A stretch of DNA of 64,000 bases from Clostridium sp. AT4. GTDB taxonomy: Bacteria > Bacillota > Clostridia > Lachnospirales > Lachnospiraceae. Made by a program: the position numbers and the translations under genes. A model generated the notes under the pieces. That model searched no databases. It was not told the DNA's origin and worked only from the letters and a program-made list of their open reading frames with translations. The stretch is taken from assembly GCF_001517625.2 (NCBI RefSeq), contig NZ_LN999828.1:1256303-1320302 (forward strand), read 5' to 3'. Below, piece by piece: positions 1 through 64,000 of this stretch (the stretch's first letter is position 1; each line of letters begins with the position of its first letter).

Positions 1-655
1 CTCCGATGATCAAATGGTCGATCAGGGTAATCCCTACGACCTCTCCTGCTTCCCGGATCCGGCAGGTTAAAAGCCGATCCGAGCGGCTGGGCTCAGGGTC
101 TCCGCTGGGATGGTTGTGGACTAAAACCATACCTACAGCAAGACAACGAAGCCCTTCAATGAGAATTTCCCTGGGAGTAACCACAGAAGCGTTTACCGTT
201 CCTTTGGAAACAAGGAAATCACGGATCAGATGCTGTTTGGTATTCAGAAACATGACATGGATTTCCTCCTGTTCCAAATGACGCATATCTTCCATGTAAT
301 AATCCGCAATCTGATCCGGCTGTGTAAAAGCCACAGGCTCTGCGCTTACCTTCTGCTTCCAAATCCTCCTAGAAAGCTCTCCGATGCACAAAAGCTGGAT
401 TCCTTTTACAGGACCTACTCCACGGATGGACTGCAGCTGTTCCAGAGAGCAGTGCAGAAGGCCTGTAAGTCCATCTCCCGGTGCATTTTGTGATAGGATG
501 GCGTCTGCCAGTTCAAGAGACGTGCGTTCACTGCTGCCGGTTCGTATGATGACTGCTAACAGCTCGCTGTCCGTAAGCGCCTTTGGACCGTAAGCCATGC
601 ATTTTTCATAGGGACGCTGCTCTTTGGGCAGATCCTTCATTGTAATTCTTTCCAT
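1..655 (-). CDS. radC: RadC-family JAB/MPN domain protein (3' end outside window)
   Basis: RadC family protein. It was historically called a DNA repair protein, but its cellular role is unresolved. The 218 codons visible read in one open frame up to the window edge, so only a short C-terminus is missing (family length is about 225-230). An N-terminal helix-hairpin-helix-like region (around residues 50-90, with the core SIRGVGPVKGIQ) is followed by the JAMM metal-binding motif HNHPSGDPEPSRSD, which contains the zinc-ligand histidines and aspartate. The ATG at 655 has an AGGAGG site 4 bases upstream. It is the last gene of the leftward run, 49 bases after the DUF4321 gene. Confidence 0.93.
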   Translation of the reverse strand, partial: MERITMKDLPKEQRPYEKCMAYGPKALTDSELLAVIIRTGSSERTSLELADAILSQNAPGDGLTGLLHCSLEQLQSIRGVGPVKGIQLLCIGELSRRIWKQKVSAEPVAFTQPDQIADYYMEDMRHLEQEEIHVMFLNTKQHLIRDFLVSKGTVNASVVTPREILIEGLRCLAVGMVLVHNHPSGDPEPSRSDRLLTCRIREAGEVVGITLIDHLIIG

Positions 656-704
656 TTATCCTCCTGACTACGCACCTCTCCAAGTACATTTTCAGGATGA
701 GCTT

Positions 705-956
705 TTAAATCATTTTATAAATAAACAGAGCCACTGCCACTCCAATAATGCTTGCCATGGTAATCTTGATGGTAAGTCCGAAAGTAATGACTAAAAGGCC
801 AAAATCAATGACCAAAGGAGTATCCAGCCCAAAGGACTGGCCATAATTCATCCATTTCAGCCAGGAAATACCATCTGCCAGCTGTCCGATAAATCCTCCC
901 AGTACAATTCCGGCTAAGAGCATAATAAGAAGGATCCAGAAATTTTTACGTCCCAT
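705..956 (-). CDS. DUF4321 small membrane protein
   Basis: Small membrane protein of 83 residues matching the clostridial DUF4321 family; its function is unknown. Two hydrophobic segments are clear, about residues 6-25 and 50-82, separated by a short polar loop containing DGISWLKWMNYGQ, so it probably forms a two- or three-pass inner membrane hairpin. The start chosen is the ATG at 956, which has AGGAG 7 bases upstream; the frame extends two codons further to a TTG that lacks a site. It lies next to radC, a neighbourhood I recall as common for this family. I see nothing that suggests an enzymatic role. Confidence 0.75.
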   Translation of the reverse strand: MGRKNFWILLIMLLAGIVLGGFIGQLADGISWLKWMNYGQSFGLDTPLVIDFGLLVITFGLTIKITMASIIGVAVALFIYKMI

Positions 957-975
957 AAACAAACTCTCCTAAGGA

Positions 976-994
976 AGCCCCGAAGGACGGGGCT
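976..994 (-). terminator. GC-rich hairpin after the PLP-lyase gene
   Basis: A perfect 7-bp stem (AGCCCCG / CGGGGCT) with a 5-base loop lies about 50 bases beyond the lyase stop codon at 1043. On the minus strand it is followed only by a short pyrimidine run (TTCCTT), so it may be a weak terminator. It also sits just upstream of the DUF4321 ribosome binding site. Confidence 0.45.
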
Positions 995-1042
995 GTTTAT
1001 CATATTACCATAAGTTTTTTTAGGTGTCATCTGAAAAAATTC

Positions 1043-2347
1043 TTAAGAAACAAGGCTTTTAGGGGACACAACTCCATCATCCGCCAGCTGCTGGAGGGAT
1101 TTTAAAATTCCAAGCTTGGCATGATACCAGGTAAGCCCTCCCTGGAAATATACGGCATAGGGCGGCTTAATAGGGCCGTCGGCACTGAGTTCAATAGAGG
1201 AACCCTGTACAAAGGCTCCCGCAGCCATGATGACCGGACTGTCATAGCCGGGCATATCCCAGGGTTCGGGGGTGACAAAGCTGTCTACCGGAGCAGCTGC
1301 CTGGATTCCCTTACAGAAGGAGATCACTCCCTCCGGAGTACCGAAGGTAATGGCCTGGATGATATCATGACGTGATTCGGAGCCGTTTGGCACTACGCCG
1401 TAGCCCAGACGCTCGTAGATATTGGCGGCAAAAATCGCGCCCTTTAAGGCTCCTGCTACAACGGTAGGTGAAAGGAACAGACCCTGATAGAGCTGCTGAT
1501 TCAGTCCTAAGCTGGCGCCCACCTCTTTTCCAAGGCCGGGGGCACTTAATCGGTAGGAAGCACGGTCTACACAGTCCTTTCTTCCGGCAATATAACCTCC
1601 AATAGGGGCCAGACCGCCGCCCGGATTCTTGATCAGGGAGCCAACGATCATATCGGCTCCTACATCCGTAGGCTCGATGGTTTCCACAAACTCTCCATAG
1701 CAGTTATCTACCATGCAGATCACCTCAGGCTTGATCTTTTTTATAAAGGCGATCAGCTCCCCGATCTGCTTTACAGAAAAGGTAGGACGGGGATCATAGC
1801 CCTTGGAACGCTGAATGGTTACAAGCTTTGTCTTTTCATTGACAGCCTTTGCAATATTTTCGTAGTCAAAGGTTCCGTCGGGAAGAAGATCCACCTGGCG
1901 GTAGGAAACGCCGTATTCCTTTAAGGAACCCACGGAATCCCTGATACCGATCACTTCCTCCAGGGTATCATAGGGCTTTCCCACAGGTGAAAGGAGCTCG
2001 TCTCCGGGACGCAGGTTTCCGGAAAGAGCCACATGCAGGGCGTGGGTTCCGCTCATAAGCTGTGGACGAACCAGGGCGCTTTCTGTGTGGAATACGTGCG
2101 CATATACCTCCTCTAAGGTATCACGTCCCAGGTCATTGTAGCCATAGCCCGTGGTAGCTGCAAAATGGATATCGCTGACGCGGCATTCCTGCATGGCATG
2201 AATTACCTTTAACTGATTAAATTCTGCCCGTTCATCAATCTCCTGAAAGCGGGTTTTTAAATGTTCCTCTATCTCTGCAGCAAAATCCAGTACCTTTTTG
2301 CTGATTCCCAGTGTTTCATACATACCGGTTAATACATTTTGTTCCAT
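1043..2347 (-). CDS. Methionine gamma-lyase family PLP enzyme (aluminium-resistance protein family)
   Basis: PLP-dependent Cys/Met-metabolism-type enzyme of the family named methionine gamma-lyase or aluminium resistance protein. The true substrate is not established. The probable PLP lysine is in the segment SLIKNPGGGLAPIGGY, and an aspartate in the strand ICMVDNCYGEFVE would contact the pyridine nitrogen. The start used is the ATG at 2347 with GGAG 8 bases upstream. The frame is open further upstream, to an ATG at 2401 that overlaps the miaA stop, but the extra 18 residues are basic and not family-like. It is co-directional with miaA and only 50 bases downstream of it, so it is probably in the same transcript. 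Confidence 0.85.
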   Translation of the reverse strand: MEQNVLTGMYETLGISKKVLDFAAEIEEHLKTRFQEIDERAEFNQLKVIHAMQECRVSDIHFAATTGYGYNDLGRDTLEEVYAHVFHTESALVRPQLMSGTHALHVALSGNLRPGDELLSPVGKPYDTLEEVIGIRDSVGSLKEYGVSYRQVDLLPDGTFDYENIAKAVNEKTKLVTIQRSKGYDPRPTFSVKQIGELIAFIKKIKPEVICMVDNCYGEFVETIEPTDVGADMIVGSLIKNPGGGLAPIGGYIAGRKDCVDRASYRLSAPGLGKEVGASLGLNQQLYQGLFLSPTVVAGALKGAIFAANIYERLGYGVVPNGSESRHDIIQAITFGTPEGVISFCKGIQAAAPVDSFVTPEPWDMPGYDSPVIMAAGAFVQGSSIELSADGPIKPPYAVYFQGGLTWYHAKLGILKSLQQLADDGVVSPKSLVS

Positions 2348-2397
2348 TGGTCTGACTCCATTCTTTCTTTTTGTGACCTTTTTCAAGGTTCGGTCTG

Positions 2398-3375
2398 TCA
2401 TTGTAGCACGATTCCCTCGTCCATGCAATCCTTCAGAATCTGTTTTAACGCGTTTGACGTATCGTCTGGCGCGCCTGAAAGTTCAATCCAGCGCACCTGG
2501 CGCTCTCTGCGAAACCAGGTCAGCTGGCGCTTGGCAAAATGCCTTGTATCACGTTTCAGTATATAGACTGCTTCCTCCAGGCTGCAGCGCCCTTCCAGGT
2601 AGTCCAGGATTTCCTTATAGCCTAATCCCTGCATGGAGGTCTGCCCCCGATGGCAGCCCATTTCTTTTAAGCGCTGTACCTCATCGATCAGCCCCTGCTC
2701 AAGCATCAGATCCACCCTGCGGTCAATCCTGTCATACAGTCTGGTCCTGTCTGTATTCAGCACATAATAGAGGAAATGATAAGGGGATTCCTTCTGGTGC
2801 ATGGCTTCGTTATGATGTGAGATTTTTTCTCCTGTTTGTCTGAAATATTCGATGGCCCGGATTACCCGCTTTATATTGTTTGGATGGATCTGGGCGGCTG
2901 CCTCAGGATCTGATTCCTTAAGAATATTGTGAAGCACTTCCGGGGCCTGGGAACCGGAACGGGCAGCCAGCTCCTCCAGCTCCTGTCGGAACGGATTTTT
3001 CTCACCATCATCTTCATTCTCTGTAAAATCAATATCATAAAGGAGAGCCTGTATGTAAAATCCCGTTCCTCCGGCTATAATGGGAATTTTTTCCCGCATC
3101 CAGATATCACCAGCCGCCTTTTTTGCCAGTTTTTGAAACGTCACCACATTAAAATCCTCATCCGGATCCAGAACGTCTATCAGATGATGAGGAATATTCT
3201 CCATCTCTTCCGGTGTGATTTTGGCAGAGCCAATATCCATATGGCGGTATACCTGCATGGAATCCGCACTGATGATCTCACCGTTTACAGCCTTTGCCAG
3301 TTCAATGGATAGGGAGGTTTTTCCCACAGCCGTAGGGCCGGTAAGAATGATCAGAGGTTTTTTCTCAGAAAACAT
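2398..3375 (-). CDS. miaA: tRNA dimethylallyltransferase MiaA
   Basis: Transfers a dimethylallyl group to N6 of adenosine 37 in tRNAs reading UNN codons, the first step of ms2i6A synthesis. The 325-residue length is normal. The N-terminal P-loop GPTAVGKTSLSIELA (residues 13-27) is followed by SADSMQVYRHMDIGSAK (the family's catalytic aspartate region), then HHLIDVLDPDE and GGTGFYIQALLYDID. The C-terminal half contains the RDTRHFAKRQLTWFR signature that binds the tRNA. It follows mutL by 18 bases on the same strand, a classical mutL-miaA pair. Confidence 0.97.
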   Translation of the reverse strand: MFSEKKPLIILTGPTAVGKTSLSIELAKAVNGEIISADSMQVYRHMDIGSAKITPEEMENIPHHLIDVLDPDEDFNVVTFQKLAKKAAGDIWMREKIPIIAGGTGFYIQALLYDIDFTENEDDGEKNPFRQELEELAARSGSQAPEVLHNILKESDPEAAAQIHPNNIKRVIRAIEYFRQTGEKISHHNEAMHQKESPYHFLYYVLNTDRTRLYDRIDRRVDLMLEQGLIDEVQRLKEMGCHRGQTSMQGLGYKEILDYLEGRCSLEEAVYILKRDTRHFAKRQLTWFRRERQVRWIELSGAPDDTSNALKQILKDCMDEGIVLQ

Positions 3376-3393
3376 ACACTCTCTCCTTTGCTG

Positions 3394-5439
3394 TTATACA
3401 ATACGTTTAAACTTCTTTTCCAGCTCATACCGGCTCATGGAAATGATGGTCGGACGGCCATGAGGGCAGGCGTAAGGGTTTTCCAGCTCCAAAAGCTGGT
3501 CAATGAGCCGGTCCGCTTCTGCAGCAGACATAGCATGGCGTCCCTTTACAGCTGCCTTGCAGGACATGGAAGCAATCTTTTCATAAATTATATCCGGGTT
3601 ATGTACGCTCATATCCTCAGAAAGACCATCGATCATTTCAAGAAGAAGTTCCTTTTTCGCAATGGAAAAAAGATTGGCCGGCACTGCCCGCACTGCGTAT
3701 TCCCGGCCGCCGAAGGGCTCAATTTCAAAACCGATCCCCTTAAAATATTCCAGATACTGCTCTAATAGCAGGGCTTCTCCCTGATTTAAGGTGAGGATAA
3801 CAGGGGGATTTACCAGCTGGGAATCATACTGCCTGTCCTTTAAGGAACGGACTGTTTTTTCATACAGCACCTTTTCATGGGCTGCATGCTGATCGATAAT
3901 ATAGAGCTGGTCATTGTACTCCACCATCCAGTAGGTATCAAACAACTGGCCGATGAGCCGGTGCTTTAAACGGGATTTTGGATCCAGGAGCTTTCCGTCA
4001 AACAGTTCCAGCTGCTGCATCGGTTCTGCAGCCTGAGAAGCCGGTACAGAAGATCGGGAGATCGGAGCAGCTGCGGCAGGGGGATTCAAAGCCCGCCCAG
4101 CATCTTCTGTCTGTTTCGTTTGAAACACTGTCTGAGTTTTTTTCTCACCTTCAGCTGATTCATTTGCAGGCAGATCCTTTTTATCAACATGCTTCCAGCC
4201 GGGAGCTTCCTCGCAGAGAAGAGATGGCCGGGAGACACCGGATCTCTGTGCAAACGCTGTCTCTTGGAACACAGGATTAGAACCGGAAGATGACGACCTG
4301 TTTCCGGAAGACAAATTTCCCGCGTCCAGACTGCTCTGCCGGCGGATCTCAAAGGGCTCCGGCTGTCTTGGCTGGCGCTCCTCTCTCCTCTTTTGGGCAT
4401 CCTCCTGCCGCTTTTTGGCTGCTTCATCCAGCGTCACCTGAGGGATCAGTTCCTTATGTGCCAGCGCTTCTCCCACTGCTTCTAACGTCCGGTTAAACAC
4501 ATATTCCCCATCGCTGAAGCGCAGCTCCATCTTGGTGGGGTGTACATTTATATCCAGTGTCTCAGGATCGATGGAAAGGTGCAGCATGGTAAAAGGATAT
4601 TTGTGCTGCATCATATAGGGCTTATAGGCCTCTTCAATGGCTTTTGAAATAATATTGCTGCGCACATACCTGCCGTTGACAAAGTAATTTTCATAATTCC
4701 GGTTGGATCTTGCGATCACCGGCTTTCCGATAAAGCCTGTAATATGGATTCCCTCATAAACCGCATCGACAGAAAGCAGGTTGGAAGTGATCTCACGGCC
4801 AAACACGGTATAGATCAGATCTTTCAGATTGTTATTTCCGGAGGTATACAGCTTATTCTGGTTATTTTGGATCAGACGGATGGATATATCCGGATGGGAA
4901 AGAGCAATCTTTTCTACCACCGCTGCCACGTGTGTCCCCTCTGTCATTGGGGTTTTTAAGAATTTTTTCCGTACAGGCGTATTAAAAAAGAGATTTCTGG
5001 CAATGATCGTAGTTCCCTCCGGGGCCCCCACTTCTTCTATCCCGCGCTCCGTCCCGCCTTCGATCTGATATCGGGTTCCGGTAAGTCTGTCTGCTGTTTT
5101 GGAGATCATCTCTACCTGGGATACGGCAGCAATACTGGCCAGCGCCTCTCCACGAAAGCCAAGGGACGCAACGGTGGTAAGATCCTCGGCCGAACGTATC
5201 TTGCTGGTTGCGTGGCGCAGAAAGGCGGTGGGAATCTCCTCCTTTGGGATACCGCAGCCATTGTCCGTAATGCGGATCAGGCTGCAGCCGCCCTCCCGGA
5301 TCTCTACGGTCACTGCCGTAGCCTGAGCATCAATGGCATTTTCCAAAAGCTCTTTTACCACAGAAGCCGGTCTCTCGATCACCTCGCCTGCGGCGATCTG
5401 ATTGATAGTTGTCTGATCCAGAACTGAAATCACAGCCAT
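3394..5439 (-). CDS. mutL: DNA mismatch repair protein MutL (endonuclease type)
   Basis: Mismatch repair mediator and latent nicking endonuclease. The N-terminal GHKL ATPase shows ELLENAIDA (catalytic Glu and metal-binding Asn), DNGCGIP and GFRGEALASI. A low-complexity linker (about residues 330-490) joins the C-terminal dimerisation and endonuclease domain. That domain carries the metal-binding DQHAAHEKVLYE motif and ACPHGRP, the marks of a nicking MutL in bacteria without MutH. The length of 681 is usual. No mutS is adjacent in this window. The gene begins 14 bases after rimM ends, an unusual neighbour. Confidence 0.97.
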   Translation of the reverse strand: MAVISVLDQTTINQIAAGEVIERPASVVKELLENAIDAQATAVTVEIREGGCSLIRITDNGCGIPKEEIPTAFLRHATSKIRSAEDLTTVASLGFRGEALASIAAVSQVEMISKTADRLTGTRYQIEGGTERGIEEVGAPEGTTIIARNLFFNTPVRKKFLKTPMTEGTHVAAVVEKIALSHPDISIRLIQNNQNKLYTSGNNNLKDLIYTVFGREITSNLLSVDAVYEGIHITGFIGKPVIARSNRNYENYFVNGRYVRSNIISKAIEEAYKPYMMQHKYPFTMLHLSIDPETLDINVHPTKMELRFSDGEYVFNRTLEAVGEALAHKELIPQVTLDEAAKKRQEDAQKRREERQPRQPEPFEIRRQSSLDAGNLSSGNRSSSSGSNPVFQETAFAQRSGVSRPSLLCEEAPGWKHVDKKDLPANESAEGEKKTQTVFQTKQTEDAGRALNPPAAAAPISRSSVPASQAAEPMQQLELFDGKLLDPKSRLKHRLIGQLFDTYWMVEYNDQLYIIDQHAAHEKVLYEKTVRSLKDRQYDSQLVNPPVILTLNQGEALLLEQYLEYFKGIGFEIEPFGGREYAVRAVPANLFSIAKKELLLEMIDGLSEDMSVHNPDIIYEKIASMSCKAAVKGRHAMSAAEADRLIDQLLELENPYACPHGRPTIISMSRYELEKKFKRIV

Positions 5440-5453
5440 ATAGCAAACCTCCT

Positions 5454-5963
5454 TTACAGATCCATCAGGCCGTCCAGCACATGAACCTTCATGCGTCCGC
5501 CTTCCAGATCCACATTCAGGATGCAGTCCTTGATTGCAGGAAGAAGAAGTTCCTTTCCGCCGGTAAGTTCAACTACATATACGTCATTTGCCCCTGTTTC
5601 CAGTACATCCTTCACTCTGCCAAGAACCGCTTCTTCTTCATTTACAACCGTAAGGCCGATCAGATCTGTGATAAAGTATTCATCCTCTTTTAATTCAACC
5701 GCCTGATCTCTGGTGATCAAAAGGTCTCTCTGTCTCCATGTTTCCACATCATTGATATTGTCATATCCCTTAAATTTTAAGATTACCATATTTTTAAAGA
5801 ATTTTACCTGTTCGATGGAAAGCTCCAAAGGCTCTCTTCCATCCAGAATTACCTTTTTTAATGTTTTAAAGCGCTTGGCATCATCCGTTGTAGGGAATAC
5901 CTTTACTTCCCCCCGTACGCCGTGGGTGGAAGTAATTACGCCTACTCGCAGCATCTGTTCCAT
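5454..5963 (-). CDS. rimM: 16S rRNA processing protein RimM
   Basis: Assembly factor for the head of the 30S subunit. It binds ribosomal protein S19 and aids maturation of 16S rRNA. The N-terminal RimM barrel (residues 5-90) starts with LRVGVITSTHGVRGEVKV, typical of the family. The C-terminal PRC-barrel (residues 95-165) contains YFITDLIGLTVV and LLLPAIKDCILNVD. It lies downstream of rpsP and khpA as expected. The usual next genes trmD and rplS are absent, and mutL follows 14 bases later. Confidence 0.96.
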   Translation of the reverse strand: MEQMLRVGVITSTHGVRGEVKVFPTTDDAKRFKTLKKVILDGREPLELSIEQVKFFKNMVILKFKGYDNINDVETWRQRDLLITRDQAVELKEDEYFITDLIGLTVVNEEEAVLGRVKDVLETGANDVYVVELTGGKELLLPAIKDCILNVDLEGGRMKVHVLDGLMDL

Positions 5964-6001
5964 GTCTGAACACTCACTTTCTCTTTATCTTTAACGAAAC
6001 A

Positions 6002-6027
6002 GACCGCCGGCCAAACAGCCGACGGTC
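6002..6027 (-). terminator. Hairpin between khpA and rimM
   Basis: A ten-base near-perfect stem (GACCGTCGGC / GCCGGCGGTC on the minus strand) with a 6-base loop lies just after the khpA stop and is followed by TGTTTCGTT. It may act as an attenuator or transcript-processing site within the rpsP-khpA-rimM unit rather than a full stop, because rimM has no clear promoter of its own after it. Confidence 0.5.
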
Positions 6028-6035
6028 CGTCCTCT

Positions 6036-6263
6036 TTACTGGATCTCAACAATTACTTTCCTGTCTTCCTTAGAGGCAGCGGCCTTGACTACGGAACGGA
6101 TTGCCTTAGCGATCCTGCCTTGCTTGCCAATGACCTTGCCCATATCGGCAGGAGCTACCTTGAGTTCGATCAATGTATCTTCGCCTTTCATTGACTCGGT
6201 AACGACTACTTCGTCCGGATTATCGACCAATGCCTTTGCGATCACTTCGACTAATTCCTTCAT
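6036..6263 (-). CDS. khpA: KH-domain RNA-binding protein KhpA
   Basis: Small single-KH-domain RNA-binding protein (75 residues), the YlqC/KhpA family. In Firmicutes it pairs with KhpB (Jag/EloR) and affects small RNA function and cell elongation. The KH signature GKVIGKQGRIAKAIRSVV (the GxxG loop is GKQG) lies at about residues 41-58. It sits between rpsP and rimM, which is the standard location. The ribosome binding site and start at 6263 are unambiguous. Confidence 0.95.
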   Translation of the reverse strand: MKELVEVIAKALVDNPDEVVVTESMKGEDTLIELKVAPADMGKVIGKQGRIAKAIRSVVKAAASKEDRKVIVEIQ

Positions 6264-6291
6264 CTCTCCACCTCGTCTGCAAAGAATAATA

Positions 6292-6534
6292 TTACTGAAT
6301 ACCAGCGATCTTTAACAGCTTTGCAACTGTCTCAGTTGGCTGAGCGCCGTTTGCCAGCCACTTCTTAGCAGCTTCCTCATTAAACTTGATCACGCTTGGA
6401 TCTTTGGTAGAATCATAGTATCCAACTTCCTCGATAAATCTTCCGTCTCTTGGGGATCTGGAATCTGCTACTACGATTCTATAAAAAGGAGCCTTCTTCT
6501 GTCCCATTCTTCTTAATCTCATCTTTACTGCCAT
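6292..6534 (-). CDS. rpsP: 30S ribosomal protein S16
   Basis: Ribosomal protein S16 binds 16S rRNA early in assembly of the 30S subunit. At 80 residues it has the normal length, and it opens with the invariant [20 protein letters not shown] followed by [19 protein letters not shown]. It lies 88 bases downstream of ffh and 28 bases upstream of khpA on the same strand, matching the conserved ffh-rpsP-khpA-rimM order. A strong GGAGG site precedes the start. Confidence 0.98.
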
Positions 6535-6622
6535 TTTTCTTACCTCCGTAAAATCATTTTCTATTGATTGTTTTATTTTTCTATATTAGACATACAGGAG
6601 CCTTCCTGTGTGACTAGCTTAT

Positions 6623-7996
6623 TTAAAACGGAAGCTTAAGCTTCCCGCCCATAAGGCCACCAAGACCTCCTAAGCCCTTTCGCTTTCCGCCGCCCATAAG
6701 GCCCGGCATCTGCTTCATCATCTTCTTCATCTGGTCAAACTGCTTTACCAGACGGTTCACTTCGCTGACATCTACTCCGGCACCCTTTGCGATGCGCTGT
6801 TTCCTGGAAGGATTTATAAGGCCCGGATTGGCCCGCTCCTCCTTTGTCATGGAGAGGATAATGGATTCCACACGGCGCAGGGAGCGCTCGCCTTCATCCA
6901 TATCAATGCCGGAAAGCTGGCTTCCAACACCGGGCATCATGGAAAGAATACTTCCCATACCGCCCATCTTTTTAATCTGCTGCATCTGGGTTAAGAAGTC
7001 ATTGTAGTCAAACTCTGCCTTGCGCAGCTTCTGTGAAAGCTCCTTTGCCTGCTCCTCGTCTACCTCAGCCGCCGCCTTCTCGATCAAGGACTGGATATCT
7101 CCCATTCCCAAGATTCTTGAAGCCATACGATCCGGATAAAACTGTTCCAGATCAGAAAGCTTTTCTCCCATACCAATGTAGAGGATCGGCTTTCCTGTCA
7201 CGGAACGGATGGAAAGAGCCGCGCCGCCTCTGGTATCGCCGTCCAACTTGGTAAGGATTACGCCGTCAATGCCGACCTTGTCATTAAAGGTACCAGCTAC
7301 ATTTACCGCATCCTGACCGGTCATGGCGTCTACTACCAGAATGGTCTGATATACTTCTACTGCTTCCCGGATGCCTACCAGCTCGTCCATCATACTTTCA
7401 TCAATATGAAGACGGCCTGCAGTATCCAGAATCACTACGTTAAAGCCATTTTTTGAGGCGTGTTCGATGGCGCCCTTTGCAATATCCACAGGACTGATCT
7501 TATCGCCCATGGTAAATACTGGGATTCCCACCTTTTCGCCATTGACCTGCAGCTGCTTGATGGCTGCGGGACGGTATACATCGCAGGCCGCAAGAAGGGG
7601 CTTTCTGCCCTTTGCCTTTAGCTTGGCTGCAATCTTTGCCGTCGTGGTCGTCTTACCTGCACCCTGGAGACCTGCCATCATAATGACCGTAATCTCACTT
7701 GCGGGTTTTAAGGCAATCTCTGTTGTCTCAGAACCCATAAGCTTTATCAGCTCTTCGGTTACAATCTTGATTACCGTCTGTCCCGGTGTCAGGCTTCCAA
7801 ATACCTCTTCGCCGACCGCCCGTTCCTGAATGGAACTTATAAACTGCTTTACTACCTTGAAGCTTACGTCGGCTTCCAAAAGAGCCATCTTTACTTCCTT
7901 TAAGGCAGCTTTTACATCGGCCTCAGACAGGCGGCCTTTGCCGCGCAGGTTTTTGAAAATATTCTGCAATTTATCGGATAAGCTTTCAAAAGCCAT
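6623..7996 (-). CDS. ffh: Signal recognition particle protein Ffh (SRP54)
   Basis: GTPase subunit of the signal recognition particle. It binds signal sequences and 4.5S/scRNA and docks on FtsY. The N domain (residues 1-85) leads into the G domain with GLQGAGKTTTTAKIA (109-123), DTAGRLHID, TKLDGDTRGG and GMGEKLSDLEQF. The M domain is methionine-rich and ends in MMKQMPGLMGG followed by a Gly/Lys tail. At 457 residues it has family length. ylxM, its usual partner, lies just upstream with the standard order. No SRP RNA gene was recognised in the window. Confidence 0.98.
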   Translation of the reverse strand: MAFESLSDKLQNIFKNLRGKGRLSEADVKAALKEVKMALLEADVSFKVVKQFISSIQERAVGEEVFGSLTPGQTVIKIVTEELIKLMGSETTEIALKPASEITVIMMAGLQGAGKTTTTAKIAAKLKAKGRKPLLAACDVYRPAAIKQLQVNGEKVGIPVFTMGDKISPVDIAKGAIEHASKNGFNVVILDTAGRLHIDESMMDELVGIREAVEVYQTILVVDAMTGQDAVNVAGTFNDKVGIDGVILTKLDGDTRGGAALSIRSVTGKPILYIGMGEKLSDLEQFYPDRMASRILGMGDIQSLIEKAAAEVDEEQAKELSQKLRKAEFDYNDFLTQMQQIKKMGGMGSILSMMPGVGSQLSGIDMDEGERSLRRVESIILSMTKEERANPGLINPSRKQRIAKGAGVDVSEVNRLVKQFDQMKKMMKQMPGLMGGGKRKGLGGLGGLMGGKLKLPF

Positions 7997-8029
7997 TGAT
8001 AACCTCCTGAAGGTCTTTTGCTGTAGGGA

Positions 8030-8374
8030 TCACAGCGCTGCCATGATCTTTCCGGACAGGCTTCGGATCTCATCCATCAGCTGTATATCCCGGGTTTTGG
8101 TACAGGTCTCTGCCAGACCGTCCAGCTCCCTGACCATATCACGGATTTTCATGAATTTTGCCACAAGATGCAGCTTTTCTTCATATTCCTCCAGTATACG
8201 GTCACAGCGCTTTTTCAGATCATGGACGCTTTGACGGCTGATTCCCTGCTCCTTTGCAATCTCGCTGGGAGAAAGGTCATTAAACACCATGTCCTCATAG
8301 ATGCGGCGCTGGTGCTCCGTCAGCAGTTCTCCATAAAAATCGTACAGCAGACCCTGTTCAACGATCTTTTCCAT
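8030..8374 (-). CDS. ylxM: YlxM/p13-like helix-turn-helix protein
   Basis: Small protein of the YlxM/UPF0122 family, encoded before ffh in most Firmicutes. It is thought to modulate SRP function; in streptococci YlxM stimulates SRP GTPase activity. A sigma-70 region 4-like HTH is visible: LTEHQRRIYEDMVFNDLSPSEIAKEQGISRQSVHDLKKRCDRIL. The start chosen is the ATG at 8374 preceded by AGGTGG. Upstream codons to 8419 are open but overlap the preceding gene and do not match family starts. The C-terminal half is a predicted helical hairpin. Confidence 0.93.
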   Translation of the reverse strand: MEKIVEQGLLYDFYGELLTEHQRRIYEDMVFNDLSPSEIAKEQGISRQSVHDLKKRCDRILEEYEEKLHLVAKFMKIRDMVRELDGLAETCTKTRDIQLMDEIRSLSGKIMAAL

Positions 8375-8415
8375 TTCAACCACCTGTGTTATCATACACG
8401 ATAGCTGCAATCTTG

Positions 8416-9888
8416 TCAAGCATTTTTACTTGACGAACGGTACATTTCTGCAATTTCTTTTACAAGAGCTCTGTCCAGGATCAGATTTTCCGTCAAAGGA
8501 TTGATAACAGCAGGATCTCCCGCTGCTGCCCGAAGTCCGTCTGCCAGGCTGAACACCATGCAGCCCCACTCTTCCCTCTTATATGCCTTTTGAAATTCCA
8601 GCCAGTCTGTAAACATAGGCAGGAACTGCTTATGCTCATTGTTTTCAATCCGCGGGAAGAAGAGGTTGTCCTGTTTCTCTGCATCAATGGTATTCTGTCC
8701 CTTATTTAACCCCTCTGTTTTCTCAAATTTTACCGGCACCAGAAGCTTTGCCTGCAAAAGTTCTTTCTTTAAGTGTTCCTTTTTCGCTTCCACATTGGCC
8801 TCGCGCTCTGAGTAAGACACATTCCAGCGGATTTCCTGCAGATACTCTGCCATGGCACAGCGCAAAGAAGGATTAACCACAGGCACTTCCAATGACTGTC
8901 CTGCTTCTTCTTCCGGATGTTCAAGGAGATCTGACCGATTTACAAAAAGCTGATAGGAGCCATTGTCAATAAGAAGTTTCTCCATGCCAAGATAGTACAG
9001 CCATGCAAAAAGGCTTAATCGGCCCGGAAGGCCGGTATGCTCCCTTGGAATCTCCCGAAGCACCAGATGACGGTGATACTGCTCTGCATAAAAATGAAGG
9101 GCTTTAAGAGCCAGCTCCTTTGCAGAATATACATCAACCGTATCTCCGATCATAAAAGGCAGACTGGAGCCTTCATCCAAAAGAATAAACAGAGAAGGCG
9201 CTGCTTTCAGCTTTTCAAGAACCGTATCATAAAGCATCTGGATCTTATCTTCATATCCGCTTACAGGCTCCTGATGATTCATCTGCTGCAGACGGCAAAG
9301 CAGGAAAATGGATTCCTGAATAGAAAGCGGAACCAGAACTGCTTCTGAAAGTGTTTCTTCCAAAACAGCGCTTAACTGCTCCTCCCGCTCTGCTCCCAGG
9401 GGACCGGCCGGCCGGCCGGCTTTTTCCTGTGCTCTGGCTGCCATAAGAAGTGCATTCTGAGCCTGTGCATCCCGAACTACTACCGTATTTTCCACAGAAG
9501 CTTTGGCCTTAACAGAAGAAACAGGTGCTGCATCCTTTAATGCCTCCTCCAGCTCCTCTGTTACAGATACCAGCACAGCTCCCTCTGCCGGGATCTGCTC
9601 CTTTGTCACACCATCCAGTTTAAAGCCGTAATGAGCCCCATAGGTTCCCTTCATATCATAAGACGCAGCCCGCAAAATCTTGGTTCCCTGCTCAATACCG
9701 GAAATCCGGCACTTAAACACCGGCTCACCCAATTCATTTAAGCAGATAGCTTCTGTCCCTGGGATCAGACGCCCCCTTGTAAGCTTTCCCGCAGCCACGG
9801 CGCTGTTTCCCTTCAGAGCGTAAATGCCGTCAATGACAAATTCAAATCCGTCTTCAAGTTTTTTTCTTCCAAATGAAAATAATCCCAT
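8416..9888 (-). CDS. Protein with EF-Tu domain-II-like barrel and SseB-like C-terminus
   Basis: I do not recognise a characterised homologue of this 490-residue cytoplasmic protein. Residues about 15-105 resemble the beta barrel of translation GTPase domain II: GKLTRGRLIPGTE, then CRISGIEQGTKILRAAS, then GFKLDGVTKEQIPAEGAVLV. No GTPase domain precedes it. A helical middle (about 170-370) follows. The last roughly 110 residues, with LVPVKFE, FLPMFTDWLEFQKAY and AVINPLTENLILDRALVKEI, look like an SseB N-terminal domain. The start at 9888 has AGGAGG 5 bases upstream. It lies between the siroheme reductase and ylxM. Confidence 0.75.
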   Translation of the reverse strand: MGLFSFGRKKLEDGFEFVIDGIYALKGNSAVAAGKLTRGRLIPGTEAICLNELGEPVFKCRISGIEQGTKILRAASYDMKGTYGAHYGFKLDGVTKEQIPAEGAVLVSVTEELEEALKDAAPVSSVKAKASVENTVVVRDAQAQNALLMAARAQEKAGRPAGPLGAEREEQLSAVLEETLSEAVLVPLSIQESIFLLCRLQQMNHQEPVSGYEDKIQMLYDTVLEKLKAAPSLFILLDEGSSLPFMIGDTVDVYSAKELALKALHFYAEQYHRHLVLREIPREHTGLPGRLSLFAWLYYLGMEKLLIDNGSYQLFVNRSDLLEHPEEEAGQSLEVPVVNPSLRCAMAEYLQEIRWNVSYSEREANVEAKKEHLKKELLQAKLLVPVKFEKTEGLNKGQNTIDAEKQDNLFFPRIENNEHKQFLPMFTDWLEFQKAYKREEWGCMVFSLADGLRAAAGDPAVINPLTENLILDRALVKEIAEMYRSSSKNA

Positions 9889-9906
9889 TGTTTCCTCCTG
9901 GTTGTT

Positions 9907-9927
9907 CCGGAATATCCATCATTCCGG
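9907..9927. repeat. 7-bp inverted repeat upstream of the SseB-like gene
   Basis: CCGGAAT at 9907-9913 and ATTCCGG at 9921-9927 form an inverted repeat with a 7-base centre, just upstream of the ribosome binding site of the gene starting at 9888. It has no T-run, so a leader hairpin or protein binding site is more likely than a terminator. Confidence 0.45.
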
Positions 9928-9941
9928 TATGTCTGGTAGAG

Positions 9942-9970
9942 ATTATACAACACTCCCGCTTAAAAGGAAA
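9942..9970 (-). promoter_or_regulatory. Possible promoter of the SseB-like gene
   Basis: On the minus strand a perfect TATAAT (9942-9947) lies 54 bases before the start codon at 9888. The hexamer 17 bases upstream of it (TTTCCT) is a poor -35. I rate it as plausible only because the -10 is perfect and the position suits the gene. Confidence 0.4.
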
Positions 9971-9991
9971 GACCTTTTAAAAAGTGCCCTT

Positions 9992-11611
9992 TTATGCCAG
10001 GAAGTTCTCTGCAATCTTGCGGATTCCTTCCGCATCCTTTGCATACCAGCCTTCAAAATCGAGGCCGCTTTCCTGTACCGCATGGCCTAAGGCCTTTAAA
10101 AATGCCGGAATGTTCTCTTCCAGTATCGCTCCCAGCTCTTCTCCCATCCGTTCTTTTCCCTGGAAGCAGCATCCCTTTACGAAAAGATTAAAAGCAGGTT
10201 TGACTTCTTTATTTACTGATTTTACACCACCTCTGAAGCCGATTACTCCTGTCTGGTGAGTGCCGCAGGAAGATGGACAGCCAGAAATATGGATCTGAGG
10301 CAGGATACCGTCTTCAAAGCCCTCTTCACGCTCCATTTCGATCAGACGGTGAAGCAGAGCCTGGGAATCTCTTACACCCTGCTGGCAGATTGATGCGCCG
10401 ATACATGCTACCGATTCCTCAAAACGGCTGCAGGAGCAGACCGCCTTTTCAGAAGAGGTAACCTCTAACACCTTTTTTACATCCTCTGCCCGGCAGTTGA
10501 TCACATAAAACATTTCTTCCGGAGACAAACGAAGTTCCGCACCAGGAATAGACTCTATCACCTCATAAAGATCTGCAAAAAGAGAAGGCTCCGGGCTTCC
10601 TCCAAGCGGATGGCAGGCTACGCTGTAAAGCCCGTTCTGTTTCTGAGGGATCACCCGCTTTCTCATATAAGGATCTGAAATAGAGGCAAATAAAATCTCC
10701 CTGGAAGTAGCAAAAGCTGTACTCTGATCCTGTACCGTCTCTTCGGATAAGGAAGTCTCTCCCATTTCCAGAGTAAGATCTCCTTCCTCCGCATAAACCT
10801 CGTCCAGCTTCTTTAAAAATGCTTCCTTATACGCCTCAGCACCTCCCAGAGCTTCCTGCATAAAACGGCTTCTGGCTTTGGCCCTGTTTTCATAATTGCC
10901 ATACGCACAGAACAGCTCATGCATGGCTCGGATATAGTAAAGGATCTGATCCGGAGCCACTCCCTCTGCCACCCTTACGCCAAAAGCAGGCTTATTTCCC
11001 AGACCACCTGCGCTGTATACGTCAAAGGTGCCATCCTCTCTGGCCGCAAAGCCAAGATCCCTGTACGTCGCATGCGTGACATTCTTTGGCGTATTAGAAA
11101 ATCCCACCTTCAGCTTTCGGGGCAGTTTTTTCCCCTTGATAAAGCTCATAAGATAATCAGCCGCTTTTAAAGCATAAGGAAGAACGTCAAAATATTCTCC
11201 CTCCTCCACACCGGCCAGAGGAGAAACCATTACATTTCTCGGAAAATCTCCACCACCGCCTCTTGTGACAATCCCGCAGGAAAGGGCTTTTACAGCCAGC
11301 TCACAAACCTGATCCTTTGACAGATCGTGAAGCTGCAGTGTCTGACAGGTTGTTAAATGAACCCGTTTAACCTCATATTCCTTAATACTCTGTACCACAA
11401 AGGCCAGTTTTTCCTTTGTCATCACACCGCCCGGCATACGCAGACGAAGCATGCTGGCCTTTCCGCCCTTTTGAGCATAGCTTCCGAAACCGCCCGAAAT
11501 GCCCTTATAAGTTTTGGCATCCATCTCTCCGCTGTAAAACTGCTCCGTGGCCTGTTCAAACTGTCTGTAGTCCTCTTTCCAGCTCTCCGGCTGAATTGCT
11601 GTCATCTTCAT
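9992..11611 (-). CDS. Siroheme-dependent sulfite/nitrite reductase (ferredoxin type)
   Basis: Six-electron reductase carrying a siroheme coupled to a [4Fe-4S] cluster. It reduces sulfite to sulfide or nitrite to ammonia; the sequence alone does not decide which. The cluster ligands fit the family: Cys403 and Cys409 (CIGASIC) and Cys445 and Cys449 (GCPSSCGTHQ). Two ferrodoxin-like half-domains are repeated, as in NirA/CysI. The start at 11611 has an AGGAAGG site 7 bases upstream but lies 56 bases inside the jetC 3' end. Siroheme synthesis genes lie upstream beyond jetABC, and this enzyme is their likely client. Confidence 0.9.
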   Translation of the reverse strand: MKMTAIQPESWKEDYRQFEQATEQFYSGEMDAKTYKGISGGFGSYAQKGGKASMLRLRMPGGVMTKEKLAFVVQSIKEYEVKRVHLTTCQTLQLHDLSKDQVCELAVKALSCGIVTRGGGGDFPRNVMVSPLAGVEEGEYFDVLPYALKAADYLMSFIKGKKLPRKLKVGFSNTPKNVTHATYRDLGFAAREDGTFDVYSAGGLGNKPAFGVRVAEGVAPDQILYYIRAMHELFCAYGNYENRAKARSRFMQEALGGAEAYKEAFLKKLDEVYAEEGDLTLEMGETSLSEETVQDQSTAFATSREILFASISDPYMRKRVIPQKQNGLYSVACHPLGGSPEPSLFADLYEVIESIPGAELRLSPEEMFYVINCRAEDVKKVLEVTSSEKAVCSCSRFEESVACIGASICQQGVRDSQALLHRLIEMEREEGFEDGILPQIHISGCPSSCGTHQTGVIGFRGGVKSVNKEVKPAFNLFVKGCCFQGKERMGEELGAILEENIPAFLKALGHAVQESGLDFEGWYAKDAEGIRKIAENFLA

Positions 11612-14600
11612 AGATAACCTTCCTTTCCTGTGTAAACTCTTTTAAGCGCCCCCGTTCAAATTCCTGAATGGAAATCGCTTTTTTGTTTGGATTTGCAAAT
11701 ACAAAGGTTCGATCCACATTTTCCAGATAGTTCTGGATCTTATCGTTGGTAGCGCTGATAATCGCCTGGAAGCCCAGTCCCCGGATCAGTTCAATGCAGC
11801 TTGCCACCTTTTCCGCATCCATCTTGGAAAAGGCCTCGTCTAAGATCACCAGGCGGATCGACGGGCTTTTTCGAAGTCCTGCAGGCTGTCCGATATGGTA
11901 AGCCTGTGCAAAGCTTGCAAGAAGCGCTACGTACAGGGGATTTTGCCCCTCTCCGCCGGAATTTTTCCGAAGCATTTTGCTTAAACGGATCTTTATAACC
12001 TCGTCTCCGTTCTGAACCAGCTGCTGCATATCAAAAGAAAGATAGGTCCGGTAATCGGAATATTTTTCCATATTCCGTCTGGCCTCCTCAAGCTGCTCCG
12101 GCGCAGCGTTTTCCGGCGGGATAAAAATGCTGATCAGCTCGTTAATCCTGTCTCCGTAATGATTTTCATGCTCCATGGTAAAAAGGTTCAGCTGATTTTC
12201 AAAGCTGTGATCCAGCCGGGAGGGATCTACCTCTAAAGATTCATCCATAAACATATCATAATACCGTCCGTCTGCTCCCTTAGACCGCGAAATCACAAAC
12301 CTGTATTTATCCTTTCCAAAATCCAGACGGCTGATGATCCGGTTCAGTTCTTCAGTCCGCAGCATGGCCTCCTTAATAGCGCTGCGGATCTTGTACATAA
12401 AATCATCCTTAAAATGCTCCACTGCCGATCGGGCCTGCCTGGCAGCCTGCTCCTTAAACCGTTCCAGATCATCACAGGAAAGGCGGTCAAGAAGACTGTC
12501 ATACGCCTCGTTATCTCTGGCACTTACCGGCACATTGCGGCCCGGATAGCTGCGGATATACTCGGTACGAAGATTCATAAGCGTTTCTCTGGCCTTATTA
12601 CTCTGTTCTGTCAGGATCCTGCATTTATTTTCATAGGTTTCCCGCTCTCTGTCATAGCGTATGGCCTCCCTTTCTGCCAGATAAGCCGAAAGTTCCCTGT
12701 CGTGCTCCGCATTTTCCTCAAGCTGTCCATTCTGGGATGCTGCTGTTTCTTCCAGCTCTGTAATAGAATGGGAAAAACGCTCCAATTCATTTTTGCGGCC
12801 AAGGATCAGCTCCCTCAGGCGGTCCCGTTCCCGTTTCACTCCTTCACACTGCTCAAGAACAGCCGACCGTTCCTCTTCCAGCTGTCCGATATTTTGGGCT
12901 TTCAGCTCCTCTAACCGTCTGGATAACTGCTTCTTTTCGGATTCCTTTTTCTTCCAGGCCTTAATTTCCTCCAGCCACTGCATATATTCCTCTGCTGGCC
13001 CTTTTAACGCCTCAAGCCCTGATATCCGCCTGCAGTCCGCAAGAACCGCTTCCAGGGGCAGTCCGGCTTTTTTAGTCTCCTCCAGTTCTTCCTGAACCAG
13101 CCGGATCCTCTTTCGCAGGCTGTCCTTTCCAATGTACGCCATACGGGTATAATGCTCCGGATTGATATGCTGAAGACGGAGATTATGATATAAAAGGCAT
13201 TCTGGAGTAATACCGATTTTGCAGTCTGAAAGCTCCTCAATGGAGCGGCATTTGATCACTTTTCCAAGCAAAAGCTCCATATATGGAGCAAGAAACGCTT
13301 CTTTAACCCCGATTTCCTCTGCCAGAGAATTTTTAAATACCGCAGCCTGAGAAGAAGCAGCTTTCTCTGTATCGAGAACCGCCACACTGTAATATTTTTT
13401 GGGATCCAGCTCACTGTAAATCTTTAAAGCGGCCCTCGCATACCTGGGGGAAACCACCAGGCTTAATTTGTTGTTTCCCAGATACCCCTCTATGGCATTG
13501 GCCCATTCCGGATGCTTCACTTCCAGAAGGTCAGCCAACACGAATACATCTGCGCTTTTTCCTGTTTCCTCAAACAGGCGCCGTTTTAAATACTCTCTTG
13601 CCTCCTCCAGATATTTCGGATAGGCCTTGCTTCCTGCCTGAAGCTTTTCAAGCTCCTCCTTTAACTGCTTTTCCCTGCGCTTTAGCTCATTGAACCGGGC
13701 AGCCGTTTCCTGGCGGAGTTTTTCTGTATCCGCCTCCATAGAAGCAAGGGATGCCTTTAAGCGGATCATCGTTTCCTTTGAAATGGTGCGCTGTTCAAAC
13801 TCCTCAATATCCCAGAGTGTCTGATTGGAGGTGATATCCTCCTCCTCCCATTTTTTCAGGGAAAGGGTGGTTTTCTGCCAGCGGGCCTCGCTGCGGCTTA
13901 ACTGTTCGCAAAGCTCTCCCAGGGATGAAAGCTGTTCCTTTAACTCCCCGTATCCGGTAGAGGCAATCCGGCGCAGCAGCTCATCGCTCTGGTCTGTAAG
14001 CTCCTTGATCCGGCCTTCGGCACTCTTTAAGGCTTCTGTCTGGCGGTTCAGTTCTTCTTTTCCCAGAGCCGTCCGGTCATTTAAATTCCGGATCCGGGAA
14101 CGGGTATCTAAAAGCTCCAGTTTTTTTACAAACCACTGATACTTGTCCAGCTTATCCTCCAGCATGGTAAAGGTATCAAAGGCTTCACGGATTGCGGTAA
14201 GGCAGCGGATCTCCTGACTGGTATCTTCAATCTTTCTGCGCATCCGTCCGTACTGCATTACGCTTTCCTGCATATCCTCCATATGGATATCCTGCTCCGT
14301 ACAGATATATTCCTTAACGAAGTCCTCCAGCTTGATATTCATCCGAAAGGGGATCGCCCGTTTAAAAAGCAGAGGAAACTTCTCACTGTCAAGTCCTCCC
14401 AGATACGTCTCATACATGATCCGGCGAAACCTCTCATTATGGGAGGTAGAAAAATGCTCTTCCTTTCCATAATGGGTATCCAGCCAGCGTTCCACTTCAC
14501 GGATGGACATGGTACGGGTTTCTGTGCGGTATTCATTTTCCCACAAAGGGCCTTTATGCCAGAAAAAGCGGCGGGATATCTCATTGGATGCCGTTTCTAC

Positions 14601-14987
14601 ATCAAACACAATGCCGATACACTGGTATTCTTCCGTATCGGTGCGTTTTAATTCCAGTACAATAGTAGAACTGAAATTGCGGTTTCTCAAATAGGAAAAT
14701 TCGTTATTGTCCCCTATATTGACCATGCCCCTTAAATATTCAATGAGGCTTCGGTCCGAATCGTCGGCAGCCGCCTTGTTAAAAAAGCCTCTGCCGTCCG
14801 TATTGGCATACAGCACCAGCTGCAGGGCGTCAATTACCGTGGATTTTCCGCTTCCGGAATGACCGGTAAAAAAGTTGATCTCCTCATTTAAGGTAAGCGT
14901 CTTTCTGGAAATGTAATGCCAGTTGTTCAGACAGATCCGCGTAAAGGCCCAGAACGGCCCGACTGCCGGCTTATATTCCGTTGTCAC
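11556..14987 (-). CDS. jetC: SMC-like ATPase JetC/MksB of a Wadjet/Mks-type operon
   Basis: Large SMC-family ATPase (1143 residues). In Wadjet and Mks systems it forms a DNA-loop-extruding motor with a kleisin (JetA) and a kite protein (JetB). The N-terminal Walker A is TGHSGSGKSTVIDALQL (residues 41-57). Long coiled-coil arms follow with a central hinge region. The C-terminal head has the signature NSGGEGQNPLYVALL (near 1010) and Walker B RLVILDEAFSKMD (near 1050). The start preferred is GTG at 14987, preceded by AGGAGGAAGGGG; a TTG at 15014 in the same frame has no site. It overlaps jetB by 17 bases. Its last 18 codons overlap the reductase gene, and no jetD follows. Confidence 0.9.
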   Translation of the reverse strand: MTTEYKPAVGPFWAFTRICLNNWHYISRKTLTLNEEINFFTGHSGSGKSTVIDALQLVLYANTDGRGFFNKAAADDSDRSLIEYLRGMVNIGDNNEFSYLRNRNFSSTIVLELKRTDTEEYQCIGIVFDVETASNEISRRFFWHKGPLWENEYRTETRTMSIREVERWLDTHYGKEEHFSTSHNERFRRIMYETYLGGLDSEKFPLLFKRAIPFRMNIKLEDFVKEYICTEQDIHMEDMQESVMQYGRMRRKIEDTSQEIRCLTAIREAFDTFTMLEDKLDKYQWFVKKLELLDTRSRIRNLNDRTALGKEELNRQTEALKSAEGRIKELTDQSDELLRRIASTGYGELKEQLSSLGELCEQLSRSEARWQKTTLSLKKWEEEDITSNQTLWDIEEFEQRTISKETMIRLKASLASMEADTEKLRQETAARFNELKRREKQLKEELEKLQAGSKAYPKYLEEAREYLKRRLFEETGKSADVFVLADLLEVKHPEWANAIEGYLGNNKLSLVVSPRYARAALKIYSELDPKKYYSVAVLDTEKAASSQAAVFKNSLAEEIGVKEAFLAPYMELLLGKVIKCRSIEELSDCKIGITPECLLYHNLRLQHINPEHYTRMAYIGKDSLRKRIRLVQEELEETKKAGLPLEAVLADCRRISGLEALKGPAEEYMQWLEEIKAWKKKESEKKQLSRRLEELKAQNIGQLEEERSAVLEQCEGVKRERDRLRELILGRKNELERFSHSITELEETAASQNGQLEENAEHDRELSAYLAEREAIRYDRERETYENKCRILTEQSNKARETLMNLRTEYIRSYPGRNVPVSARDNEAYDSLLDRLSCDDLERFKEQAARQARSAVEHFKDDFMYKIRSAIKEAMLRTEELNRIISRLDFGKDKYRFVISRSKGADGRYYDMFMDESLEVDPSRLDHSFENQLNLFTMEHENHYGDRINELISIFIPPENAAPEQLEEARRNMEKYSDYRTYLSFDMQQLVQNGDEVIKIRLSKMLRKNSGGEGQNPLYVALLASFAQAYHIGQPAGLRKSPSIRLVILDEAFSKMDAEKVASCIELIRGLGFQAIISATNDKIQNYLENVDRTFVFANPNKKAISIQEFERGRLKEFTQERKVIYEDDSNSAGELERGLQTV

Positions 14988-15618
14988 TTTCCCCTTCCTC
15001 CTCTCCTTCTTCAAAATCAGCTAAAAGCTCTCTCACATCATCCCCCAAAAGCACTACATTGATGCTGGGATAGATGATAAACGGGCTTTCATAAGACAGC
15101 TCATCCAAAAGATCCAGAGGCTCGATCAGCTGATATTTTTTCAGCAGCGTAACCGTGCGCCGGATCTCGCTGGGAGAAGGCTGGCGTTTAAAAAGCCGGT
15201 AATTCCCCAGTTTTTCATGGACCGCTCCCAGCGTAGTATATACGTTCACGCTGGCAGATACATTTTCCATCTGTTCATCATAGATCAGTTTGAGAATAAG
15301 AAGATAAAGGGTTGCCAGTCTAGGAAGCTTTTCACCCACCAGATCTTCTCCCTGGATATAGATCATCCCCATATGGCTGTTTTCCAAAACCTCAATGCCG
15401 GCGACGGCAAAATACCGGCGGATAAATTCCAGGTGGAGACTGCAGCTGCGATACTCCTTTGTATACTGGAACCGGCCTGTTTTCTTATCATACTTGCGCT
15501 CCAGCAGAAACGTCTGGCGAAGCAGAAGGCGGATCAGATCCGTGATCTCCTGTTTCGTCTGGCCCATCTGTTCGTCATAGTAGGGAATCCCTGCTTCTGT
15601 CTTTATAATTTCCGTCAC
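14971..15618 (-). CDS. jetB: JetB/MksE-type kite protein (DUF4194)
   Basis: Winged-helix kite subunit (215 residues) expected to bind the kleisin and DNA in the JetABC condensin-like complex. The core around IRRYFAVAGIEVLENSHMGM and RLATLYLLILKLIYDEQM matches DUF4194. The C-terminal winged helix includes RRTVTLLKKYQLIEPLD, and the tail is very acidic (EEGEEEGES). Its ATG overlaps the jetA stop codon by four bases (ATGA), so translation is coupled. jetC begins inside its 3' end. It is identified mainly by this order plus the family core. Confidence 0.87.
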   Translation of the reverse strand: MTEIIKTEAGIPYYDEQMGQTKQEITDLIRLLLRQTFLLERKYDKKTGRFQYTKEYRSCSLHLEFIRRYFAVAGIEVLENSHMGMIYIQGEDLVGEKLPRLATLYLLILKLIYDEQMENVSASVNVYTTLGAVHEKLGNYRLFKRQPSPSEIRRTVTLLKKYQLIEPLDLLDELSYESPFIIYPSINVVLLGDDVRELLADFEEGEEEGESDNGI

Positions 15619-16964
15619 GTTCTGGTCCTCCTTACAAATACAAAACCCGGATAGGTGTAAGGCCCCTTCATTACAGGCGCCGGATCCTCCGTCTCTGCCG
15701 TATAGGTACTTTTTCTCCGGATGGATTCATCATATGCAAGGATCAGCTTTTCAAAATCCCCGTCATTTTCCACCGTATCCTCCGTTACCTCCATCCGGCC
15801 GTCCTTCATCCGGCTGGTGATAAATTCCTCAATCTCTCTGTGGCTGTAGCGGTTCTTTACCCTGTTAATGTTAAGGATCTCCTCTGCCGAAAGCTCCGGC
15901 ATTTCTTCCTCATCCTTTAGCTGCTCCGTAAAAGATGCCCTGGTATGCCTGCGCCTGTAAAGAGAAGCCTCCGAAACCACATTGGGCTGGGACAGGTTCA
16001 TACGTTCCCCAATGGCCTTTAGCTCATCCTCTGTTCCTCCTGTTTTGGAAAGATGGTTTAACAGCTGGATCACCAGCCCCTTCATATCATCCTCCTGGTT
16101 TAAAAGATAGCCCATACGCGTCACAGTCGCCTTAACATACCGGGAATGTTCTTTGTCCATATTGGATATCCTGTGTTCAATATCGTCAAAGCCCTTCTCC
16201 AGCTGATCCAGCTTTTCAAGGATCTCACCCGTCCCCTCTCTGCCGGAAAGACGGGTAAGCCAGGGAATATCCTCCCGCATGGAAGCAATCCAGCTTTTAA
16301 TATCCGTTTTATAAAGATAAAAATTATCGCTGGTCTTTAAAATGTGGTATTTTTTATTTACCACCTCTTCCACATACCCCTCCAGATGATCCTTTAAAAG
16401 AGAACCGTAATCCCTCTGCTCCAAAAGCTTTCCGAAAAACTTATCCATGTTGTGAAGCATATCCTGAAGGGACTTATTCAGTTTTTTCGTATTTACAAGA
16501 GCCGTATCCAGAAGGCTGATGCCGGATCTGGGGTCATGTTTTAATGAAAAAAGGATGGCATAGATATTCTGGATATAGATCTGAGCTTCATCCTCCTGCT
16601 CATTACAAAGCCTGGAAAAGCTTTCTATAAAAACAGCCGCATAATCCGGGATGATAATATTGACAGTCATGGTTGCATAGTCATCCACTTTTCTGAGCCA
16701 TCCGGTCTTTAAAAGCCAGTTTAAAACCCGGGTGGCCGGAGGCTCAAACTGATCCTCTTCTTCCTCTAATTCATCCTGCCAGATCACACAGCGTTTTTCT
16801 GCAAAATATTCACTTAAAAGCTGAATACACATTTCCCTGCTTAAAAAATAATTGCTGTATTCGTATTCCTCGCTGATTTTTAACAGCGCTTCAATGTAAG
16901 CAGACCGGTTCACCGAGCGGAAAAGGCTCCAGAACCGGTCCGGTATCTCCTGTATCAGTTTCAT
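15615..16964 (-). CDS. jetA: JetA/MksF-type kleisin subunit (Wadjet JetA family)
   Basis: Kleisin-like subunit (449 residues) of the Wadjet/Mks complex, resembling the JetA family annotated as DUF5716. The N-terminal region FWSLFRSVNRSAYIEALL, with further winged-helix segments (VLNWLLKTGWLRK), would bind the SMC neck. A long helical middle (residues 160-300) follows. The C-terminal segment from about 380 contains EEILNINRVKNRYSHREIEEF. The start at 16964 has AGGAGG 6 bases upstream. It is the first gene of jetABC and has its own promoter in the end of the preceding cobA-hemD gene. Confidence 0.87.
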   Translation of the reverse strand: MKLIQEIPDRFWSLFRSVNRSAYIEALLKISEEYEYSNYFLSREMCIQLLSEYFAEKRCVIWQDELEEEEDQFEPPATRVLNWLLKTGWLRKVDDYATMTVNIIIPDYAAVFIESFSRLCNEQEDEAQIYIQNIYAILFSLKHDPRSGISLLDTALVNTKKLNKSLQDMLHNMDKFFGKLLEQRDYGSLLKDHLEGYVEEVVNKKYHILKTSDNFYLYKTDIKSWIASMREDIPWLTRLSGREGTGEILEKLDQLEKGFDDIEHRISNMDKEHSRYVKATVTRMGYLLNQEDDMKGLVIQLLNHLSKTGGTEDELKAIGERMNLSQPNVVSEASLYRRRHTRASFTEQLKDEEEMPELSAEEILNINRVKNRYSHREIEEFITSRMKDGRMEVTEDTVENDGDFEKLILAYDESIRRKSTYTAETEDPAPVMKGPYTYPGFVFVRRTRT

Positions 16965-16991
16965 TGGTTTCCTCCTGATTTGGATACCCCT

Positions 16992-17020
16992 ATTATATCA
17001 GGAAAAACGCCTTATGGCAA
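16992..17020 (-). promoter_or_regulatory. Promoter of jetABC
   Basis: On the minus strand, TTGCCA (17015-17020) and TATAAT (16992-16997) are separated by exactly 17 bases, and jetA starts 28 bases after the -10. The -35 lies within the last codons of cobA-hemD, so the jet operon can be expressed independently of siroheme synthesis. Confidence 0.75.
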
Positions 17021-18562
17021 TGGAGCAGTCCCATCAATTACCGCTTTCACAAGTCCCGGAATATGATAAGACTCAGCAATGATATCCGCTGTTTTTCCGA
17101 TCTCCTCTTTCATCGCCTCTGCAGTAACCGGGCCGATGGCCGCATACAAGGGTCTTTCTGAATCCTCCGGCCTGCAAAATCCTCCGGCCTGTTTAAATGC
17201 ACGGACGCCGGAAGGGCTTGCAAATATCAGCACACGGCATAACGACAGCTGCTCTTCCATTCGTTTCGAGGGAACGCCCTTTACCGCATAAAGAGGAATA
17301 TCATCAAAAGGGATCCCTGCCTTTATAAGCATCTGAGCCAGTTTCACAGAGGCTCCCTCCGCTCTTGCCATAAGAACGCGGTCCTTTGAATGAAGCACTT
17401 TAAAAAGCGCCTGAGCCAGGCTGGCAGAGCAGTATTCCTCCGGCACAAGATCCGGCCGGATCCCCCGTTCCAAAAGCGCCCTGCAGGTTGCAGCCCCGAT
17501 CGCAGCCACCTTCATATGCCCTAAAGCCCGGATATCCAGGCCGGATTCAAAAAGCCCTTTAAAAAACAGCCGGACACCGTTTACACTGGTAAGAACCAGC
17601 CAGGTATATGTTCCTAGTCTGGGATATACGGAAGCCATGGCATTTTTCCCTTTTTCTTCCAGGCATTCCATCCGAAGGAGCGTTTCTGTTTTTGCCCCCT
17701 CTTTTCGCAGTGCGATTTCCATCTGATCTGTAAAATGCTCCGTTCCGATCAATCCGACGGTCATTCCATCAAGAGGCCCTCTGGGATTTACCGTTTCCGG
17801 CTGCAGGTTAAAGGCAGCCGCCTCCCCCACTACGATAATGGCAGGCGTGTGAAAGCCCTGCTCCTTCGCTTTTGCGGCAAGCGTCTCTAGATCAGCCCGC
17901 AAAACCCTCTGGTTTAAAAGAGAACCGTTCTCGATCAGGGCAGCCGGTGTCTGTGGAGACTTTCCTCCCCGGATCAGGCCCTCTGTAATAGACGACAGGC
18001 TGTGAAAGCCCATGAGAAAAACAAGGGTTCCCTCCATTGCAGCATATGCTTTCAGCTCGTTCTGCTCACAGCCGCCCGCCAAGGTATGACCGGTAATCAC
18101 ATGAAAGCTGCGGCTTATGCCCCGATGGGTGACGGGAATCCCCGCAAGCTCCGGTACGGCTACCGCAGAGGTGATCCCAGGAACGGTTTCCCATGAAATC
18201 CCGGCCTCTTTTAATGCCAGGATCTCCTCCGATCCCCTGCCGAACACAAAAGGATCGCCGCCCTTTAAGCGGACTACATTTAACCCCTCTTTTGCCAGCC
18301 CGATCAAAAGATGGTTGATCTCCTCCTGAGGCATGGAGTGGCTCCCTGCTTCCTTTCCGGCATAAATGATCCTGCAGTCCTTTCGGACAAACCCTAAAAG
18401 CTCCTGGGAAGCCAGATGGTCATAGACCACGGCATCACAGGCCTTTAACCGCTCCATCCCCCGGATGGTCAAAAGTTCTCCCGCTCCCGGTCCGGCTCCT
18501 ACCAGACACACGGTACCCCATTTTTTTTCATTCCTTGATACAGGTGTAATGGTATATTTCAT
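17012..18562 (-). CDS. cobA: Fused uroporphyrinogen-III methyltransferase and uroporphyrinogen-III synthase
   Basis: Bifunctional CobA-HemD protein (516 residues) of siroheme synthesis. The N-terminal half (residues 15-255) is the SAM-dependent uroporphyrinogen-III C-methyltransferase: VCLVGAGPGAGELLTIRG, LKGGDPFVFGRGSEE, VPGITSAVAVPELAGIPVTHR. The C-terminal half from about 268 is the HemD fold that cyclises hydroxymethylbilane, with VLTSVNGVRLFF and VLIFASPSGVRAF. The start used is the ATG at 18562, which overlaps the hemC stop (ATGA). The upstream extension to 18631 lies within hemC and is not family-like. Together with HemC and the dehydrogenase it converts porphobilinogen to sirohydrochlorin. 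Confidence 0.95.
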   Translation of the reverse strand: MKYTITPVSRNEKKWGTVCLVGAGPGAGELLTIRGMERLKACDAVVYDHLASQELLGFVRKDCRIIYAGKEAGSHSMPQEEINHLLIGLAKEGLNVVRLKGGDPFVFGRGSEEILALKEAGISWETVPGITSAVAVPELAGIPVTHRGISRSFHVITGHTLAGGCEQNELKAYAAMEGTLVFLMGFHSLSSITEGLIRGGKSPQTPAALIENGSLLNQRVLRADLETLAAKAKEQGFHTPAIIVVGEAAAFNLQPETVNPRGPLDGMTVGLIGTEHFTDQMEIALRKEGAKTETLLRMECLEEKGKNAMASVYPRLGTYTWLVLTSVNGVRLFFKGLFESGLDIRALGHMKVAAIGAATCRALLERGIRPDLVPEEYCSASLAQALFKVLHSKDRVLMARAEGASVKLAQMLIKAGIPFDDIPLYAVKGVPSKRMEEQLSLCRVLIFASPSGVRAFKQAGGFCRPEDSERPLYAAIGPVTAEAMKEEIGKTADIIAESYHIPGLVKAVIDGTAPLP

Positions 18563-19536
18563 GGCCAAAGTAATCCTTTCCCCGCTTGATCTGCTAGTGT
18601 TGTCACTGATATTTCTGAAAGTGTTCCGCACAGGTCAACCCGGCGTATCTTATTTTTAAGCTCCGCGTCCGTAAGCTGTGAAGCATGTTCCGGTCCATTG
18701 ATCCCGCGAAGGCGCAGTTTCGTTTTTCCATCTTCTTCAAAGAGGTTCGCATATACGGCCACCGGCGCATGACAGCCTGCCTGAAGCGTTTCAAGCACTG
18801 ACCTTTCTGCTGTAAGGCACAGACGGGATGATCTGCAGTCGATCTGGCTGCAGAGCCTGTGAGCCTCTGTATCCGCTTTCGTCTCCACTGCAAGGATTCC
18901 CTGTCCCCCGGCAGGCAGAAACTGTTCCGGGCTCAGGCGGATGAAGCGCCATTCTTCCCCCTCTTCAATTCCCAGACGTTTTAACCCTGCTGCTGCTAAA
19001 AGGATCCCGTCACAGGCGCCTTCTTTCAGTTTTTTTAATCGGGTCTGGACATTTCCCCGAAGCGTCCTGCACACAGGCCGGCTTTCCTTATCCAGCCATT
19101 TTGTACTGCCGCAGATACTCTGCCACTGCTCCCGGATCTGCAGCTGGCGTCTGGGACTGGAGGTTCCGATGACAAGTTCCTTTTTGTCTGTCTTTAAGGC
19201 AGTCTTTGGCAGTATCAGTACATCCCCCGGATCTTCGCGCTCAGACAGCGCTGAAATCACCAGCCCCTCTGGAAGAGAAACCGGCATATCCTTGGCACTA
19301 TGGACTGCAAGGTCAATGGAGCCTTCTAAAAGAGCCTGTTCAAATTCGGAAACAAATGCTCCCTTCCCCCCAAATGCCTGGAGAGGAGAATGAAGGAGCT
19401 GGTCTCCTAGCGTATCCCTTGTAAGAATCTCTGTCTGAAGACCCGGAAACTTATTTTTCAGCTGTTCAGCGATCATTTCTGCCTGGCGCAGAGCCAGAAC
19501 ACTTTTCCGGCTTCCGATACGAAGTATATGGTTCAT
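18559..19536 (-). CDS. hemC: Hydroxymethylbilane synthase (porphobilinogen deaminase)
   Basis: Polymerises four porphobilinogen molecules into hydroxymethylbilane. The dipyrromethane cofactor would attach at Cys255 (LQAGCHAPVA). Other family motifs are RIGSRKSVLALRQAE, the catalytic-aspartate segment SIDLAVHSAKDMP (residues 73-85), IGTSSPRRQ and RTLRGNVQTRL. The start used is the ATG at 19536, which overlaps the upstream stop codon as ATGA and has AGAGGAAG 8 bases before it. hemA, hemL and hemB, which supply the substrate, are not in the window. Confidence 0.96.
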   Translation of the reverse strand: MNHILRIGSRKSVLALRQAEMIAEQLKNKFPGLQTEILTRDTLGDQLLHSPLQAFGGKGAFVSEFEQALLEGSIDLAVHSAKDMPVSLPEGLVISALSEREDPGDVLILPKTALKTDKKELVIGTSSPRRQLQIREQWQSICGSTKWLDKESRPVCRTLRGNVQTRLKKLKEGACDGILLAAAGLKRLGIEEGEEWRFIRLSPEQFLPAGGQGILAVETKADTEAHRLCSQIDCRSSRLCLTAERSVLETLQAGCHAPVAVYANLFEEDGKTKLRLRGINGPEHASQLTDAELKNKIRRVDLCGTLSEISVTTLADQAGKGLLWP

Positions 19537-20195
19537 GTGTTTTCTTCCTCTTTTTTTATATACATGGTCTGAGAACATTCAGCCAGCAATGCCTGTATTT
19601 CCTCTGATGAAGGGAGCTTATCCATATTAAAAACTGCCTCTGCAAGCCGGACGGAAAGCTCACGCCGCAGCCCGCCTGAATCTGGAAAACGATCCTTCAT
19701 CTCTCTGCGCAGCGCTCCTAAAAGCCCGGCCCGTTCTCCCATATGGTCCGGTATGGAATGGGAAATGCGCTCCTTTAAAAGATGGGCCAGCACAGGGCTT
19801 TCACCCCCTGTACATACGGCAGCTGTCACCGGGCCGTCCGTAAACAGCGACGGGAAAAGAAAGCTGCTGTCTTCTGGCCCCTGGACCGAATTAACCGGAA
19901 TTTTCCTTTGTTTGCACCACCGGGAAATGGTCCGGTTCAGCTCAATATCATTAGTGGCAGCAATGACCAGATCTGCTTTCTTTAAATCCTCCAGGCAAAA
20001 GGGGCGCATGCTCCGCCTGAAACGCACTTCCTCCTGTTCAAGGCGGTCAAACTCAGGGATAAACTCCTTTGCCACCGCATGGACCAAAACTCCAAAGGGG
20101 AGAAGGCCGCAGACCTTACGGTATGCGACCTTCCCCCCTCCGACTGTCACACAGAGCCACCCCTCAATATCTGTAAAAAAAGGGAAATAACTCAT
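19533..20195 (-). CDS. Precorrin-2 dehydrogenase / siroheme synthase N-terminal-type protein
   Basis: Met8/SirC/CysG-N-like protein (220 residues) that oxidises precorrin-2 to sirohydrochlorin and in some homologues also inserts iron. The NAD-binding loop TVGGGKVAYRKV (residues 17-28), LVIAATNDIELNR and GGESPVLAHLLKERI fit the family. The position that aligns with catalytic Asp104 of Salmonella CysG (NVVDAP) is Gln105 here (NSVQGP), which may alter activity. Its ATG overlaps the dacF-like stop codon (ATGA), and hemC follows with the same overlap. No separate chelatase gene is visible. Confidence 0.85.
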   Translation of the reverse strand: MSYFPFFTDIEGWLCVTVGGGKVAYRKVCGLLPFGVLVHAVAKEFIPEFDRLEQEEVRFRRSMRPFCLEDLKKADLVIAATNDIELNRTISRWCKQRKIPVNSVQGPEDSSFLFPSLFTDGPVTAAVCTGGESPVLAHLLKERISHSIPDHMGERAGLLGALRREMKDRFPDSGGLRRELSVRLAEAVFNMDKLPSSEEIQALLAECSQTMYIKKEEENT

Positions 20196-21664
20196 AACAG
20201 ATCCTCCGGTTCATCATTGGCTGTCCGTTTTCCCAAAGCAGCCTTTCTCTCATTTAACAGACGTTCAAACTCATCCTGGCTGCAGCCCATTTCCTCCAGA
20301 CGCTTTCTGCGCCTTTCCTTCATCCGTGCCAGACGTTCCTTCTCTTTTCTTTGCTGAACCGCAGCGTAAATCCCGCAAACCGCAATCAGAAGCAGGACAG
20401 CTGCGCCCGCTCCGGCGATGAGCCCGTCGGGTAAAGAAATCCCTTTCTTTTCAGACGGCTCTTTGGATGAAGACGGATCTGTCTGTTCAGGTGCCTCCTG
20501 TGAAGGCTCTGCCGCACTGCTTAAAGCCTTTGTGGTATACAGCCATGCCACTCCGATCTGTCTGTCATTATAGGAATAGATGATCCGGCCGACAGCCCCC
20601 TCTGGATGGTTCTCTGGAATCTCAGTCTGCAGATACTGATCTGCGTCTCCAAATTCTGCATCATTGGGAAGAGTGATCACCGCTGTATCATCCAGATACA
20701 GCTCGGACGGCAGATAGGATACACCGTTTATTTCTACCGGCTCTTCACCGGTGATGTAATGGGTTTCATTTTCTGCCACATTTACATTTTTGAACCGTTT
20801 AAAACCAAAATCCAGAATGGTCTTTGTATCTGAATAATGGGTCTTTTGGGTACTCTTTAAAGTCACCGCTACCTGGCGCCGGTCATCCTTTACCGCGTAA
20901 GTTACAAGGGTCTGTCCTGCAAGAGAGGTATAGCCTGTCTTTCCTGCCACTGCTTCCGGATAATAGTATTCGCTGGTTCCGTCCTCTGTAACCACCAGTT
21001 TATGCTCAAGGGAATAGGTACGCCCTTCTGGATTGTTTTTGGTGGGAGGAAGCGTGGCTTTTTTTGCCGAACAGATTTCAAGGATCTCTGGATCTGAAAA
21101 TGCTGCCGCGCCGATCATGGCCATATCGTAGGCAGAGGTCAGCTGGGCCTCATCATTTAAGCCGGACGGGTTTTCAAAATTGCTTTCCCGGCAGCCTAAT
21201 GCCTCTGCCTTTTCATTCATCATGTCCGCAAAAGCCTCTCGGCTCCCTGCCACATGTTCTGCCAGGGCGTTGGCTGCCTGATTGGAGGACTGCAAAAGCA
21301 TAACAGACAGACTGTCCTTCACAGACAGAACATCCCCCTCTTCCAGGCCCAGCTTATTTCCGCTTCCCGATTCTACATTATAAATGGCATCATGAGAAAA
21401 CGTAACCTGCTCGTCCATGGAAGCATGTTCAGCCACCACAAGAGCTGTGAGCAGTTTTGTAATACTGGCTGGCGGAAGCTGGACATGGATATTCTGGGCA
21501 AACAGCACTGCTCCTGAATCCATATCCATCACAATCCCAGCCTCGGACTGGACACCGGTATCCGCAGGCCAGTCCGGTTTTGCGAACACGGGAAAAGCTG
21601 TCAGGGAACAGCTGAGCGCAAGTGTCAAAAAGAAACCGCACAGGCGTTTCATCCGTCGGATCAT
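20192..21664 (-). CDS. D-alanyl-D-alanine carboxypeptidase, DacF/DacA family
   Basis: Low-molecular-weight penicillin-binding protein that trims the terminal D-Ala from peptidoglycan stem peptides outside the membrane. A signal peptide covers residues 1-28. The catalytic triad of motifs is SITK (Ser67), SSN (126-128) and KTG (241-243). A C-terminal beta domain follows, then a transmembrane helix (GLIAGAGAAVLLLIAVCGIY) and an unusual basic cytoplasmic tail of about 50 residues. The start is the ATG at 21664 with GGGGGT 8 bases upstream. It follows the DUF368 gene by 17 bases and is translationally coupled to siroheme synthesis. Confidence 0.92.
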   Translation of the reverse strand: MIRRMKRLCGFFLTLALSCSLTAFPVFAKPDWPADTGVQSEAGIVMDMDSGAVLFAQNIHVQLPPASITKLLTALVVAEHASMDEQVTFSHDAIYNVESGSGNKLGLEEGDVLSVKDSLSVMLLQSSNQAANALAEHVAGSREAFADMMNEKAEALGCRESNFENPSGLNDEAQLTSAYDMAMIGAAAFSDPEILEICSAKKATLPPTKNNPEGRTYSLEHKLVVTEDGTSEYYYPEAVAGKTGYTSLAGQTLVTYAVKDDRRQVAVTLKSTQKTHYSDTKTILDFGFKRFKNVNVAENETHYITGEEPVEINGVSYLPSELYLDDTAVITLPNDAEFGDADQYLQTEIPENHPEGAVGRIIYSYNDRQIGVAWLYTTKALSSAAEPSQEAPEQTDPSSSKEPSEKKGISLPDGLIAGAGAAVLLLIAVCGIYAAVQQRKEKERLARMKERRRKRLEEMGCSQDEFERLLNERKAALGKRTANDEPEDLL

Positions 21665-21681
21665 CGTATATACCCCCAATA

Positions 21682-22563
21682 TTATGATTCAAGCCTTGCC
21701 TTTAAAAGCTCCAGACCGGCCAGGATCAGCCCGCCCAAAATAAAGAACGGGATACTGAAGGTAGAAAGGCTTACAGGAGCTTTTGGCACATCCAGCGTAG
21801 TGGGCCCCATAAGAATGGCATATAGGGAGCCGATCATCAGGCCCAGAATGGCGTAGATCGTCTGGGAACGGTGGCGTTCCAGACATATTTTTACAAATTT
21901 TATAATCGCAATAATTCCTGTGACAACACCCAGGCCGAAGATGACCACTACGGGCAGATAACTGAAATTAAAATGGAGCAGCTCCTTGATCGCCCCGATA
22001 ACGGGAACATAGAGTCCAAAGATCAAAAGAAGGGTAGAGCCGGAAATTCCCGGAAGTACCATGGCTGTAATTGCGATCATAGCAGCAAAGAAAATATAAA
22101 TGCCCAATCCGAATGAAAGCTGATCCGCTGATACACGGATGCCCTCTCCGCCGGATGGATTAAACCAGGAAATGGCAAATACCAGAGCTGCGCCCAAAAG
22201 GGTAAAGACCAGATTTCCAGCCTGTCCTTTTATCACCGCCGCTTCTTCCTTTATAACCATCGGTATAGCAAACAAGGTAAGGCCAAAGAACACAGAGCTG
22301 ATCTGATAAATGTGAGCTTCAAACAGACTGGCAAGAATTAAAACGGACAGACCAAAACCAATGATCCAGCCAATCCCCAGCTTTACCAGAAAAAGAAACG
22401 CCTTTTTGCGTTTTTTGCTGTCACGCCCCATTAAATCATTTAAAGAATTGATAAATTCATCATAAAACCCAAGCAAAAACGCAATGGTCCCGCCGGAAAC
22501 TCCGGGTACGCTGTCTGCCAGAGCCATGCAAAATCCTCTCACTGCATTTAAAAACACCTGCAT
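21682..22563 (-). CDS. DUF368 membrane protein, candidate polyprenyl-phosphate transporter
   Basis: Polytopic membrane protein (293 residues, about eight hydrophobic segments). It carries the DUF368 signature at its start (ALADSVPGVSGGTIAFLLG) and a repeat of it in the second half (MVLPGISGSTLLLIFGLY). DUF368 members were recently assigned as undecaprenyl-phosphate translocases (PopT), which return the lipid carrier to the inner leaflet; that role is inferred here by family. It is first in a unit with the DacF-type carboxypeptidase, which supports a cell-envelope role. A clear promoter lies at 22640-22667. Confidence 0.88.
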   Translation of the reverse strand: MQVFLNAVRGFCMALADSVPGVSGGTIAFLLGFYDEFINSLNDLMGRDSKKRKKAFLFLVKLGIGWIIGFGLSVLILASLFEAHIYQISSVFFGLTLFAIPMVIKEEAAVIKGQAGNLVFTLLGAALVFAISWFNPSGGEGIRVSADQLSFGLGIYIFFAAMIAITAMVLPGISGSTLLLIFGLYVPVIGAIKELLHFNFSYLPVVVIFGLGVVTGIIAIIKFVKICLERHRSQTIYAILGLMIGSLYAILMGPTTLDVPKAPVSLSTFSIPFFILGGLILAGLELLKARLES

Positions 22564-22639
22564 CTTCCTCCTGTTTCGTTCGAAAATTTCAAATCGGACC
22601 GCTCTGGCTATACTACCACGGCAATCCGCACATTGAATT

Positions 22640-22667
22640 ATTATACATGAAATAGGAGGAAATTCAA
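22640..22667 (-). promoter_or_regulatory. Promoter of the DUF368-dacF-siroheme operon
   Basis: On the minus strand, TTGAAT (22662-22667) and a perfect TATAAT (22640-22645) have a 16-base spacer. The leader to the start at 22563 is about 70 bases. No riboswitch-like fold was recognised in it. Confidence 0.7.
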
Positions 22668-22674
22668 GTAAATC

Positions 22675-22971
22675 TTATGAGGTCTGATGATGAAGCGCCG
22701 CTTTCCACCGCTCCTTTTTTTCTGTCAGACGTTCGTTGATCCAGTCAACGCCGCGGGCGATCCCGTCCGCATCAAAGGAGGTTTTTAAATGCTCCTTTTC
22801 CTCTTCCGGTGTAAAATCATAGCTGTAGGGTTCCGGCCACACACTTACGAAAAGAAGGGTTTCCTCATTCTCCTCCAGTTTTTCCATCCGAAACCGCAGT
22901 CCTTTATGACTACCGGTAAATTTTTCCTTTTTTAGGAAATTTATCGGCATAAAATCCTTTAACTCCAGCAT
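22675..22971 (-). CDS. Hypothetical 98-residue protein
   Basis: I do not recognise this protein. It is soluble, charged and rich in aromatic residues, with a beta-like first half (HKGLRFRMEKL, LLFVSVWPEPYSYDFTPEEE) and a helical second half (GIARGVDWINERLTEKKERW). The frame is uninterrupted with a plausible start at 22971 (a second ATG lies at 22950). It sits 9 bases after the lipoprotein gene on the same strand and is probably the last gene of the ilvA-CLC-lipoprotein transcript. No membrane segment, signal peptide or catalytic motif is visible. Confidence 0.65.
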   Translation of the reverse strand: MLELKDFMPINFLKKEKFTGSHKGLRFRMEKLEENEETLLFVSVWPEPYSYDFTPEEEKEHLKTSFDADGIARGVDWINERLTEKKERWKAALHHQTS

Positions 22972-22980
22972 AGCCTTCTC

Positions 22981-23553
22981 CTACCGCTGAGAGATCAGCT
23001 CTAATAACATAGTTACCATTGATGAAATATCCGCATCCGATACGTTCGATGCCGTATAGAGCGTATATGACGTATCCTTCCATTTCCAGGAAGCAAAGCG
23101 GCCTCCACTCTGGGTAGTACGGATCTGGGCAGAAACCGTTTCTCCCCCTTCCAAATCCTTAAATTCAACGGTCAGGATCTGATCCGTAAAGCGTTCAAAA
23201 ATCCCGGCAAAATCCTCTGCCGTGTTGGAAGCACGGTAGGAATAGGGAATTTCATGATATGAAAACTGAATTTCAGCTACCTCTCCATTCAGGATAAAGC
23301 AGAGAGGATCTTCTGCCTCCTCCGGAAGAGCCATATAAACCCCAAGAGACTGAAAGGCAGTTTCATCTGTTACCGCAGTCATGGGATTAGGTCTCTGCAC
23401 GGCAGACGAGGTTTCCGTACCGGATGCAGACGTCCCCTCTTCTGTCTGCATCGTACTTCCCTCCTGCTGTTTTTGTCCGCATCCGGAGGTCATAATAACG
23501 GCAGCCGCTATAACCGCCGCCGCTTTATATGGTTTATACGTTTTTTTCATCAT
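22981..23553 (-). CDS. Putative lipoprotein of unknown function
   Basis: Secreted lipoprotein of about 190 residues. The signal peptide AAAVIAAAVIMTSGCG ends in a lipobox cysteine, followed by a Ser/Thr/Glu-rich linker. The mature domain (from about residue 55) has alternating strands, with LGVYMALPEEAEDPLCFI and RFASWKWKDTSYTLYTASNV, and no enzyme motif I recognise. The frame opens at a GTG at 23559, but the ATG at 23553 has AAGGAG 5 bases upstream; the next ATG at 23550 is also possible. It is 28 bases downstream of the CLC gene. Confidence 0.75.
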   Translation of the reverse strand: MMKKTYKPYKAAAVIAAAVIMTSGCGQKQQEGSTMQTEEGTSASGTETSSAVQRPNPMTAVTDETAFQSLGVYMALPEEAEDPLCFILNGEVAEIQFSYHEIPYSYRASNTAEDFAGIFERFTDQILTVEFKDLEGGETVSAQIRTTQSGGRFASWKWKDTSYTLYTASNVSDADISSMVTMLLELISQR

Positions 23554-23581
23554 ACTCACTCCTTTTTAAGCCGTACCTATC

Positions 23582-24838
23582 CTATCCGTTGGATTTGCGG
23601 TTGATAAATTCTGTCCTTGTTTTGGAATAAACAAACTTCTGGCTGGCATACAGGCCATAATAGCCCGACAGGGCAAATGCTACCGCAATAATAATAGAGA
23701 AATACTCCATCCCTTCATAACCAAAAAGTTCCAGAGCAATCACTAAGGATGTGATAGGACAGTTGGTCACTCCGGCAAAAAGAGCCGCCATGCCGCAGGC
23801 CGCACAGAGAGAGGGAGCAAACCCCGTAATCTCCCCAAACGCACAGCCCAACGCTGCTCCCACGCAGAGGGTAGGCACAATCTCTCCTCCCTTAAATCCT
23901 GCTCCTAAAGCAACTGCCGTAAAGAGCATCTTCATAAGAAAGGCCTCATAGCGAACACTTCCCTCTATGCTGCTTTCGATCAGTCCCATACTGCTGCCGC
24001 AGTAATCTCTGGTTCCTGATAAAAGGGTAAGGGCGATAAAAAGGAAGCTGCCAGCCAGGATCCGCACTCTGGCGTCTGGAAAATACTTCCGGTAAGCATG
24101 TTCTGCCGTATGAAGCAGAACACAGAACAAGATGCTTACCGCAGCACAGAGTATACCTAAAAGTACCAGAAGCCCCACTGCTTTCAAATCCAGCGCCGGT
24201 ATCATTTCCACCGGGAAATGTTCTCCTTCAAGTCCGGCCGCCCTTGCGATTCCCACCGCCAGAAAGGAGGAAAATACGCAGGGAACCAGGGCTGCATAGT
24301 AAAGGACACCAATGCTGACTACCTCCAGGGAAAAAATCGCCGCTGCCACCGGCGTTCCAAAAAGAGCGGAGAATACTGCGCTCATGCCGCACATGATCGC
24401 AATCTTTTTATCCCGCTCATCCAGTTTAAACCACTCCCCAAAGGAATTTCCGATGCTGCCTCCCAGCTGAAGAGCCGCCCCCTCACGACCGGAAGAGCCA
24501 CCCCCCAGATGAGTTAAGATAGTAGAAAAAAAGATTAAAGGTCCTGTGGCAGGCGTCACCCGTTCATTGGAGGAAATTGCATCAATAACCATATTGGTTC
24601 CCCTGTTTCCTTCCTCATGGAAGGAGTGGTACATCCAGACGATCAAAAGACCGGACACCGGAAGAAAAAACAGCATGGACGGATGGGACAGCCGAAAACC
24701 GGTGGCCCAGGAAACTCCCATGGAAAAAATCGTGCCTGCCGCTCCAGCCACAGAACCGATGACCAGAGCAAGGGCACTCCATTTGATAAAGTAACGGATA
24801 TTGGCCTTCATTCCGGCTTTGGTATCCCCACGTTTCAT
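23582..24838 (-). CDS. CLC-family anion transporter, fluoride-exporter (CLC-F) like
   Basis: Polytopic CLC protein (418 residues). It keeps the gating-glutamate motif in the form SSGREGAALQLGG (residues 115-127) and GFKGGEIVPTLCVG near the C-terminus. The canonical GSGIP motif is replaced by GTNMV (80-84) and is followed by LTHLGGGSSGREG. These are features I associate with fluoride/proton antiporting CLC-F proteins rather than chloride CLCs. The gene begins 20 bases after ilvA, with no room for a separate promoter or a fluoride riboswitch. Family membership is certain; the fluoride assignment is tentative. Confidence 0.85.
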   Translation of the reverse strand: MKRGDTKAGMKANIRYFIKWSALALVIGSVAGAAGTIFSMGVSWATGFRLSHPSMLFFLPVSGLLIVWMYHSFHEEGNRGTNMVIDAISSNERVTPATGPLIFFSTILTHLGGGSSGREGAALQLGGSIGNSFGEWFKLDERDKKIAIMCGMSAVFSALFGTPVAAAIFSLEVVSIGVLYYAALVPCVFSSFLAVGIARAAGLEGEHFPVEMIPALDLKAVGLLVLLGILCAAVSILFCVLLHTAEHAYRKYFPDARVRILAGSFLFIALTLLSGTRDYCGSSMGLIESSIEGSVRYEAFLMKMLFTAVALGAGFKGGEIVPTLCVGAALGCAFGEITGFAPSLCAACGMAALFAGVTNCPITSLVIALELFGYEGMEYFSIIIAVAFALSGYYGLYASQKFVYSKTRTEFINRKSNG

Positions 24839-24858
24839 TTAATACACCCCCACATGCC

Positions 24859-26091
24859 CTACATCTCGCTGTAGGTACCCTTTACCTTCACAAGCTTGGG
24901 GCGGTATCCTGCATCTGTCAAAGCCGTTACGATCTGATTTTTATGCTCTGTCCCAAATGCCTCCATGGTAATCCGAAGTTCCACAGCCGCATTGCGGTTG
25001 ATGCTGATAAACTGGTTGTGCTCCAGCTTGATAATATTGCCATGCTGCTCTGCCAAAAGAGAAGATACCCTTGCAAGCTCTCCCGGCTTATCCGGAAGCA
25101 GCACGGATACGGTAAAGACTCTGTCTCTCTGGATCAGGCCATGCTGTACGATAGAGGATAAGGTAATCACATCCATATTTCCACCACTTAAGATAGAAAC
25201 AACCTTCTTCTTTTCCGCCTTGATGTGCTTTAGGGCAGCTACGGTTAAAAGGCCGGAATTTTCTACGATCATCTTGTGGTTTTCCACCATATCCAAAAAG
25301 GCTACGATCAGCTCATTATCATCAATGGTGATGATCTCATCTACATTTTCCTGGATATAGGGGAACAGCTTTTCACCTGGACGCTTAACAGCCGTACCAT
25401 CTGCAATGGTATTGACCTGAGGAAGGGTTACAACTTTTCCCTGGCGCAGCGATTCCTTCATACAGCTGGCTCCGGCCGGCTCAACGCCGATTACTTTGAT
25501 CTTTGGATTTAACATCTTGGCAAGGGTAGATACTCCTGTGCACAGGCCGCCGCCTCCGATAGGAACCAGGATATAATCAACAGTAGGAAGCTCTTTGATA
25601 ATCTCCATGGCAATAGAACCTTGTCCTGCTGCAACGTCCAGATCATCAAAAGGATGTACAAAGGTGTATCCGTGCTCCTCTGCCAGTTTGTATGCGTGAG
25701 CGCAGGCTTCGTCAAATACATCTCCTTCCAGAACCACATCGGCTCCGTAGCCTTTGGTACGGTTAACCTTGATCAAAGGCGTTGTGGTAGGCATTACTAC
25801 GGTTGCCTTTACCCCGGCCAGACGCGCGGCATAGGCCACGCCCTGAGCATGGTTTCCAGCAGAGGCAGTGATCAGTCCTCTGGACTTTTCTTCTTCGGAC
25901 AGGGTACTGATCTTATAGTACGCGCCCCTTACCTTGTAGGCTCCTGTATACTGCATATTTTCCGGCTTAAAATACACCCTGTTTCCTGTCTGTGCAGAAA
26001 AATATTCACTGTACACCAGCTTTGTCTCCAGTGTTACCTGTTTTACGATCTCAGAAGCTTCCTCAAATTTCTCTAATGTAAGTTCATCCAT
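24859..26091 (-). CDS. ilvA: Threonine ammonia-lyase
   Basis: PLP enzyme converting threonine to 2-oxobutyrate and ammonia. The PLP lysine is in TGAYKVRGAYYKI (about residue 52), the substrate loop is TASAGNHAQGVAYAA, and the phosphate-binding loop is GGGGLCTG. The C-terminal ACT domain (about 325-405; VSVLLPDKPGELARVSSLL) is the short single form, so the enzyme could be biosynthetic or catabolic (TdcB-like). No other isoleucine genes are near. It has its own promoter at 26124-26152 and is first in a unit with the CLC transporter. Confidence 0.95.
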   Translation of the reverse strand: MDELTLEKFEEASEIVKQVTLETKLVYSEYFSAQTGNRVYFKPENMQYTGAYKVRGAYYKISTLSEEEKSRGLITASAGNHAQGVAYAARLAGVKATVVMPTTTPLIKVNRTKGYGADVVLEGDVFDEACAHAYKLAEEHGYTFVHPFDDLDVAAGQGSIAMEIIKELPTVDYILVPIGGGGLCTGVSTLAKMLNPKIKVIGVEPAGASCMKESLRQGKVVTLPQVNTIADGTAVKRPGEKLFPYIQENVDEIITIDDNELIVAFLDMVENHKMIVENSGLLTVAALKHIKAEKKKVVSILSGGNMDVITLSSIVQHGLIQRDRVFTVSVLLPDKPGELARVSSLLAEQHGNIIKLEHNQFISINRNAAVELRITMEAFGTEHKNQIVTALTDAGYRPKLVKVKGTYSEM

Positions 26092-26123
26092 ACTCGTTCT
26101 CTCCTTGGCATTTATTGGTTACA

Positions 26124-26152
26124 ACTATATCACTTTATTGTGATAAATTCAA
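26124..26152 (-). promoter_or_regulatory. ilvA promoter with palindromic spacer
   Basis: On the minus strand, TTGAAT (26147-26152) and TATAGT (26124-26129) have a 17-base spacer. The spacer and the edge of the -10 contain the inverted repeat TATCAC-N6-GTGATA (26128-26145), a possible operator. Confidence 0.65.
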
Positions 26153-26172
26153 CAGAAAACCGAAAGAGGATC

Positions 26173-27108
26173 CTACTGTTTCTGTACATGGAACAGGGCG
26201 TTTACAAAGTCATCCGCATTAAACTTCTGCAGATCGTCAATCTTTTCACCGATTCCGATGTATTTTACAGGAATTCCCAGTTCCGCCTGGATCGCTACGG
26301 CAATTCCTCCCTTGGCCGTTCCATCCAGCTTTGTAAGGATGATGCCCGTGATATCGGCCACCTCCATAAACTGTCTGGCCTGAGCCAGGGCGTTCTGTCC
26401 GGTGGTTCCGTCTAAGACCACCAGCGTCTCCCTGTATGCATCAGGATACTCCCGGTCAATGATCCGGTTGATCTTTTTAAGCTCTTCCATCAGGTTCTTT
26501 TTATTGTGAAGCCGTCCTGCAGTATCACAGATCAGCACATCTGCCTTTCTGGATTTGGCTGCAGCCACCGCATCATAAATGACTGCCGCGGGATCGGAGC
26601 CCTCCTGCTGGGCGATAATATCCACTCCGGCCCGCTCCGACCACTCGGTAAGCTGCTCAATGGCTGCGGCGCGGAAGGTATCGGCTGCAGCAAGGATTAC
26701 CTTATGACCACTGTCCTTTAACTGGCCGGCCAGCTTTCCTACAGAGGTGGTTTTTCCCACGCCGTTTACGCCGATTACCAGCACAACCGAGGTCCTGTGC
26801 TCAAATTCGTAGGCATTTTCGCCCAGATCCATCTGCTTTTTGATGCTTTCGATCAGAATCCCCTTACACTGCTCAGGATCCTTTATATGTTGTTCCTTTA
26901 CCTTATTTCTCAGGTCCTCTACAATGGACATGGTGGTCTGGATCCCCAGATCTCCCATGATCAAAGTCTCCTCGATCTCCTCATAAAAATCATTATCAAT
27001 GGCAGAAAAACCGCTGAAAATAGAATCAATTCCTGATACAATGTTGTTCCGTGTTTTGGCAAGTCCTTCTACCAGACGCCCGAAAAATCCCTTTTTTCCT
27101 TCAGCCAT
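26173..27108 (-). CDS. ftsY: Signal recognition particle receptor FtsY
   Basis: SRP receptor GTPase that docks ribosome-SRP complexes at the membrane. At 311 residues it has the short clostridial form, with only a basic N-terminal stretch in place of a long acidic A domain. The G domain shows [17 protein letters not shown] (112-128), [34 protein letters not shown] and [10 protein letters not shown]. It follows smc by 36 bases. The usual next genes ylxM-ffh are 17.8 kb away in this genome. Confidence 0.98.
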
Positions 27109-27144
27109 AAGGCTTATCCTCCTTTTTATATACGGACAGAAAAA

Positions 27145-30100
27145 CTACTCTGTCAGACTGTCCTCAATCAAATTTACACTCACCAGGGCTGATACGCCCT
27201 TTTCCTGCATGGTAATGCCGTAAAGGCGGTCGGCAGACATCATGGTACCCCTTCGGTGGGTAATGACAATAAACTGTGTATTTTCTGTAAGCTTATGGAG
27301 ATACCCGGCAAACCGGTCCACATTGGAATCATCCAGAGCCGCCTCGATCTCATCTAACAGGCAGAAGGGGGACGGCTTTAAATTCTGGATGGCAAACAGC
27401 AGGGAAATGGCAGTCAGCGCTTTTTCCCCTCCGGAAAGCTGCATCATATTCTGCAGCTTTTTGCCCGGCGGCTGGGCGATAATCTGAATACCTGCCTCTA
27501 AAATATCCTCATCCTCCAAAAGCTCCAGAGTCCCCCGTCCTCCGCCGAAGAGTTCCTTAAACACCCGGTCAAACTCAGAGCGGATCTCTGAAAATTTTTC
27601 CTTAAACTGGCGGCGCATTCCCGTATCCAGCTCCAGGATGATCTTTTCTAACTCCGCCTGGGCAGCGGTCAGATCCTCATGCTGGGTTTTCATAAAGAGG
27701 AAACGCTCGGATACCTCCCTGTAATCCTCAATGGCATTGACATTGATCGGGCCAAGTGCCTTGATCCGGGTTTTTAATCCGCCTATGATCCGGCTTACTT
27801 CTTCCAGAGAAGGAAAATCCTCCTTTTTCATCGCCTCTGCCTGAACAGCCGTCATCTCATATTCCGACCACAGATATGCGGCCCCTGATTCCAGCTTTTC
27901 CTGCAGCTTCTCCTCCTGGGACTGAATGCGGAACATATCCTTATCCAGTTCCGAAGCGCGGGATGAAATTTCTTCCCGGACTGTAAAAAGCTTCTTTTGC
28001 TGTGCGAGAAACGCTTCCTTCTGCTCTGCTTTTTTTGCGATCAACGCTTCGCTGTCTGCCGTCTGAAGCAGAGAATCCTCAATCTCTCTGCGGATTTTTA
28101 AAATCTCCTCCTGCTTTTTTGCAATGGCTTCTCCTGATTCTGTGCTTCCTTTAGAGAGCTGGGACAGTTCCTTTTTAAGCAGCTCCCCTTCTCCCCAAAG
28201 ACGTTTTTCATTCTCACGGATAAAATCCAGCCTCTGGGCCAGTCCTGCCTGCTTAATGCTTAACTGCGCCAGCTGCTCGCTGTCTGCCTCTTTTTCCTTC
28301 TTTGCCTGTTCCAAAAGAAGGCTGTGTGCATTTACAGTCTCAGCAGCAGCCTCACTCTCGCTGTCCAGAGCCTCTTTCTGTGTTTGCAGACTTCTGCGGC
28401 TTTCGCTGATCTCCTTTGCCTGAGTCTCCAGCTGATGATGCTCCCTTACCAGATCAGAGGAAGAATCGGCAATCTCTCCCTTTTTCTCCTCCAGTCTGGA
28501 AATAGTAACCCGAAGCGTATTCTCTTCCAGCGCCAGCTTTTGTCCGGCTCTTTTTAAGACAGCCGCCTCATCCTTTTTTTCCTGAACAATTGCCTCTTTC
28601 AGACTTAACTCTGTCTGAATGGTCTCCGCCTGCTTCAAATAACGTTCGCAGGTCTGTTCCAGCTCCTCGATCTCCCTGCGGCGCCCTAAAAGATTACTGC
28701 TGTTTTTAAACGCGCCTCCCGTCATGGAACCGCCTGGGCTTAAAAGCTCACCCTCCAAAGTGACAATTCTCAGGCTGTAGCGGTATTTTTTAGCCAGGGC
28801 AATGGCCGCATCAATCGTATCAGCCACTACCACCCGGCCCAAAAGATACCGTACCAGTCCCCGGTAACATTCTTCTGTTTCTACCAGTTCGCTTGCAAGG
28901 CCGATCACGCCTGCTTCCTTTAACGCCTCAGGCCTTGAAAAGGACGGTCCGCTTCCCATACTGGTAAGAGGCAGAAAGGTAGCCCGGCCATATTTATTTT
29001 TCTTTAAATATTCGATCAGCTGCTTGGCCATAATCTCTGAGTCTGTGACAATGTTCTGGATACTGCCCCCAAGGGCTGTTTCTATGGCTGTTTCGTACCT
29101 TTTGCCAGTAGTGATCAAATCTGCCACCACGCCGTGGATCCCATGGATCCGGTCCCGGACCTCCATCACCCGGCGGATGCTGTTTCCGTAGCCGTCATAG
29201 CGCTCCGCCAGATTCTGCAGCGATTCCAGCCTGGTATGGGCCATGTGGTATTCCTGCTGGGTATCATTTAACCGTCGGTTTAACCGGCGGACCTCGCCGT
29301 CTGCCTGCTCCATACCATCCTCGGCTTCCTGGGCTGCAACCTGCTTTTCCACCAGCTCCGCCTGCACCTGTGCAAGATGCTCCTTTTCCTCTGCGATCCT
29401 CTCCTCCTGAAGAGATTCGTCACTTTTAAACCGGAGAAGCTTCTGGGAAACCTCGCTGCGGCGCAGATTTACCTGCTCCGACATAGCCTCATAGCGCTGC
29501 TGTCTGGCCGTCAGCTCGGCCTTTTCATTCAGGAAGCGGAGCATCTGAGCGTTTGCCTCCTCGATCACCGCTTCCAGATGGCTGATATGACTTTCTTTTT
29601 CAGAAATCTCCTGTCTGGCACGGTTCAGCCGGTTTAATTCCTCTGTATTCTGCTCCCCAATTCGGTTTTGTTCCGCTTCAAAGTCCGCAAGCTGTTCCTC
29701 TTTTCCCTTCAGTTCCTCAGTGATGGCTTCCTTTCGGTTTTTAATATGCTCCTCATTCCGCTCTTCTGCGTGGATCTGTTCTCTTAAAACATTGATCCGG
29801 CCTTCCAGCGTGTTTTTTTCCATGGACGCCTCATTGAAACGGCTCCGTTCTTTTAAAACAGCTTCCTCCAGACTGCGGATTTCTGCTTCCAGGCGGTCAT
29901 ATTCCTTTCGGATGTCCTCACCTTTTTTTCTAGTCTCCTCCAGATCTCCTTCCAAAACCTGCTTTTTCCTGGAAATTTCGTTTAACTGGCTCTGGATGTG
30001 CTCTGCTTCCAACAGAAACTGGTTGGCATCACAGACCTTCAGCTCTTCCTTTAACTGCAGATACTCCCTGGCTGCCTTTGACTGACGCTCTAAGGGTTCC

Positions 30101-30705
30101 ACCTGCTTTTCCAGCTCATTTAAAATATCCGATACACGTACCAGACTGGCCTGTTCGTCCTCCAGCTTTTTCTGTGCAATGGCCTTGCGCCGTTTGTATT
30201 TCACAATACCTGCAGCTTCGTCAAAAAGCTCCCGCCGTTCCTCCGGCTTTCCGCTTAAGATCTTATCGATCTGTCCCTGTCCGATAATGGAATAGCCCTC
30301 TTTTCCGATTCCCGTATCATAAAAGAGTTCATTGATATCCTTCAGACGGCAGGCGCTCCCATTTATCATATATTCACTTTCACCGGAGCGGTAAAGGCGT
30401 CTGGATACCGTCACCTGCTCATAATCGATGGACAGCTGGTGATCGCTGTTATCCAGGGTAATTGCTACGTAGGCAAAGCCCTGGGGCTTTCTCAGTTCTG
30501 TGCCGGAAAAGATCACATCCTGCATACTTGCCCCGCGCAGCTGGCGGATTCTCTGTTCACCTAAAACCCAGCGCACCGCATCTGCCACATTGCTTTTTCC
30601 GCTTCCGTTTGGCCCTACAATGCCTGTAATTCCATTATGAAATTCAAAGACCAGCTTATTGGCAAAGGATTTAAAGCCCTGGATCTCGATACTTTTCAGA
30701 TACAT
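27145..30705 (-). CDS. smc: Chromosome segregation protein SMC
   Basis: Condensin ATPase that organises and segregates the chromosome with ScpA and ScpB. At 1186 residues it has standard length. Walker [17 protein letters not shown] lies at residues 31-46. Two long coiled coils flank a hinge near residues 510-680 containing the [12 protein letters not shown] and GGSMTGGAF segments. The C-terminal head has [17 protein letters not shown] and Walker [14 protein letters not shown]. Its start overlaps the rnc stop region by ten bases, giving the conserved rnc-smc-ftsY order. Confidence 0.98.
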
Positions 30706-31394
30706 GATTCACCTGCCTTAAGCTTTAAAATACCATTGTAGGCAGCGACCTGTTCTGCTGCCTTTTTTGTCCGGCCCACGCCCCGGCCGATCTCTTCCTC
30801 TCCCATGAGCGCCCGAACCTCAAAGCTTTTGTTATGGTCCGGCCCTTCCTCCTTTAAAATTTCATAGGATAAAGCACCCGTCTGACGGCTCTGGATCATC
30901 TCCTGTAAGATAGTCTTGCTATCATAAAAGAGCTGCTTGTGCTCAATGTCATTTAAAATAAATCTATGTATAAACTCTTTTGCATTAGCAAAACCACCGT
31001 CCAGATAAATGGCTCCTATGAGCGCCTCCATAGCATCTGATACCACGGAGTTGCGATTTCGTCCTCCGGTTGCCTCCTCACCCTTTCCAAGAAGCAGATA
31101 TTCTCCCAGCTTAATATCTCCTGCACAATAAGCCAGAGTAGGCTCGCAGACAATACTTGCCCGTATTTTCGTCAGATCCCCTTCCGGGAGCGTATCATAT
31201 TTATGATATAAAAAATCACTGGTGACAATCTCAAGCACTGCATCGCCTAAAAATTCCAGACGTTCATTGCAGCGGCTGTGATCCAGCCTGTGTTCATTTG
31301 CATAGGAGCTGTGGGTCAGCGCCTGGCTGAAAATATTTTTATTGTGAAATTCATACTGGATCTTCTTCTCCAGCTCTTTTAAACGGGTATTCAT
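30696..31394 (-). CDS. rnc: Ribonuclease III
   Basis: Double-strand-specific endoribonuclease processing rRNA and structured mRNAs. The catalytic signature NERLEFLGDAVLEIV lies at residues 43-57, with a second acidic cluster DAMEALIGAIYLDGG. A C-terminal double-stranded RNA-binding domain ends the protein (YEILKEEGPDHNKSFEVRAL to KKAAEQVAAYNGILKL). The start used is the ATG at 31394 with AAGGAAGG upstream; an in-frame GTG at 31421 falls in the preceding hairpin. Length from this start is 232 residues, as expected. Confidence 0.97.
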   Translation of the reverse strand: MNTRLKELEKKIQYEFHNKNIFSQALTHSSYANEHRLDHSRCNERLEFLGDAVLEIVTSDFLYHKYDTLPEGDLTKIRASIVCEPTLAYCAGDIKLGEYLLLGKGEEATGGRNRNSVVSDAMEALIGAIYLDGGFANAKEFIHRFILNDIEHKQLFYDSKTILQEMIQSRQTGALSYEILKEEGPDHNKSFEVRALMGEEEIGRGVGRTKKAAEQVAAYNGILKLKAGESCI

Positions 31395-31426
31395 ATCTAT
31401 GCGTCCTTCCTTCTTAAACACACAAA

Positions 31427-31446
31427 GGGGCTGTAAAAACAGCCCC
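31427..31446 (-). terminator. Hairpin between acpP and rnc
   Basis: A perfect 8-bp stem GGGGCTGT / ACAGCCCC with a four-base loop is followed on the minus strand by TTTGTGTTT. It looks like a partial rho-independent terminator that would reduce read-through from plsX-acpP into rnc-smc-ftsY, for which no separate promoter is obvious. Confidence 0.7.
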
Positions 31447-31453
31447 GCGCGTC

Positions 31454-31687
31454 CTATTCATTCAATGCGTTTTTGATCTGCTCTGCAGCGTCTCCCACGG
31501 TAACGATCTGTTCTGCGGCATCATTCGGAATCTCGATATCAAAAGCCTCCTCAATTCCCATAATGATCTGGAAAATATCCAGTGAATCAGCCCCAAGGTC
31601 ATCTACAAAGGTAGCTTCCATGGTAATATCATCCGGCTCCAGATTTAAAACCTCAGCAATAATTTCCTGCAATTTTTCAAATTCCAT
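31454..31687 (-). CDS. acpP: Acyl carrier protein
   Basis: Carries growing acyl chains in fatty acid synthesis on a 4'-phosphopantetheine arm. At 77 residues it has typical length, and the arm attaches to Ser35 in the signature [15 protein letters not shown]. The protein is strongly acidic, as usual. It follows plsX by 29 bases, the common plsX-acpP arrangement, so phospholipid precursor synthesis and its carrier are co-expressed. Confidence 0.97.
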
Positions 31688-31716
31688 ATTCTATTCCCTC
31701 TCCTGAATTTGTTTCT

Positions 31717-32736
31717 TTATAACATAGGCCCCTGAGCCTTTTCCTCTGCCAGCGACTGGCGGATCTTTTCGTTGATCTGCTGCTCCTTAAAGGTCACGCA
31801 CTGGATAATGGAATTGCACACCTCAGTCCGGCTGGAATTTCCATGTGTCTTCACTACCAGTCCCTTTAATCCCAAAAGAGGCGCGCCGCCGTACTGACTG
31901 GCATCAAAAGATTTTAAGGTGGTCTTTAAAGCCGGTTTTACAAGAAGTGCCCCGATCTTGCTCCGGAGCGTTGCCATCATCCCCTGCTTTACCATATGGA
32001 TCAAAGTAGCTCCTACACCCTCATACAGCTTTAAAATCACATTTCCTGTAAAGGCCTCACAGACAATTACGTCTGCGCCGCCGTGGGGGATTTCTCTGGC
32101 CTCAATACTTCCGATGAAATTGATATCCTTACATTCCTTTAACAGCGGGAAAGTCTCCTTCACCAGTGCGTTTCCCTTTTCCTCTTCCGCACCGATATTT
32201 ACAATGGCAACTCTTGGATTTGGAATTCCTACTACGTGTTCCATATAGATCGAACCCATTCTGGCAAACTGTACCAGATGAGACGCCCTGGCGTCTACAT
32301 TCGCCCCGCAGTCGATCAGAAGGGATACGCCTTTTTCTGTAGGAATAAGCGGTGCAAGAGGCGGGCGCTCCACGCCCTTGATCCGTCCCACGATGACCTG
32401 TCCGCCTACTAAGATCGCTCCTGAGCTTCCGGCCGATACAAAAGCGTCTGCCTGTCCGTTCTTTACCAGGTTCATGCCTACTACGATGGATGAGTCTTTC
32501 TTTTTCCGGATCGCATTTACCGGCGGCTCTTCTGTAGCAATCACCTCTGAGGCATTTACCACCTGGATTTTCTCTTTGTCATAGGTATATTTGGAAAGTT
32601 CTTCCTGTACGGTCTTTTCCTGTCCTACCAAAAGAACCTGGATCTCCGGTTTCTTCTTTACCGCCTCAACGGCTCCTGCAACCATCTCCACAGGCGCATT
32701 GTCTCCGCCCATAGCATCTACCGCTACTCTGATCAT
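31717..32736 (-). CDS. plsX: Phosphate acyltransferase PlsX
   Basis: Makes acyl-phosphate from acyl-ACP and phosphate, the activated donor for PlsY in phospholipid synthesis. The start used is the ATG at 32736 (339 residues) with AAAGGAGAG upstream, giving the family N-terminus MIRVAVDAMGGDNAP. Other motifs are INIGAEEEKGNALVKET-like segments (VNIGAEEEKGN) and GADVIVCEAFTGNVILKL. rpmF, its usual upstream neighbour, is 20 kb away here. A promoter lies at 32775-32803. Confidence 0.96.
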   Translation of the reverse strand: MIRVAVDAMGGDNAPVEMVAGAVEAVKKKPEIQVLLVGQEKTVQEELSKYTYDKEKIQVVNASEVIATEEPPVNAIRKKKDSSIVVGMNLVKNGQADAFVSAGSSGAILVGGQVIVGRIKGVERPPLAPLIPTEKGVSLLIDCGANVDARASHLVQFARMGSIYMEHVVGIPNPRVAIVNIGAEEEKGNALVKETFPLLKECKDINFIGSIEAREIPHGGADVIVCEAFTGNVILKLYEGVGATLIHMVKQGMMATLRSKIGALLVKPALKTTLKSFDASQYGGAPLLGLKGLVVKTHGNSSRTEVCNSIIQCVTFKEQQINEKIRQSLAEEKAQGPML

Positions 32737-32774
32737 AAAAAAGACTCTCCTTTCGTCTTTGCGATACAATTTAT

Positions 32775-32803
32775 AATATACTAGATATCCGTCTATAAAT
32801 CAA
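32775..32803 (-). promoter_or_regulatory. plsX promoter
   Basis: On the minus strand, TTGATT (32798-32803) and TATATT (32775-32780) have a 17-base spacer, placed about 40 bases before the plsX start and downstream of the deoB terminator. The window shows no FapR-like operator I could recognise. Confidence 0.6.
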
Positions 32804-32839
32804 TACGTTTTTATAGCTGCACCAGGGTAAAAAACGCCG

Positions 32840-32873
32840 AAAAAAGGACCGTCCCCATTCAGGGACAGCCCTT
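32840..32873 (-). terminator. Terminator of the deoxynucleoside operon
   Basis: About 20 bases after the deoB stop, the minus strand forms a ten-base stem with two G-U pairs (GGGCTGTCCC against GGGACGGTCC) and a short loop, followed by TTTTTT. It separates the nucleoside block from plsX. A-rich flanks on both sides could let it act in both directions. Confidence 0.8.
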
Positions 32874-32889
32874 TAAAAAACAGATAAAA

Positions 32890-34080
32890 CTATACCAGAT
32901 CGTCAAGAACCGAAGCTCCGATGGTGCCCTCCGGCATGGAAACACCAAAATTATCAACTGCTGTAGCGCCGACCACTGCAAAGGTATCCTTTTCGCTCAG
33001 CGCGCCGCTTCCCTTCATGGAAGGGGAATAGGCCAAAAACGGTACCTTTTCACGGGTATGATCCGTTCCTGCATAGGTGGGATCATTGCCGTGATCTGCC
33101 GTGATGATCAAAAGATCATCTTCTCTTAATACGTCAAGAAGGATCCCCAGCTTCTCATCAAAGCGTTCAATCTCCCCTGCATATCCCTTTGGATCCCGTC
33201 TGTGGCCCCAGAGGGCGTCAAAATCCACCAGATTCACAAAGCAAAGACCATGAAAATCCGTTCCCGCCACTTCTATGGTCTGCTCCATGCCATGAACAGA
33301 GCTTTTCGATTTCAGGGCCTTTGTAATGCCTTCTCCGTCAAAGATATCATTGATCTTTCCAATGGAAATCACATCAAAGCCTGCATCCTTTAAAGCATTT
33401 AATGCTGTCTTCCCAAAGGGCTTTAAGGCATAGTCATGGCGGTTGCTGGTGCGCTTAAATTCACCCTTTTTCTTTCCCACATAAGGCCTTGCAATGACGC
33501 GCCCTACCTTCCATTCATCTTTTAACGTAAGCTCTCTGGCAATCTTACAGCACCGGTACAGCTCCTCAAGATCAAAGGTTTCCTCATTGCCGCAGATCTG
33601 CAGCACAGAGTCGGCAGAGGTATACACGATCATATGGCCGGTGGCAATCTCCTCCTCTGCCAGCTCGTCCAGGATTTCCGTTCCGCTGGAGCTTTTATTT
33701 CCAATTACCTTATGACCGGTGCGCTCCTCCAACTCCTTGATCAGCTCCGGCGGAAAGCCCGTCTCCGTAAAGGTCTTAAAGGGCGTCTTCACCTCCAGCC
33801 CCATCATCTCCCAGTGGCCGGTCATGGTATCCTTACCCAGGCTCCTTTCACGCAGCTTTCCATAATAGCCAAGAGGCTGTTCCTCCGGCTCCACCTGTTT
33901 TAAAGGTGTGAGATTTGCCATCCCAAGCTTTCTTAAATGAGGGATCTTAAAGGTTTCTACCGACTGGGAGATGTGGCCCAGGGTATTGGAACCTACATCT
34001 CCAAACTGGGCAGCGTCCTCTGCCTCTCCTACCCCCAGAGAATCCATTACAACCACAAAGATACGTCTGAATTTTTCCAT
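32890..34080 (-). CDS. deoB: Phosphopentomutase
   Basis: Interconverts (deoxy)ribose 1-phosphate and 5-phosphate, feeding phosphorolysis products to DeoC or the pentose phosphate pathway. This alkaline-phosphatase-superfamily metalloenzyme has 396 residues. The N-terminal metal site segment is [15 protein letters not shown] with GSNTLGH. The C-terminal metal site is [21 protein letters not shown]. It is the last gene of the deoD-deoC-cdd-deoB run, 11 bases after cdd, and is followed by a strong terminator. Confidence 0.97.
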
Positions 34081-34091
34081 GTTCTGCTCCT

Positions 34092-34529
34092 TTACTGCTT
34101 TTCTTTCAGATTTCCGGGACCAAAGCCCAGGGGAAGAAGCTCTTCCAGCGTTTTTATGATATACCGTTCTTCATCAATTGCCACGATAATCTGAAACTCC
34201 TTTGGATCACAGAACTCCATCATTACCTGGCGGCATACGCCGCAGGGGGCTGTATAGTCTGTAACAACGCCGTTCATCCCTCCGGTAACGCAGATTGCAT
34301 CAAAATCCTTTACTGCCTCGCTGACTGCCTTAAAAAATGCCGTCCGCTCTGCACAGTTACAGGGAGTATAGCCGGCATTTTCAATATTGCAGCCAGTATA
34401 TATGTTCCCGTTTTTTGCAAGCAGAGCCGCGCCCACATGAAAATGGGAATACGGTGCATAGGAATAATCCAACTGAGCCTTCGCAGTACGGATCAGACGT
34501 TTTATTTCTTCCTGTTCCAGTGGTTTCAT
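34092..34529 (-). CDS. cdd: Cytidine deaminase
   Basis: Zinc enzyme deaminating cytidine and deoxycytidine to uridine and deoxyuridine, which supplies Udp. At 145 residues it belongs to the tetrameric class. The catalytic glutamate is in [10 protein letters not shown] and the zinc ligands are that cysteine plus the pair in [10 protein letters not shown]. The substrate-binding segment [14 protein letters not shown] and GCNIENAGY are present. It lies between deoC and deoB with short gaps, so it belongs to the same transcript. Confidence 0.96.
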
Positions 34530-34548
34530 CGTCTACTCCTTCCTGGCA

Positions 34549-35214
34549 TCAATAGCCGGATGCTTCTTCATTTTTTACCAGCTTTACCATACGGCTCGTT
34601 CCCAGGCGGTCCGCTCCCAGCGCAAGGAAACGCTCTGCATCCGCCAGAGAGGAAATGCCGCCTGCCGCCTTGATCTTTACATTTTTCCCTACATGAGCAG
34701 CAAAAAGCGCAATGTCCTCAAAGGTAGCGCCTGCCTTTGAAAAGCCTGTAGAGGTTTTAATATAATCTGCACCGGAAGCAGTAACCACCTGGCACATCTT
34801 TATCTTTTCTTCCTCTGTCAGCAGACAGGTTTCAATGATAACCTTTAAGATCTTATCCCCGCACACTGCCTTCAGCCTGCGGATCTCATCCTCAATTTCA
34901 TCATAAAGGCTTGCCTTTGCCCAGCCGATATTGATCACCATGTCAATCTCGTCTGCTCCGTTTTCCAAAGCATTTCTGGTTTCAAACTCCTTTGTTTCTG
35001 TAGTCATGTAGCCGTTAGGAAAACCGATCACTGTGCAGACGGCCATCTTATCTCCCATATATTCCTTTGCCTGCTTAACAAAGCTTGGCGGAATGCAGAC
35101 AGAAGCTGTCTGATACGCGACGGCGTCATCACAGATCTGCCGGATCTCCTCCCATGTAGCCGTCTGTGCCAGCAGTGTATGATCTACATGGCTCATAAGT
35201 TCTTTTATTCCCAT
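34549..35214 (-). CDS. deoC: Deoxyribose-phosphate aldolase
   Basis: Class I aldolase splitting 2-deoxyribose 5-phosphate into acetaldehyde and glyceraldehyde 3-phosphate. The Schiff-base lysine is in [17 protein letters not shown], and a second conserved lysine is in [11 protein letters not shown]. Family N-terminus: [20 protein letters not shown] chose the ATG at 35214 because AGGAGG lies 8 bases upstream; an ATG two codons earlier (35220) is only 2 bases from that site. A longer in-frame extension to 35289 overlaps deoD and is not family-like. Confidence 0.96.
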
Positions 35215-35269
35215 TTTCATATCCTCCTTTAAACATATATTCATCTTTCCTTCACCGGATCCATAAGAA

Positions 35270-35977
35270 TCAGGCCAGTTCCAGGGCAATCTCCATCATC
35301 TTTCCAAAACCGATCTGGCGCTCCATTGCGCTTAATCCCTCCTGGCGGTAGATATGATCGGAAATAGTAAGCATACAAAGCGCCTTTTTGCCTGCCCTGG
35401 CAGCATTCATATACAGGGCTGCCGCTTCCATTTCCACTGCCAGAACACCCATAGAACGCCATTTGTCATTCACATCTGCAGTTTCGTTATAAAAAATATC
35501 AGAGGAAAGGACATTTCCCACCACAGCCGGCGTTCCCTGATTCTTTGCAGTTTCGGCAGCCCTGTTTAAAAGGCTGTAATCTGCAATGGGCGCAAATGTA
35601 CCCGGAAGTCCGTACTGATACGCATAATTGGAATCCGTACAGGCGCCCATGGCAATAACCACATCCATCAGATTCAAAGAATCCTGAAGTGCGCCAGCAG
35701 ATCCGATGCGGATAATACTGTCCACATCGTAAAAATGAAACAGCTCATAGGAATAGATACCGATGGAGGGCATTCCCATGCCGGCTCCCATGACCGAAAT
35801 CTCTTTTCCCTTATAGGTTCCCGTAAATCCCAGCATATTGCGGACTCCCGTGACCTGTCTGGGATTCTCAAGATAGGTTTCAGCGATATATCTGGCCCGA
35901 AGAGGATCTCCGGGCATAAGCACGGTTTTGGCAAAATCTCCTTTTGCGGCGCCGTTATGAGGAGTTGGTACTGACAT
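35270..35977 (-). CDS. deoD: Purine-nucleoside phosphorylase, DeoD type
   Basis: Hexameric phosphorylase releasing purine bases and (deoxy)ribose 1-phosphate from purine nucleosides. At 235 residues it carries the N-terminal [21 protein letters not shown], the family motif [19 protein letters not shown], and the base-binding region [16 protein letters not shown]. The gene follows the second permease of importer B by 48 bases, so imported purine nucleosides can be cleaved directly. DeoB and DeoC downstream handle the sugar phosphate. Confidence 0.96.
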
Positions 35978-36025
35978 AGATAAGTTTCCTTTCCAAACCG
36001 CATCTGTAAGGCAGCGGTTTACGTT

Positions 36026-36961
36026 TTACTTGGATTTGATAAAAATCTTTCCGTTGGCAGCCGGCGTATGGGCTTTTCCAACAAAGAGGATCAGCGCCAG
36101 CAGGGTTACCACATAGGGGATCATGGAAATCAGGTTCGGCGAGATCATGTTGCTCTGGCCCGCAAGGCTCTTGATGCCGCTGCAGAAGCCAAAGAGAAGG
36201 CAGGCAAGCATAGAGCCGCCCGGTGAAAACTTACCGAAGATAACGGCCGCAATGGCGATAAAGCCCTGTCCTACAATTACGCTTGGGCGGAACTGGTTAA
36301 TGGTAGCCAGCGTTACAAAAGCGCCTCCCAGGCCGGCCATAAAGCCGGACAGTATCACACAGCTGTAACGCACGCGGTACACGTCAATTCCCAGAGATTC
36401 ACAGGCCTCCGGATGCTCTCCCACTGCCCGCAGATGGGCGCCGAAGCGCGTTTTGTAAAAGATAAACCAGCATACGCCTGCCAGGATAAACACCAGATAT
36501 GCCACTGAATATACATTCAGTACATTGCTTAAAAAGGAGCCTGTTGGAAATACGCCCTCAAAAAGCTTTGGAAGCTTGCTTGCCGGATCCATGGCCGGAG
36601 TATCGGAGGAATTATTGTACATAGCTTTGCAGAGGAATACCGCAAGACCTGGGCCTAAAAAGTTGATGGCAGTTCCGGCAATGGTCTGATCTGCATGAAA
36701 GGAAATACATACGACCGCATGAATGACGCCAAAAAGCGCACCCGCAAGACCCGCTCCCAAAAAGGCCAGCCAGCCGTTTCCCGTTTCCAGCCCAAGTACC
36801 GCACCGGTAAATGCGCCGATGGTCATCATGCCCTCAATTCCAATATTGATAACTCCGCTCCTCTCAGAAAAGCAGGAGCCCAGGGCCGCCAGAAGAAGGG
36901 GCGGCGTTGCGATCAAAGTTGCATTGATCAAAAGGCCAAGATTTTTAATGATTACATCCAT
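36026..36961 (-). CDS. Nucleoside-type ABC transporter permease, second subunit (importer B)
   Basis: Membrane permease of the BMP/branched-chain-permease-like nucleoside importer family (YufQ/NupQ type), 311 residues with about nine hydrophobic segments. The typical segment GVINIGIEGMMTIGAFTGAV lies near residue 40, and GLGGAFVTLATINQF near the coupling helix. The start used is the ATG at 36961, one base after the first permease's stop, so translation is coupled. It pairs with the permease at 36963-38033 and the ATPase at 38026-39570. The substrate is inferred from the adjacent deoxynucleoside genes. Confidence 0.92.
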   Translation of the reverse strand: MDVIIKNLGLLINATLIATPPLLLAALGSCFSERSGVINIGIEGMMTIGAFTGAVLGLETGNGWLAFLGAGLAGALFGVIHAVVCISFHADQTIAGTAINFLGPGLAVFLCKAMYNNSSDTPAMDPASKLPKLFEGVFPTGSFLSNVLNVYSVAYLVFILAGVCWFIFYKTRFGAHLRAVGEHPEACESLGIDVYRVRYSCVILSGFMAGLGGAFVTLATINQFRPSVIVGQGFIAIAAVIFGKFSPGGSMLACLLFGFCSGIKSLAGQSNMISPNLISMIPYVVTLLALILFVGKAHTPAANGKIFIKSK

Positions 36962-36962
36962 A

Positions 36963-38033
36963 TTAGTTTGCCTCCTTCTTTGCAGCGAGCTTCTTAAACA
37001 GGATACGGAAGATCTGGGCAATGGCAATAAAGAGGATCACACAGCCCATGATAATGTCTACCACCTCTGAAGGCGCTTTTACAATGCTCAGCTTGGAGCC
37101 GCCGTACTTCATGGCTCCATAAAACAGTCCGGCAAAGATACAGCCAATGGGATTGGAGGAACCGATCAGGGCCACTGTGATTCCCTGAAAGCCATAGCCT
37201 TCCTGGCCTGCAAACTGGCTTAAACGGCCTGCCATGCCAAGGATCTGAACCGCTCCTCCAAGACCTGCCAGCGCACCGGAAATACTAAGAGCCGTAAGCA
37301 CAGACGCATCAGAGTTAATACCGCCGTACAGAGCGCCGTTCCGGTTAAAGCCCACTGCTTTCAGTTTGTATCCCAGTGTCGTTTTTTCGATGATCACCCA
37401 GATGATCACAGCAGCCGCAACGGCCAGGATGATCCCCCAGTTTGCAACCTTGCATCCCAGTACATCTCTTACTGCCTCAGGGAAGAGGATACGGGCCGTT
37501 TCTGCCACATCCTTTGTGGCTTCACCGCCGCCTTCCTTGTGAATGGCAGGAATATTTACCACATAATTGGAGAGGTAAAAGGCAATCCAGTTAAACATGA
37601 TAAACGACAAAACCTCGTGAATGCCCCGCTTTACCTTTAAAAGTCCTACCAGATAGGACCAGAGCGCTCCTGCTGCCGCTGCCGCCAAAAGGCACAGGGG
37701 AATATGGATAACAGCCGGAAATTTTAAGGTAATTCCCAGCACACAGGCTACCAGGCTTCCCACTACAAACTGTCCTTCTGCTCCGATGTTGAAGACGCCG
37801 GTCCTAAAGGAGAATGCAACACTTAATCCGGTAAAGATCAAAGGGCTTGCATAGGTCAGTACCCATGCAAGATATTTTGGCTTGCCAAAAACACTGTCGA
37901 TCAGCTTGCCGTAGGCCACTGCAGGGCTGATCCCTGCGATCATAAGGAAGACAGCTCCGATGATAAACCCGGCAACGATCGCAATGAGCGTATAAAGTAG
38001 ATTGGATTCAAGGATACTTTTCTTTTTATTCAT
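36963..38033 (-). CDS. Nucleoside-type ABC transporter permease, first subunit (importer B)
   Basis: Permease of the YufP/NupP type (356 residues). An N-terminal transmembrane helix with a long loop precedes the shared core, whose signature GVFNIGAEGQFVVGSLVACV lies near residue 85. SISGALAGLGGAVQILGM and TVALIGSSNPIGCIFAGLF follow. The start overlaps the ATPase gene's end by eight bases, and the other permease begins one base after its stop. It forms a heterodimeric channel with that permease. Confidence 0.92.
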   Translation of the reverse strand: MNKKKSILESNLLYTLIAIVAGFIIGAVFLMIAGISPAVAYGKLIDSVFGKPKYLAWVLTYASPLIFTGLSVAFSFRTGVFNIGAEGQFVVGSLVACVLGITLKFPAVIHIPLCLLAAAAAGALWSYLVGLLKVKRGIHEVLSFIMFNWIAFYLSNYVVNIPAIHKEGGGEATKDVAETARILFPEAVRDVLGCKVANWGIILAVAAAVIIWVIIEKTTLGYKLKAVGFNRNGALYGGINSDASVLTALSISGALAGLGGAVQILGMAGRLSQFAGQEGYGFQGITVALIGSSNPIGCIFAGLFYGAMKYGGSKLSIVKAPSEVVDIIMGCVILFIAIAQIFRILFKKLAAKKEAN

Positions 38034-39570
38034 TCTTCCGTCCTCCTGCCATCATATAGCCGAGTTCTTTTTCATCTGCATTCTTTCCGGGAACGCTTCC
38101 TGTGATCCTGCCGTCAAAGATGACCTCAATCCGGTCAGAAAGACTCATGATCTCATCCAGCTCAAAGGAAACCAAAAGAACGGCCCTGTTTTTATTTCTC
38201 TGCTCTACCAGATACTTATGAACAAATTCAATGGCTCCTACATCCAGGCCGCGGGTAGGATTTACAGCGATCAGAAGATCCTTGTCATTGGTGACCTCTC
38301 TGGCAATAATGACCTTCTGCTGATTGCCTCCTGAAAGCGTTCCTGCCGGCGCTTCTTCGCAGCCTCTGGGACGCACATCAAATTTTTCAATCAGCTCTGC
38401 GGCATGGGCGCGGATCGCTTTCCGATTTAGAAATCCCTTATTTGAGAAAGGGGCCTCCTCAAAATGCTGCAGGATCAGGTTGTCCTCATTGGAAAAGTCC
38501 AGGATCAGTCCATGCTTCTGGCGGTCTGCCGGAATACTGGAAATACCGCTTTCAAAGGTTTCTTTCGGCGTTTTATTGATAACCTCTTTTCCCAGCATCT
38601 TCACGCTGCCGGATTCTGCCTTCTTAAGGCCTGTGAGGATTTCCACCAGCTCCGTCTGGCCGTTTCCGTCCACGCCTGCAAGACCTACGATTTCTCCCCT
38701 GCGGACCGTTAAATTAAGTCCCTTTAAGATCTCTGCGTCCCGATAATCCCTTGCCCTTACATCCTTTACCTCCAGAACGATTTCTCCCGGCTCCTGCTCC
38801 TTTTTATCCACCTTAAAATTCACATCACGGCCGACCATCATGGCTGCAAGGTCATTTTCTGTTACCTCATCCACATTTACCGTGCGGATATATTTCCCCT
38901 GGCGGATAATGGTGCAGTGATCCGAAGACGCCGTGATCTCCTTCAGCTTATGGGTAATAAGGATCACGCTCTTTCCATCCCTTGTCAGATTCTCTATAAT
39001 CTCCATCAGTCCTTCAATCTCCTGAGGGGTCAGGGAAGCGGTAGGCTCATCCAGGATCAGCGTATCCGCACCGCGGTAAAGCACCTTCAGTATCTCCACA
39101 CGCTGCTGCATCCCAACGGAAATATCCTCGATCTTTGCGTCAGGATCGACCTTCATGCCATAACGCTCCGACAGCTCCATTACCTTCTGTCTGGCGGCTG
39201 CCTTATCGATGGAAAGCCCCTTTACAGGCTCAATTCCCAAAATAATATTATCCGTTACCGTAAATGGCTGGATCAGCATAAAATGCTGGTGAACCATACC
39301 GATCCCGATGTCGATAGCATCCTTTGGACTGGAAAAATGCACCTCTTTCCCTTTAATAAAAATCTGTCCGCTGGTAGGCTTATAAAGCCCGCAGAGCACA
39401 TTCATCATCGTACTTTTACCGGCTCCGTTTTCTCCTAAAATGGCATGTACCTCACCCTTATGCACCGTCAGATTGATGTGGTCATTGGCTGTAAAATTAC
39501 CGAATTTCTTTACAATGTCCTTCATCTGGACCATGACCTGGCTTTCATCCATATGGCTGGTCTTTCCCAT
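38026..39570 (-). CDS. Nucleoside-type ABC transporter ATPase with two nucleotide-binding domains (importer B)
   Basis: Duplicated ABC ATPase (514 residues) of the YufO/NupO type powering importer B. The first domain has Walker A GENGAGKS (46-53), a modified signature SVGMQQRVEILKVL and Walker B TLILDEPTASL. The second domain has the degenerate loop GVDGNGQTELVEIL and the signature LSGGNQQKVIIAREV. The start used is the ATG at 39570 with AAGGAGGG 8 bases upstream; the frame opens at 39591, where an ATG overlaps the YjjW stop. Its partner binding protein lies across the YjjI/YjjW pair. Confidence 0.94.
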   Translation of the reverse strand: MGKTSHMDESQVMVQMKDIVKKFGNFTANDHINLTVHKGEVHAILGENGAGKSTMMNVLCGLYKPTSGQIFIKGKEVHFSSPKDAIDIGIGMVHQHFMLIQPFTVTDNIILGIEPVKGLSIDKAAARQKVMELSERYGMKVDPDAKIEDISVGMQQRVEILKVLYRGADTLILDEPTASLTPQEIEGLMEIIENLTRDGKSVILITHKLKEITASSDHCTIIRQGKYIRTVNVDEVTENDLAAMMVGRDVNFKVDKKEQEPGEIVLEVKDVRARDYRDAEILKGLNLTVRRGEIVGLAGVDGNGQTELVEILTGLKKAESGSVKMLGKEVINKTPKETFESGISSIPADRQKHGLILDFSNEDNLILQHFEEAPFSNKGFLNRKAIRAHAAELIEKFDVRPRGCEEAPAGTLSGGNQQKVIIAREVTNDKDLLIAVNPTRGLDVGAIEFVHKYLVEQRNKNRAVLLVSFELDEIMSLSDRIEVIFDGRITGSVPGKNADEKELGYMMAGGRKNE

Positions 39571-39587
39571 GTATATTCCCTCCTTTT

Positions 39588-40430
39588 TCATATGATCACA
39601 ATATCTTTAAATCCCATCTCCCTCAGTATGTCTGCCAGTTGCGTCAAACATTCAGGAGACGGAACCTGGTAGTGGGAATACGCTTCCCTCACTCCCATGG
39701 GACGGTACGCGATCAGCTTGATACGGATTTCGCGTATATTCCGGTAAGGCGCCAGAAGCGTTCCGATTCCCCGGATGCTTTTTTCTCCGTCATAGAGATC
39801 CGGAACGATCACAGCCCGGACTTCCTCCAGTTTTCCGTGCTTTGCAAGAAAAACCGCATTTTTAAGCACGATCCCGTTGCCTTCATCGGTGATCCGGCGG
39901 TGGTCTGTATCATCAAACGCCTTGATATCCAGCATTACGCCGTCAGATATCTCTAAAAGCTCCGGATAGTCCCATAAAGGGATAGTCCCATTGCTGTCAA
40001 TGAGACAGCCAAGTCCGTCTGCTTTGGCAAGCGTAAACAGCGCCTTTAAAAAATCCGGCCAGAGCATACACTCTCCGCCGGATACTGAGATGCCCCGGAT
40101 AAAGGGAATCTGCCGTTTTACAGCCGCATATACCTCCTCCGGCGTCATTTCCCGCACTTTTGGGGAACTGTCATTGGGACAGACATGGATACAGGTATCA
40201 CACTGCACGCAGGCTCCCTGATCCCAGATGACCCGGTTATCCTCTCCCAGGGACAGCGCCCCGGCAGGACACTGTCCCACACAGGCTCCGCAGTTTATAC
40301 AGAGCCTTCTTGTTTCGGGATTATGACAATATTTGCAGTTAATGTTGCAGCCCTGGAGGAAAATGGCAGTTCTGTTTCCAGGACCGTCTACACTGCTGAA
40401 AGGAATGATTCGATTTACAATGGCTTTCAT
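39588..40430 (-). CDS. yjjW: Glycyl-radical enzyme activase, YjjW type
   Basis: Radical SAM activase that installs the glycyl radical on the adjacent YjjI-like enzyme. The [4Fe-4S]-SAM cluster motif is Cys28, Cys32 and Cys35 (GCNINCKYC). A bacterial-ferredoxin-like insertion supplies two further clusters (Cys44/47/50/54 and Cys74/77/80/84). SVSGGECMLWPDF is the SAM-binding GGE motif. The 280-residue size and two-ferredoxin layout fit YjjW. The start immediately follows the YjjI stop codon, so the pair is translationally coupled, and the 3' end overlaps the open frame of the transporter ATPase. Confidence 0.9.
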   Translation of the reverse strand: MKAIVNRIIPFSSVDGPGNRTAIFLQGCNINCKYCHNPETRRLCINCGACVGQCPAGALSLGEDNRVIWDQGACVQCDTCIHVCPNDSSPKVREMTPEEVYAAVKRQIPFIRGISVSGGECMLWPDFLKALFTLAKADGLGCLIDSNGTIPLWDYPELLEISDGVMLDIKAFDDTDHRRITDEGNGIVLKNAVFLAKHGKLEEVRAVIVPDLYDGEKSIRGIGTLLAPYRNIREIRIKLIAYRPMGVREAYSHYQVPSPECLTQLADILREMGFKDIVII

Positions 40431-41974
40431 CAGCGCACCTTTCTCTCCAGGATATGACCGTTCTTGGAAGCTCCCAGCCCCAGACCGGTTGTGTTCTGGA
40501 GAACGGCCTGTCCCTGATCCAGTTTTTCCATTTCAGAGCGTTTTACCAGATAACCGGTCACTCGGATCACATCACTGTCGCTGGAATAGAAGGACAGATA
40601 GCGCAGATCCATTTTAAAGGCCCCCTTAATGATATCCAGCACATATTCCGGATTGCGGTGCACCGTCATATCGATTGGAAAAATATCTCCGGTTCCGGAG
40701 GTAAAATACCGGTGGAAATGCTCAAGCACCTTTAACTGGTCGATCAGCTCCTCTGGCTCCTCTCCGATCGGGATACGGGTTCCTGGAGTTATATCAATGT
40801 CTTCCGCAATTCCCACCTGGGCATGAAGCAGGAAATGGCCTCCTGTTCCTTCACAGTAGGGATTTACATGGGCTGCGTTAAAGGCCTGGATCTGATCCAT
40901 AATTTCAACGCCCAGCCGCGTAGCGATCTCATCATGGCCAAACCGTCCCTCTATACCTTCCTTTTCAAGAAGGATATTGACGCACTCTGCCAGGCCTACA
41001 AGACCGTACATGCCGGAGAAACGATCCCTGTGGATAAAGCTCTCCTTCGCAAGGAAGTGATGTTCAAAGAATCCGCTTTCCTCTACCTCAAACCGGATTC
41101 TCTCATCCATGTACCGTGCCATAATATCCAGTACATACGGCAGCTGCTGTTCTTTAAAATCCCGGATATCCTTTGCACGCTTTGCAATATTTCCCAGGAT
41201 CAGGCGGCACAGCGTATAAGCGCCGCCGCCGTAAAGCAGGCCGTTATAGCAGCTTGCGATCACATAGCCTTCACCCAATTCACCCTTAAACATCTTATGG
41301 TTTGCGAAGCTGGGCTTTGCACTGTGCAGTGCGCACCGGATGGCCTCCAGGGCAAAGTCACCTTCTGTAACGCCTTCCTCATATTTCATGGTAATGTTGG
41401 GAACCGCATGTTCAAGCTCCGCTTCCACTTCTAACAGCAGGCGGCCTGCCTTGGTCGCCCTGGGACCGATATTTGCATGAGAGAAGGAGTCCAGTACCGT
41501 GCGGTCAATGTGCGTCATGAACATCCCTAAAAGCTTTTTCGCCTGAGCCTCGTCCACTGTATCAATAAAAGGCTCCAGCAGTTCATCTAACTGTCCCACA
41601 TAAACCGGATAGTTGGTAACGCTGGGAACATGCTTATAAAAGATCAGCAGATTATTAATAGCCTCATACAGATCTGTCGGCGGTTTAAGCTGGAGAAATT
41701 CACTGCCCTCTTTCATAAATTTTGCATAATCCGGGATAATGTACCGGGGACGCATGGGCGCATGGCCTTCTGCCAGATCACAGATGCACTTACGGTCTGC
41801 AGGAACATTTAAAAGTTCATCCAGCCCTTCGGGGAGGTCCAAAACCTCCATCAGGGAATCCGCCTGGCAGGCCAGGTTCGTAAGCTTCTGCTCATGGGTC
41901 AGCACAGGGCTTTTTATAATGCTCAGGATATTCTCCCTTGTTTCATTTACACGCTCCATTGAAATGTCACGCAT
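40430..41974 (-). CDS. yjjI: Glycyl radical enzyme, YjjI family
   Basis: Member of the YjjI family of glycyl radical enzymes (514 residues, shorter than the 750-850 of pyruvate formate-lyases). The radical glycine is predicted at Gly474 in VIRVTGY. The likely thiyl cysteine is Cys242 in VIASCYNGLLYGGGAYTL. No substrate is established for the family as far as I know. A GGGAGG site precedes the start. It lies between the binding protein and ATPase genes of a nucleoside importer, upstream of deoD, deoC and deoB. In E. coli yjjI and yjjW also neighbour the deo operon. Confidence 0.9.
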   Translation of the reverse strand: MRDISMERVNETRENILSIIKSPVLTHEQKLTNLACQADSLMEVLDLPEGLDELLNVPADRKCICDLAEGHAPMRPRYIIPDYAKFMKEGSEFLQLKPPTDLYEAINNLLIFYKHVPSVTNYPVYVGQLDELLEPFIDTVDEAQAKKLLGMFMTHIDRTVLDSFSHANIGPRATKAGRLLLEVEAELEHAVPNITMKYEEGVTEGDFALEAIRCALHSAKPSFANHKMFKGELGEGYVIASCYNGLLYGGGAYTLCRLILGNIAKRAKDIRDFKEQQLPYVLDIMARYMDERIRFEVEESGFFEHHFLAKESFIHRDRFSGMYGLVGLAECVNILLEKEGIEGRFGHDEIATRLGVEIMDQIQAFNAAHVNPYCEGTGGHFLLHAQVGIAEDIDITPGTRIPIGEEPEELIDQLKVLEHFHRYFTSGTGDIFPIDMTVHRNPEYVLDIIKGAFKMDLRYLSFYSSDSDVIRVTGYLVKRSEMEKLDQGQAVLQNTTGLGLGASKNGHILERKVR

Positions 41975-42005
41975 ATATGGTTCCTCCCTCTGTCATTGTT
42001 CAATC

Positions 42006-43115
42006 TTAGTCTAACTGATATACATCGCCGTATGCAGCCTCAAACTCTTCCTTGCTGGCAGGAACAGTCACTTCGCCTGCAAGGATCTTAGCCTTAACAT
42101 CCTCTACTGCCTTCTTTACATCCTCAGGAAGAAGATCCTGGGAAGGAGCAATATCTACGCCGCCTGCTGCCAGGTCATACGTATGAAGGCCGCCCTCTAA
42201 GGTACCGTTAAGCAGAGACTCTACACTGTCATAAACAGCGGTATCTACACGCTTCATAGCGGAAGTAATTACGGTTCCAGGTGCGTCATTGTACTGGTCT
42301 CTGTCCACGCCGATAGCATATACGCCTGCTTCCTGGCATGCCTCGATTACGCCAAGTCCGGTTGCGCCTGCTGCATGGAAAACAATATCAGCGCCATTGG
42401 TGATCGCGGTACCTGCGTTTGTTTTTCCGGTTGCCGGATCTGCAAAGGAGTTTGCGTTAAACTGCTGGATCGTAATATCCGGATTTGCATCAATAGCACC
42501 TGCACAATAGCCGTATCCGAACAGGTTCATGGTTTCATTTGTCATACCGATCACTACGCCGATATTGTCAGTCTCTGTCATAAGGCCGGCAACGTATCCT
42601 ACCAGATAGGAAGCCTGCTCCTGGCGGAACATCAGACAAGTAACATTGGGCAGGTCAATGGTAGCGTCATCAATAATAGCAAACTTACACTCAGGATTTG
42701 CTTCCGCAGCCTGCTTGGTAGCGTCTGCCAGCATATAGCCTACGCTGATGATCAGGTCGTACTCTTCATCAATAAACGTCTCAATGTTTGGAACGTAGTC
42801 TGCATCAGTAGAGGACTCAAGATAATTTACCTCAACGCCAAAATCCTCTGCCGCCTTCTGAAGACCCTCCCAGGAAGACTGGTTGAAGGAACCGTCATTT
42901 ACACCGCCTACGTCTGTTACAAGACCGATCTTGTATTCGGATCCGTCTTTTTTCTCACCTGCTGCCTCTGTTTCAGCTTCTTCTTTTTTTGCTGAAGTAT
43001 CAGCGGCTGCGGAAGACTCTGCCTTTGTCTCAGAAGTGCCGCCTGAACCTCCACAGGCAGTCAGAGATACTGCCATGGCTGCTGCCAACATAAGTGCTGC
43101 TGTTTTCTTTTTCAT
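42006..43115 (-). CDS. BMP-family substrate-binding lipoprotein (importer B)
   Basis: Extracytoplasmic binding protein of the Bmp/PnrA/Med family (369 residues), expected to bind nucleosides for importer B. The lipoprotein signal MKKKTAALMLAAAMAVSLTACG ends at the lipobox cysteine and is followed by a Ser/Ala/Glu linker. The mature fold begins YKIGLVTDVGGVNDGSFNQ, the hallmark of the family, with IGVDRDQYNDAPGTVITS later. It is encoded directly before yjjI, 31 bases apart, so the GRE pair splits this importer's genes. Confidence 0.93.
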   Translation of the reverse strand: MKKKTAALMLAAAMAVSLTACGGSGGTSETKAESSAAADTSAKKEEAETEAAGEKKDGSEYKIGLVTDVGGVNDGSFNQSSWEGLQKAAEDFGVEVNYLESSTDADYVPNIETFIDEEYDLIISVGYMLADATKQAAEANPECKFAIIDDATIDLPNVTCLMFRQEQASYLVGYVAGLMTETDNIGVVIGMTNETMNLFGYGYCAGAIDANPDITIQQFNANSFADPATGKTNAGTAITNGADIVFHAAGATGLGVIEACQEAGVYAIGVDRDQYNDAPGTVITSAMKRVDTAVYDSVESLLNGTLEGGLHTYDLAAGGVDIAPSQDLLPEDVKKAVEDVKAKILAGEVTVPASKEEFEAAYGDVYQLD

Positions 43116-43177
43116 AATGATTCTCTCCTTTTAAAGTATATAATGAAGCCCTGCTTTTAAGCAAAGCCCATGTGAAG

Positions 43178-43217
43178 CTGGAAAAATCCCCTGCTTATGA
43201 AACAGGGATTTTTCCAG
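43178..43217 (-). terminator. Long inverted repeat after udp
   Basis: CTGGAAAAATCCC(C)TG and CAGGGATTTTTCCAG form a 15-base stem with a 9-10-base loop between udp and the importer B binding protein gene. The following sequence lacks a T-run, so it could be a terminator, an mRNA-protecting 3' structure or an operator. It separates udp from the importer genes. Confidence 0.55.
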
Positions 43218-43240
43218 CCTGCTGCCTTTTATAAAACTGC

Positions 43241-44014
43241 CTATTTCTGTTCCTGACGGATCAGTTCCCGGATGGCCCCTATGGCGGTGCGGATTGCCAT
43301 ATCCGTATCATGGACCACCGGATTTTCCAGGCCCAGCTTTTCCCGCTCCTGATTTGCAACAACCAGGAATACGGAACCGGCCCGTACATGAAGCGCTCCG
43401 GCCACGATAAATAATGCGGCTGATTCCATTTCGGATGCCAGACAGCCCATCCGTTTCCAGGCTTCCCATTTGTTCAAAAGCTCATAGCTTACAGGCATGC
43501 GCTCCGGGGAGTGCTGGCCGTAAAAAGCATCCTTGCACTGAACTACGCCTGTATGGAAAGCAAGGCCCAGTTCCTTTGCAGAAGCTGTCAGCGCATTTGT
43601 CACTGCAAGGTCAGCAACTGCCGGATATTCAATCGGAGCATACTCTCTGCTGGTTCCTTCCATACGGATGGCCCCGGTGGCAATTACGGCATCACCGCTT
43701 TTTACCTCCGGCTGCATCCCTCCGCAGGTGCCTACACGGATAAAGGTATCTGCTCCGCAGTTTACCAGCTCCTCCATGGCAATGGAAGCAGAGGGGCCGC
43801 CGATACCCGTAGAAGTAACGCTTACCTTTACTCCATCTAACGTACCAGTATAGGTCACATACTCCCGGTTGTCAGCCACTAATACCGGATCATCAAAATA
43901 CTTCGCGATCTTTTCACAGCGTTTTGGATCTCCCGGCAGTATCACATACCGTCCGACCTCTCCTTTTCCCACCTGAATGTGATATTGTTTGTTAGGATCT
44001 TCTGAATACTTCAC
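43241..44014 (-). CDS. udp: Uridine phosphorylase-type nucleoside phosphorylase
   Basis: Phosphorylase of the PNP/UDP superfamily (257 residues), closest to uridine phosphorylases that cleave uridine and deoxyuridine to uracil and (deoxy)ribose 1-phosphate. Motifs: [36 protein letters not shown] and [11 protein letters not shown], with [18 protein letters not shown] near the ribose site. The start is GTG at 44014 with GGGAGG 8 bases upstream. It follows the Crp/Fnr regulator gene by 55 bases and supplies DeoB downstream. Specificity between uridine and deoxyuridine cannot be told from sequence. Confidence 0.93.
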
Positions 44015-44044
44015 GTTCTGTTCCTCCCTGTACGTTTTTTAATT

Positions 44045-44065
44045 ATTATAAACCAGCCGCGGCTG
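44045..44065 (-). promoter_or_regulatory. -10 element and 12-bp palindrome upstream of udp
   Basis: A perfect TATAAT (minus strand, 44045-44050) lies 30 bases before udp. The position 17 bases upstream (TAGGAA) is a poor -35, and the spacer holds the perfect palindrome CAGCCGCGGCTG (44054-44065). This would suit an activator- or repressor-controlled promoter. Confidence 0.5.
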
Positions 44066-44069
44066 ATTC

Positions 44070-44822
44070 CTAACTGTCAATTTCACTCATCTTTGCATCC
44101 GCCAGAGCTTTTAAGCGCTGGTACTGGCTGCTGTCCATAGTGATATTCCATCCTTTTTTTGTAATATATCCTTCTGATACCAGACTCTTGATCGCTCTGG
44201 TGATCGTCCGTTCTGAAAGGCCTGTCATCTCAGAAAAATCCTTTCGGCTGATATAGGCGCTGTATGTTCCATTTTCCTCATAGGATTTATATAATTTGAT
44301 CAATACCTGATAAACCCGCTGATTTCCGGACAACAGCACATACAGCCGTTCTTTTCTTGCCTGCTCCAGAAGATAATTGACAATTTCCTTTGTTTCCATC
44401 TGAAATGCATTGCTGTCGCTTTTCAGCCATCGCTCATACTGGTCTCTTCCAATCCGCAGGAAAATACTTTTTTCCACTGCTGCAAGAGAGGTCTTATACC
44501 GCTCCATTCCGCCTAAAATTTCCATCACCCCAAAAAGTTCAATAGGATAAAACTGAAAGAAACCATATACGGCCTCCTGTACCCGGTAGTCAACCGCAGA
44601 CACCTGTCCCTGTAACAGCACATAAACGCGTTCTGCCGGCTCTCCCTCATGGATAAAAACAGTCCCTGCCGGAACCTCGATCACCTGAAACTGTTCCAGC
44701 AGCCAACGGGGAGCGCCTGCAAAATACTGTTTCAGATAATCCACCTTTTCCGGATTCAGCTTTTCAATCTGCTTCTGAGTTTCTATATTCAGTTTCTTAA
44801 TCTGCTTTTGTGTTTCCTTCAT
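44070..44822 (-). CDS. Crp/Fnr-family transcriptional regulator
   Basis: Only transcription factor in the nucleoside block (250 residues). A cyclic-nucleotide-binding-like barrel (about residues 30-140; GTVFIHEGEPAERVYVLLQG) is followed by a winged HTH with recognition helix region MTGLSERTITRAIKSLVSEGY. There is no N-terminal cysteine cluster, so it is not a canonical iron-sulphur FNR; its effector is unknown. The N-terminus contains a tandem repeat (TQKQIKKLN, TQKQIEKLN). The start used is ATG 44822 with AGGGA upstream. It is encoded directly before udp. Confidence 0.92.
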   Translation of the reverse strand: MKETQKQIKKLNIETQKQIEKLNPEKVDYLKQYFAGAPRWLLEQFQVIEVPAGTVFIHEGEPAERVYVLLQGQVSAVDYRVQEAVYGFFQFYPIELFGVMEILGGMERYKTSLAAVEKSIFLRIGRDQYERWLKSDSNAFQMETKEIVNYLLEQARKERLYVLLSGNQRVYQVLIKLYKSYEENGTYSAYISRKDFSEMTGLSERTITRAIKSLVSEGYITKKGWNITMDSSQYQRLKALADAKMSEIDS

Positions 44823-44890
44823 AAAGGATTCCCTTTTGTATATTTCTTCCATTTAACTTGTTTTCATCATATCACATTTTCACAAAGAAT

Positions 44891-44911
44891 AAAAGGACAT
44901 ATGTCACTTTT
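44891..44911. promoter_or_regulatory. Palindrome upstream of the Crp/Fnr regulator gene
   Basis: The perfect 10-base palindrome GACATATGTC (44896-44905) is flanked by AAAAG and CTTTT, giving an imperfect 21-base dyad about 70 bases before the regulator's start. A TATGAT-type -10 lies between it and the gene. It is a candidate autoregulatory site. Confidence 0.5.
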
Positions 44912-44944
44912 CAAAAAGGAAAAAGAGTTTTTTTGATGTTTGGC

Positions 44945-44982
44945 ACAAAAAACCACCATATTTTTTTGCGTATATGGTGGTT
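44945..44982 (-). terminator. Terminator of the pepT-symporter unit
   Basis: An 11-base perfect stem (AACCACCATAT / ATATGGTGGTT) with a ten-base loop lies 35 bases after the symporter stop and is followed by a T-run on the minus strand. A-runs and T-runs on both sides suggest it works in both directions. Confidence 0.88.
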
Positions 44983-45016
44983 TTTACCTATAGCTATATA
45001 AAATTACTGTTTCTGC

Positions 45017-46441
45017 TTACTTTTCAGATTCTTCACTTCTTTTATATACCTCTTCCAGAGGAATCTTTGCGCCATTCTGCGTTATGGCGCTTACAAGGAA
45101 GATTGCTATAAAAGCCAGGGGCACAGAGATGATCGCACTCTGGACGCCGCCCGGAGAACGTAAGACCACATCCCAGATGATCGTCGTCACCGCTCCGGTG
45201 ATGATGCCTGCCAGACCGCCTGCCTTGGTTGCTTTTTTATAAAACAGCGCACAGATCAGGGCCGGTGTAATGGTTGCTCCATACATGGTATAGGCATACA
45301 TCTGAACGGAAAGGATATCCGGGAAATAAAAGCCCAGAACAAACGCCAGAAAAGCCACAAGGACAATGGAAATACGAAGCATATTCAGTTTCTGCTTATC
45401 ATCCGCATCCTTTTTGATCAGGCGCACCCATACGTCATAAGTCAGGTTGGAAGCCGTCGACAGAAGATAGGAGTCACCCGTAGTAATAACAAAACTCATG
45501 CAGGCAGCCATTACGATACCGCCTAAAACCGTAGGAAGCTTCTGTGCTGCCAGCTGGAATAAAATGGTATCTGCAGAATCGTTGGTTGGATACAGAGGAA
45601 TGGCACAGGTTACAAGACCGATAATCAGGGCACATACAACAACCTCTGCAATTACAAGGCCCACATTGGATTTGCGGGCGGTGCGGCTGTCTTTTGCGGA
45701 ACTGAACCGCTGGATCATGTTCTGATCACCCAGCACCAAAAACAGCGTTGGCAGCACATAGCCCAGCACCTGAGCAATATTCATAGTTCCAAAGATGGAA
45801 TTTTTCTCTGCGGGAACCTGAGCCAGTACGCCGCCAAAGCCACCGAAATCCCCGCTCAGATATAAAATGCCGAACATGAAGCCAAACACCATCATAAAAG
45901 CAGATAAAGCATCCGTATATGCCACGCTGACCATACCGCCGATCAGAGCCAGAAGCGCCATAAATATCACGCAGATCACAGTGGAGGTGATAAAATCAAT
46001 GCCGCTGGTAATCATAAAGATATTGCCGGCTGCCTTAAACTGGGAAGCTGTGGTTCCGATATACGCCAGAATAATGCAGATTGCAGCCAGATTTCTGGCA
46101 GCTGCTCCGTAGCGCAGCTCAAACAGCTCCGGAATAGTATATGTGGTACTTTTGCGGACTGCTCCTGAAATAAAATAAAGAACGATCATTCCGATCGGAG
46201 CTCCTGCAAACAGCAGGATACCAAACAGAGGTCCGTTTTTATAAACCAGGCCTGCGGAACCCGAAATACCGCCGCCGCCGCACCATGTAGCAAGCAGCGT
46301 TCCCACTAATACGATCATGGGAAGGCGTCTTCCCGCTACCGCAAAGTCATCTGAGCTTTTTACCATTTTTCTTTTTAAATAAAGACTCACTCCCACCATC
46401 AGGAGCAGATAGCCCACTACGAATAAAAACCGTACATCCAT
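45017..46441 (-). CDS. Sodium:solute symporter family protein
   Basis: Membrane transporter of the SSS family (474 residues, about 12-13 hydrophobic segments) coupling sodium influx to solute uptake. The N-terminal segment SSDDFAVAGRRLPMIVLVGT and the following glycine-rich ATWCGGGGISGSAG are typical of the first helices. GDQNMIQRFSSAKDSRTARK is the conserved loop after helix 7. The solute is unknown; its location between pepT and the nucleoside genes leaves amino acid, peptide-derived or nucleobase substrates open. It is 53 bases downstream of pepT and probably co-transcribed. Confidence 0.92.
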   Translation of the reverse strand: MDVRFLFVVGYLLLMVGVSLYLKRKMVKSSDDFAVAGRRLPMIVLVGTLLATWCGGGGISGSAGLVYKNGPLFGILLFAGAPIGMIVLYFISGAVRKSTTYTIPELFELRYGAAARNLAAICIILAYIGTTASQFKAAGNIFMITSGIDFITSTVICVIFMALLALIGGMVSVAYTDALSAFMMVFGFMFGILYLSGDFGGFGGVLAQVPAEKNSIFGTMNIAQVLGYVLPTLFLVLGDQNMIQRFSSAKDSRTARKSNVGLVIAEVVVCALIIGLVTCAIPLYPTNDSADTILFQLAAQKLPTVLGGIVMAACMSFVITTGDSYLLSTASNLTYDVWVRLIKKDADDKQKLNMLRISIVLVAFLAFVLGFYFPDILSVQMYAYTMYGATITPALICALFYKKATKAGGLAGIITGAVTTIIWDVVLRSPGGVQSAIISVPLAFIAIFLVSAITQNGAKIPLEEVYKRSEESEK

Positions 46442-46494
46442 ATCATTTTCCTCTCTTTTATCATACCTGTTCCATCTGCATTTTTATCCGAACA

Positions 46495-47742
46495 TTATTC
46501 CTTATGGGCTGCATAAAGCTTCAGCAGCCGGATCAGGATCTCCACATTTTTCGCCATAGCCTGGATGGAAACAAACTCAAATCTGCCATGAGCATTTTCA
46601 TAACCTGCTGTAATGTTGGGGCATGGAAGACCCATCTGGGAAATCCAGGAACCGTCTGTGCCGCCTCTCATTGCGATCTCAAAGGGCTCCACTCCGCATT
46701 CTTTCATAGCCTGCTTGCAGTAGTCGATCATAAACGGAACCTTTTTGATGACTTCCCGCATGCTGTAATAAATGCTGTCCCATTTAAGCTCCACGGTTCC
46801 CTCACCATAGCGCCGGTTCAGCTCCTCTATGCAGGATATAACATAGGCTTTTCTCTCCTCGTACCGATCCAGCTCATGATCCCGAACCAGACAGCGGATA
46901 TAGGTCTTTTCAACAGTTCCTTCAAAAACAAAGGGATGAAAATACCCTTCCCTTCCTTCTGTAAACTGAGGCCGTTCCAGAGCCGGGAGCATAGCCATAA
47001 ATTCTCCACCGATCTCCACTGCATTTTTCATAATGCCCTTGGCTGTTCCCGGATGAACACTCAGGCCATGGATAGTCAACTGAGCTTCCGCACCGTTGAA
47101 GGTTTCATACACCAGACCGCCCAGGGCGTCTCCGTCCATGGTATATGCAAGATCTGCCCCAAAACGCTCTACGCTGAAATTTTCCGTGCTGCGCGCGATC
47201 TCCTCATCCGGAGTAAAGCACAGCTTGATCGGACCGTGAGGAATTTCAGGATGGCGGCAGAAAAACTCTGCCATTGTCATAATCGATGCTACCGCAGCCT
47301 TATCATCTCCTCCTAAGAGCGTGGTTCCATCTGTAAAAACAAGATCTTCTCCCACATATTTTCTAAGTGTAGGATAGTCATCTTCCCTCATAAGGATATT
47401 CTGTTCTTTATTTAACATCACATCCCCACCTGGATACTTTTCAAAAACCCATGGCTTTACATCTGTGCCGTCTGCATCCGGAGAAGTATCCATGTGGGCT
47501 ACAAAGCCAATAGACAAGCCTGTTCCATCCGGCATCGTAGACGGGATGGACGCATAAACCAGACCTTCTTCTGTCAGCTCTGCATCCGTTACTCCCAATG
47601 AAATCAGCTCATCTCTAAGCATCCGCCCCAGATTTTTCTGCTTCATCGTGCTGGGAGCTGTAGAGGAACCAGCCTGAGACTGGGTATCAACCTTTACATA
47701 GCGGATAAAACGTTCCTTCACCTGTTCATAAAATTCAGACAT
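46495..47742 (-). CDS. pepT: Peptidase T (tripeptide aminopeptidase)
   Basis: M20-family dizinc aminopeptidase removing N-terminal residues from tripeptides in the cytoplasm (415 residues from this start). Zinc ligands are visible in FVAHMDTSPDADG (His), LLGGDDKAAVASI (bridging Asp), TPDEEIARSTENF (catalytic and metal Glu) and MRGGTDGSWISQMGL. The start used is the ATG at 47742 with AAGGAGGGG upstream. A promoter at 47781-47809 reads into it. The symporter gene follows. Confidence 0.96.
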   Translation of the reverse strand: MSEFYEQVKERFIRYVKVDTQSQAGSSTAPSTMKQKNLGRMLRDELISLGVTDAELTEEGLVYASIPSTMPDGTGLSIGFVAHMDTSPDADGTDVKPWVFEKYPGGDVMLNKEQNILMREDDYPTLRKYVGEDLVFTDGTTLLGGDDKAAVASIMTMAEFFCRHPEIPHGPIKLCFTPDEEIARSTENFSVERFGADLAYTMDGDALGGLVYETFNGAEAQLTIHGLSVHPGTAKGIMKNAVEIGGEFMAMLPALERPQFTEGREGYFHPFVFEGTVEKTYIRCLVRDHELDRYEERKAYVISCIEELNRRYGEGTVELKWDSIYYSMREVIKKVPFMIDYCKQAMKECGVEPFEIAMRGGTDGSWISQMGLPCPNITAGYENAHGRFEFVSIQAMAKNVEILIRLLKLYAAHKE

Positions 47743-47780
47743 ATATGAAATTCCCCTCCTTATTTTCATGTATAAGCATA

Positions 47781-47809
47781 ATATTAAAGCTGATTCCTGT
47801 ATTTGTCAA
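47781..47809 (-). promoter_or_regulatory. pepT promoter
   Basis: On the minus strand, a perfect TTGACA (47804-47809) and TAATAT (47781-47786) have a 17-base spacer, about 40 bases before the pepT start. A terminator for the upstream importer A lies behind it. Confidence 0.65.
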
Positions 47810-47876
47810 TCAATTATTTATAACGTTAAAGGTTTAAATCAAATGAGAGGACGTGGATAACCACCAGATGCGCATC

Positions 47877-47913
47877 GAAAAAAGAGGCCACCAGACAGCG
47901 ATCCGTCTGGTGG
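47877..47913 (-). terminator. Terminator of importer A operon
   Basis: A perfect nine-base stem CCACCAGAC / GTCTGGTGG with an eight-base loop is followed on the minus strand by CCTCTTTTTT, 22 bases after the ATPase stop. A second partial copy, CCACCAGATG, lies about 26 bases further on. Confidence 0.9.
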
Positions 47914-47935
47914 TCTGCATCATGAATGCGTCTGT

Positions 47936-49453
47936 TTATTTTTCTTCTGTAAGACCTGCCATCATAGGACCTAACGTTTCTCTGGAAGCATCCTTCTGAT
48001 CCACGATTCCCATGATCCTGCCTTCAAACATAACCATAATACGATCCGAAAGCTCAATCAGCTCATCCAGTTCCGTAGAAACCATAAGCACCGCTGTGCC
48101 TCGGTCTCTCTGTTCCATGATTTTAGACTGGATATACTTGGTTGCGCCAATATCCAGACCTCTGGAGGGGTGGACTGCCACAAGAAGCTTGGGCGTACGG
48201 TCTAACTCACGTCCTACCACAAATTTCTGCTGGTTTCCGCCAGAAAGATTAATCGCCTGCTCCTTGATCGTAGGTGTCTTTACCTTAAAAAGCTGACAGA
48301 TCTTCTTACTGTGATCTGCGATCCATTTCCAGTTCAGGAATTTATGCAGAGAAAACAGCTTCTGATCATAGCTTACCAGGATCAGGTTTTCCTCTATGGA
48401 CATAGCCCCTACCATACCGTATTTATGGCGGTCCTCCGGGATATGGGCCACATCCAGGTTTAATATCTGCTTTGGTGTATAGTTAGTCGTATCAGTATCA
48501 CAGATCATAATCTTTCCCTCGGAAGGTTTTCTGAGTCCTGTAATACACTGGATCAGTTCTGACTGTCCGTTTCCGTCTACACCGCAGACGCCTAAAATCT
48601 CACCGCCCTGAAGTTCAAAGCTTACATCCTTTACCGCTGGAAGCCCCCTGTCATTTAAACAGGTCAGATGCTCTACCCGAAGGCGTTCTCCCGTATATTC
48701 CGGCGGTTTGCGCTCCGTTTTTAACTCTACCTGGTGGCCTACCATGAGATTTGCCAGTTCCTGTCGGTTATGTACTTCAGAGATCTCCACCGTAGCTGCC
48801 AGCTTGCCCTGGCGCAGAACCGTACAGCGGTCGCAGATTTTCATGATCTCATTCAGCTTATGGCTGATAAAGATAACGGTGTGGCCTTCACTTGTAAGCT
48901 TATTCATCATGTCAAACAGACCATCTACCTCGTCCGGCGTGAGAACAGCTGTAGGCTCGTCCAGGATCAGAAGCTTTGCATCGCGGTAAAGAGCCTTTAA
49001 AATCTCCAGTCGCTGCTGCTGGCCGACAGAAAGCTGCTCGACTCTCACCCAGGGATCGATTTCCATGTTATAGCGTTTTCCAAGCTCTGTAAAGCGTTCT
49101 GCCGCCGCTTTTAAATCCAGGACCTGTTTATTTTCCTTTAGGCCAAGAACCACATTTTCGATTACGGTCAGGGCCGGAATCAGCATAAAATGCTGATGCA
49201 CCATTCCAATTCCCAGAGCAATGGCCTGTTTTGGATCATTGATCACAACCTTCTGCCCGTTAAACCAGATTTCGCCCTCATAGCTGTCGTACATACCGTA
49301 CAGACAGTTCATAAGGGTTGATTTTCCGGCTCCGTTTTCACCCAAAAGAGCATGAACCTCGCCTTTTTTTACACTCAGATTCACATCTTCATTGGCAACT
49401 ACCGAAGCAAAGCGCTTGGTAATGTGCTTCATTTCCAAAATATACTCTGACAT
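47936..49453 (-). CDS. Nucleoside-type ABC transporter ATPase with two nucleotide-binding domains (importer A)
   Basis: Duplicated ABC ATPase (505 residues) energising importer A. First domain: Walker A GENGAGKSTLMNCLYGMY, signature LSVGQQQRLEILKAL and Walker B LLILDEPTAVLTPDE. Second domain: degenerate loop GVDGNGQSELIQCI and signature LSGGNQQKFVVGREL. The start used is the ATG at 49453 with a G-rich site upstream; the in-frame extension to 49522 overlaps the permease. It is the last gene of a complete binding protein-permease-permease-ATPase operon and is clearly diverged from the importer B ATPase. Confidence 0.94.
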   Translation of the reverse strand: MSEYILEMKHITKRFASVVANEDVNLSVKKGEVHALLGENGAGKSTLMNCLYGMYDSYEGEIWFNGQKVVINDPKQAIALGIGMVHQHFMLIPALTVIENVVLGLKENKQVLDLKAAAERFTELGKRYNMEIDPWVRVEQLSVGQQQRLEILKALYRDAKLLILDEPTAVLTPDEVDGLFDMMNKLTSEGHTVIFISHKLNEIMKICDRCTVLRQGKLAATVEISEVHNRQELANLMVGHQVELKTERKPPEYTGERLRVEHLTCLNDRGLPAVKDVSFELQGGEILGVCGVDGNGQSELIQCITGLRKPSEGKIMICDTDTTNYTPKQILNLDVAHIPEDRHKYGMVGAMSIEENLILVSYDQKLFSLHKFLNWKWIADHSKKICQLFKVKTPTIKEQAINLSGGNQQKFVVGRELDRTPKLLVAVHPSRGLDIGATKYIQSKIMEQRDRGTAVLMVSTELDELIELSDRIMVMFEGRIMGIVDQKDASRETLGPMMAGLTEEK

Positions 49454-49466
49454 CCTGTTTTCCCCC

Positions 49467-50375
49467 CTATTCCTTTCTGTAAGCAACACCGCTGCAGGCC
49501 GGTTTATTGCTGCGCTTTGCAAACATACACAGTGCTACTATGGTGATGAAATAAGGAAGCATATTTAAGAACTGGTAATAGCTTCCGATGCCGGTTGTCA
49601 GCAGACGGTATTTTAACGCATCTGCCGCGCCAAACAGCAGCGCAGCCCAAAGTACCGTCTTGGGGGAATAATTTCCGAATACGCACACAGCCAGGGCCAT
49701 AAAGCCTTTGCCAGAAACCATGCCCTCTGTAAAGGAAGAAAGCTGCCCCATGGAAACAAAAGAGCCTGCAAAGCCTGCCATCATGCCGGAAAACAGAACG
49801 GCTCCATAGCGAATGCGGAATACATTGATACCCACCGTATCACAGGCCTTGGGATACTCTCCCACTGCTCTTACCTTAAGGCCGATATTGGTGCGCTGAA
49901 GGACAAACCAGCATACCGGTACGCTTAAAAAAGCCAGATAAACGGGAAATGACCAGTTAAACAGCACTTCTCCCAAAATAGGAATCTTTGACAGTCCGGG
50001 AATAGGGATGGCTTCATAACCGGCTACCTTCTCACCATTTAACAGAAGCCTGTTTAATGTGATGGTAAAGCCGCCTGCGAAAATATTAAAGGCAGTTCCT
50101 ACTACGATCTGATTGGAACGCAGGGTAATGGTAAAAAAAGCAAAGATCAGAGCCATAGCAAAGCCGCCTGCAATTGCTAAAAGAGCTCCCATGGCAGAGG
50201 AACCCGTAAGAGCCGCGCCAAGACAGCCCAAAAGAGCTCCTACCAGCATAATACCCTCTGTTCCGATATTTACGATACCGGCCCGCTCGCTGAAAACCAG
50301 TCCAAGAGCAGCCAGAAGAAGCGGTGTGGCAGTTCTGATATCCGCTGTCAGAAAGTTAGTAATAAAATCAGCCAT
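49467..50375 (-). CDS. Nucleoside-type ABC transporter permease, second subunit (importer A)
   Basis: Permease (302 residues) of the YufQ type with about nine hydrophobic segments. The signature GIVNIGTEGIMLVGALLGCL occurs near residue 35, and SGMMAGFAGSFVSMGQLSSF near the coupling helix. The start used is the ATG at 50375, 7 bases after AGGAGGT, overlapping the preceding permease gene by eight bases. It corresponds to the 36026-36961 permease of importer B. Confidence 0.92.
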   Translation of the reverse strand: MADFITNFLTADIRTATPLLLAALGLVFSERAGIVNIGTEGIMLVGALLGCLGAALTGSSAMGALLAIAGGFAMALIFAFFTITLRSNQIVVGTAFNIFAGGFTITLNRLLLNGEKVAGYEAIPIPGLSKIPILGEVLFNWSFPVYLAFLSVPVCWFVLQRTNIGLKVRAVGEYPKACDTVGINVFRIRYGAVLFSGMMAGFAGSFVSMGQLSSFTEGMVSGKGFMALAVCVFGNYSPKTVLWAALLFGAADALKYRLLTTGIGSYYQFLNMLPYFITIVALCMFAKRSNKPACSGVAYRKE

Positions 50376-51465
50376 GGTTTTCACCTCCTGTTACCCCGTG
50401 GGCTTTTTCTTTCTGTAACTTCCTGCCAAACCAGATAAACAGTTCCCGGCTGACAGCAAAGATAATGATCATACCCTGGATCATATAAATAGAAGCAGAA
50501 GGAACCTTTGCAAGCAGCTGCATCTTCACACCTCCTGCATTGAGGGCTCCGAACAGAATACCCGATACGATGATCCCCACCGGGCTGCAGCCGCCAAGAA
50601 GGGCCACTGCAACACCGCTGAAGCCAAAGTTATTGGAAAAGCCCTCTGTAAGGAAGTACTGCAGGCCGATAATATTGATAATACCGCCAAGACCCGCAAA
50701 GCCACCTGCCAAAAACATGGACAAGATAGAGTTGACGGGGATATTCATACCGGAATACCGGCCTGCGTTGGGATTCATGCCAATCACACGCATCTCATAG
50801 CCTCTGGTCGTCTTCCACATGAATACATAGTAAATGAGCACTGCGATCAAAGCAAAGATGATACCCAGATGAAGCCTGGTCTGAGGAAGAATGATCGGAA
50901 GCTTCACTGCATCTACAACGGAAGGCATACGGGGCGCAGCTCCCGGAGTTGCATCACGGAAAGGCGGATTTGTCACGCAGAAACTTACAAACTCCAGAGC
51001 AATATAATTGAGCATGATCGTGGTGATCAGCTCACTGGCTCCAAATTTCATCTTTAAAACCGCAACGATCAATCCCCACAAAGCACCGCCGATAAAGCCG
51101 CACAGAAGAACGAACAAGATATGGATCACTGGCGGAAGTCCATGGATATGGGAGCCGGCCAGAGAACCCAGAATCGCTCCGATATAAAGCTGCCCCTCCG
51201 CGCCCAGGTTTACCATACCGCAGCGCAGGGCAATAGCATAGCTGAGAGCAGTGAAAATAAGAGGGGTTGTCTGGATCAGGGTTTCTGCAATGGAGTTTTT
51301 GCTTCCAAATGCCCCCTTTAACAAGCTGGAATACGCTTTTCCTGCATCATAGCCCATAGCTGACAGTATGACCGCTCCCAGCACCAGCGCAACGACAATT
51401 GAGGCAAGCGGAAAGGTTAATTCCTTTAATTTTTTCACAATTTCTTTCTGCATATCTTTTTCCAT
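50368..51465 (-). CDS. Nucleoside-type ABC transporter permease, first subunit (importer A)
   Basis: Permease (365 residues) of the YufP type. It has a first transmembrane helix with a following loop, then the core segment GMVNLGAEGQLYIGAILGSL near residue 85, FLAGGFAGLGGIINIIGL and VALLGGCSPVGIIVSGILF. It starts 78 bases after the binding protein's stop and overlaps the next permease. Paired with that permease it forms the channel of importer A. Confidence 0.92.
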   Translation of the reverse strand: MEKDMQKEIVKKLKELTFPLASIVVALVLGAVILSAMGYDAGKAYSSLLKGAFGSKNSIAETLIQTTPLIFTALSYAIALRCGMVNLGAEGQLYIGAILGSLAGSHIHGLPPVIHILFVLLCGFIGGALWGLIVAVLKMKFGASELITTIMLNYIALEFVSFCVTNPPFRDATPGAAPRMPSVVDAVKLPIILPQTRLHLGIIFALIAVLIYYVFMWKTTRGYEMRVIGMNPNAGRYSGMNIPVNSILSMFLAGGFAGLGGIINIIGLQYFLTEGFSNNFGFSGVAVALLGGCSPVGIIVSGILFGALNAGGVKMQLLAKVPSASIYMIQGMIIIFAVSRELFIWFGRKLQKEKAHGVTGGENHG

Positions 51466-51543
51466 CCTTTTGTTCAGGCACTTTTGACAAAAGGAGCTGC
51501 CAGAAACGTTCCTGACAGCTCCAATTCAATGACCATGGTTCAA

Positions 51544-52602
51544 TTACTGAAGAGAAATCTCAACCTCTCCCTTTGCCATCTTGTCAATGGTTTCCTGAAG
51601 CCTTGTCTTTGCTTCATCGTTTACATCACCGAACCACTCGGTTGCATAAACAACACCCTTGTTTGCTCCATAGGTTTCTACCTCGGTTGGATTTAACTCA
51701 CCCTTTGCATATGCGTCAAAGGTAGACTTAATTGCAATGGCAACATCCTTTACAATGATAATTTTAGTAGCAGTAGGAGCAGATGATTCCTGTCCAAGGC
51801 CGCAGCCAACCGCCATAACGCCTTTCTCCTCTCCTGCTTCCATGATGCCTACGCTGGCGTCATTTGCCATAGGAGAAATAACATCGGCTCCGCCCTCGAT
51901 GATTGAGATGGCAGTTTCCTTTGCCTGGTTTACATCTGTAAAGCTTCCCGTGTTGATGCGGGTTGCTTCTACATTCAAGCCGTAGGTGGAATTGACATAG
52001 TCAACACCCTGCTGGAAACCGGAGGATCCCAGCTTAATGGGATTGATCTCCTGTCCGCCTACAAAGCCAACCTTTCCAGTCTCAGACAGGAGAGCTGCTG
52101 CAACACCCTGCAAAAAGCCCTGCTCCTCATCTGCGATGCGGACAGAAATAAAGTTGCCGTCTACGATGGTTCCGTTGATCTGTACAAAGGTTGTATCCGG
52201 GAAATCCTTTGCAACAGGAGTACAGTAATCCTGATAGGAGTTCGTTGTCAGATAAACCAGGTTAAAGCCCTCAGAAGCGTATGTACGGGCTGCCTCAGCC
52301 GCATCTGTATCGCTGATATTTTCCATATAGGCAATTTCAGCACCGGCTTCTTCGATGGACTTTAATCCATTATACTGAGTTTCGTTCCAGTTTCCATCGT
52401 TGATCGCTCCGCCAAAGATAGCTGCAACTTTTAAGCCGGAAGCATCCTTCGCCTCTTTGCCTTCAGCGGCCTTGCCGCCCTCTTCCTTCGCTGCCTCGGT
52501 AGATGCCGGAGCTGCTGCAGACTCCTCTGTTTTGCTGCCACAAGCGGTCAGTGCTGTCATTGACATAGCTGCCGCAAGCATCAGTGCTGTTAATTTTTTC
52601 AT
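51544..52602 (-). CDS. BMP-family substrate-binding lipoprotein (importer A)
   Basis: Binding lipoprotein (352 residues) of the Bmp/PnrA family, first gene of importer A. The signal MKKLTALMLAAAMSMTALTACG ends in a lipobox cysteine. The mature start LKVAAIFGGAINDGNWNE is the family's ligand-binding region, with later segments KVGFVGGQEINPIKLGSSG and VISPMANDASVGIMEAGEE. The ligand is inferred to be a nucleoside. Strong AAGGAGG and promoter at 52683-52711. Confidence 0.93.
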   Translation of the reverse strand: MKKLTALMLAAAMSMTALTACGSKTEESAAAPASTEAAKEEGGKAAEGKEAKDASGLKVAAIFGGAINDGNWNETQYNGLKSIEEAGAEIAYMENISDTDAAEAARTYASEGFNLVYLTTNSYQDYCTPVAKDFPDTTFVQINGTIVDGNFISVRIADEEQGFLQGVAAALLSETGKVGFVGGQEINPIKLGSSGFQQGVDYVNSTYGLNVEATRINTGSFTDVNQAKETAISIIEGGADVISPMANDASVGIMEAGEEKGVMAVGCGLGQESSAPTATKIIIVKDVAIAIKSTFDAYAKGELNPTEVETYGANKGVVYATEWFGDVNDEAKTRLQETIDKMAKGEVEISLQ

Positions 52603-52682
52603 AAATCTGTCCTCCTTTTTGTTTTTCCCTCCTTTTTCGCAAGAAATGGGGATTTGAGAAACATCAATTACTTAACACCTCT

Positions 52683-52711
52683 ATTATGGCAAATCTGGAT
52701 AAAATTGTCAA
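52683..52711 (-). promoter_or_regulatory. Promoter of importer A operon
   Basis: On the minus strand, a perfect TTGACA (52706-52711) and CATAAT (52683-52688) have a 17-base spacer. The transcript leader to the start at 52602 is about 75 bases and purine-rich with two AGGAGG-like sites. No riboswitch fold was recognised in it. Confidence 0.8.
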
Positions 52712-52785
52712 TATATTAACTCTTTTTTTATAAAAAAGAACGAAAAACACGAAAAATAAAGGAAATAAAGCGAAATGCAGAAATT

Positions 52786-52822
52786 AAAAAAGATCTCCAG
52801 AATTGCTTCCGAAGATCTTTTT
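52786..52822 (-). terminator. Terminator after rpmF
   Basis: AAAAAGATCT and AGATCTTTTT, about 16 bases apart, form a stem 24 bases beyond the rpmF stop, with a T-run on the minus strand. It separates the pta-to-rpmF region from the nucleoside block, and its symmetry would allow action on both strands. Confidence 0.8.
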
Positions 52823-52845
52823 ATTTTTAATTGAGTAAGGAGAAA

Positions 52846-53028
52846 TTAGTCCTCTACGCTTACGATCTCGCGCTTATTATAGCTTCCGCAAGCTTTACAT
52901 ACTCTATGAGGCATCATCAGGGCTCCGCACTTGCTGCACTTAACCAGATTTGGTGCGCTCATCTTCCAGTTTGCTCTACGGCTGTCTCTTCTTGCTTTAG
53001 AAGATTTATTCTTTGGACAAATAGACAT
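52846..53028 (-). CDS. rpmF: 50S ribosomal protein L32
   Basis: Ribosomal protein L32 of the large subunit (60 residues). The N-terminal basic arm ICPKNKSSKARRDSRRANWK is followed by a zinc ribbon with two CxxC pairs (CSKCGALMMPHRVCKACG). It begins three bases after the DUF177 gene, its usual partner. The usual downstream gene plsX is displaced by 20 kb in this window. Confidence 0.97.
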   Translation of the reverse strand: MSICPKNKSSKARRDSRRANWKMSAPNLVKCSKCGALMMPHRVCKACGSYNKREIVSVED

Positions 53029-53031
53029 GGT

Positions 53032-53559
53032 TTACACCTCCTTCAACTGTTTAAAAATATCCTGGATAACTGACATTCTCGGGTCCAGTGACTTGCCTGC
53101 GCAGTCACAAGTCCCACGGTTGAGATTTGTGCCACATCTATTGCAAATTCCCTTACAGTCTTCACTGCAGAGAACTCTCATAGGCAGGTTCAGGGTTAAC
53201 TCATTACCAACCAGCTGGTCGACATCCAGATTATAACCTTTGATATAGAACTGCTCATCCAGATCTGCAATCCGGTCTTCACCGGTCTGCTTCATATCAA
53301 CTTCCTGATCGATCACAAGATTAAAGGAAACCCTTACAGGTTCAAGGCATCTGGCGCAGACCATCGACAGCGTGAGCGCTGCCTCTCCGATCACGGTAAA
53401 CACCTTATTACCCTCATTTGTAACAGTCAGCGTTACGGGTTCCTTTTCCACAATCTCATAGTCTCCGTCAGCAGCGTGAAATGAAGTCATCTCCAATGGG
53501 ACTGTGTAAGTTCTGGACTTTCCCTCAACGGGAAACAATTCTGATAAGTTGATCAGCAT
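53032..53559 (-). CDS. DUF177/YceD family protein
   Basis: YceD/DUF177 protein (175 residues), an accessory factor linked to 23S rRNA and ribosome assembly in other bacteria. The N-terminal beta half is typical. The conserved metal-type cysteines appear in ARCLEPV, CSEDCKGICNRCGTNLN and TCDC, with DPRMSVIQDIFKQL at the end. The start used is the ATG at 53559 with AAGGAG upstream; the frame upstream contains the promoter and so cannot be coding. It is immediately followed by rpmF. Confidence 0.93.
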   Translation of the reverse strand: MLINLSELFPVEGKSRTYTVPLEMTSFHAADGDYEIVEKEPVTLTVTNEGNKVFTVIGEAALTLSMVCARCLEPVRVSFNLVIDQEVDMKQTGEDRIADLDEQFYIKGYNLDVDQLVGNELTLNLPMRVLCSEDCKGICNRCGTNLNRGTCDCAGKSLDPRMSVIQDIFKQLKEV

Positions 53560-53574
53560 ATCATACTCCTTGAT

Positions 53575-53604
53575 ATGCACCTTTGTTATTATACATAGGT
53601 GCAT
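53575..53604. repeat. 8-bp inverted repeat spanning the DUF177-rpmF promoter
   Basis: ATGCACCT (53575-53582) and AGGTGCAT (53597-53604) are perfect inverted copies with a 14-base centre that contains the -10 hexamer and probable transcription start. It could be an operator or a leader hairpin. Confidence 0.55.
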
Positions 53605-53616
53605 GGGGTTTGTCAA
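53588..53616 (-). promoter_or_regulatory. Consensus promoter of DUF177-rpmF
   Basis: On the minus strand, TTGACA (53611-53616) and TATAAT (53588-53593) are both perfect, with a 17-base spacer. The leader to the start at 53559 is about 23 bases. This is the best match to the sigma-A consensus in the window. Confidence 0.92.
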
Positions 53617-53678
53617 CAAAATTTTGCCATATTTTTACCGAACTCTTTTTTACAGGCAAAAACCGCTGTCAAGCAGCT

Positions 53679-54875
53679 TTACTTTACAAGGCGAAGGGTC
53701 TCTCTTGCGATTGCCAGCTCCTCATTGGTTGGGATCAGCATTACCTTAACCTTAGAATCAGGAGCAGAAATAACGGTGCGCTTTCCTCTTACATCATTAG
53801 CAGCATCGTCGATCTTTACGCCCAGATAGCCCAGGTACTCGCAGACTTTCTTTCTGGTTGCCTTGTCATTCTCACCTACGCCGGCTGTAAAGGCAATGGC
53901 ATCCACACCGTTCATGGCTGCAGTGTAAGCGCCTACATACTTAGCTACACGATATACGAATGCATCCAGAGCTACCTCTGCTAAATGGTTGCCCTCTTTT
54001 GCAGCATTCTCAATATCACGGAAGTCGCTGGAGATACCGTTTGTCATGCCCAGAACGCCGGACTTCTTATTTAATACATTGAGAACCTCGTTTACATCCA
54101 TGTTCTCTTTATTTGCAATAAACTGTACCACAGCAGGGTCTACGTCACCGCTTCTGGTACCCATGATCAGGCCCTCAAGAGGAGTAAGTCCCATGCTGGT
54201 GTCCACGCACTTGCCGCCGATGGAAGCAGATACACTGGCGCCGTTTCCTAAATGGCATACGATCACCTTTGCATTCTCCGGATCCAGACCGCCGAACTTG
54301 ATCGCCTCGCCGGATACGAACATGTGGCTGGTTCCGTGGAAGCCGTAGCGGCGGATGCTGTATTTCTCAAAATACTCATGAGGAATCGCATACATATAAG
54401 CTTTCTCAGGCATAGCCATACCAAAGGCAGTATCCCATACAGCTACGTTTGGCTTTCCGGGCATAGCCTCCTCGCAGGCCTCGATACCCATCAGGTTTGC
54501 AGGGTTGTGCAGAGGTCCAAGGTCGAAGCACTCGCGGATCACACGCTTTACGTCATCATTCACAACAACGGAATCGCTGTATACCATACCGCCGTGAAGT
54601 ACGCGGTGGCCGATCGCAGAAATCTCATCTGTGTTTGTGATCACGCCATGGTCTGCATCCTGCAGAGCTTCCATAACAAGGCTGATCGCTACGGTATGAT
54701 TTGGCATCGGCTGCTCAAGCACGAACTTGTCCTTGCCCTCTGGCTGGTGGGTCAGCTTGGATCCGTCAATACCGATACGCTCGCAAAGGCCCTTTGCGAT
54801 TACGTTTTCATTTTCCATATCGATCAGCTGGTACTTTAAAGAGGAACTTCCGCAGTTGATAACTAAAATCTTCAT
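53679..54875 (-). CDS. ackA: Acetate kinase
   Basis: Converts acetyl phosphate and ADP to acetate and ATP (or the reverse), the final ATP-yielding step of acetate fermentation. At 398 residues it shows VINCGSSSLKYQLIDM, RRYGFHGTSHMFVSGEA, VCHLGNGASVSASIGG, and GLTPLEGLIMGTRSGDVDP with AFTAGVGEND near the C-terminus. It follows pta by 18 bases, a typical pta-ackA pair. Confidence 0.98.
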   Translation of the reverse strand: MKILVINCGSSSLKYQLIDMENENVIAKGLCERIGIDGSKLTHQPEGKDKFVLEQPMPNHTVAISLVMEALQDADHGVITNTDEISAIGHRVLHGGMVYSDSVVVNDDVKRVIRECFDLGPLHNPANLMGIEACEEAMPGKPNVAVWDTAFGMAMPEKAYMYAIPHEYFEKYSIRRYGFHGTSHMFVSGEAIKFGGLDPENAKVIVCHLGNGASVSASIGGKCVDTSMGLTPLEGLIMGTRSGDVDPAVVQFIANKENMDVNEVLNVLNKKSGVLGMTNGISSDFRDIENAAKEGNHLAEVALDAFVYRVAKYVGAYTAAMNGVDAIAFTAGVGENDKATRKKVCEYLGYLGVKIDDAANDVRGKRTVISAPDSKVKVMLIPTNEELAIARETLRLVK

Positions 54876-54893
54876 GATAGATATTTTCTCCTT

Positions 54894-55889
54894 TTACATA
54901 TTCTGGCACTGTACGGCTGTAATTGCCACAACACCCACGATGTCGTCAGCAGAGCAGCCCCTGGACAGATCGTTTACAGGTCTGGCAATGCCCTGGCACA
55001 TTGGGCCGTAAGCCTCTGCCTTGCCAAGTCTCTGAACCAGCTTGTAGCCGATGTTGCCTGCATCCAGATCCGGGAATACCAGAACGTTTGCATGGCCTGC
55101 TACCTTGCTGTCAGGAGCCTTGGAAGCGCCGATCTCAGGAACGATCGCAGCATCCAGCTGAAGCTCGCCGTCTAAAGCAAGCTCAGGAGCCATCTCCTTT
55201 GCGATCCGTGTAGCTTCTACTACCTTGTCAACGTCAGCATGCTTTGCGCTTCCCTTGGAAGAATGGGACAGCATGGCAACCTTTGGCTCATGACCCGTAA
55301 GCATCTTAAAGCTCTCTGCAGAGGAAACAGCGATCGCTGCCAGCTCTTCCGGATTCGGATTCTGGTTCAAACCGCAGTCAGCGAATACAAAGGTTCCGTT
55401 GTCGCCCAGATCACAGTTCGGCACTTCCATTAAGAAGAAAGCGGAAACCAGCTTGGTGCCGGGAGCTGTTTTAATAACCTGAAGGCAGGGTCTTAAAGTA
55501 TTGGCGGTAGAATGGCAGGCGCCGGAAACCATTCCGTCGGCATCTCCGTTCTTGATCATCAGGCAGCCATAGTAAGCGTAATCGCTTAAGATAGTCTCCC
55601 TTGCCTTCTCAGGAGTCATCCCCTTTGCCTTTCTCAGCTCTACGAATAAATCAATATATTCCTGAGTCTTCTCATAGGTCTGAGGGTTTACGATGGTAGC
55701 GCCGGAAACATCCAGGCCCTCGCTGTGCTCGCCGATATCCTCAGGCGTACCGATGATGATCAGGTTAGCCAGTCCTTCCTTTAAAATCTTTTCAGCAGCT
55801 ACCCATGTTCTGCGATCCATGGACTCCGGAAGAACGATGGTTTTTTTATCTGCTCTTGCTTTTTCTTTGATAATATCGATTACTGCCAT
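54894..55889 (-). CDS. pta: Phosphate acetyltransferase
   Basis: Interconverts acetyl-CoA and acetyl phosphate (331 residues, the short form). Motifs: MAVIDIIKEKARADKKTIVLPE, MVSGACHSTANTLRPCLQVI, NPNPEELAAIAVSSAESF and AMLSHSSKGSAKHADVDKV, ending GCSADDIVGVVAITAVQCQ. The start used is the ATG at 55889; the frame upstream contains the promoter and is not family-like. It works with AckA downstream to generate ATP and acetate. Confidence 0.97.
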   Translation of the reverse strand: MAVIDIIKEKARADKKTIVLPESMDRRTWVAAEKILKEGLANLIIIGTPEDIGEHSEGLDVSGATIVNPQTYEKTQEYIDLFVELRKAKGMTPEKARETILSDYAYYGCLMIKNGDADGMVSGACHSTANTLRPCLQVIKTAPGTKLVSAFFLMEVPNCDLGDNGTFVFADCGLNQNPNPEELAAIAVSSAESFKMLTGHEPKVAMLSHSSKGSAKHADVDKVVEATRIAKEMAPELALDGELQLDAAIVPEIGASKAPDSKVAGHANVLVFPDLDAGNIGYKLVQRLGKAEAYGPMCQGIARPVNDLSRGCSADDIVGVVAITAVQCQNM

Positions 55890-55931
55890 AATCTTATTTA
55901 CCCCTTTCCTTATGTTAAAGCATATAGTCTT

Positions 55932-55960
55932 ATTATATACGCACCCGTAACCGGAAACAA
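55932..55960 (-). promoter_or_regulatory. pta-ackA promoter
   Basis: On the minus strand, TTGTTT (55955-55960) and a perfect TATAAT (55932-55937) have a 17-base spacer, about 43 bases before the pta start. Confidence 0.75.
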
Positions 55961-56011
55961 GTCGATTTTCATAAATTTTTGCATTTTTTTGAATACCTGT
56001 ACCGCAGAACA

Positions 56012-56053
56012 CAAAAAGTCCCCGAAAATGAGTTTTTCTCTTCCGGGGGCTTT
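56012..56053 (-). terminator. Terminator after darA
   Basis: On the minus strand, AAGCCCCCGGAA and TTTTCGGGGACT form an imperfect stem with a 12-base loop, followed by TTTTTG, about 26 bases after the darA stop. Confidence 0.85.
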
Positions 56054-56078
56054 CACTGCCGATACGCCGCGGGGGCGG

Positions 56079-56411
56079 TCAGATTTTTTCGTAACGGTCT
56101 ACATTTATCACAAAGATGGTTGCGCCGCCCACATCTACCGTCATGGGCATCGTTGCATAATTTACCATTGTCGTACCGGAGATATAGGGCATATTTACAG
56201 TCAGCTTCTGATGCTGTCCGCACTCCTGCTTAATGATGGAAATAACCTCTTCTACCTTATCGTCTTCTGCACCGATCATCAGTGTGGTATTTCCTTTTTT
56301 CAGGAAACCTCCGGTGGTAGACAGGCGGGTTACGCTGTAGCGGTGTTGTGTAAGCTGGCTTACCACATCATCCTCATTGTCATTGCGTACGATTGCATAT
56401 ATTAACTTCAT
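56079..56411 (-). CDS. darA: Cyclic-di-AMP receptor DarA (PstA, PII-like)
   Basis: PII-like trimeric signalling protein that binds c-di-AMP (110 residues). It begins MKLIYAIVRNDNEDDVVSQL and carries TRLSTTGGFLKKGNTTLMIG, the conserved nucleotide-binding loop of the DarA family, plus GGATIFVINVDRYEK at the C-terminus. Its downstream target is unknown in most bacteria. It stands alone between a terminator and its own extended -10 promoter. Confidence 0.95.
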   Translation of the reverse strand: MKLIYAIVRNDNEDDVVSQLTQHRYSVTRLSTTGGFLKKGNTTLMIGAEDDKVEEVISIIKQECGQHQKLTVNMPYISGTTMVNYATMPMTVDVGGATIFVINVDRYEKI

Positions 56412-56444
56412 AAGCCAAACCTCCTTTTTCGGTTTATTGAAGCT

Positions 56445-56453
56445 ATTATATCA
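56445..56453 (-). promoter_or_regulatory. Extended -10 promoter of darA
   Basis: The minus strand reads TGATATAAT, an extended -10 element, 34 bases before the darA start. No convincing -35 lies at the right distance, consistent with an extended -10 type. Confidence 0.6.
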
Positions 56454-56501
56454 CACAATTCTGAAAAATGGTGTAAAAATTTTTATTTTTACGGATTATT
56501 T

Positions 56502-57989
56502 TTATGAGTTGGCTGCCGGCTTTGTTCCCAGTGTAATGGACACTTCATGCTCTACGTATGCACCGTTTACCAGAGACTGTACCGTAAGAGTAATTTCATC
56601 CCCTCCCTCATAATAGGCCAGCATATCCTTCAGCTCCTCCATCGTGGTAATGGACTGGCCGTCAAATTTGGTAATGATATCCTTTTCCTTCAGATCCGAA
56701 GATGCTGCTGCACCTCCAGGAACAATCTTGTATACATATACGCCTACCGGCATGCCATAAGCCTGTGAGGTTCCTGCATCAATATTGGTTCCCTGAATGC
56801 CAAGGTAGCCCTGAGATGCTTCATCTACCGCTTCTCTTGTTTTCTTGGTCATCAGACCGTCTAAAATTTCCCGGGCACTGGTAATAGGGATTGCAAAGCC
56901 CATACCTTCTACCTCTGTGGAAGCAGTTTTGGCTGCATTGATACCGATCACATTTCCCTGAAGGTCAATGAGGGCGCCGCCGCTGTTTCCGGGATTAATG
57001 GCCGCATCGGTCTGGATATAGGTATGGACAATGCCGTTTTCATCCGTGATCTGGCGATCTAAGGCACTGACATAGCCTACGGTAACAGACTGGCCATACC
57101 CCAGAGCATTTCCGATAGCAATTACCTGCTGTCCTACTTTTGCATTATCCGAATCTCCCATAGCAGCAATCTGGATTTTGCTCATGGTATCGGAAGGAAT
57201 ATCTGAAAGTTTTACAGCGATGATCGCCAGATCCGTGGCTGAATCTGTACCCTTAATAGCGGCAGAAACGTCTTTGTTGTCTGAAAATGTAACTGTAAGA
57301 TCGGTAGAACCAGCTACTACATGGTTATTGGTGGCAATAAGAAGCTCTGTGTCATTCTTTCCTACAATAATGCCGGAACCGCTGCTCTGTGTCTGGTACG
57401 CCTGTGTCCTTCCAAAGAAATCCCTCTGCTGGATGGTCATGGTATCTGTAATCGCTACAATAGACGGCATGGCCTTCTCCACAATCGCGGAAACATCCGT
57501 TACAGTGGAAACTGTGGTTGTGTTTCCGCTGCCCGGCATAGTATTTGGCGCCGTTTCCTGAGCCTCTGTTGCAGCCTGCGGCTGTTCCTGTACATCAGCC
57601 ATGATCCCTGTCATATTCATCAGTCTGGAACCTGCATAGTTAACGCCTGTCATCACACCGCCGGATACCGTGCCAAACAGGACAGCTGCCGCAGTAATCC
57701 CTGCTGCCCTACGTATCATGCGCTTTCCAGAAGATGTTTTTTTCTTTTTTTCATATTTCCGGCTGTCCCCGGAAAAATCCCTGTCCTGTCGGAACTGGTT
57801 ATTATATGGGGTATTTTCCCTCCAGGATGCATTTTCACCGGAAGGATGGTTCTGCAGCGGTTCTGTTTCTCTGCTCCGGGACTCATCTGTGCTGCGTCCC
57901 TCCTCCAGCTTTTGGGGCGTAGTCCAGTTTACCTTTCTTTCCTCTCTTTCATCCTGATTCATCTGCTCTCTATCTTTTTCTTCGTACAT
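56502..57989 (-). CDS. htrA: Membrane-anchored HtrA/DegP-like serine protease
   Basis: Quality-control serine protease (495 residues). A charged, disordered cytoplasmic N-terminus (1-90) precedes one transmembrane helix (about 93-117), so the protease domain is outside. The catalytic triad is His223 (IATNNHVVAG), Asp253 (ATDLAIIAVK) and Ser336 (INPGNSGGALID). One PDZ domain follows (about 395-490; KIVPGGAAASSDLKEKDIIT). It is divergent from tmcAL. A TATGAT -10-like element lies about 50 bases upstream of its start, with a weak -35. Confidence 0.95.
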   Translation of the reverse strand: MYEEKDREQMNQDEREERKVNWTTPQKLEEGRSTDESRSRETEPLQNHPSGENASWRENTPYNNQFRQDRDFSGDSRKYEKKKKTSSGKRMIRRAAGITAAAVLFGTVSGGVMTGVNYAGSRLMNMTGIMADVQEQPQAATEAQETAPNTMPGSGNTTTVSTVTDVSAIVEKAMPSIVAITDTMTIQQRDFFGRTQAYQTQSSGSGIIVGKNDTELLIATNNHVVAGSTDLTVTFSDNKDVSAAIKGTDSATDLAIIAVKLSDIPSDTMSKIQIAAMGDSDNAKVGQQVIAIGNALGYGQSVTVGYVSALDRQITDENGIVHTYIQTDAAINPGNSGGALIDLQGNVIGINAAKTASTEVEGMGFAIPITSAREILDGLMTKKTREAVDEASQGYLGIQGTNIDAGTSQAYGMPVGVYVYKIVPGGAAASSDLKEKDIITKFDGQSITTMEELKDMLAYYEGGDEITLTVQSLVNGAYVEHEVSITLGTKPAANS

Positions 57990-58133
57990 AACGAATGCTC
58001 CTTTCGTACACTTCCTTTTGATGGTTCAATCATACGAAAGAGAATTGTTTGATTTGTGACGAAATTGTGGAAATTTTGTGTCCTTGTGTTTATGTTCCTG
58101 CCTGTTAAACTGCAGGCCGTTTTAAGTTTCCGG

Positions 58134-58164
58134 TTGATAATTTTGCAAAAACAGGTAATATAAT
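58134..58164 (+). promoter_or_regulatory. Possible tmcAL promoter
   Basis: TTGATA (58134-58139) and a perfect TATAAT (58159-58164) lie upstream of tmcAL, with a 19-base spacer that is longer than optimal. A small hairpin GGCAG-TT-CTGCC lies between the -10 and the ribosome binding site AAAGGAG. Confidence 0.55.
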
Positions 58165-58203
58165 AGTGAGAATACGGCAGTTCTGCCGCTAAAGGAGCAG
58201 CTT

Positions 58204-59490
58204 ATGAATATAACCGGAATTATTGCAGAATATAACCCTTTTCACGGAGGACACTGTTTTCATATAGAAGAAGCAAAAAAAAAGACAAATGCCGATTACT
58301 GCATTGTCGTTATGAGCGGGGATTTTGTCCAGCGGGGAGAACCGGCTGTTTTTGATAAATACCTCCGAACAAAAATGGCTCTGATGGGAGGGGCAGATCT
58401 TGTGATTGAGCTGCCCTCCGTCTTTGCGGTCAGCAGCGCCGAAGACTTTGCCGCCTGCGGGGTAAATCTTTTAAGCCGGCTGGGAGCCATAACCCATCTC
58501 TGCTTCGGAAGTGAGGATGGAAATCTGGAAGGAATCCAGGCCGCTGCAAAGATTTTATCCGATGAAAGCCCTGATTTTTCAGCCCGTCTGCGGGAAGGAT
58601 TAAAGCTGGGCTTAAGCTGGCCCCAGGCAAGAAACAGAGCCCTTCTTTCCATGGACATATGTTCCTGTTTCAAGGAGGATTCATTAAGCCGCCTTCTGGG
58701 ATCTCCAAACAATCTTCTGGGAATTGAATACTGCAAAGCCATTTTCCGTTGCCGCAGCACCATCCGTCCTGTAACCATCCAGAGAAAGGGACAGGGATAT
58801 CACGATAAAACGCTGGAATCGGGACAGGCATCCGCATCTGCGATCCGAAAAAGCCTTCTTGCATCTCAGCCGGAAAAAAAAGCCCGGTCTCACGAAGATT
58901 GTGTTTCCTGGGAGCCTCCCATTTCTTTATCGTCCCACATTCCTCCCCACATTCTCCCGCTTTATTCCCAAGGAAGGATTCTTGGGCCTGAAGACTGCGC
59001 AGGGCTTCTAAACTACCGCCTTCTTTCCCTGTTCCATAAGGGGGAGGATCTGACTGCGTTTTCAGATGTATCTAAGGAACTGGCTGACCGGCTCACCGGA
59101 CAGCTGCTGCAGTATGAGGGCTGGGAAGGAAGGATCCGCCAGTTAAAAACAAAGCAGTATACCTATACGCGGATCAGCCGCTCTCTGACCCATATTCTTC
59201 TGGAAATCACAGATGCGCAGGTATTAAAGGCCAAGGAACTGGGCTATTCCCCCTATGCCAGGATCCTGGGCTTTAAAAAAGAGGCAGGATCTCTTTTGTC
59301 TCTTTTAAAGAAACAGTCTGAGATCCCGCTTATTACAAAAACTGCAAATGCCTCACAAATCCTTACTGAGGAAGCCATGACGCTTTTTAAACAGGATCTG
59401 TTTGCCTCCCATGTACGCCAGAGTATGGAAGCAGCAAAGTATGGACAGACCGGGCGAAACGAATTTAATCAGCCCATCTGCATTATATAG
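58204..59490 (+). CDS. tmcAL: tRNA(Met) cytidine acetate ligase TmcAL
   Basis: Acetylates the wobble cytidine (ac4C34) of elongator tRNA-Met using acetate and ATP, a Firmicutes enzyme formerly called YlbM. The nucleotidyltransferase-like fold opens with GIIAEYNPFHGGHCFHIEEA, then VVMSGDFVQRGEPAVFDKY and FGSEDGNLEGIQ. The C-terminal helical domain ends the 428-residue protein. It is the only plus-strand gene and is convergent with the methyltransferase gene, 28 bases apart. It uses acetate directly, and pta-ackA lie nearby. Confidence 0.95.
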   Translation: MNITGIIAEYNPFHGGHCFHIEEAKKKTNADYCIVVMSGDFVQRGEPAVFDKYLRTKMALMGGADLVIELPSVFAVSSAEDFAACGVNLLSRLGAITHLCFGSEDGNLEGIQAAAKILSDESPDFSARLREGLKLGLSWPQARNRALLSMDICSCFKEDSLSRLLGSPNNLLGIEYCKAIFRCRSTIRPVTIQRKGQGYHDKTLESGQASASAIRKSLLASQPEKKARSHEDCVSWEPPISLSSHIPPHILPLYSQGRILGPEDCAGLLNYRLLSLFHKGEDLTAFSDVSKELADRLTGQLLQYEGWEGRIRQLKTKQYTYTRISRSLTHILLEITDAQVLKAKELGYSPYARILGFKKEAGSLLSLLKKQSEIPLITKTANASQILTEEAMTLFKQDLFASHVRQSMEAAKYGQTGRNEFNQPICII

Positions 59491-59518
59491 CCGGTCAGTC
59501 CTGCCCTTCTTTCCGGCA

Positions 59519-60781
59519 TCATTCATCTGTTCCTGCACGTTCTCCTGTTCCAAGTTCCGGCGCAAGAAGCCGTACGATCGCCGGATCTGCCTGGAGAAAT
59601 TCCAGAAGCTTTCTAAGTTCTGTGCCGGTCTTCTCCCGTGCCTTTTTGAAAGCAGCGTCATTTCCCTGGCGGACTGCCCGAATGAGGATGTTTTTGGGAG
59701 TGTGTTCCATGTCGATAAATTCCAAAATCTGGGTACGATAGCCCCGGTACTCCAGTACCTGAGCCCGGATGGCATCCGTATACAGGGCAGCCATACGCTC
59801 TTTGATCAGGCCATAGCCAAATACCGGCTTCATTAACGGATTTTCAATCTGGCGGTTTAACTCATGCTGGCAGCAGGGAACAGACAAAATCACCTTTGCT
59901 CCCCATCCCACAGCCTTTTCCATGGCGTAGTCCGTAGCCAGATCACAGGCATGAAGGGTTACAACCATATCCACCCGATCTACGCCTTCGTAGGAAGCAA
60001 TATCCCCGCAGCAGAAGCTTAAGCGGTCATAACCATAGGATTTTGCCAGAGTATCACAGCGGCAGATCACATCTTCCTTTAAGTCAAGGCCGATAATCCG
60101 GATCGGATACCCCCTTAGCTCCTTCAGATAATAATACATAGCAAAGGTCAGATAGGACTTTCCGCAGCCAAAATCTAGGATCACAGACTCTCTCGCAGGA
60201 TCCAGATTTGGGAGAATATCTTCGATAAATTCCAGGAACCGGTTGATCTGGCGGTATTTATCATAACGGCTGCGGACAACCTTTCCTTCTGCCGTCATAA
60301 CCCCCAGATCCACTAAAAAAGGAACCGGGATTCCCTCTTCCAGAATATAACGCTTTTTGCGGTTGTGCTCCAAAAGGCGCAGCCCGTTTTCCTGTCCGTC
60401 AAAGCGCGGACGGATTTTTTCAGAACCGGCAGCCTCTATCCGTCCCTTCCTTCGGATTTTTACGGTTATTTTTCCCTTTTTGCTCACCAGAACCACTCCG
60501 GTTCCATGAATACCGCTCATCTCTGCCTGTCTGAAATTCTTATTAAGCATCTGGCAGACATAGGCGACCGCCTCTTCTTTCGTCAGGTTTCGGTGAAAGG
60601 CCTGTTTTCCTATCTGTTCCTCTGCCTGAAATACCAGCTCCCCCTTTAAATGCAGGGGACGGATCCGGCTGCGGCTACACCCGGAAGGCTCTGTGGGATG
60701 GCTTAAAAGCAGCCGCTCCAGCCCCTCATCTAAAAATAGCTCCAGCCCTTCTTCCAGCTTTTTGCGTTCATTCTGATCCAT
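59519..60781 (-). CDS. SAM-dependent methyltransferase of unknown substrate
   Basis: Class I methyltransferase (420 residues). The SAM-binding motif SVILDFGCGKSYLTF lies at residues 199-213, followed by IGLDLKEDVICRC, VTLHACDLATDYAM and the cysteine-bearing SVPCCQHELNRQI. About 190 residues precede it, including a small domain with MSGIHGTGVVLVSKKGKITVKIRRKG that I cannot place. The substrate (RNA, protein or small molecule) is not evident. It follows the histidine phosphatase by 29 bases on the same strand. Confidence 0.85.
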   Translation of the reverse strand: MDQNERKKLEEGLELFLDEGLERLLLSHPTEPSGCSRSRIRPLHLKGELVFQAEEQIGKQAFHRNLTKEEAVAYVCQMLNKNFRQAEMSGIHGTGVVLVSKKGKITVKIRRKGRIEAAGSEKIRPRFDGQENGLRLLEHNRKKRYILEEGIPVPFLVDLGVMTAEGKVVRSRYDKYRQINRFLEFIEDILPNLDPARESVILDFGCGKSYLTFAMYYYLKELRGYPIRIIGLDLKEDVICRCDTLAKSYGYDRLSFCCGDIASYEGVDRVDMVVTLHACDLATDYAMEKAVGWGAKVILSVPCCQHELNRQIENPLMKPVFGYGLIKERMAALYTDAIRAQVLEYRGYRTQILEFIDMEHTPKNILIRAVRQGNDAAFKKAREKTGTELRKLLEFLQADPAIVRLLAPELGTGERAGTDE

Positions 60782-60810
60782 GGGAACACTCCTTTTTATT
60801 TCAGTCTGTT

Positions 60811-61446
60811 TCAGCCTTCCTTCCAGTTTTTTCTTAAAAGCTCCGGACAGGCCTCCAGATGGGCATAGTCATTAAAGCGTTCCAGTGTAAAACGCCTGTG
60901 GCCTCTGTCCCATTTTAACTGTGTGATACTTGTATTTTCCAGATCCTTTCCAAGAAGCCTCCATTTTTCCAGAGGCATCCCCAGATACCAGGCTGCCATG
61001 GTTCGGATCACTCCGCCGTGAGTCACCACGGCAATCCTCTCATGACTACTCTCTGCAAGCCGTTCCAAAACCGGGCCTGCCCTGCGGATCACATCTGCCG
61101 CACATTCTCCGCCCGGATAGGACAGATCCTCTGTCATGGCAGCCTGACGCTCTTTAAATTCCCGGAAGCGGACTGCGATCTCTTCATCTGGAAGCCCCTC
61201 CATTTCCCCAAAAGAAATCTCTCCAAGTTCCGGACAGACCTGATGAGGCAGGCGTAAAAAACGGTTTATCTCCTCAGCCGTCTGTACCGCCCGGATCAGG
61301 CTGCTGGAATAAAGAACCTCAATTCCCCAGTCTGCAAGCCTATGGCCAAGAAGGATAGCCTGACGGCGGCCATCCGGGGAAAGATCCACATTTACATTAC
61401 AGAGCCTGCTGCTCTGGCGGCCATGACGTATAAGATACAGCTCCAT
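60811..61446 (-). CDS. Histidine phosphatase family protein (phosphoglycerate mutase-like)
   Basis: Cytoplasmic phosphatase of the phosphoglycerate mutase superfamily (211 residues). The catalytic RHG motif is YLIRHGRQ near the start, with the second histidine in VVTHGGVIRTMAAW and the arginine/glutamate segment SSSLIRAVQTAEEI and ELGEISFGEMEGL. The substrate is unknown; relatives include cobalamin-related and general phosphatases. It follows the UPF0210 gene by 11 bases. Confidence 0.9.
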   Translation of the reverse strand: MELYLIRHGRQSSRLCNVNVDLSPDGRRQAILLGHRLADWGIEVLYSSSLIRAVQTAEEINRFLRLPHQVCPELGEISFGEMEGLPDEEIAVRFREFKERQAAMTEDLSYPGGECAADVIRRAGPVLERLAESSHERIAVVTHGGVIRTMAAWYLGMPLEKWRLLGKDLENTSITQLKWDRGHRRFTLERFNDYAHLEACPELLRKNWKEG

Positions 61447-61457
61447 AAACCGGCCTC

Positions 61458-62822
61458 TTAATTCTTAAAGCTGTGGATAGGAGCAGGAATCCGTCCGCCT
61501 CTTGTCACAAACTTCTCGCAGGAAAATGTATTAACGGGAATAATCGGAGCATATCCTAAAAGTCCGCCAAATTCCGCCGTATCTCCTACCTTTTTTCCGA
61601 TCACAGGGATCAGGCGTACTGCGGTTGTTTTCTGGTTTACCATACCAATGGCAGCCTCATCCGCAATGATGCCGGCAATGGTAGAAGCTGGTGTGTCACC
61701 GGGAATGGCGATCATATCGAGGCCTACTGAGCAGACGCAGGTCATGGCCTCCAGCTTCTCAATGGTAAGGGCGCCAAGGCTTACAGCATCGATCATGCCC
61801 TGATCCTCACTGACCGGGATAAATGCACCGCTTAAACCGCCTACATAAGAGGACGCCATAACGCCGCCCTTCTTTACCTGATCGTTTAACATGGCAAGAG
61901 CCGCTGTGGTGCCAGGAGCGCCTACCCGTTCTAAGCCGATCTCCTCCAGAATTTCTGCCACGCTGTCGCCTACCGCAGGAGTAGGGGCCAGAGAAAGGTC
62001 AATGATGCCAAAGGGAATACCCAGACGTCTGGAAGCTTCCTGGGCTACCAGCTGGCCTACGCGGGTGATCTTAAAGGCCGTCTTTTTGATGGTTTCACAG
62101 AGCACCTCAAAATTAGCACCTCTCACCCTTTCCAGAGCCACCTTCACAACGCCCGGGCCGCTGACACCTACATTGATAATGGCGTCAGCCTCTGTAACGC
62201 CGTGGAATGCACCTGCCATAAAGGGATTATCGTCGGGAGCATTGCAGAATACCACCAGCTTGGCACAGCCTAAGGAGTCATTCTCCTTTGTTGCCTCAGC
62301 CGTTTCCGTCACAATCCGTCCCATAAGCTCTACCGCGTCCATATTCAGGCCTGTCTTTGTAGAACCCACGTTGACAGAGCTGCAGATCCGTTCGGTCTGA
62401 GCCAGGGCCTGGGGGATAGAAAGGATCAGATTCTTATCTGCTGTGGTCATGCCCTTGCTTACCAGTGCAGAATAGCCTCCGATAAAGTTTACTCCCACTT
62501 CCTTTGCCGCCCGGTCAAGAGTCTTTGCAATAGTCACAAAATCCTCCGGCCTTTTGCAGGCTGCACCGCCCACCAGCGCAATAGGGGTAACGGAAATACG
62601 CTTATTCACGATGGGAATCCCGAAATCGCGTTCAATATCCTTTCCGGTGGAAACCAGATTCTTTGCCAGAGTGGTGATTTTTGTGTAAATTTTTTCATTC
62701 AGCGCATCCAGATCACTGTCCGCACAGTCTAAAAGGCTGATACCCATGGTGATCGTGCGGACATCCAGTTTTTCATGCTCAATCATGTTGTTTGTTTCAT
62801 TTACTTCATAAATATTTATCAT
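61458..62822 (-). CDS. UPF0210/PFL family protein
   Basis: Conserved protein of the UPF0210 (PFL, DUF711) family (454 residues), with a pyruvate formate-lyase-like barrel but no glycyl radical. The typical N-terminus is [20 protein letters not shown]. Further motifs are [55 protein letters not shown] and [19 protein letters not shown]. No function has been established. It follows the ACT-domain gene by 32 bases, an arrangement I recall as usual for this pair. Confidence 0.9.
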
Positions 62823-62854
62823 AGCCCGTCTGTTCCTTCCCTTTTTTGCGCTTA

Positions 62855-63127
62855 TCAGATTCTGTGCATCTTTGTGAAGATTTCTTCTCTCTGGATCTTA
62901 ACAGAAACGCCGATTCCCTCTCCCAGCTTTTCAAGCTCCTCTGCCGCCTGTCCGAAGGAACTGTCCAGAGCACTGATGTCCACGATCATCATCATGTTGA
63001 AATATCCCTGTACAATGGTCTGGGAAATGTCCAGAATATTGATGCGGTGCTCTGCCAGATAGGTACATACCTTTGCAATAATTCCTACTGTGTCTTTTCC
63101 AACTACTGTAATGATTGCTTTGCTCAT
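62855..63127 (-). CDS. ACT-domain protein, UPF0237 family
   Basis: Stand-alone ACT domain (90 residues), probably a small-molecule sensor. [20 protein letters not shown] and [20 protein letters not shown] are the two strand-helix-strand halves. The start used is the ATG at 63127, 7 bases after AGGAG; an ATG two codons earlier sits almost on that site. It is first in an operon with UPF0210 and probably regulates it. The ligand is unknown. Confidence 0.9.
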
Positions 63128-63158
63128 GCTCATTCTCCTCTTTCATTGTAATGGCTAT

Positions 63159-63188
63159 ATTATATATTAAACTTGCTAATAATAGCAA
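63159..63188 (-). promoter_or_regulatory. Promoter of the ACT-UPF0210 operon with hairpin over the -35
   Basis: On the minus strand, TTGCTA (63183-63188) and a perfect TATAAT (63159-63164) have an 18-base spacer. The inverted repeat CTTGCTA-N4-TAGCAAG (63172-63189) covers the -35; it may be an operator or the end of the upstream gene's transcript. Confidence 0.65.
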
Positions 63189-63194
63189 GAATAA

Positions 63195-63992
63195 TTATAA
63201 ATAAACAATATCGCTCATCCTGTCTCTGGATGCTACGGAGATAGAAAAATCAGATGCTCCGTAGGGGCAGTCGCCCTCATCAATTTCCAGGCGGACCGTT
63301 TCATAAGCCAGCTCCGGATAATTGTTTTCCTTGCTCAGATGGCCTAAAAAGATCTTTTTTAAATGGTCATGGAGGATCCGGTTTAAAAGACGTCCTGCGT
63401 TTTCGTTGGACAGATGGCCGTGATCTCCCAGGATCCTGCGTTTTAAAGGATAAGGATAAGGGCCTGTCTCCAGCATCCGGACATCATGATTAGATTCTAA
63501 AAGCACTGCGTCAAGGCCCTTAAGGTTCTCTACAATGTATTCATCAAAATGGCCCATGTCCGTGGCCACGGCTACGCATTTTTTCTGGTGCTCTACCCGG
63601 TATGCAACCGGATCTGCTGCATCATGATCAATTTTAAAGGGATGTATCTTAAGATCTCCCACCATAAAATCCACATCAGGATCAACGGGCTTTAAAAGCT
63701 GTCTGTCAAAATTTCCCAGGCTGCTGCAAGAGGCGATTCCCGCCAGAGTCTTTCGCGTACCGTAAATGGGCAGATGATACTTTCTGGAAATCACCCCAAG
63801 CCCCCGGATATGATCCGAATGTTCATGAGTGATCAGAATCCCTGCCATATCGCCTCCTGCCAGCCCAAGCTCATTTAACCCTGCCATGATGCGTTTATTG
63901 CTGATTCCGGCATCTACCAGGATATGAGTCTGATCGGAGCCGATATAAATACAGTTTCCGCTGCTTCCGCTTGCTATGCTTACCATTCTCAT
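63195..63992 (-). CDS. MBL-fold metallo-hydrolase, WalJ/YycJ-like
   Basis: Metallo-beta-lactamase-fold hydrolase (265 residues) resembling YycJ/WalJ, which is linked to cell-wall or DNA processing in Firmicutes. The N-terminal VSIASGSSGNCIYIG and the metal motif ILITHEHSDHIRGL (HxHxDH) are present. VAVATDMGHFDEYIV and LESNHDVRMLE complete the site, with a later histidine in LGDHGHLSNENAG. The walRK genes are not in the window, so the role is only inferred from family. The ATG at 63992 has little upstream sequence in the window to judge its site. Confidence 0.9.
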   Translation of the reverse strand: MRMVSIASGSSGNCIYIGSDQTHILVDAGISNKRIMAGLNELGLAGGDMAGILITHEHSDHIRGLGVISRKYHLPIYGTRKTLAGIASCSSLGNFDRQLLKPVDPDVDFMVGDLKIHPFKIDHDAADPVAYRVEHQKKCVAVATDMGHFDEYIVENLKGLDAVLLESNHDVRMLETGPYPYPLKRRILGDHGHLSNENAGRLLNRILHDHLKKIFLGHLSKENNYPELAYETVRLEIDEGDCPYGASDFSISVASRDRMSDIVYL

Positions 63993-64000
63993 GTATCTAT

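Follow-up and report, generated by a model that had tools for sequence, protein, structure and literature searches.

Apparent recurrent loss of jetD from a Wadjet type I core and a probable MksBEF-like SMC complex in Lachnospiraceae

In other Wadjets, JetABC is the loop-extruding, DNA-shape-sensing part of the machine and JetD is the cutter. A locus of Clostridium sp. AT4 raises the question of what such a machine does when the cutter is missing. In the window, the whole 64,000-nucleotide stretch of DNA that was analyzed, type I jetA, jetB, and jetC form one operon-like cluster of overlapping genes, set among the following features.

9992..11611, minus strand: nitrite/sulphite (siroheme) reductase, the next gene after jetC (Pfam PF01077/PF03460; NIR_SIR 104.7 bits)
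11556..15014, minus strand: jetC (SMC ATPase; MksB-like), longest ORF 1152 aa, overlapping jetB (PADLOC JetC1 1623 bits)
11817..11852, minus strand: JetC Walker B LVILDEAFSKMD, residues 1055-1066 (from the sequence)
11943..11963, minus strand: JetC ABC signature NSGGEGQ, residues 1018-1024 (from the sequence)
14838..14864, minus strand: JetC Walker A GHSGSGKST, residues 51-59 (from the sequence)
14971..15618, minus strand: jetB (KITE; MksE-like), 215 aa, GTG start (PADLOC JetB1 342.2 bits; Pfam PF13835 60 bits)
15615..16964, minus strand: jetA (kleisin; MksF-like), 449 aa (PADLOC JetA1 PDLC00451 762.9 bits over 1-447; Pfam PF18982 461.4 bits)
16992..17020, minus strand: promoter-like site of jetABC, TTGCCA-17-TATAAT with TG before the -10 (11/12 matches)
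17012..18631, minus strand: CobA-HemD fusion, upstream of jetA (Pfam)
27145..30705, minus strand: canonical chromosomal Smc (TIGR02168 1084.6 bits, above cut-off)

The Wadjet type I core in the window is intact, and its ATPase motifs are complete: Walker A, signature, and Walker B are all present in JetC, jetA and jetB overlap by 4 nt, and Pfam further matched the three proteins with PF13558 (77.8 bits) and PF13555 (53 bits). A profile built from 16 JetC proteins (the window's, those of its clade, and five others) matched the solved JetC chains 8as8 (3.5e-37) and 8dk2 (4.2e-30) in the PDB, where searches with JetC or JetA as single sequences, or with a JetB profile, returned no Wadjet chain. 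Because the JetB profile matched no such chain, the position of the IFDR motif reported for a different JetB (PMC10586767) could not be assigned in the protein encoded here. The initial annotation had described the joint span and the overlaps of the three genes and a complete set of JetC motifs, and had named a siroheme reductase as the gene directly after jetC; ORFs, PADLOC, Pfam, and a motif check agree with it on every count.

In gene order, subunit families, and ATPase motifs the locus thus resembles Wadjet type I (JetABCD, also MksBEFG or EptABCD), and relatives carry jetD at orthologous sites; the window locus differs in having no jetD. The slot held by jetD in those relatives is occupied by the reductase, whose ORF overlaps the jetC end by 56 nt as read from the junction sequence, and no JetD Toprim nuclease is linked to JetABC. 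Across the window's genome (97% complete, a draft of 7 contigs) the DUF3322 profile found no match, and PF09983 and PDLC00524 gave a single match each (20.8 bits, below cut-off, and 23.9 bits), both to one 226-aa ORF whose similarity is to the C-terminal region of type II JetD. This fragment has a DUF2399 match, is missing its N-terminal half, and represents a different Wadjet type from the JetABC encoded here. The absence of jetD beside jetABC, as first annotated, therefore holds, and the genome-wide profile search that the annotation had proposed uncovered no intact jetD, only the JetD2 fragment. With jetD missing at the window locus, plasmid cleavage cannot be presumed.

The core lies among siroheme-synthesis genes, with HemC and a CysG-N-like gene (Pfam) farther upstream of jetA than the CobA-HemD fusion. 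The promoter-like site sits just upstream of the jetA start, an arrangement found in 7/7 genus loci compared; since the promoter scan as a whole yielded 17 sites vs 14.4 in shuffles, the weight of this predicted promoter rests on its conservation. Canonical Smc and ScpA were both found in the window's genome, and JetC is therefore a second SMC there.

The initial annotation's reading was to fall if homologues of the three-gene set normally lacked jetD, and this is what the Lachnospiraceae clade displays: 25/38 clade genomes yielded no JetD of the clade, and the absence is therefore not peculiar to the window's genome. In 21/38 the JetD1 model gave no match, or none beyond the weak one in the window's genome. 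Absence of jetD is far commoner in this JetABC clade than in other JetA clades, JetD being linked (within 12 kb) in 11/38 clade genomes vs 33/42 genomes with other JetA clades (Fisher p 1.3e-5) and present anywhere in the genome in 17/38 vs 37/42 (p 4.1e-5), by hand-made counts over rows that are not phylogenetically independent. The jetD states behind these counts hold in a search with 22 verified JetD sequences. Clade-type JetD lies on another contig in G163 and 7 kb from jetC in G026, and the unlinked JetDs of G046, G250, G352, and G284 adjoin another JetC.

Comparison of orthologous loci, also proposed in the initial annotation, revealed jetD intact, reduced to a 113-aa fragment, or gone. 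Genome G400 carries jetABCD, and G399, whose JetABC is 99-100% identical, carries jetABC and the 113-aa JetD fragment at the orthologous site; G406, G403, and G398 have no jetD at that site. Similarly, G033 carries jetABCD, and the orthologous loci of G132, G046, G361, and G321 are without jetD, a downstream gene of 941-962 aa being common to all. On the JetABC tree, jetD must change state at least 14 times by gain or loss, with 12 of the changes forced by starred branches. These are quick IQ-TREE trees (LG+G4, SH-aLRT support only), run with warnings that long outgroup branches meet and that some rows are odd in composition. They leave out L006, L007, and L009 (cut by contig ends), L137, L139, L140, and L141, and three loci on the same contigs as others (L002, L005, and L126, equal to L098, L104, and L091). 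The change count also omits L084 (jetA only) and outgroup rows, and takes the jetD state of L010, L015, L083, L091, L111, L135, and L138 as unknown; outgroup L127 is labelled jetD-bearing though its genome's JetD match lies far away, and the group table counts outgroup rows.

Repeated loss seems to be the origin of jetD absence in the clade. Repeated gain in place of loss is disfavored by the jetD fragment and deletions seen at orthologous sites; however, some exchange of jetD is possible, because across 16 rows JetC distances correlate more loosely with those of JetD (Mantel r 0.74, p 0.0001) than with those of JetA (0.97). The comparative evidence supports the view that the window locus derives, by loss of jetD, from a full JetABCD inherited at this chromosomal position. 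A replacement effector in the jetD slot was ruled out: clustering of the first ORFs 3' of jetC at 60 loci, 8 of which yielded none, gave no consistent jetD replacement, and besides JetD the only recurring neighbors are lineage-specific, one of 452-494 aa in genus g1 and the 941-962-aa one in the G033 group.

The jetD-less core bears the marks of constraint. Between the window and its jetD-less congener G119, dN/dS is 0.083 for jetA, 0.074 for jetB, and 0.061 for jetC, lower than for the siroheme-synthesis neighbors (CobA-HemD 0.180, HemC 0.147, CysG-N 0.183; the reductase and SseB give 0.092 and 0.078), and all three jet frames are intact in both genomes at dS 1.1-2.0, where values above ~1 are saturated. 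Computable jetD-less pairs span 0.025-0.106 (L013-L014 and L014-L090 are saturated), similar to the 0.041-0.117 of jetD-bearing pairs (six computable values); the closest pair, G399-G400, gives 0.35 for jetA and 0.18 for jetC on 7 and 5 changes. The jetD-less rows keep the JetC ATPase motifs, and the JetB N-terminal motif is retained in jetD-bearing and jetD-less groups alike. A column comparison of 17 jetD-bearing vs 33 jetD-less rows disclosed no clear loss of a JetD-interface signature, with few columns nominally separating the groups; judged by these alignments, no sequence feature marks jetD-less complexes as specialized. Some jetD-less loci are damaged: G262 retains jetA only, and L010, G407, and G405 each have a split jetC. 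In G405 the genes around the split jetC are also broken. Taken together, dN/dS, motifs, and the conserved predicted promoter support the view that after the proposed jetD loss jetABC stayed intact, promoter-equipped, and under purifying selection.

Three readings had been offered in the initial annotation, an Mks-like complex, a nuclease encoded elsewhere, and a decayed system, and the first is the best supported. The window locus is probably a Wadjet core turned nuclease-free, MksBEF-like loop-extruding SMC complex with a putative cellular function. A jetABCD operon at an inherited site would have lost jetD and retained its three-gene core. Because JetABC is the extruder and JetD the cutter in other Wadjets, loops without cutting are expected; deprived of its nuclease, JetABC can most likely load on DNA and extrude loops as before, and cannot cut. 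It would then probably serve as an auxiliary condensin of the MksBEF kind that works alongside Smc and ScpA and folds the chromosome, perhaps plasmids too. Apparent repeated loss of the cutter while the rest was kept suggests a use for the machine of its own, and a bolder proposal, advanced tentatively, is that JetABC of the whole clade has a selected, cutting-independent function (chromosome folding or nuclease-free plasmid silencing), with JetD costly and dispensable.

It is quite unlikely that jetABC is a decaying remnant, being lost after jetD loss inactivated defence. The frequency of jetD loss, the very recent loss between G399 and G400, and the damaged loci would fit such decay, as would the judgement 'probably inactive' passed on jetD-less Wadjet I of Stenotrophomonas maltophilia (PMC11680222); however, jetD-less dN/dS resembles that of jetD-bearing pairs, the window and G119 share a jetD-less order with intact frames despite their divergence, and promoter-like site and ATPase motifs persist, which leaves the decayed-system reading unsupported at the window locus. 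Nor is it likely that JetABC restricts plasmids with JetD or another nuclease supplied in trans. The displaced JetDs of G163 and G026 and the window genome's own DUF2399-bearing fragment lend this some credence, yet a survey with JetD models detected no intact candidate in the window's genome, the fragment is truncated and of a different Wadjet type, 21/38 clade genomes are no better provided, four unlinked JetDs sit by another JetC, and nothing consistently replaces jetD 3' of jetC. That a jetD present in the cell was missed by assembly is scarcely credible: the genome is indeed a draft, but 11.5 kb of unbroken sequence follows jetC within the window, and the gene order of G119 (L002) is the same, again with no jetD.

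For Smc5/6, compaction or silencing of viral circles has been proposed. By analogy, JetABC alone might compact or silence small circular DNA, a form of nuclease-free plasmid restriction with which the continued selection on the core is consistent and which is nonetheless improbable. As a proxy for plasmid load, rolling-circle Rep families PF01446 and PF01719 were found in 0/48 genomes, with or without jetD, and in controls in 0/14 and 1/14, respectively.

The preferred MksBEF-like reading has precedents. The locus encodes a three-subunit MukBEF-like complex without MksG/JetD whose core is kept under selection without a nuclease (dN/dS 0.06-0.08, window-G119), much as Pseudomonas aeruginosa MksBEF is a three-subunit MukBEF-like SMC with no nuclease beside canonical SMC (PMC7485682). 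It differs in that jetD loss here recurs within one family, once very recently, and in that Wadjet type I models still recognize the proteins, whose chromosomal role is putative. Conservation of jetABC without jetD is likewise described for incomplete Wadjet I of S. maltophilia, termed probably inactive (PMC11680222), whereas here estimates show strong selection on jetABC. Members of the Wadjet group such as MukBEF also lack MksG/JetD; MukBEF organizes the E. coli chromosome, and cells deficient in it die when growing fast (PMC7617805); in contrast, canonical Smc and ScpA exist in the window's genome. A review proposed that MksBEF, and perhaps MukBEF, stem from Wadjet defence after JetD loss (PMC10586767).

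JetD-less Wadjet/Mks complexes are thus already published, and the interest here lies in recurrent loss with retained selection. The step proposed for the origin of MksBEF has apparently been repeated many times, down to very close relatives; if jetD was indeed lost a dozen or more times, the clade would offer many natural replicates of the change by which a plasmid-defence system becomes a housekeeping SMC. Because one and the same site can carry jetD whole, as a fragment, or not at all, a cutter-free role of the looping machine is testable. Equating JetABC matches with plasmid defence would inflate defence estimates in Lachnospiraceae. Among 392 genomes searched across the order at E 1e-60, 363 of them unlisted, nine matched, all from the same family.

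The jetABC genes of the window encode a Wadjet type I core, probably an Mks-like SMC complex. They were initially described as intact and overlapping, and this is borne out: the three genes overlap each other, PADLOC and Pfam agree on all of them, and in JetC the Walker A, signature and Walker B motifs proved to be complete. The siroheme reductase placed directly after jetC in the initial annotation is likewise there. The features are as follows.

Upstream of jetA: CobA-HemD, HemC and a CysG-N-like gene
15615-16964, minus strand: jetA; best PADLOC match the Wadjet type I model (762.9 bits), Pfam PF18982 in agreement
14971-15618, minus strand: jetB; best PADLOC match the Wadjet type I model (342.2 bits), Pfam PF13835 in agreement
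11556-15014, minus strand: jetC; best PADLOC match the Wadjet type I model (1623 bits), Pfam PF13558/PF13555 in agreement
9992-11611: nitrite/sulphite reductase (siroheme), directly downstream of jetC, its ORF overlapping the jetC end by 56 nt
Downstream, after the reductase: SseB-domain gene
27145-30705: canonical Smc (TIGR02168, 1084.6 bits)

The ORF after the SseB-domain gene is presumably ffh-like, a name taken from reading its sequence. Because the genome carries ScpA (142.7 bits) as well as canonical Smc, JetC is its second SMC. The reductase follows jetC both in the window and in G119, a genome of the same genus and the window's nearest row in a JetABC tree, where a short gap replaces the overlap; a different gene stands there in the other genus loci with a readable flank.

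A genome-wide JetD profile search, as proposed initially, returned nothing beyond one weak fragment. In this 97.2% complete genome, DUF3322 (PF11795) has no match, JetD_C (PF09983) has a single match below cut-off, and PDLC00524, the JetD1 model closest to the window's clade, reaches no more than 23.9 bits at that position. The 226-aa ORF found there (locus L097:9233-9913, on contig C7 at about 336.2-336.9 kb) covers positions 234-421 of the 430 in the PDLC00556 profile, the C-terminal portion of a type II JetD, and represents a broken second Wadjet nuclease. It directly follows an ORF that we take to be an IS66-like transposase, with what we read as resolvase-like and relaxase-like ORFs further upstream.

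The window's JetA matched 80 of 397 Lachnospiraceae genomes, which a clear gap divides into 38 with a close JetA (best stretch at least 324 bits, 44-100% identity), here called clade W, and 42 with a distant one (at most 126 bits). A profile of 16 JetC proteins (11 from clade W, 5 others) matched the solved Wadjet JetC chains 8as8 (3.5e-37) and 8dk2 (4.2e-30). JetD states were taken from a PDLC00524 search of the 80 genomes, counted by hand. Within clade W, JetD lies on jetA's contig at most 12 kb away in 11 of 38 genomes (in G026 with other genes between), beside a clade W JetC piece on another contig in one (G065), unlinked in one (G163) and beside a different JetC in four (G046, G250, G352, G284); the search finds none in the remaining 21, the window genome's weak fragment being counted here. 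The clade's own JetD is therefore not found in 25 of 38, and in 21 of these 25 the sequence runs on unbroken for at least 1.1 kb beyond jetC. The 42 other genomes comprise 33 with linked JetD, four with unlinked JetD and five with none or a weak match. Linked JetD (11/38 versus 33/42, Fisher p 1.3e-5) and any JetD in the genome (17/38 versus 37/42, p 4.1e-5) are both rarer in clade W, in comparisons of genomes that are not phylogenetically independent. Missing jetD is a common state in clade W. In genus g321, G591, G652 and G707 add three genomes that have a clade W JetA and gave no JetD match; a fourth genome, G683, has a strong JetD on a different contig from JetA.

The four genomes with a different JetC (G284, G352, G250 and G046; loci L117, L119, L120 and L121) combine a clade W JetABC lacking jetD with another, divergent JetC that has a JetD of its own next to it. 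In G026 (L113:3239-11557), about 7 kb of other genes separate jetC from jetD, and an apparent run of short repeats immediately follows jetC.

Closely related loci show the change at orthologous sites. JetA is matched in 15 of the 17 genomes of the window's genus, 13 of them clade W by our reading. G400 has complete jetABCD, and G401 also has a linked JetD. G399, whose JetABC shares 99-100% identity with the G400 proteins, carries after jetC only a 113-aa C-terminal JetD fragment (L132:11483-11824), pointing to a very recent loss. In G406, G403 and G398 jetD is absent and the gene that follows it in G400 directly follows jetC. In a second group, jetD is present in G033 and absent from G132, G046, G361 and G321, with the same 941-962-aa gene downstream. 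On the 65-row JetABC tree (17 rows with jetD, 33 without, 15 outgroup or unknown) the state changes at least 14 times, and starred branches force 12 of these changes. It clusters no more strongly than labels shuffled at random, 238 of 500 shuffles being as low; if only losses are allowed, 23 are needed. An earlier 57-row tree gave 14 changes counting the outgroup and 13 without it. Since JetC and JetD distances correlate (Mantel r 0.74, 16 rows), losses from an ancestral jetABCD are the simpler reading, though some exchange of jetD may have occurred. Divergence is faster in JetD than in JetC (identity to the nearest row mostly 0.41-0.57 versus 0.48-0.76), and JetD distances fit those of JetC more poorly than JetA distances do.

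The jetABC core is retained without jetD. By NG86, with dS above about 1 saturated and ratios accordingly approximate, dN/dS between the window and G119, which share their jetD-less gene order, is 0.083 for jetA, 0.074 for jetB and 0.061 for jetC, at dS 1.1-2.0; the neighbouring genes give 0.180 (CobA-HemD), 0.147 (HemC), 0.183 (CysG-N), 0.092 (reductase) and 0.078 (SseB). Where computable, values are 0.025-0.106 for other jetD-less pairs (fragment-bearing G399 included; L013-L014 and L014-L090 saturated), 0.041-0.117 for jetD-bearing pairs (six values) and 0.036-0.132 for mixed pairs, excepting G399-G400 (jetA 0.35, jetC 0.18, from just 7 and 5 changes). All 33 jetD-less rows retain the signature and Walker A, and 32 retain Walker B; the remaining row is truncated where its contig ends. 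Against these stand G262 (L084:7151-8509), where a full-length clade W JetA remains alone, jetB and jetC gone and a different gene directly next, and L010, G407 and G405, where jetC is split in two, in G405 alongside broken neighbour genes. A column comparison of JetABC rows also revealed no pattern marking specialisation after jetD loss. Decay of jetABC after jetD loss, which the damaged loci would illustrate, is unlikely for the window.

Wadjet members lacking JetD are already in print: PMC10586767 describes MksBEF of P. aeruginosa, PMC7617805 names "several other Wadjet group members", and PMC11680222 gives an incomplete Wadjet I from S. maltophilia. Our search of the open-licence literature found no description of jetD being lost repeatedly in Lachnospiraceae and no functional data for clade W. 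In other Wadjets, JetABC recognises the shape and size of DNA, probably through loop extrusion, and JetD does the cutting (PMC10586767). JetABC without JetD should still load on DNA and extrude, and this expectation, together with the P. aeruginosa precedent in that review, favours an MksBEF-like auxiliary condensin. That JetABC instead silences small circles without cutting is unlikely.

Just upstream of jetA the window has a promoter-like sequence, TTGCCA-17-TATAAT, whose -10 is preceded by TG. The form TTG(C/T)CA-17-TATAAT with this TG precedes jetA in all 7 of the genus loci that were compared, whether or not they carry jetD; two of the seven (G399, G400) are nearly identical. A looser pattern is matched by 2/7 compared loci outside the genus.
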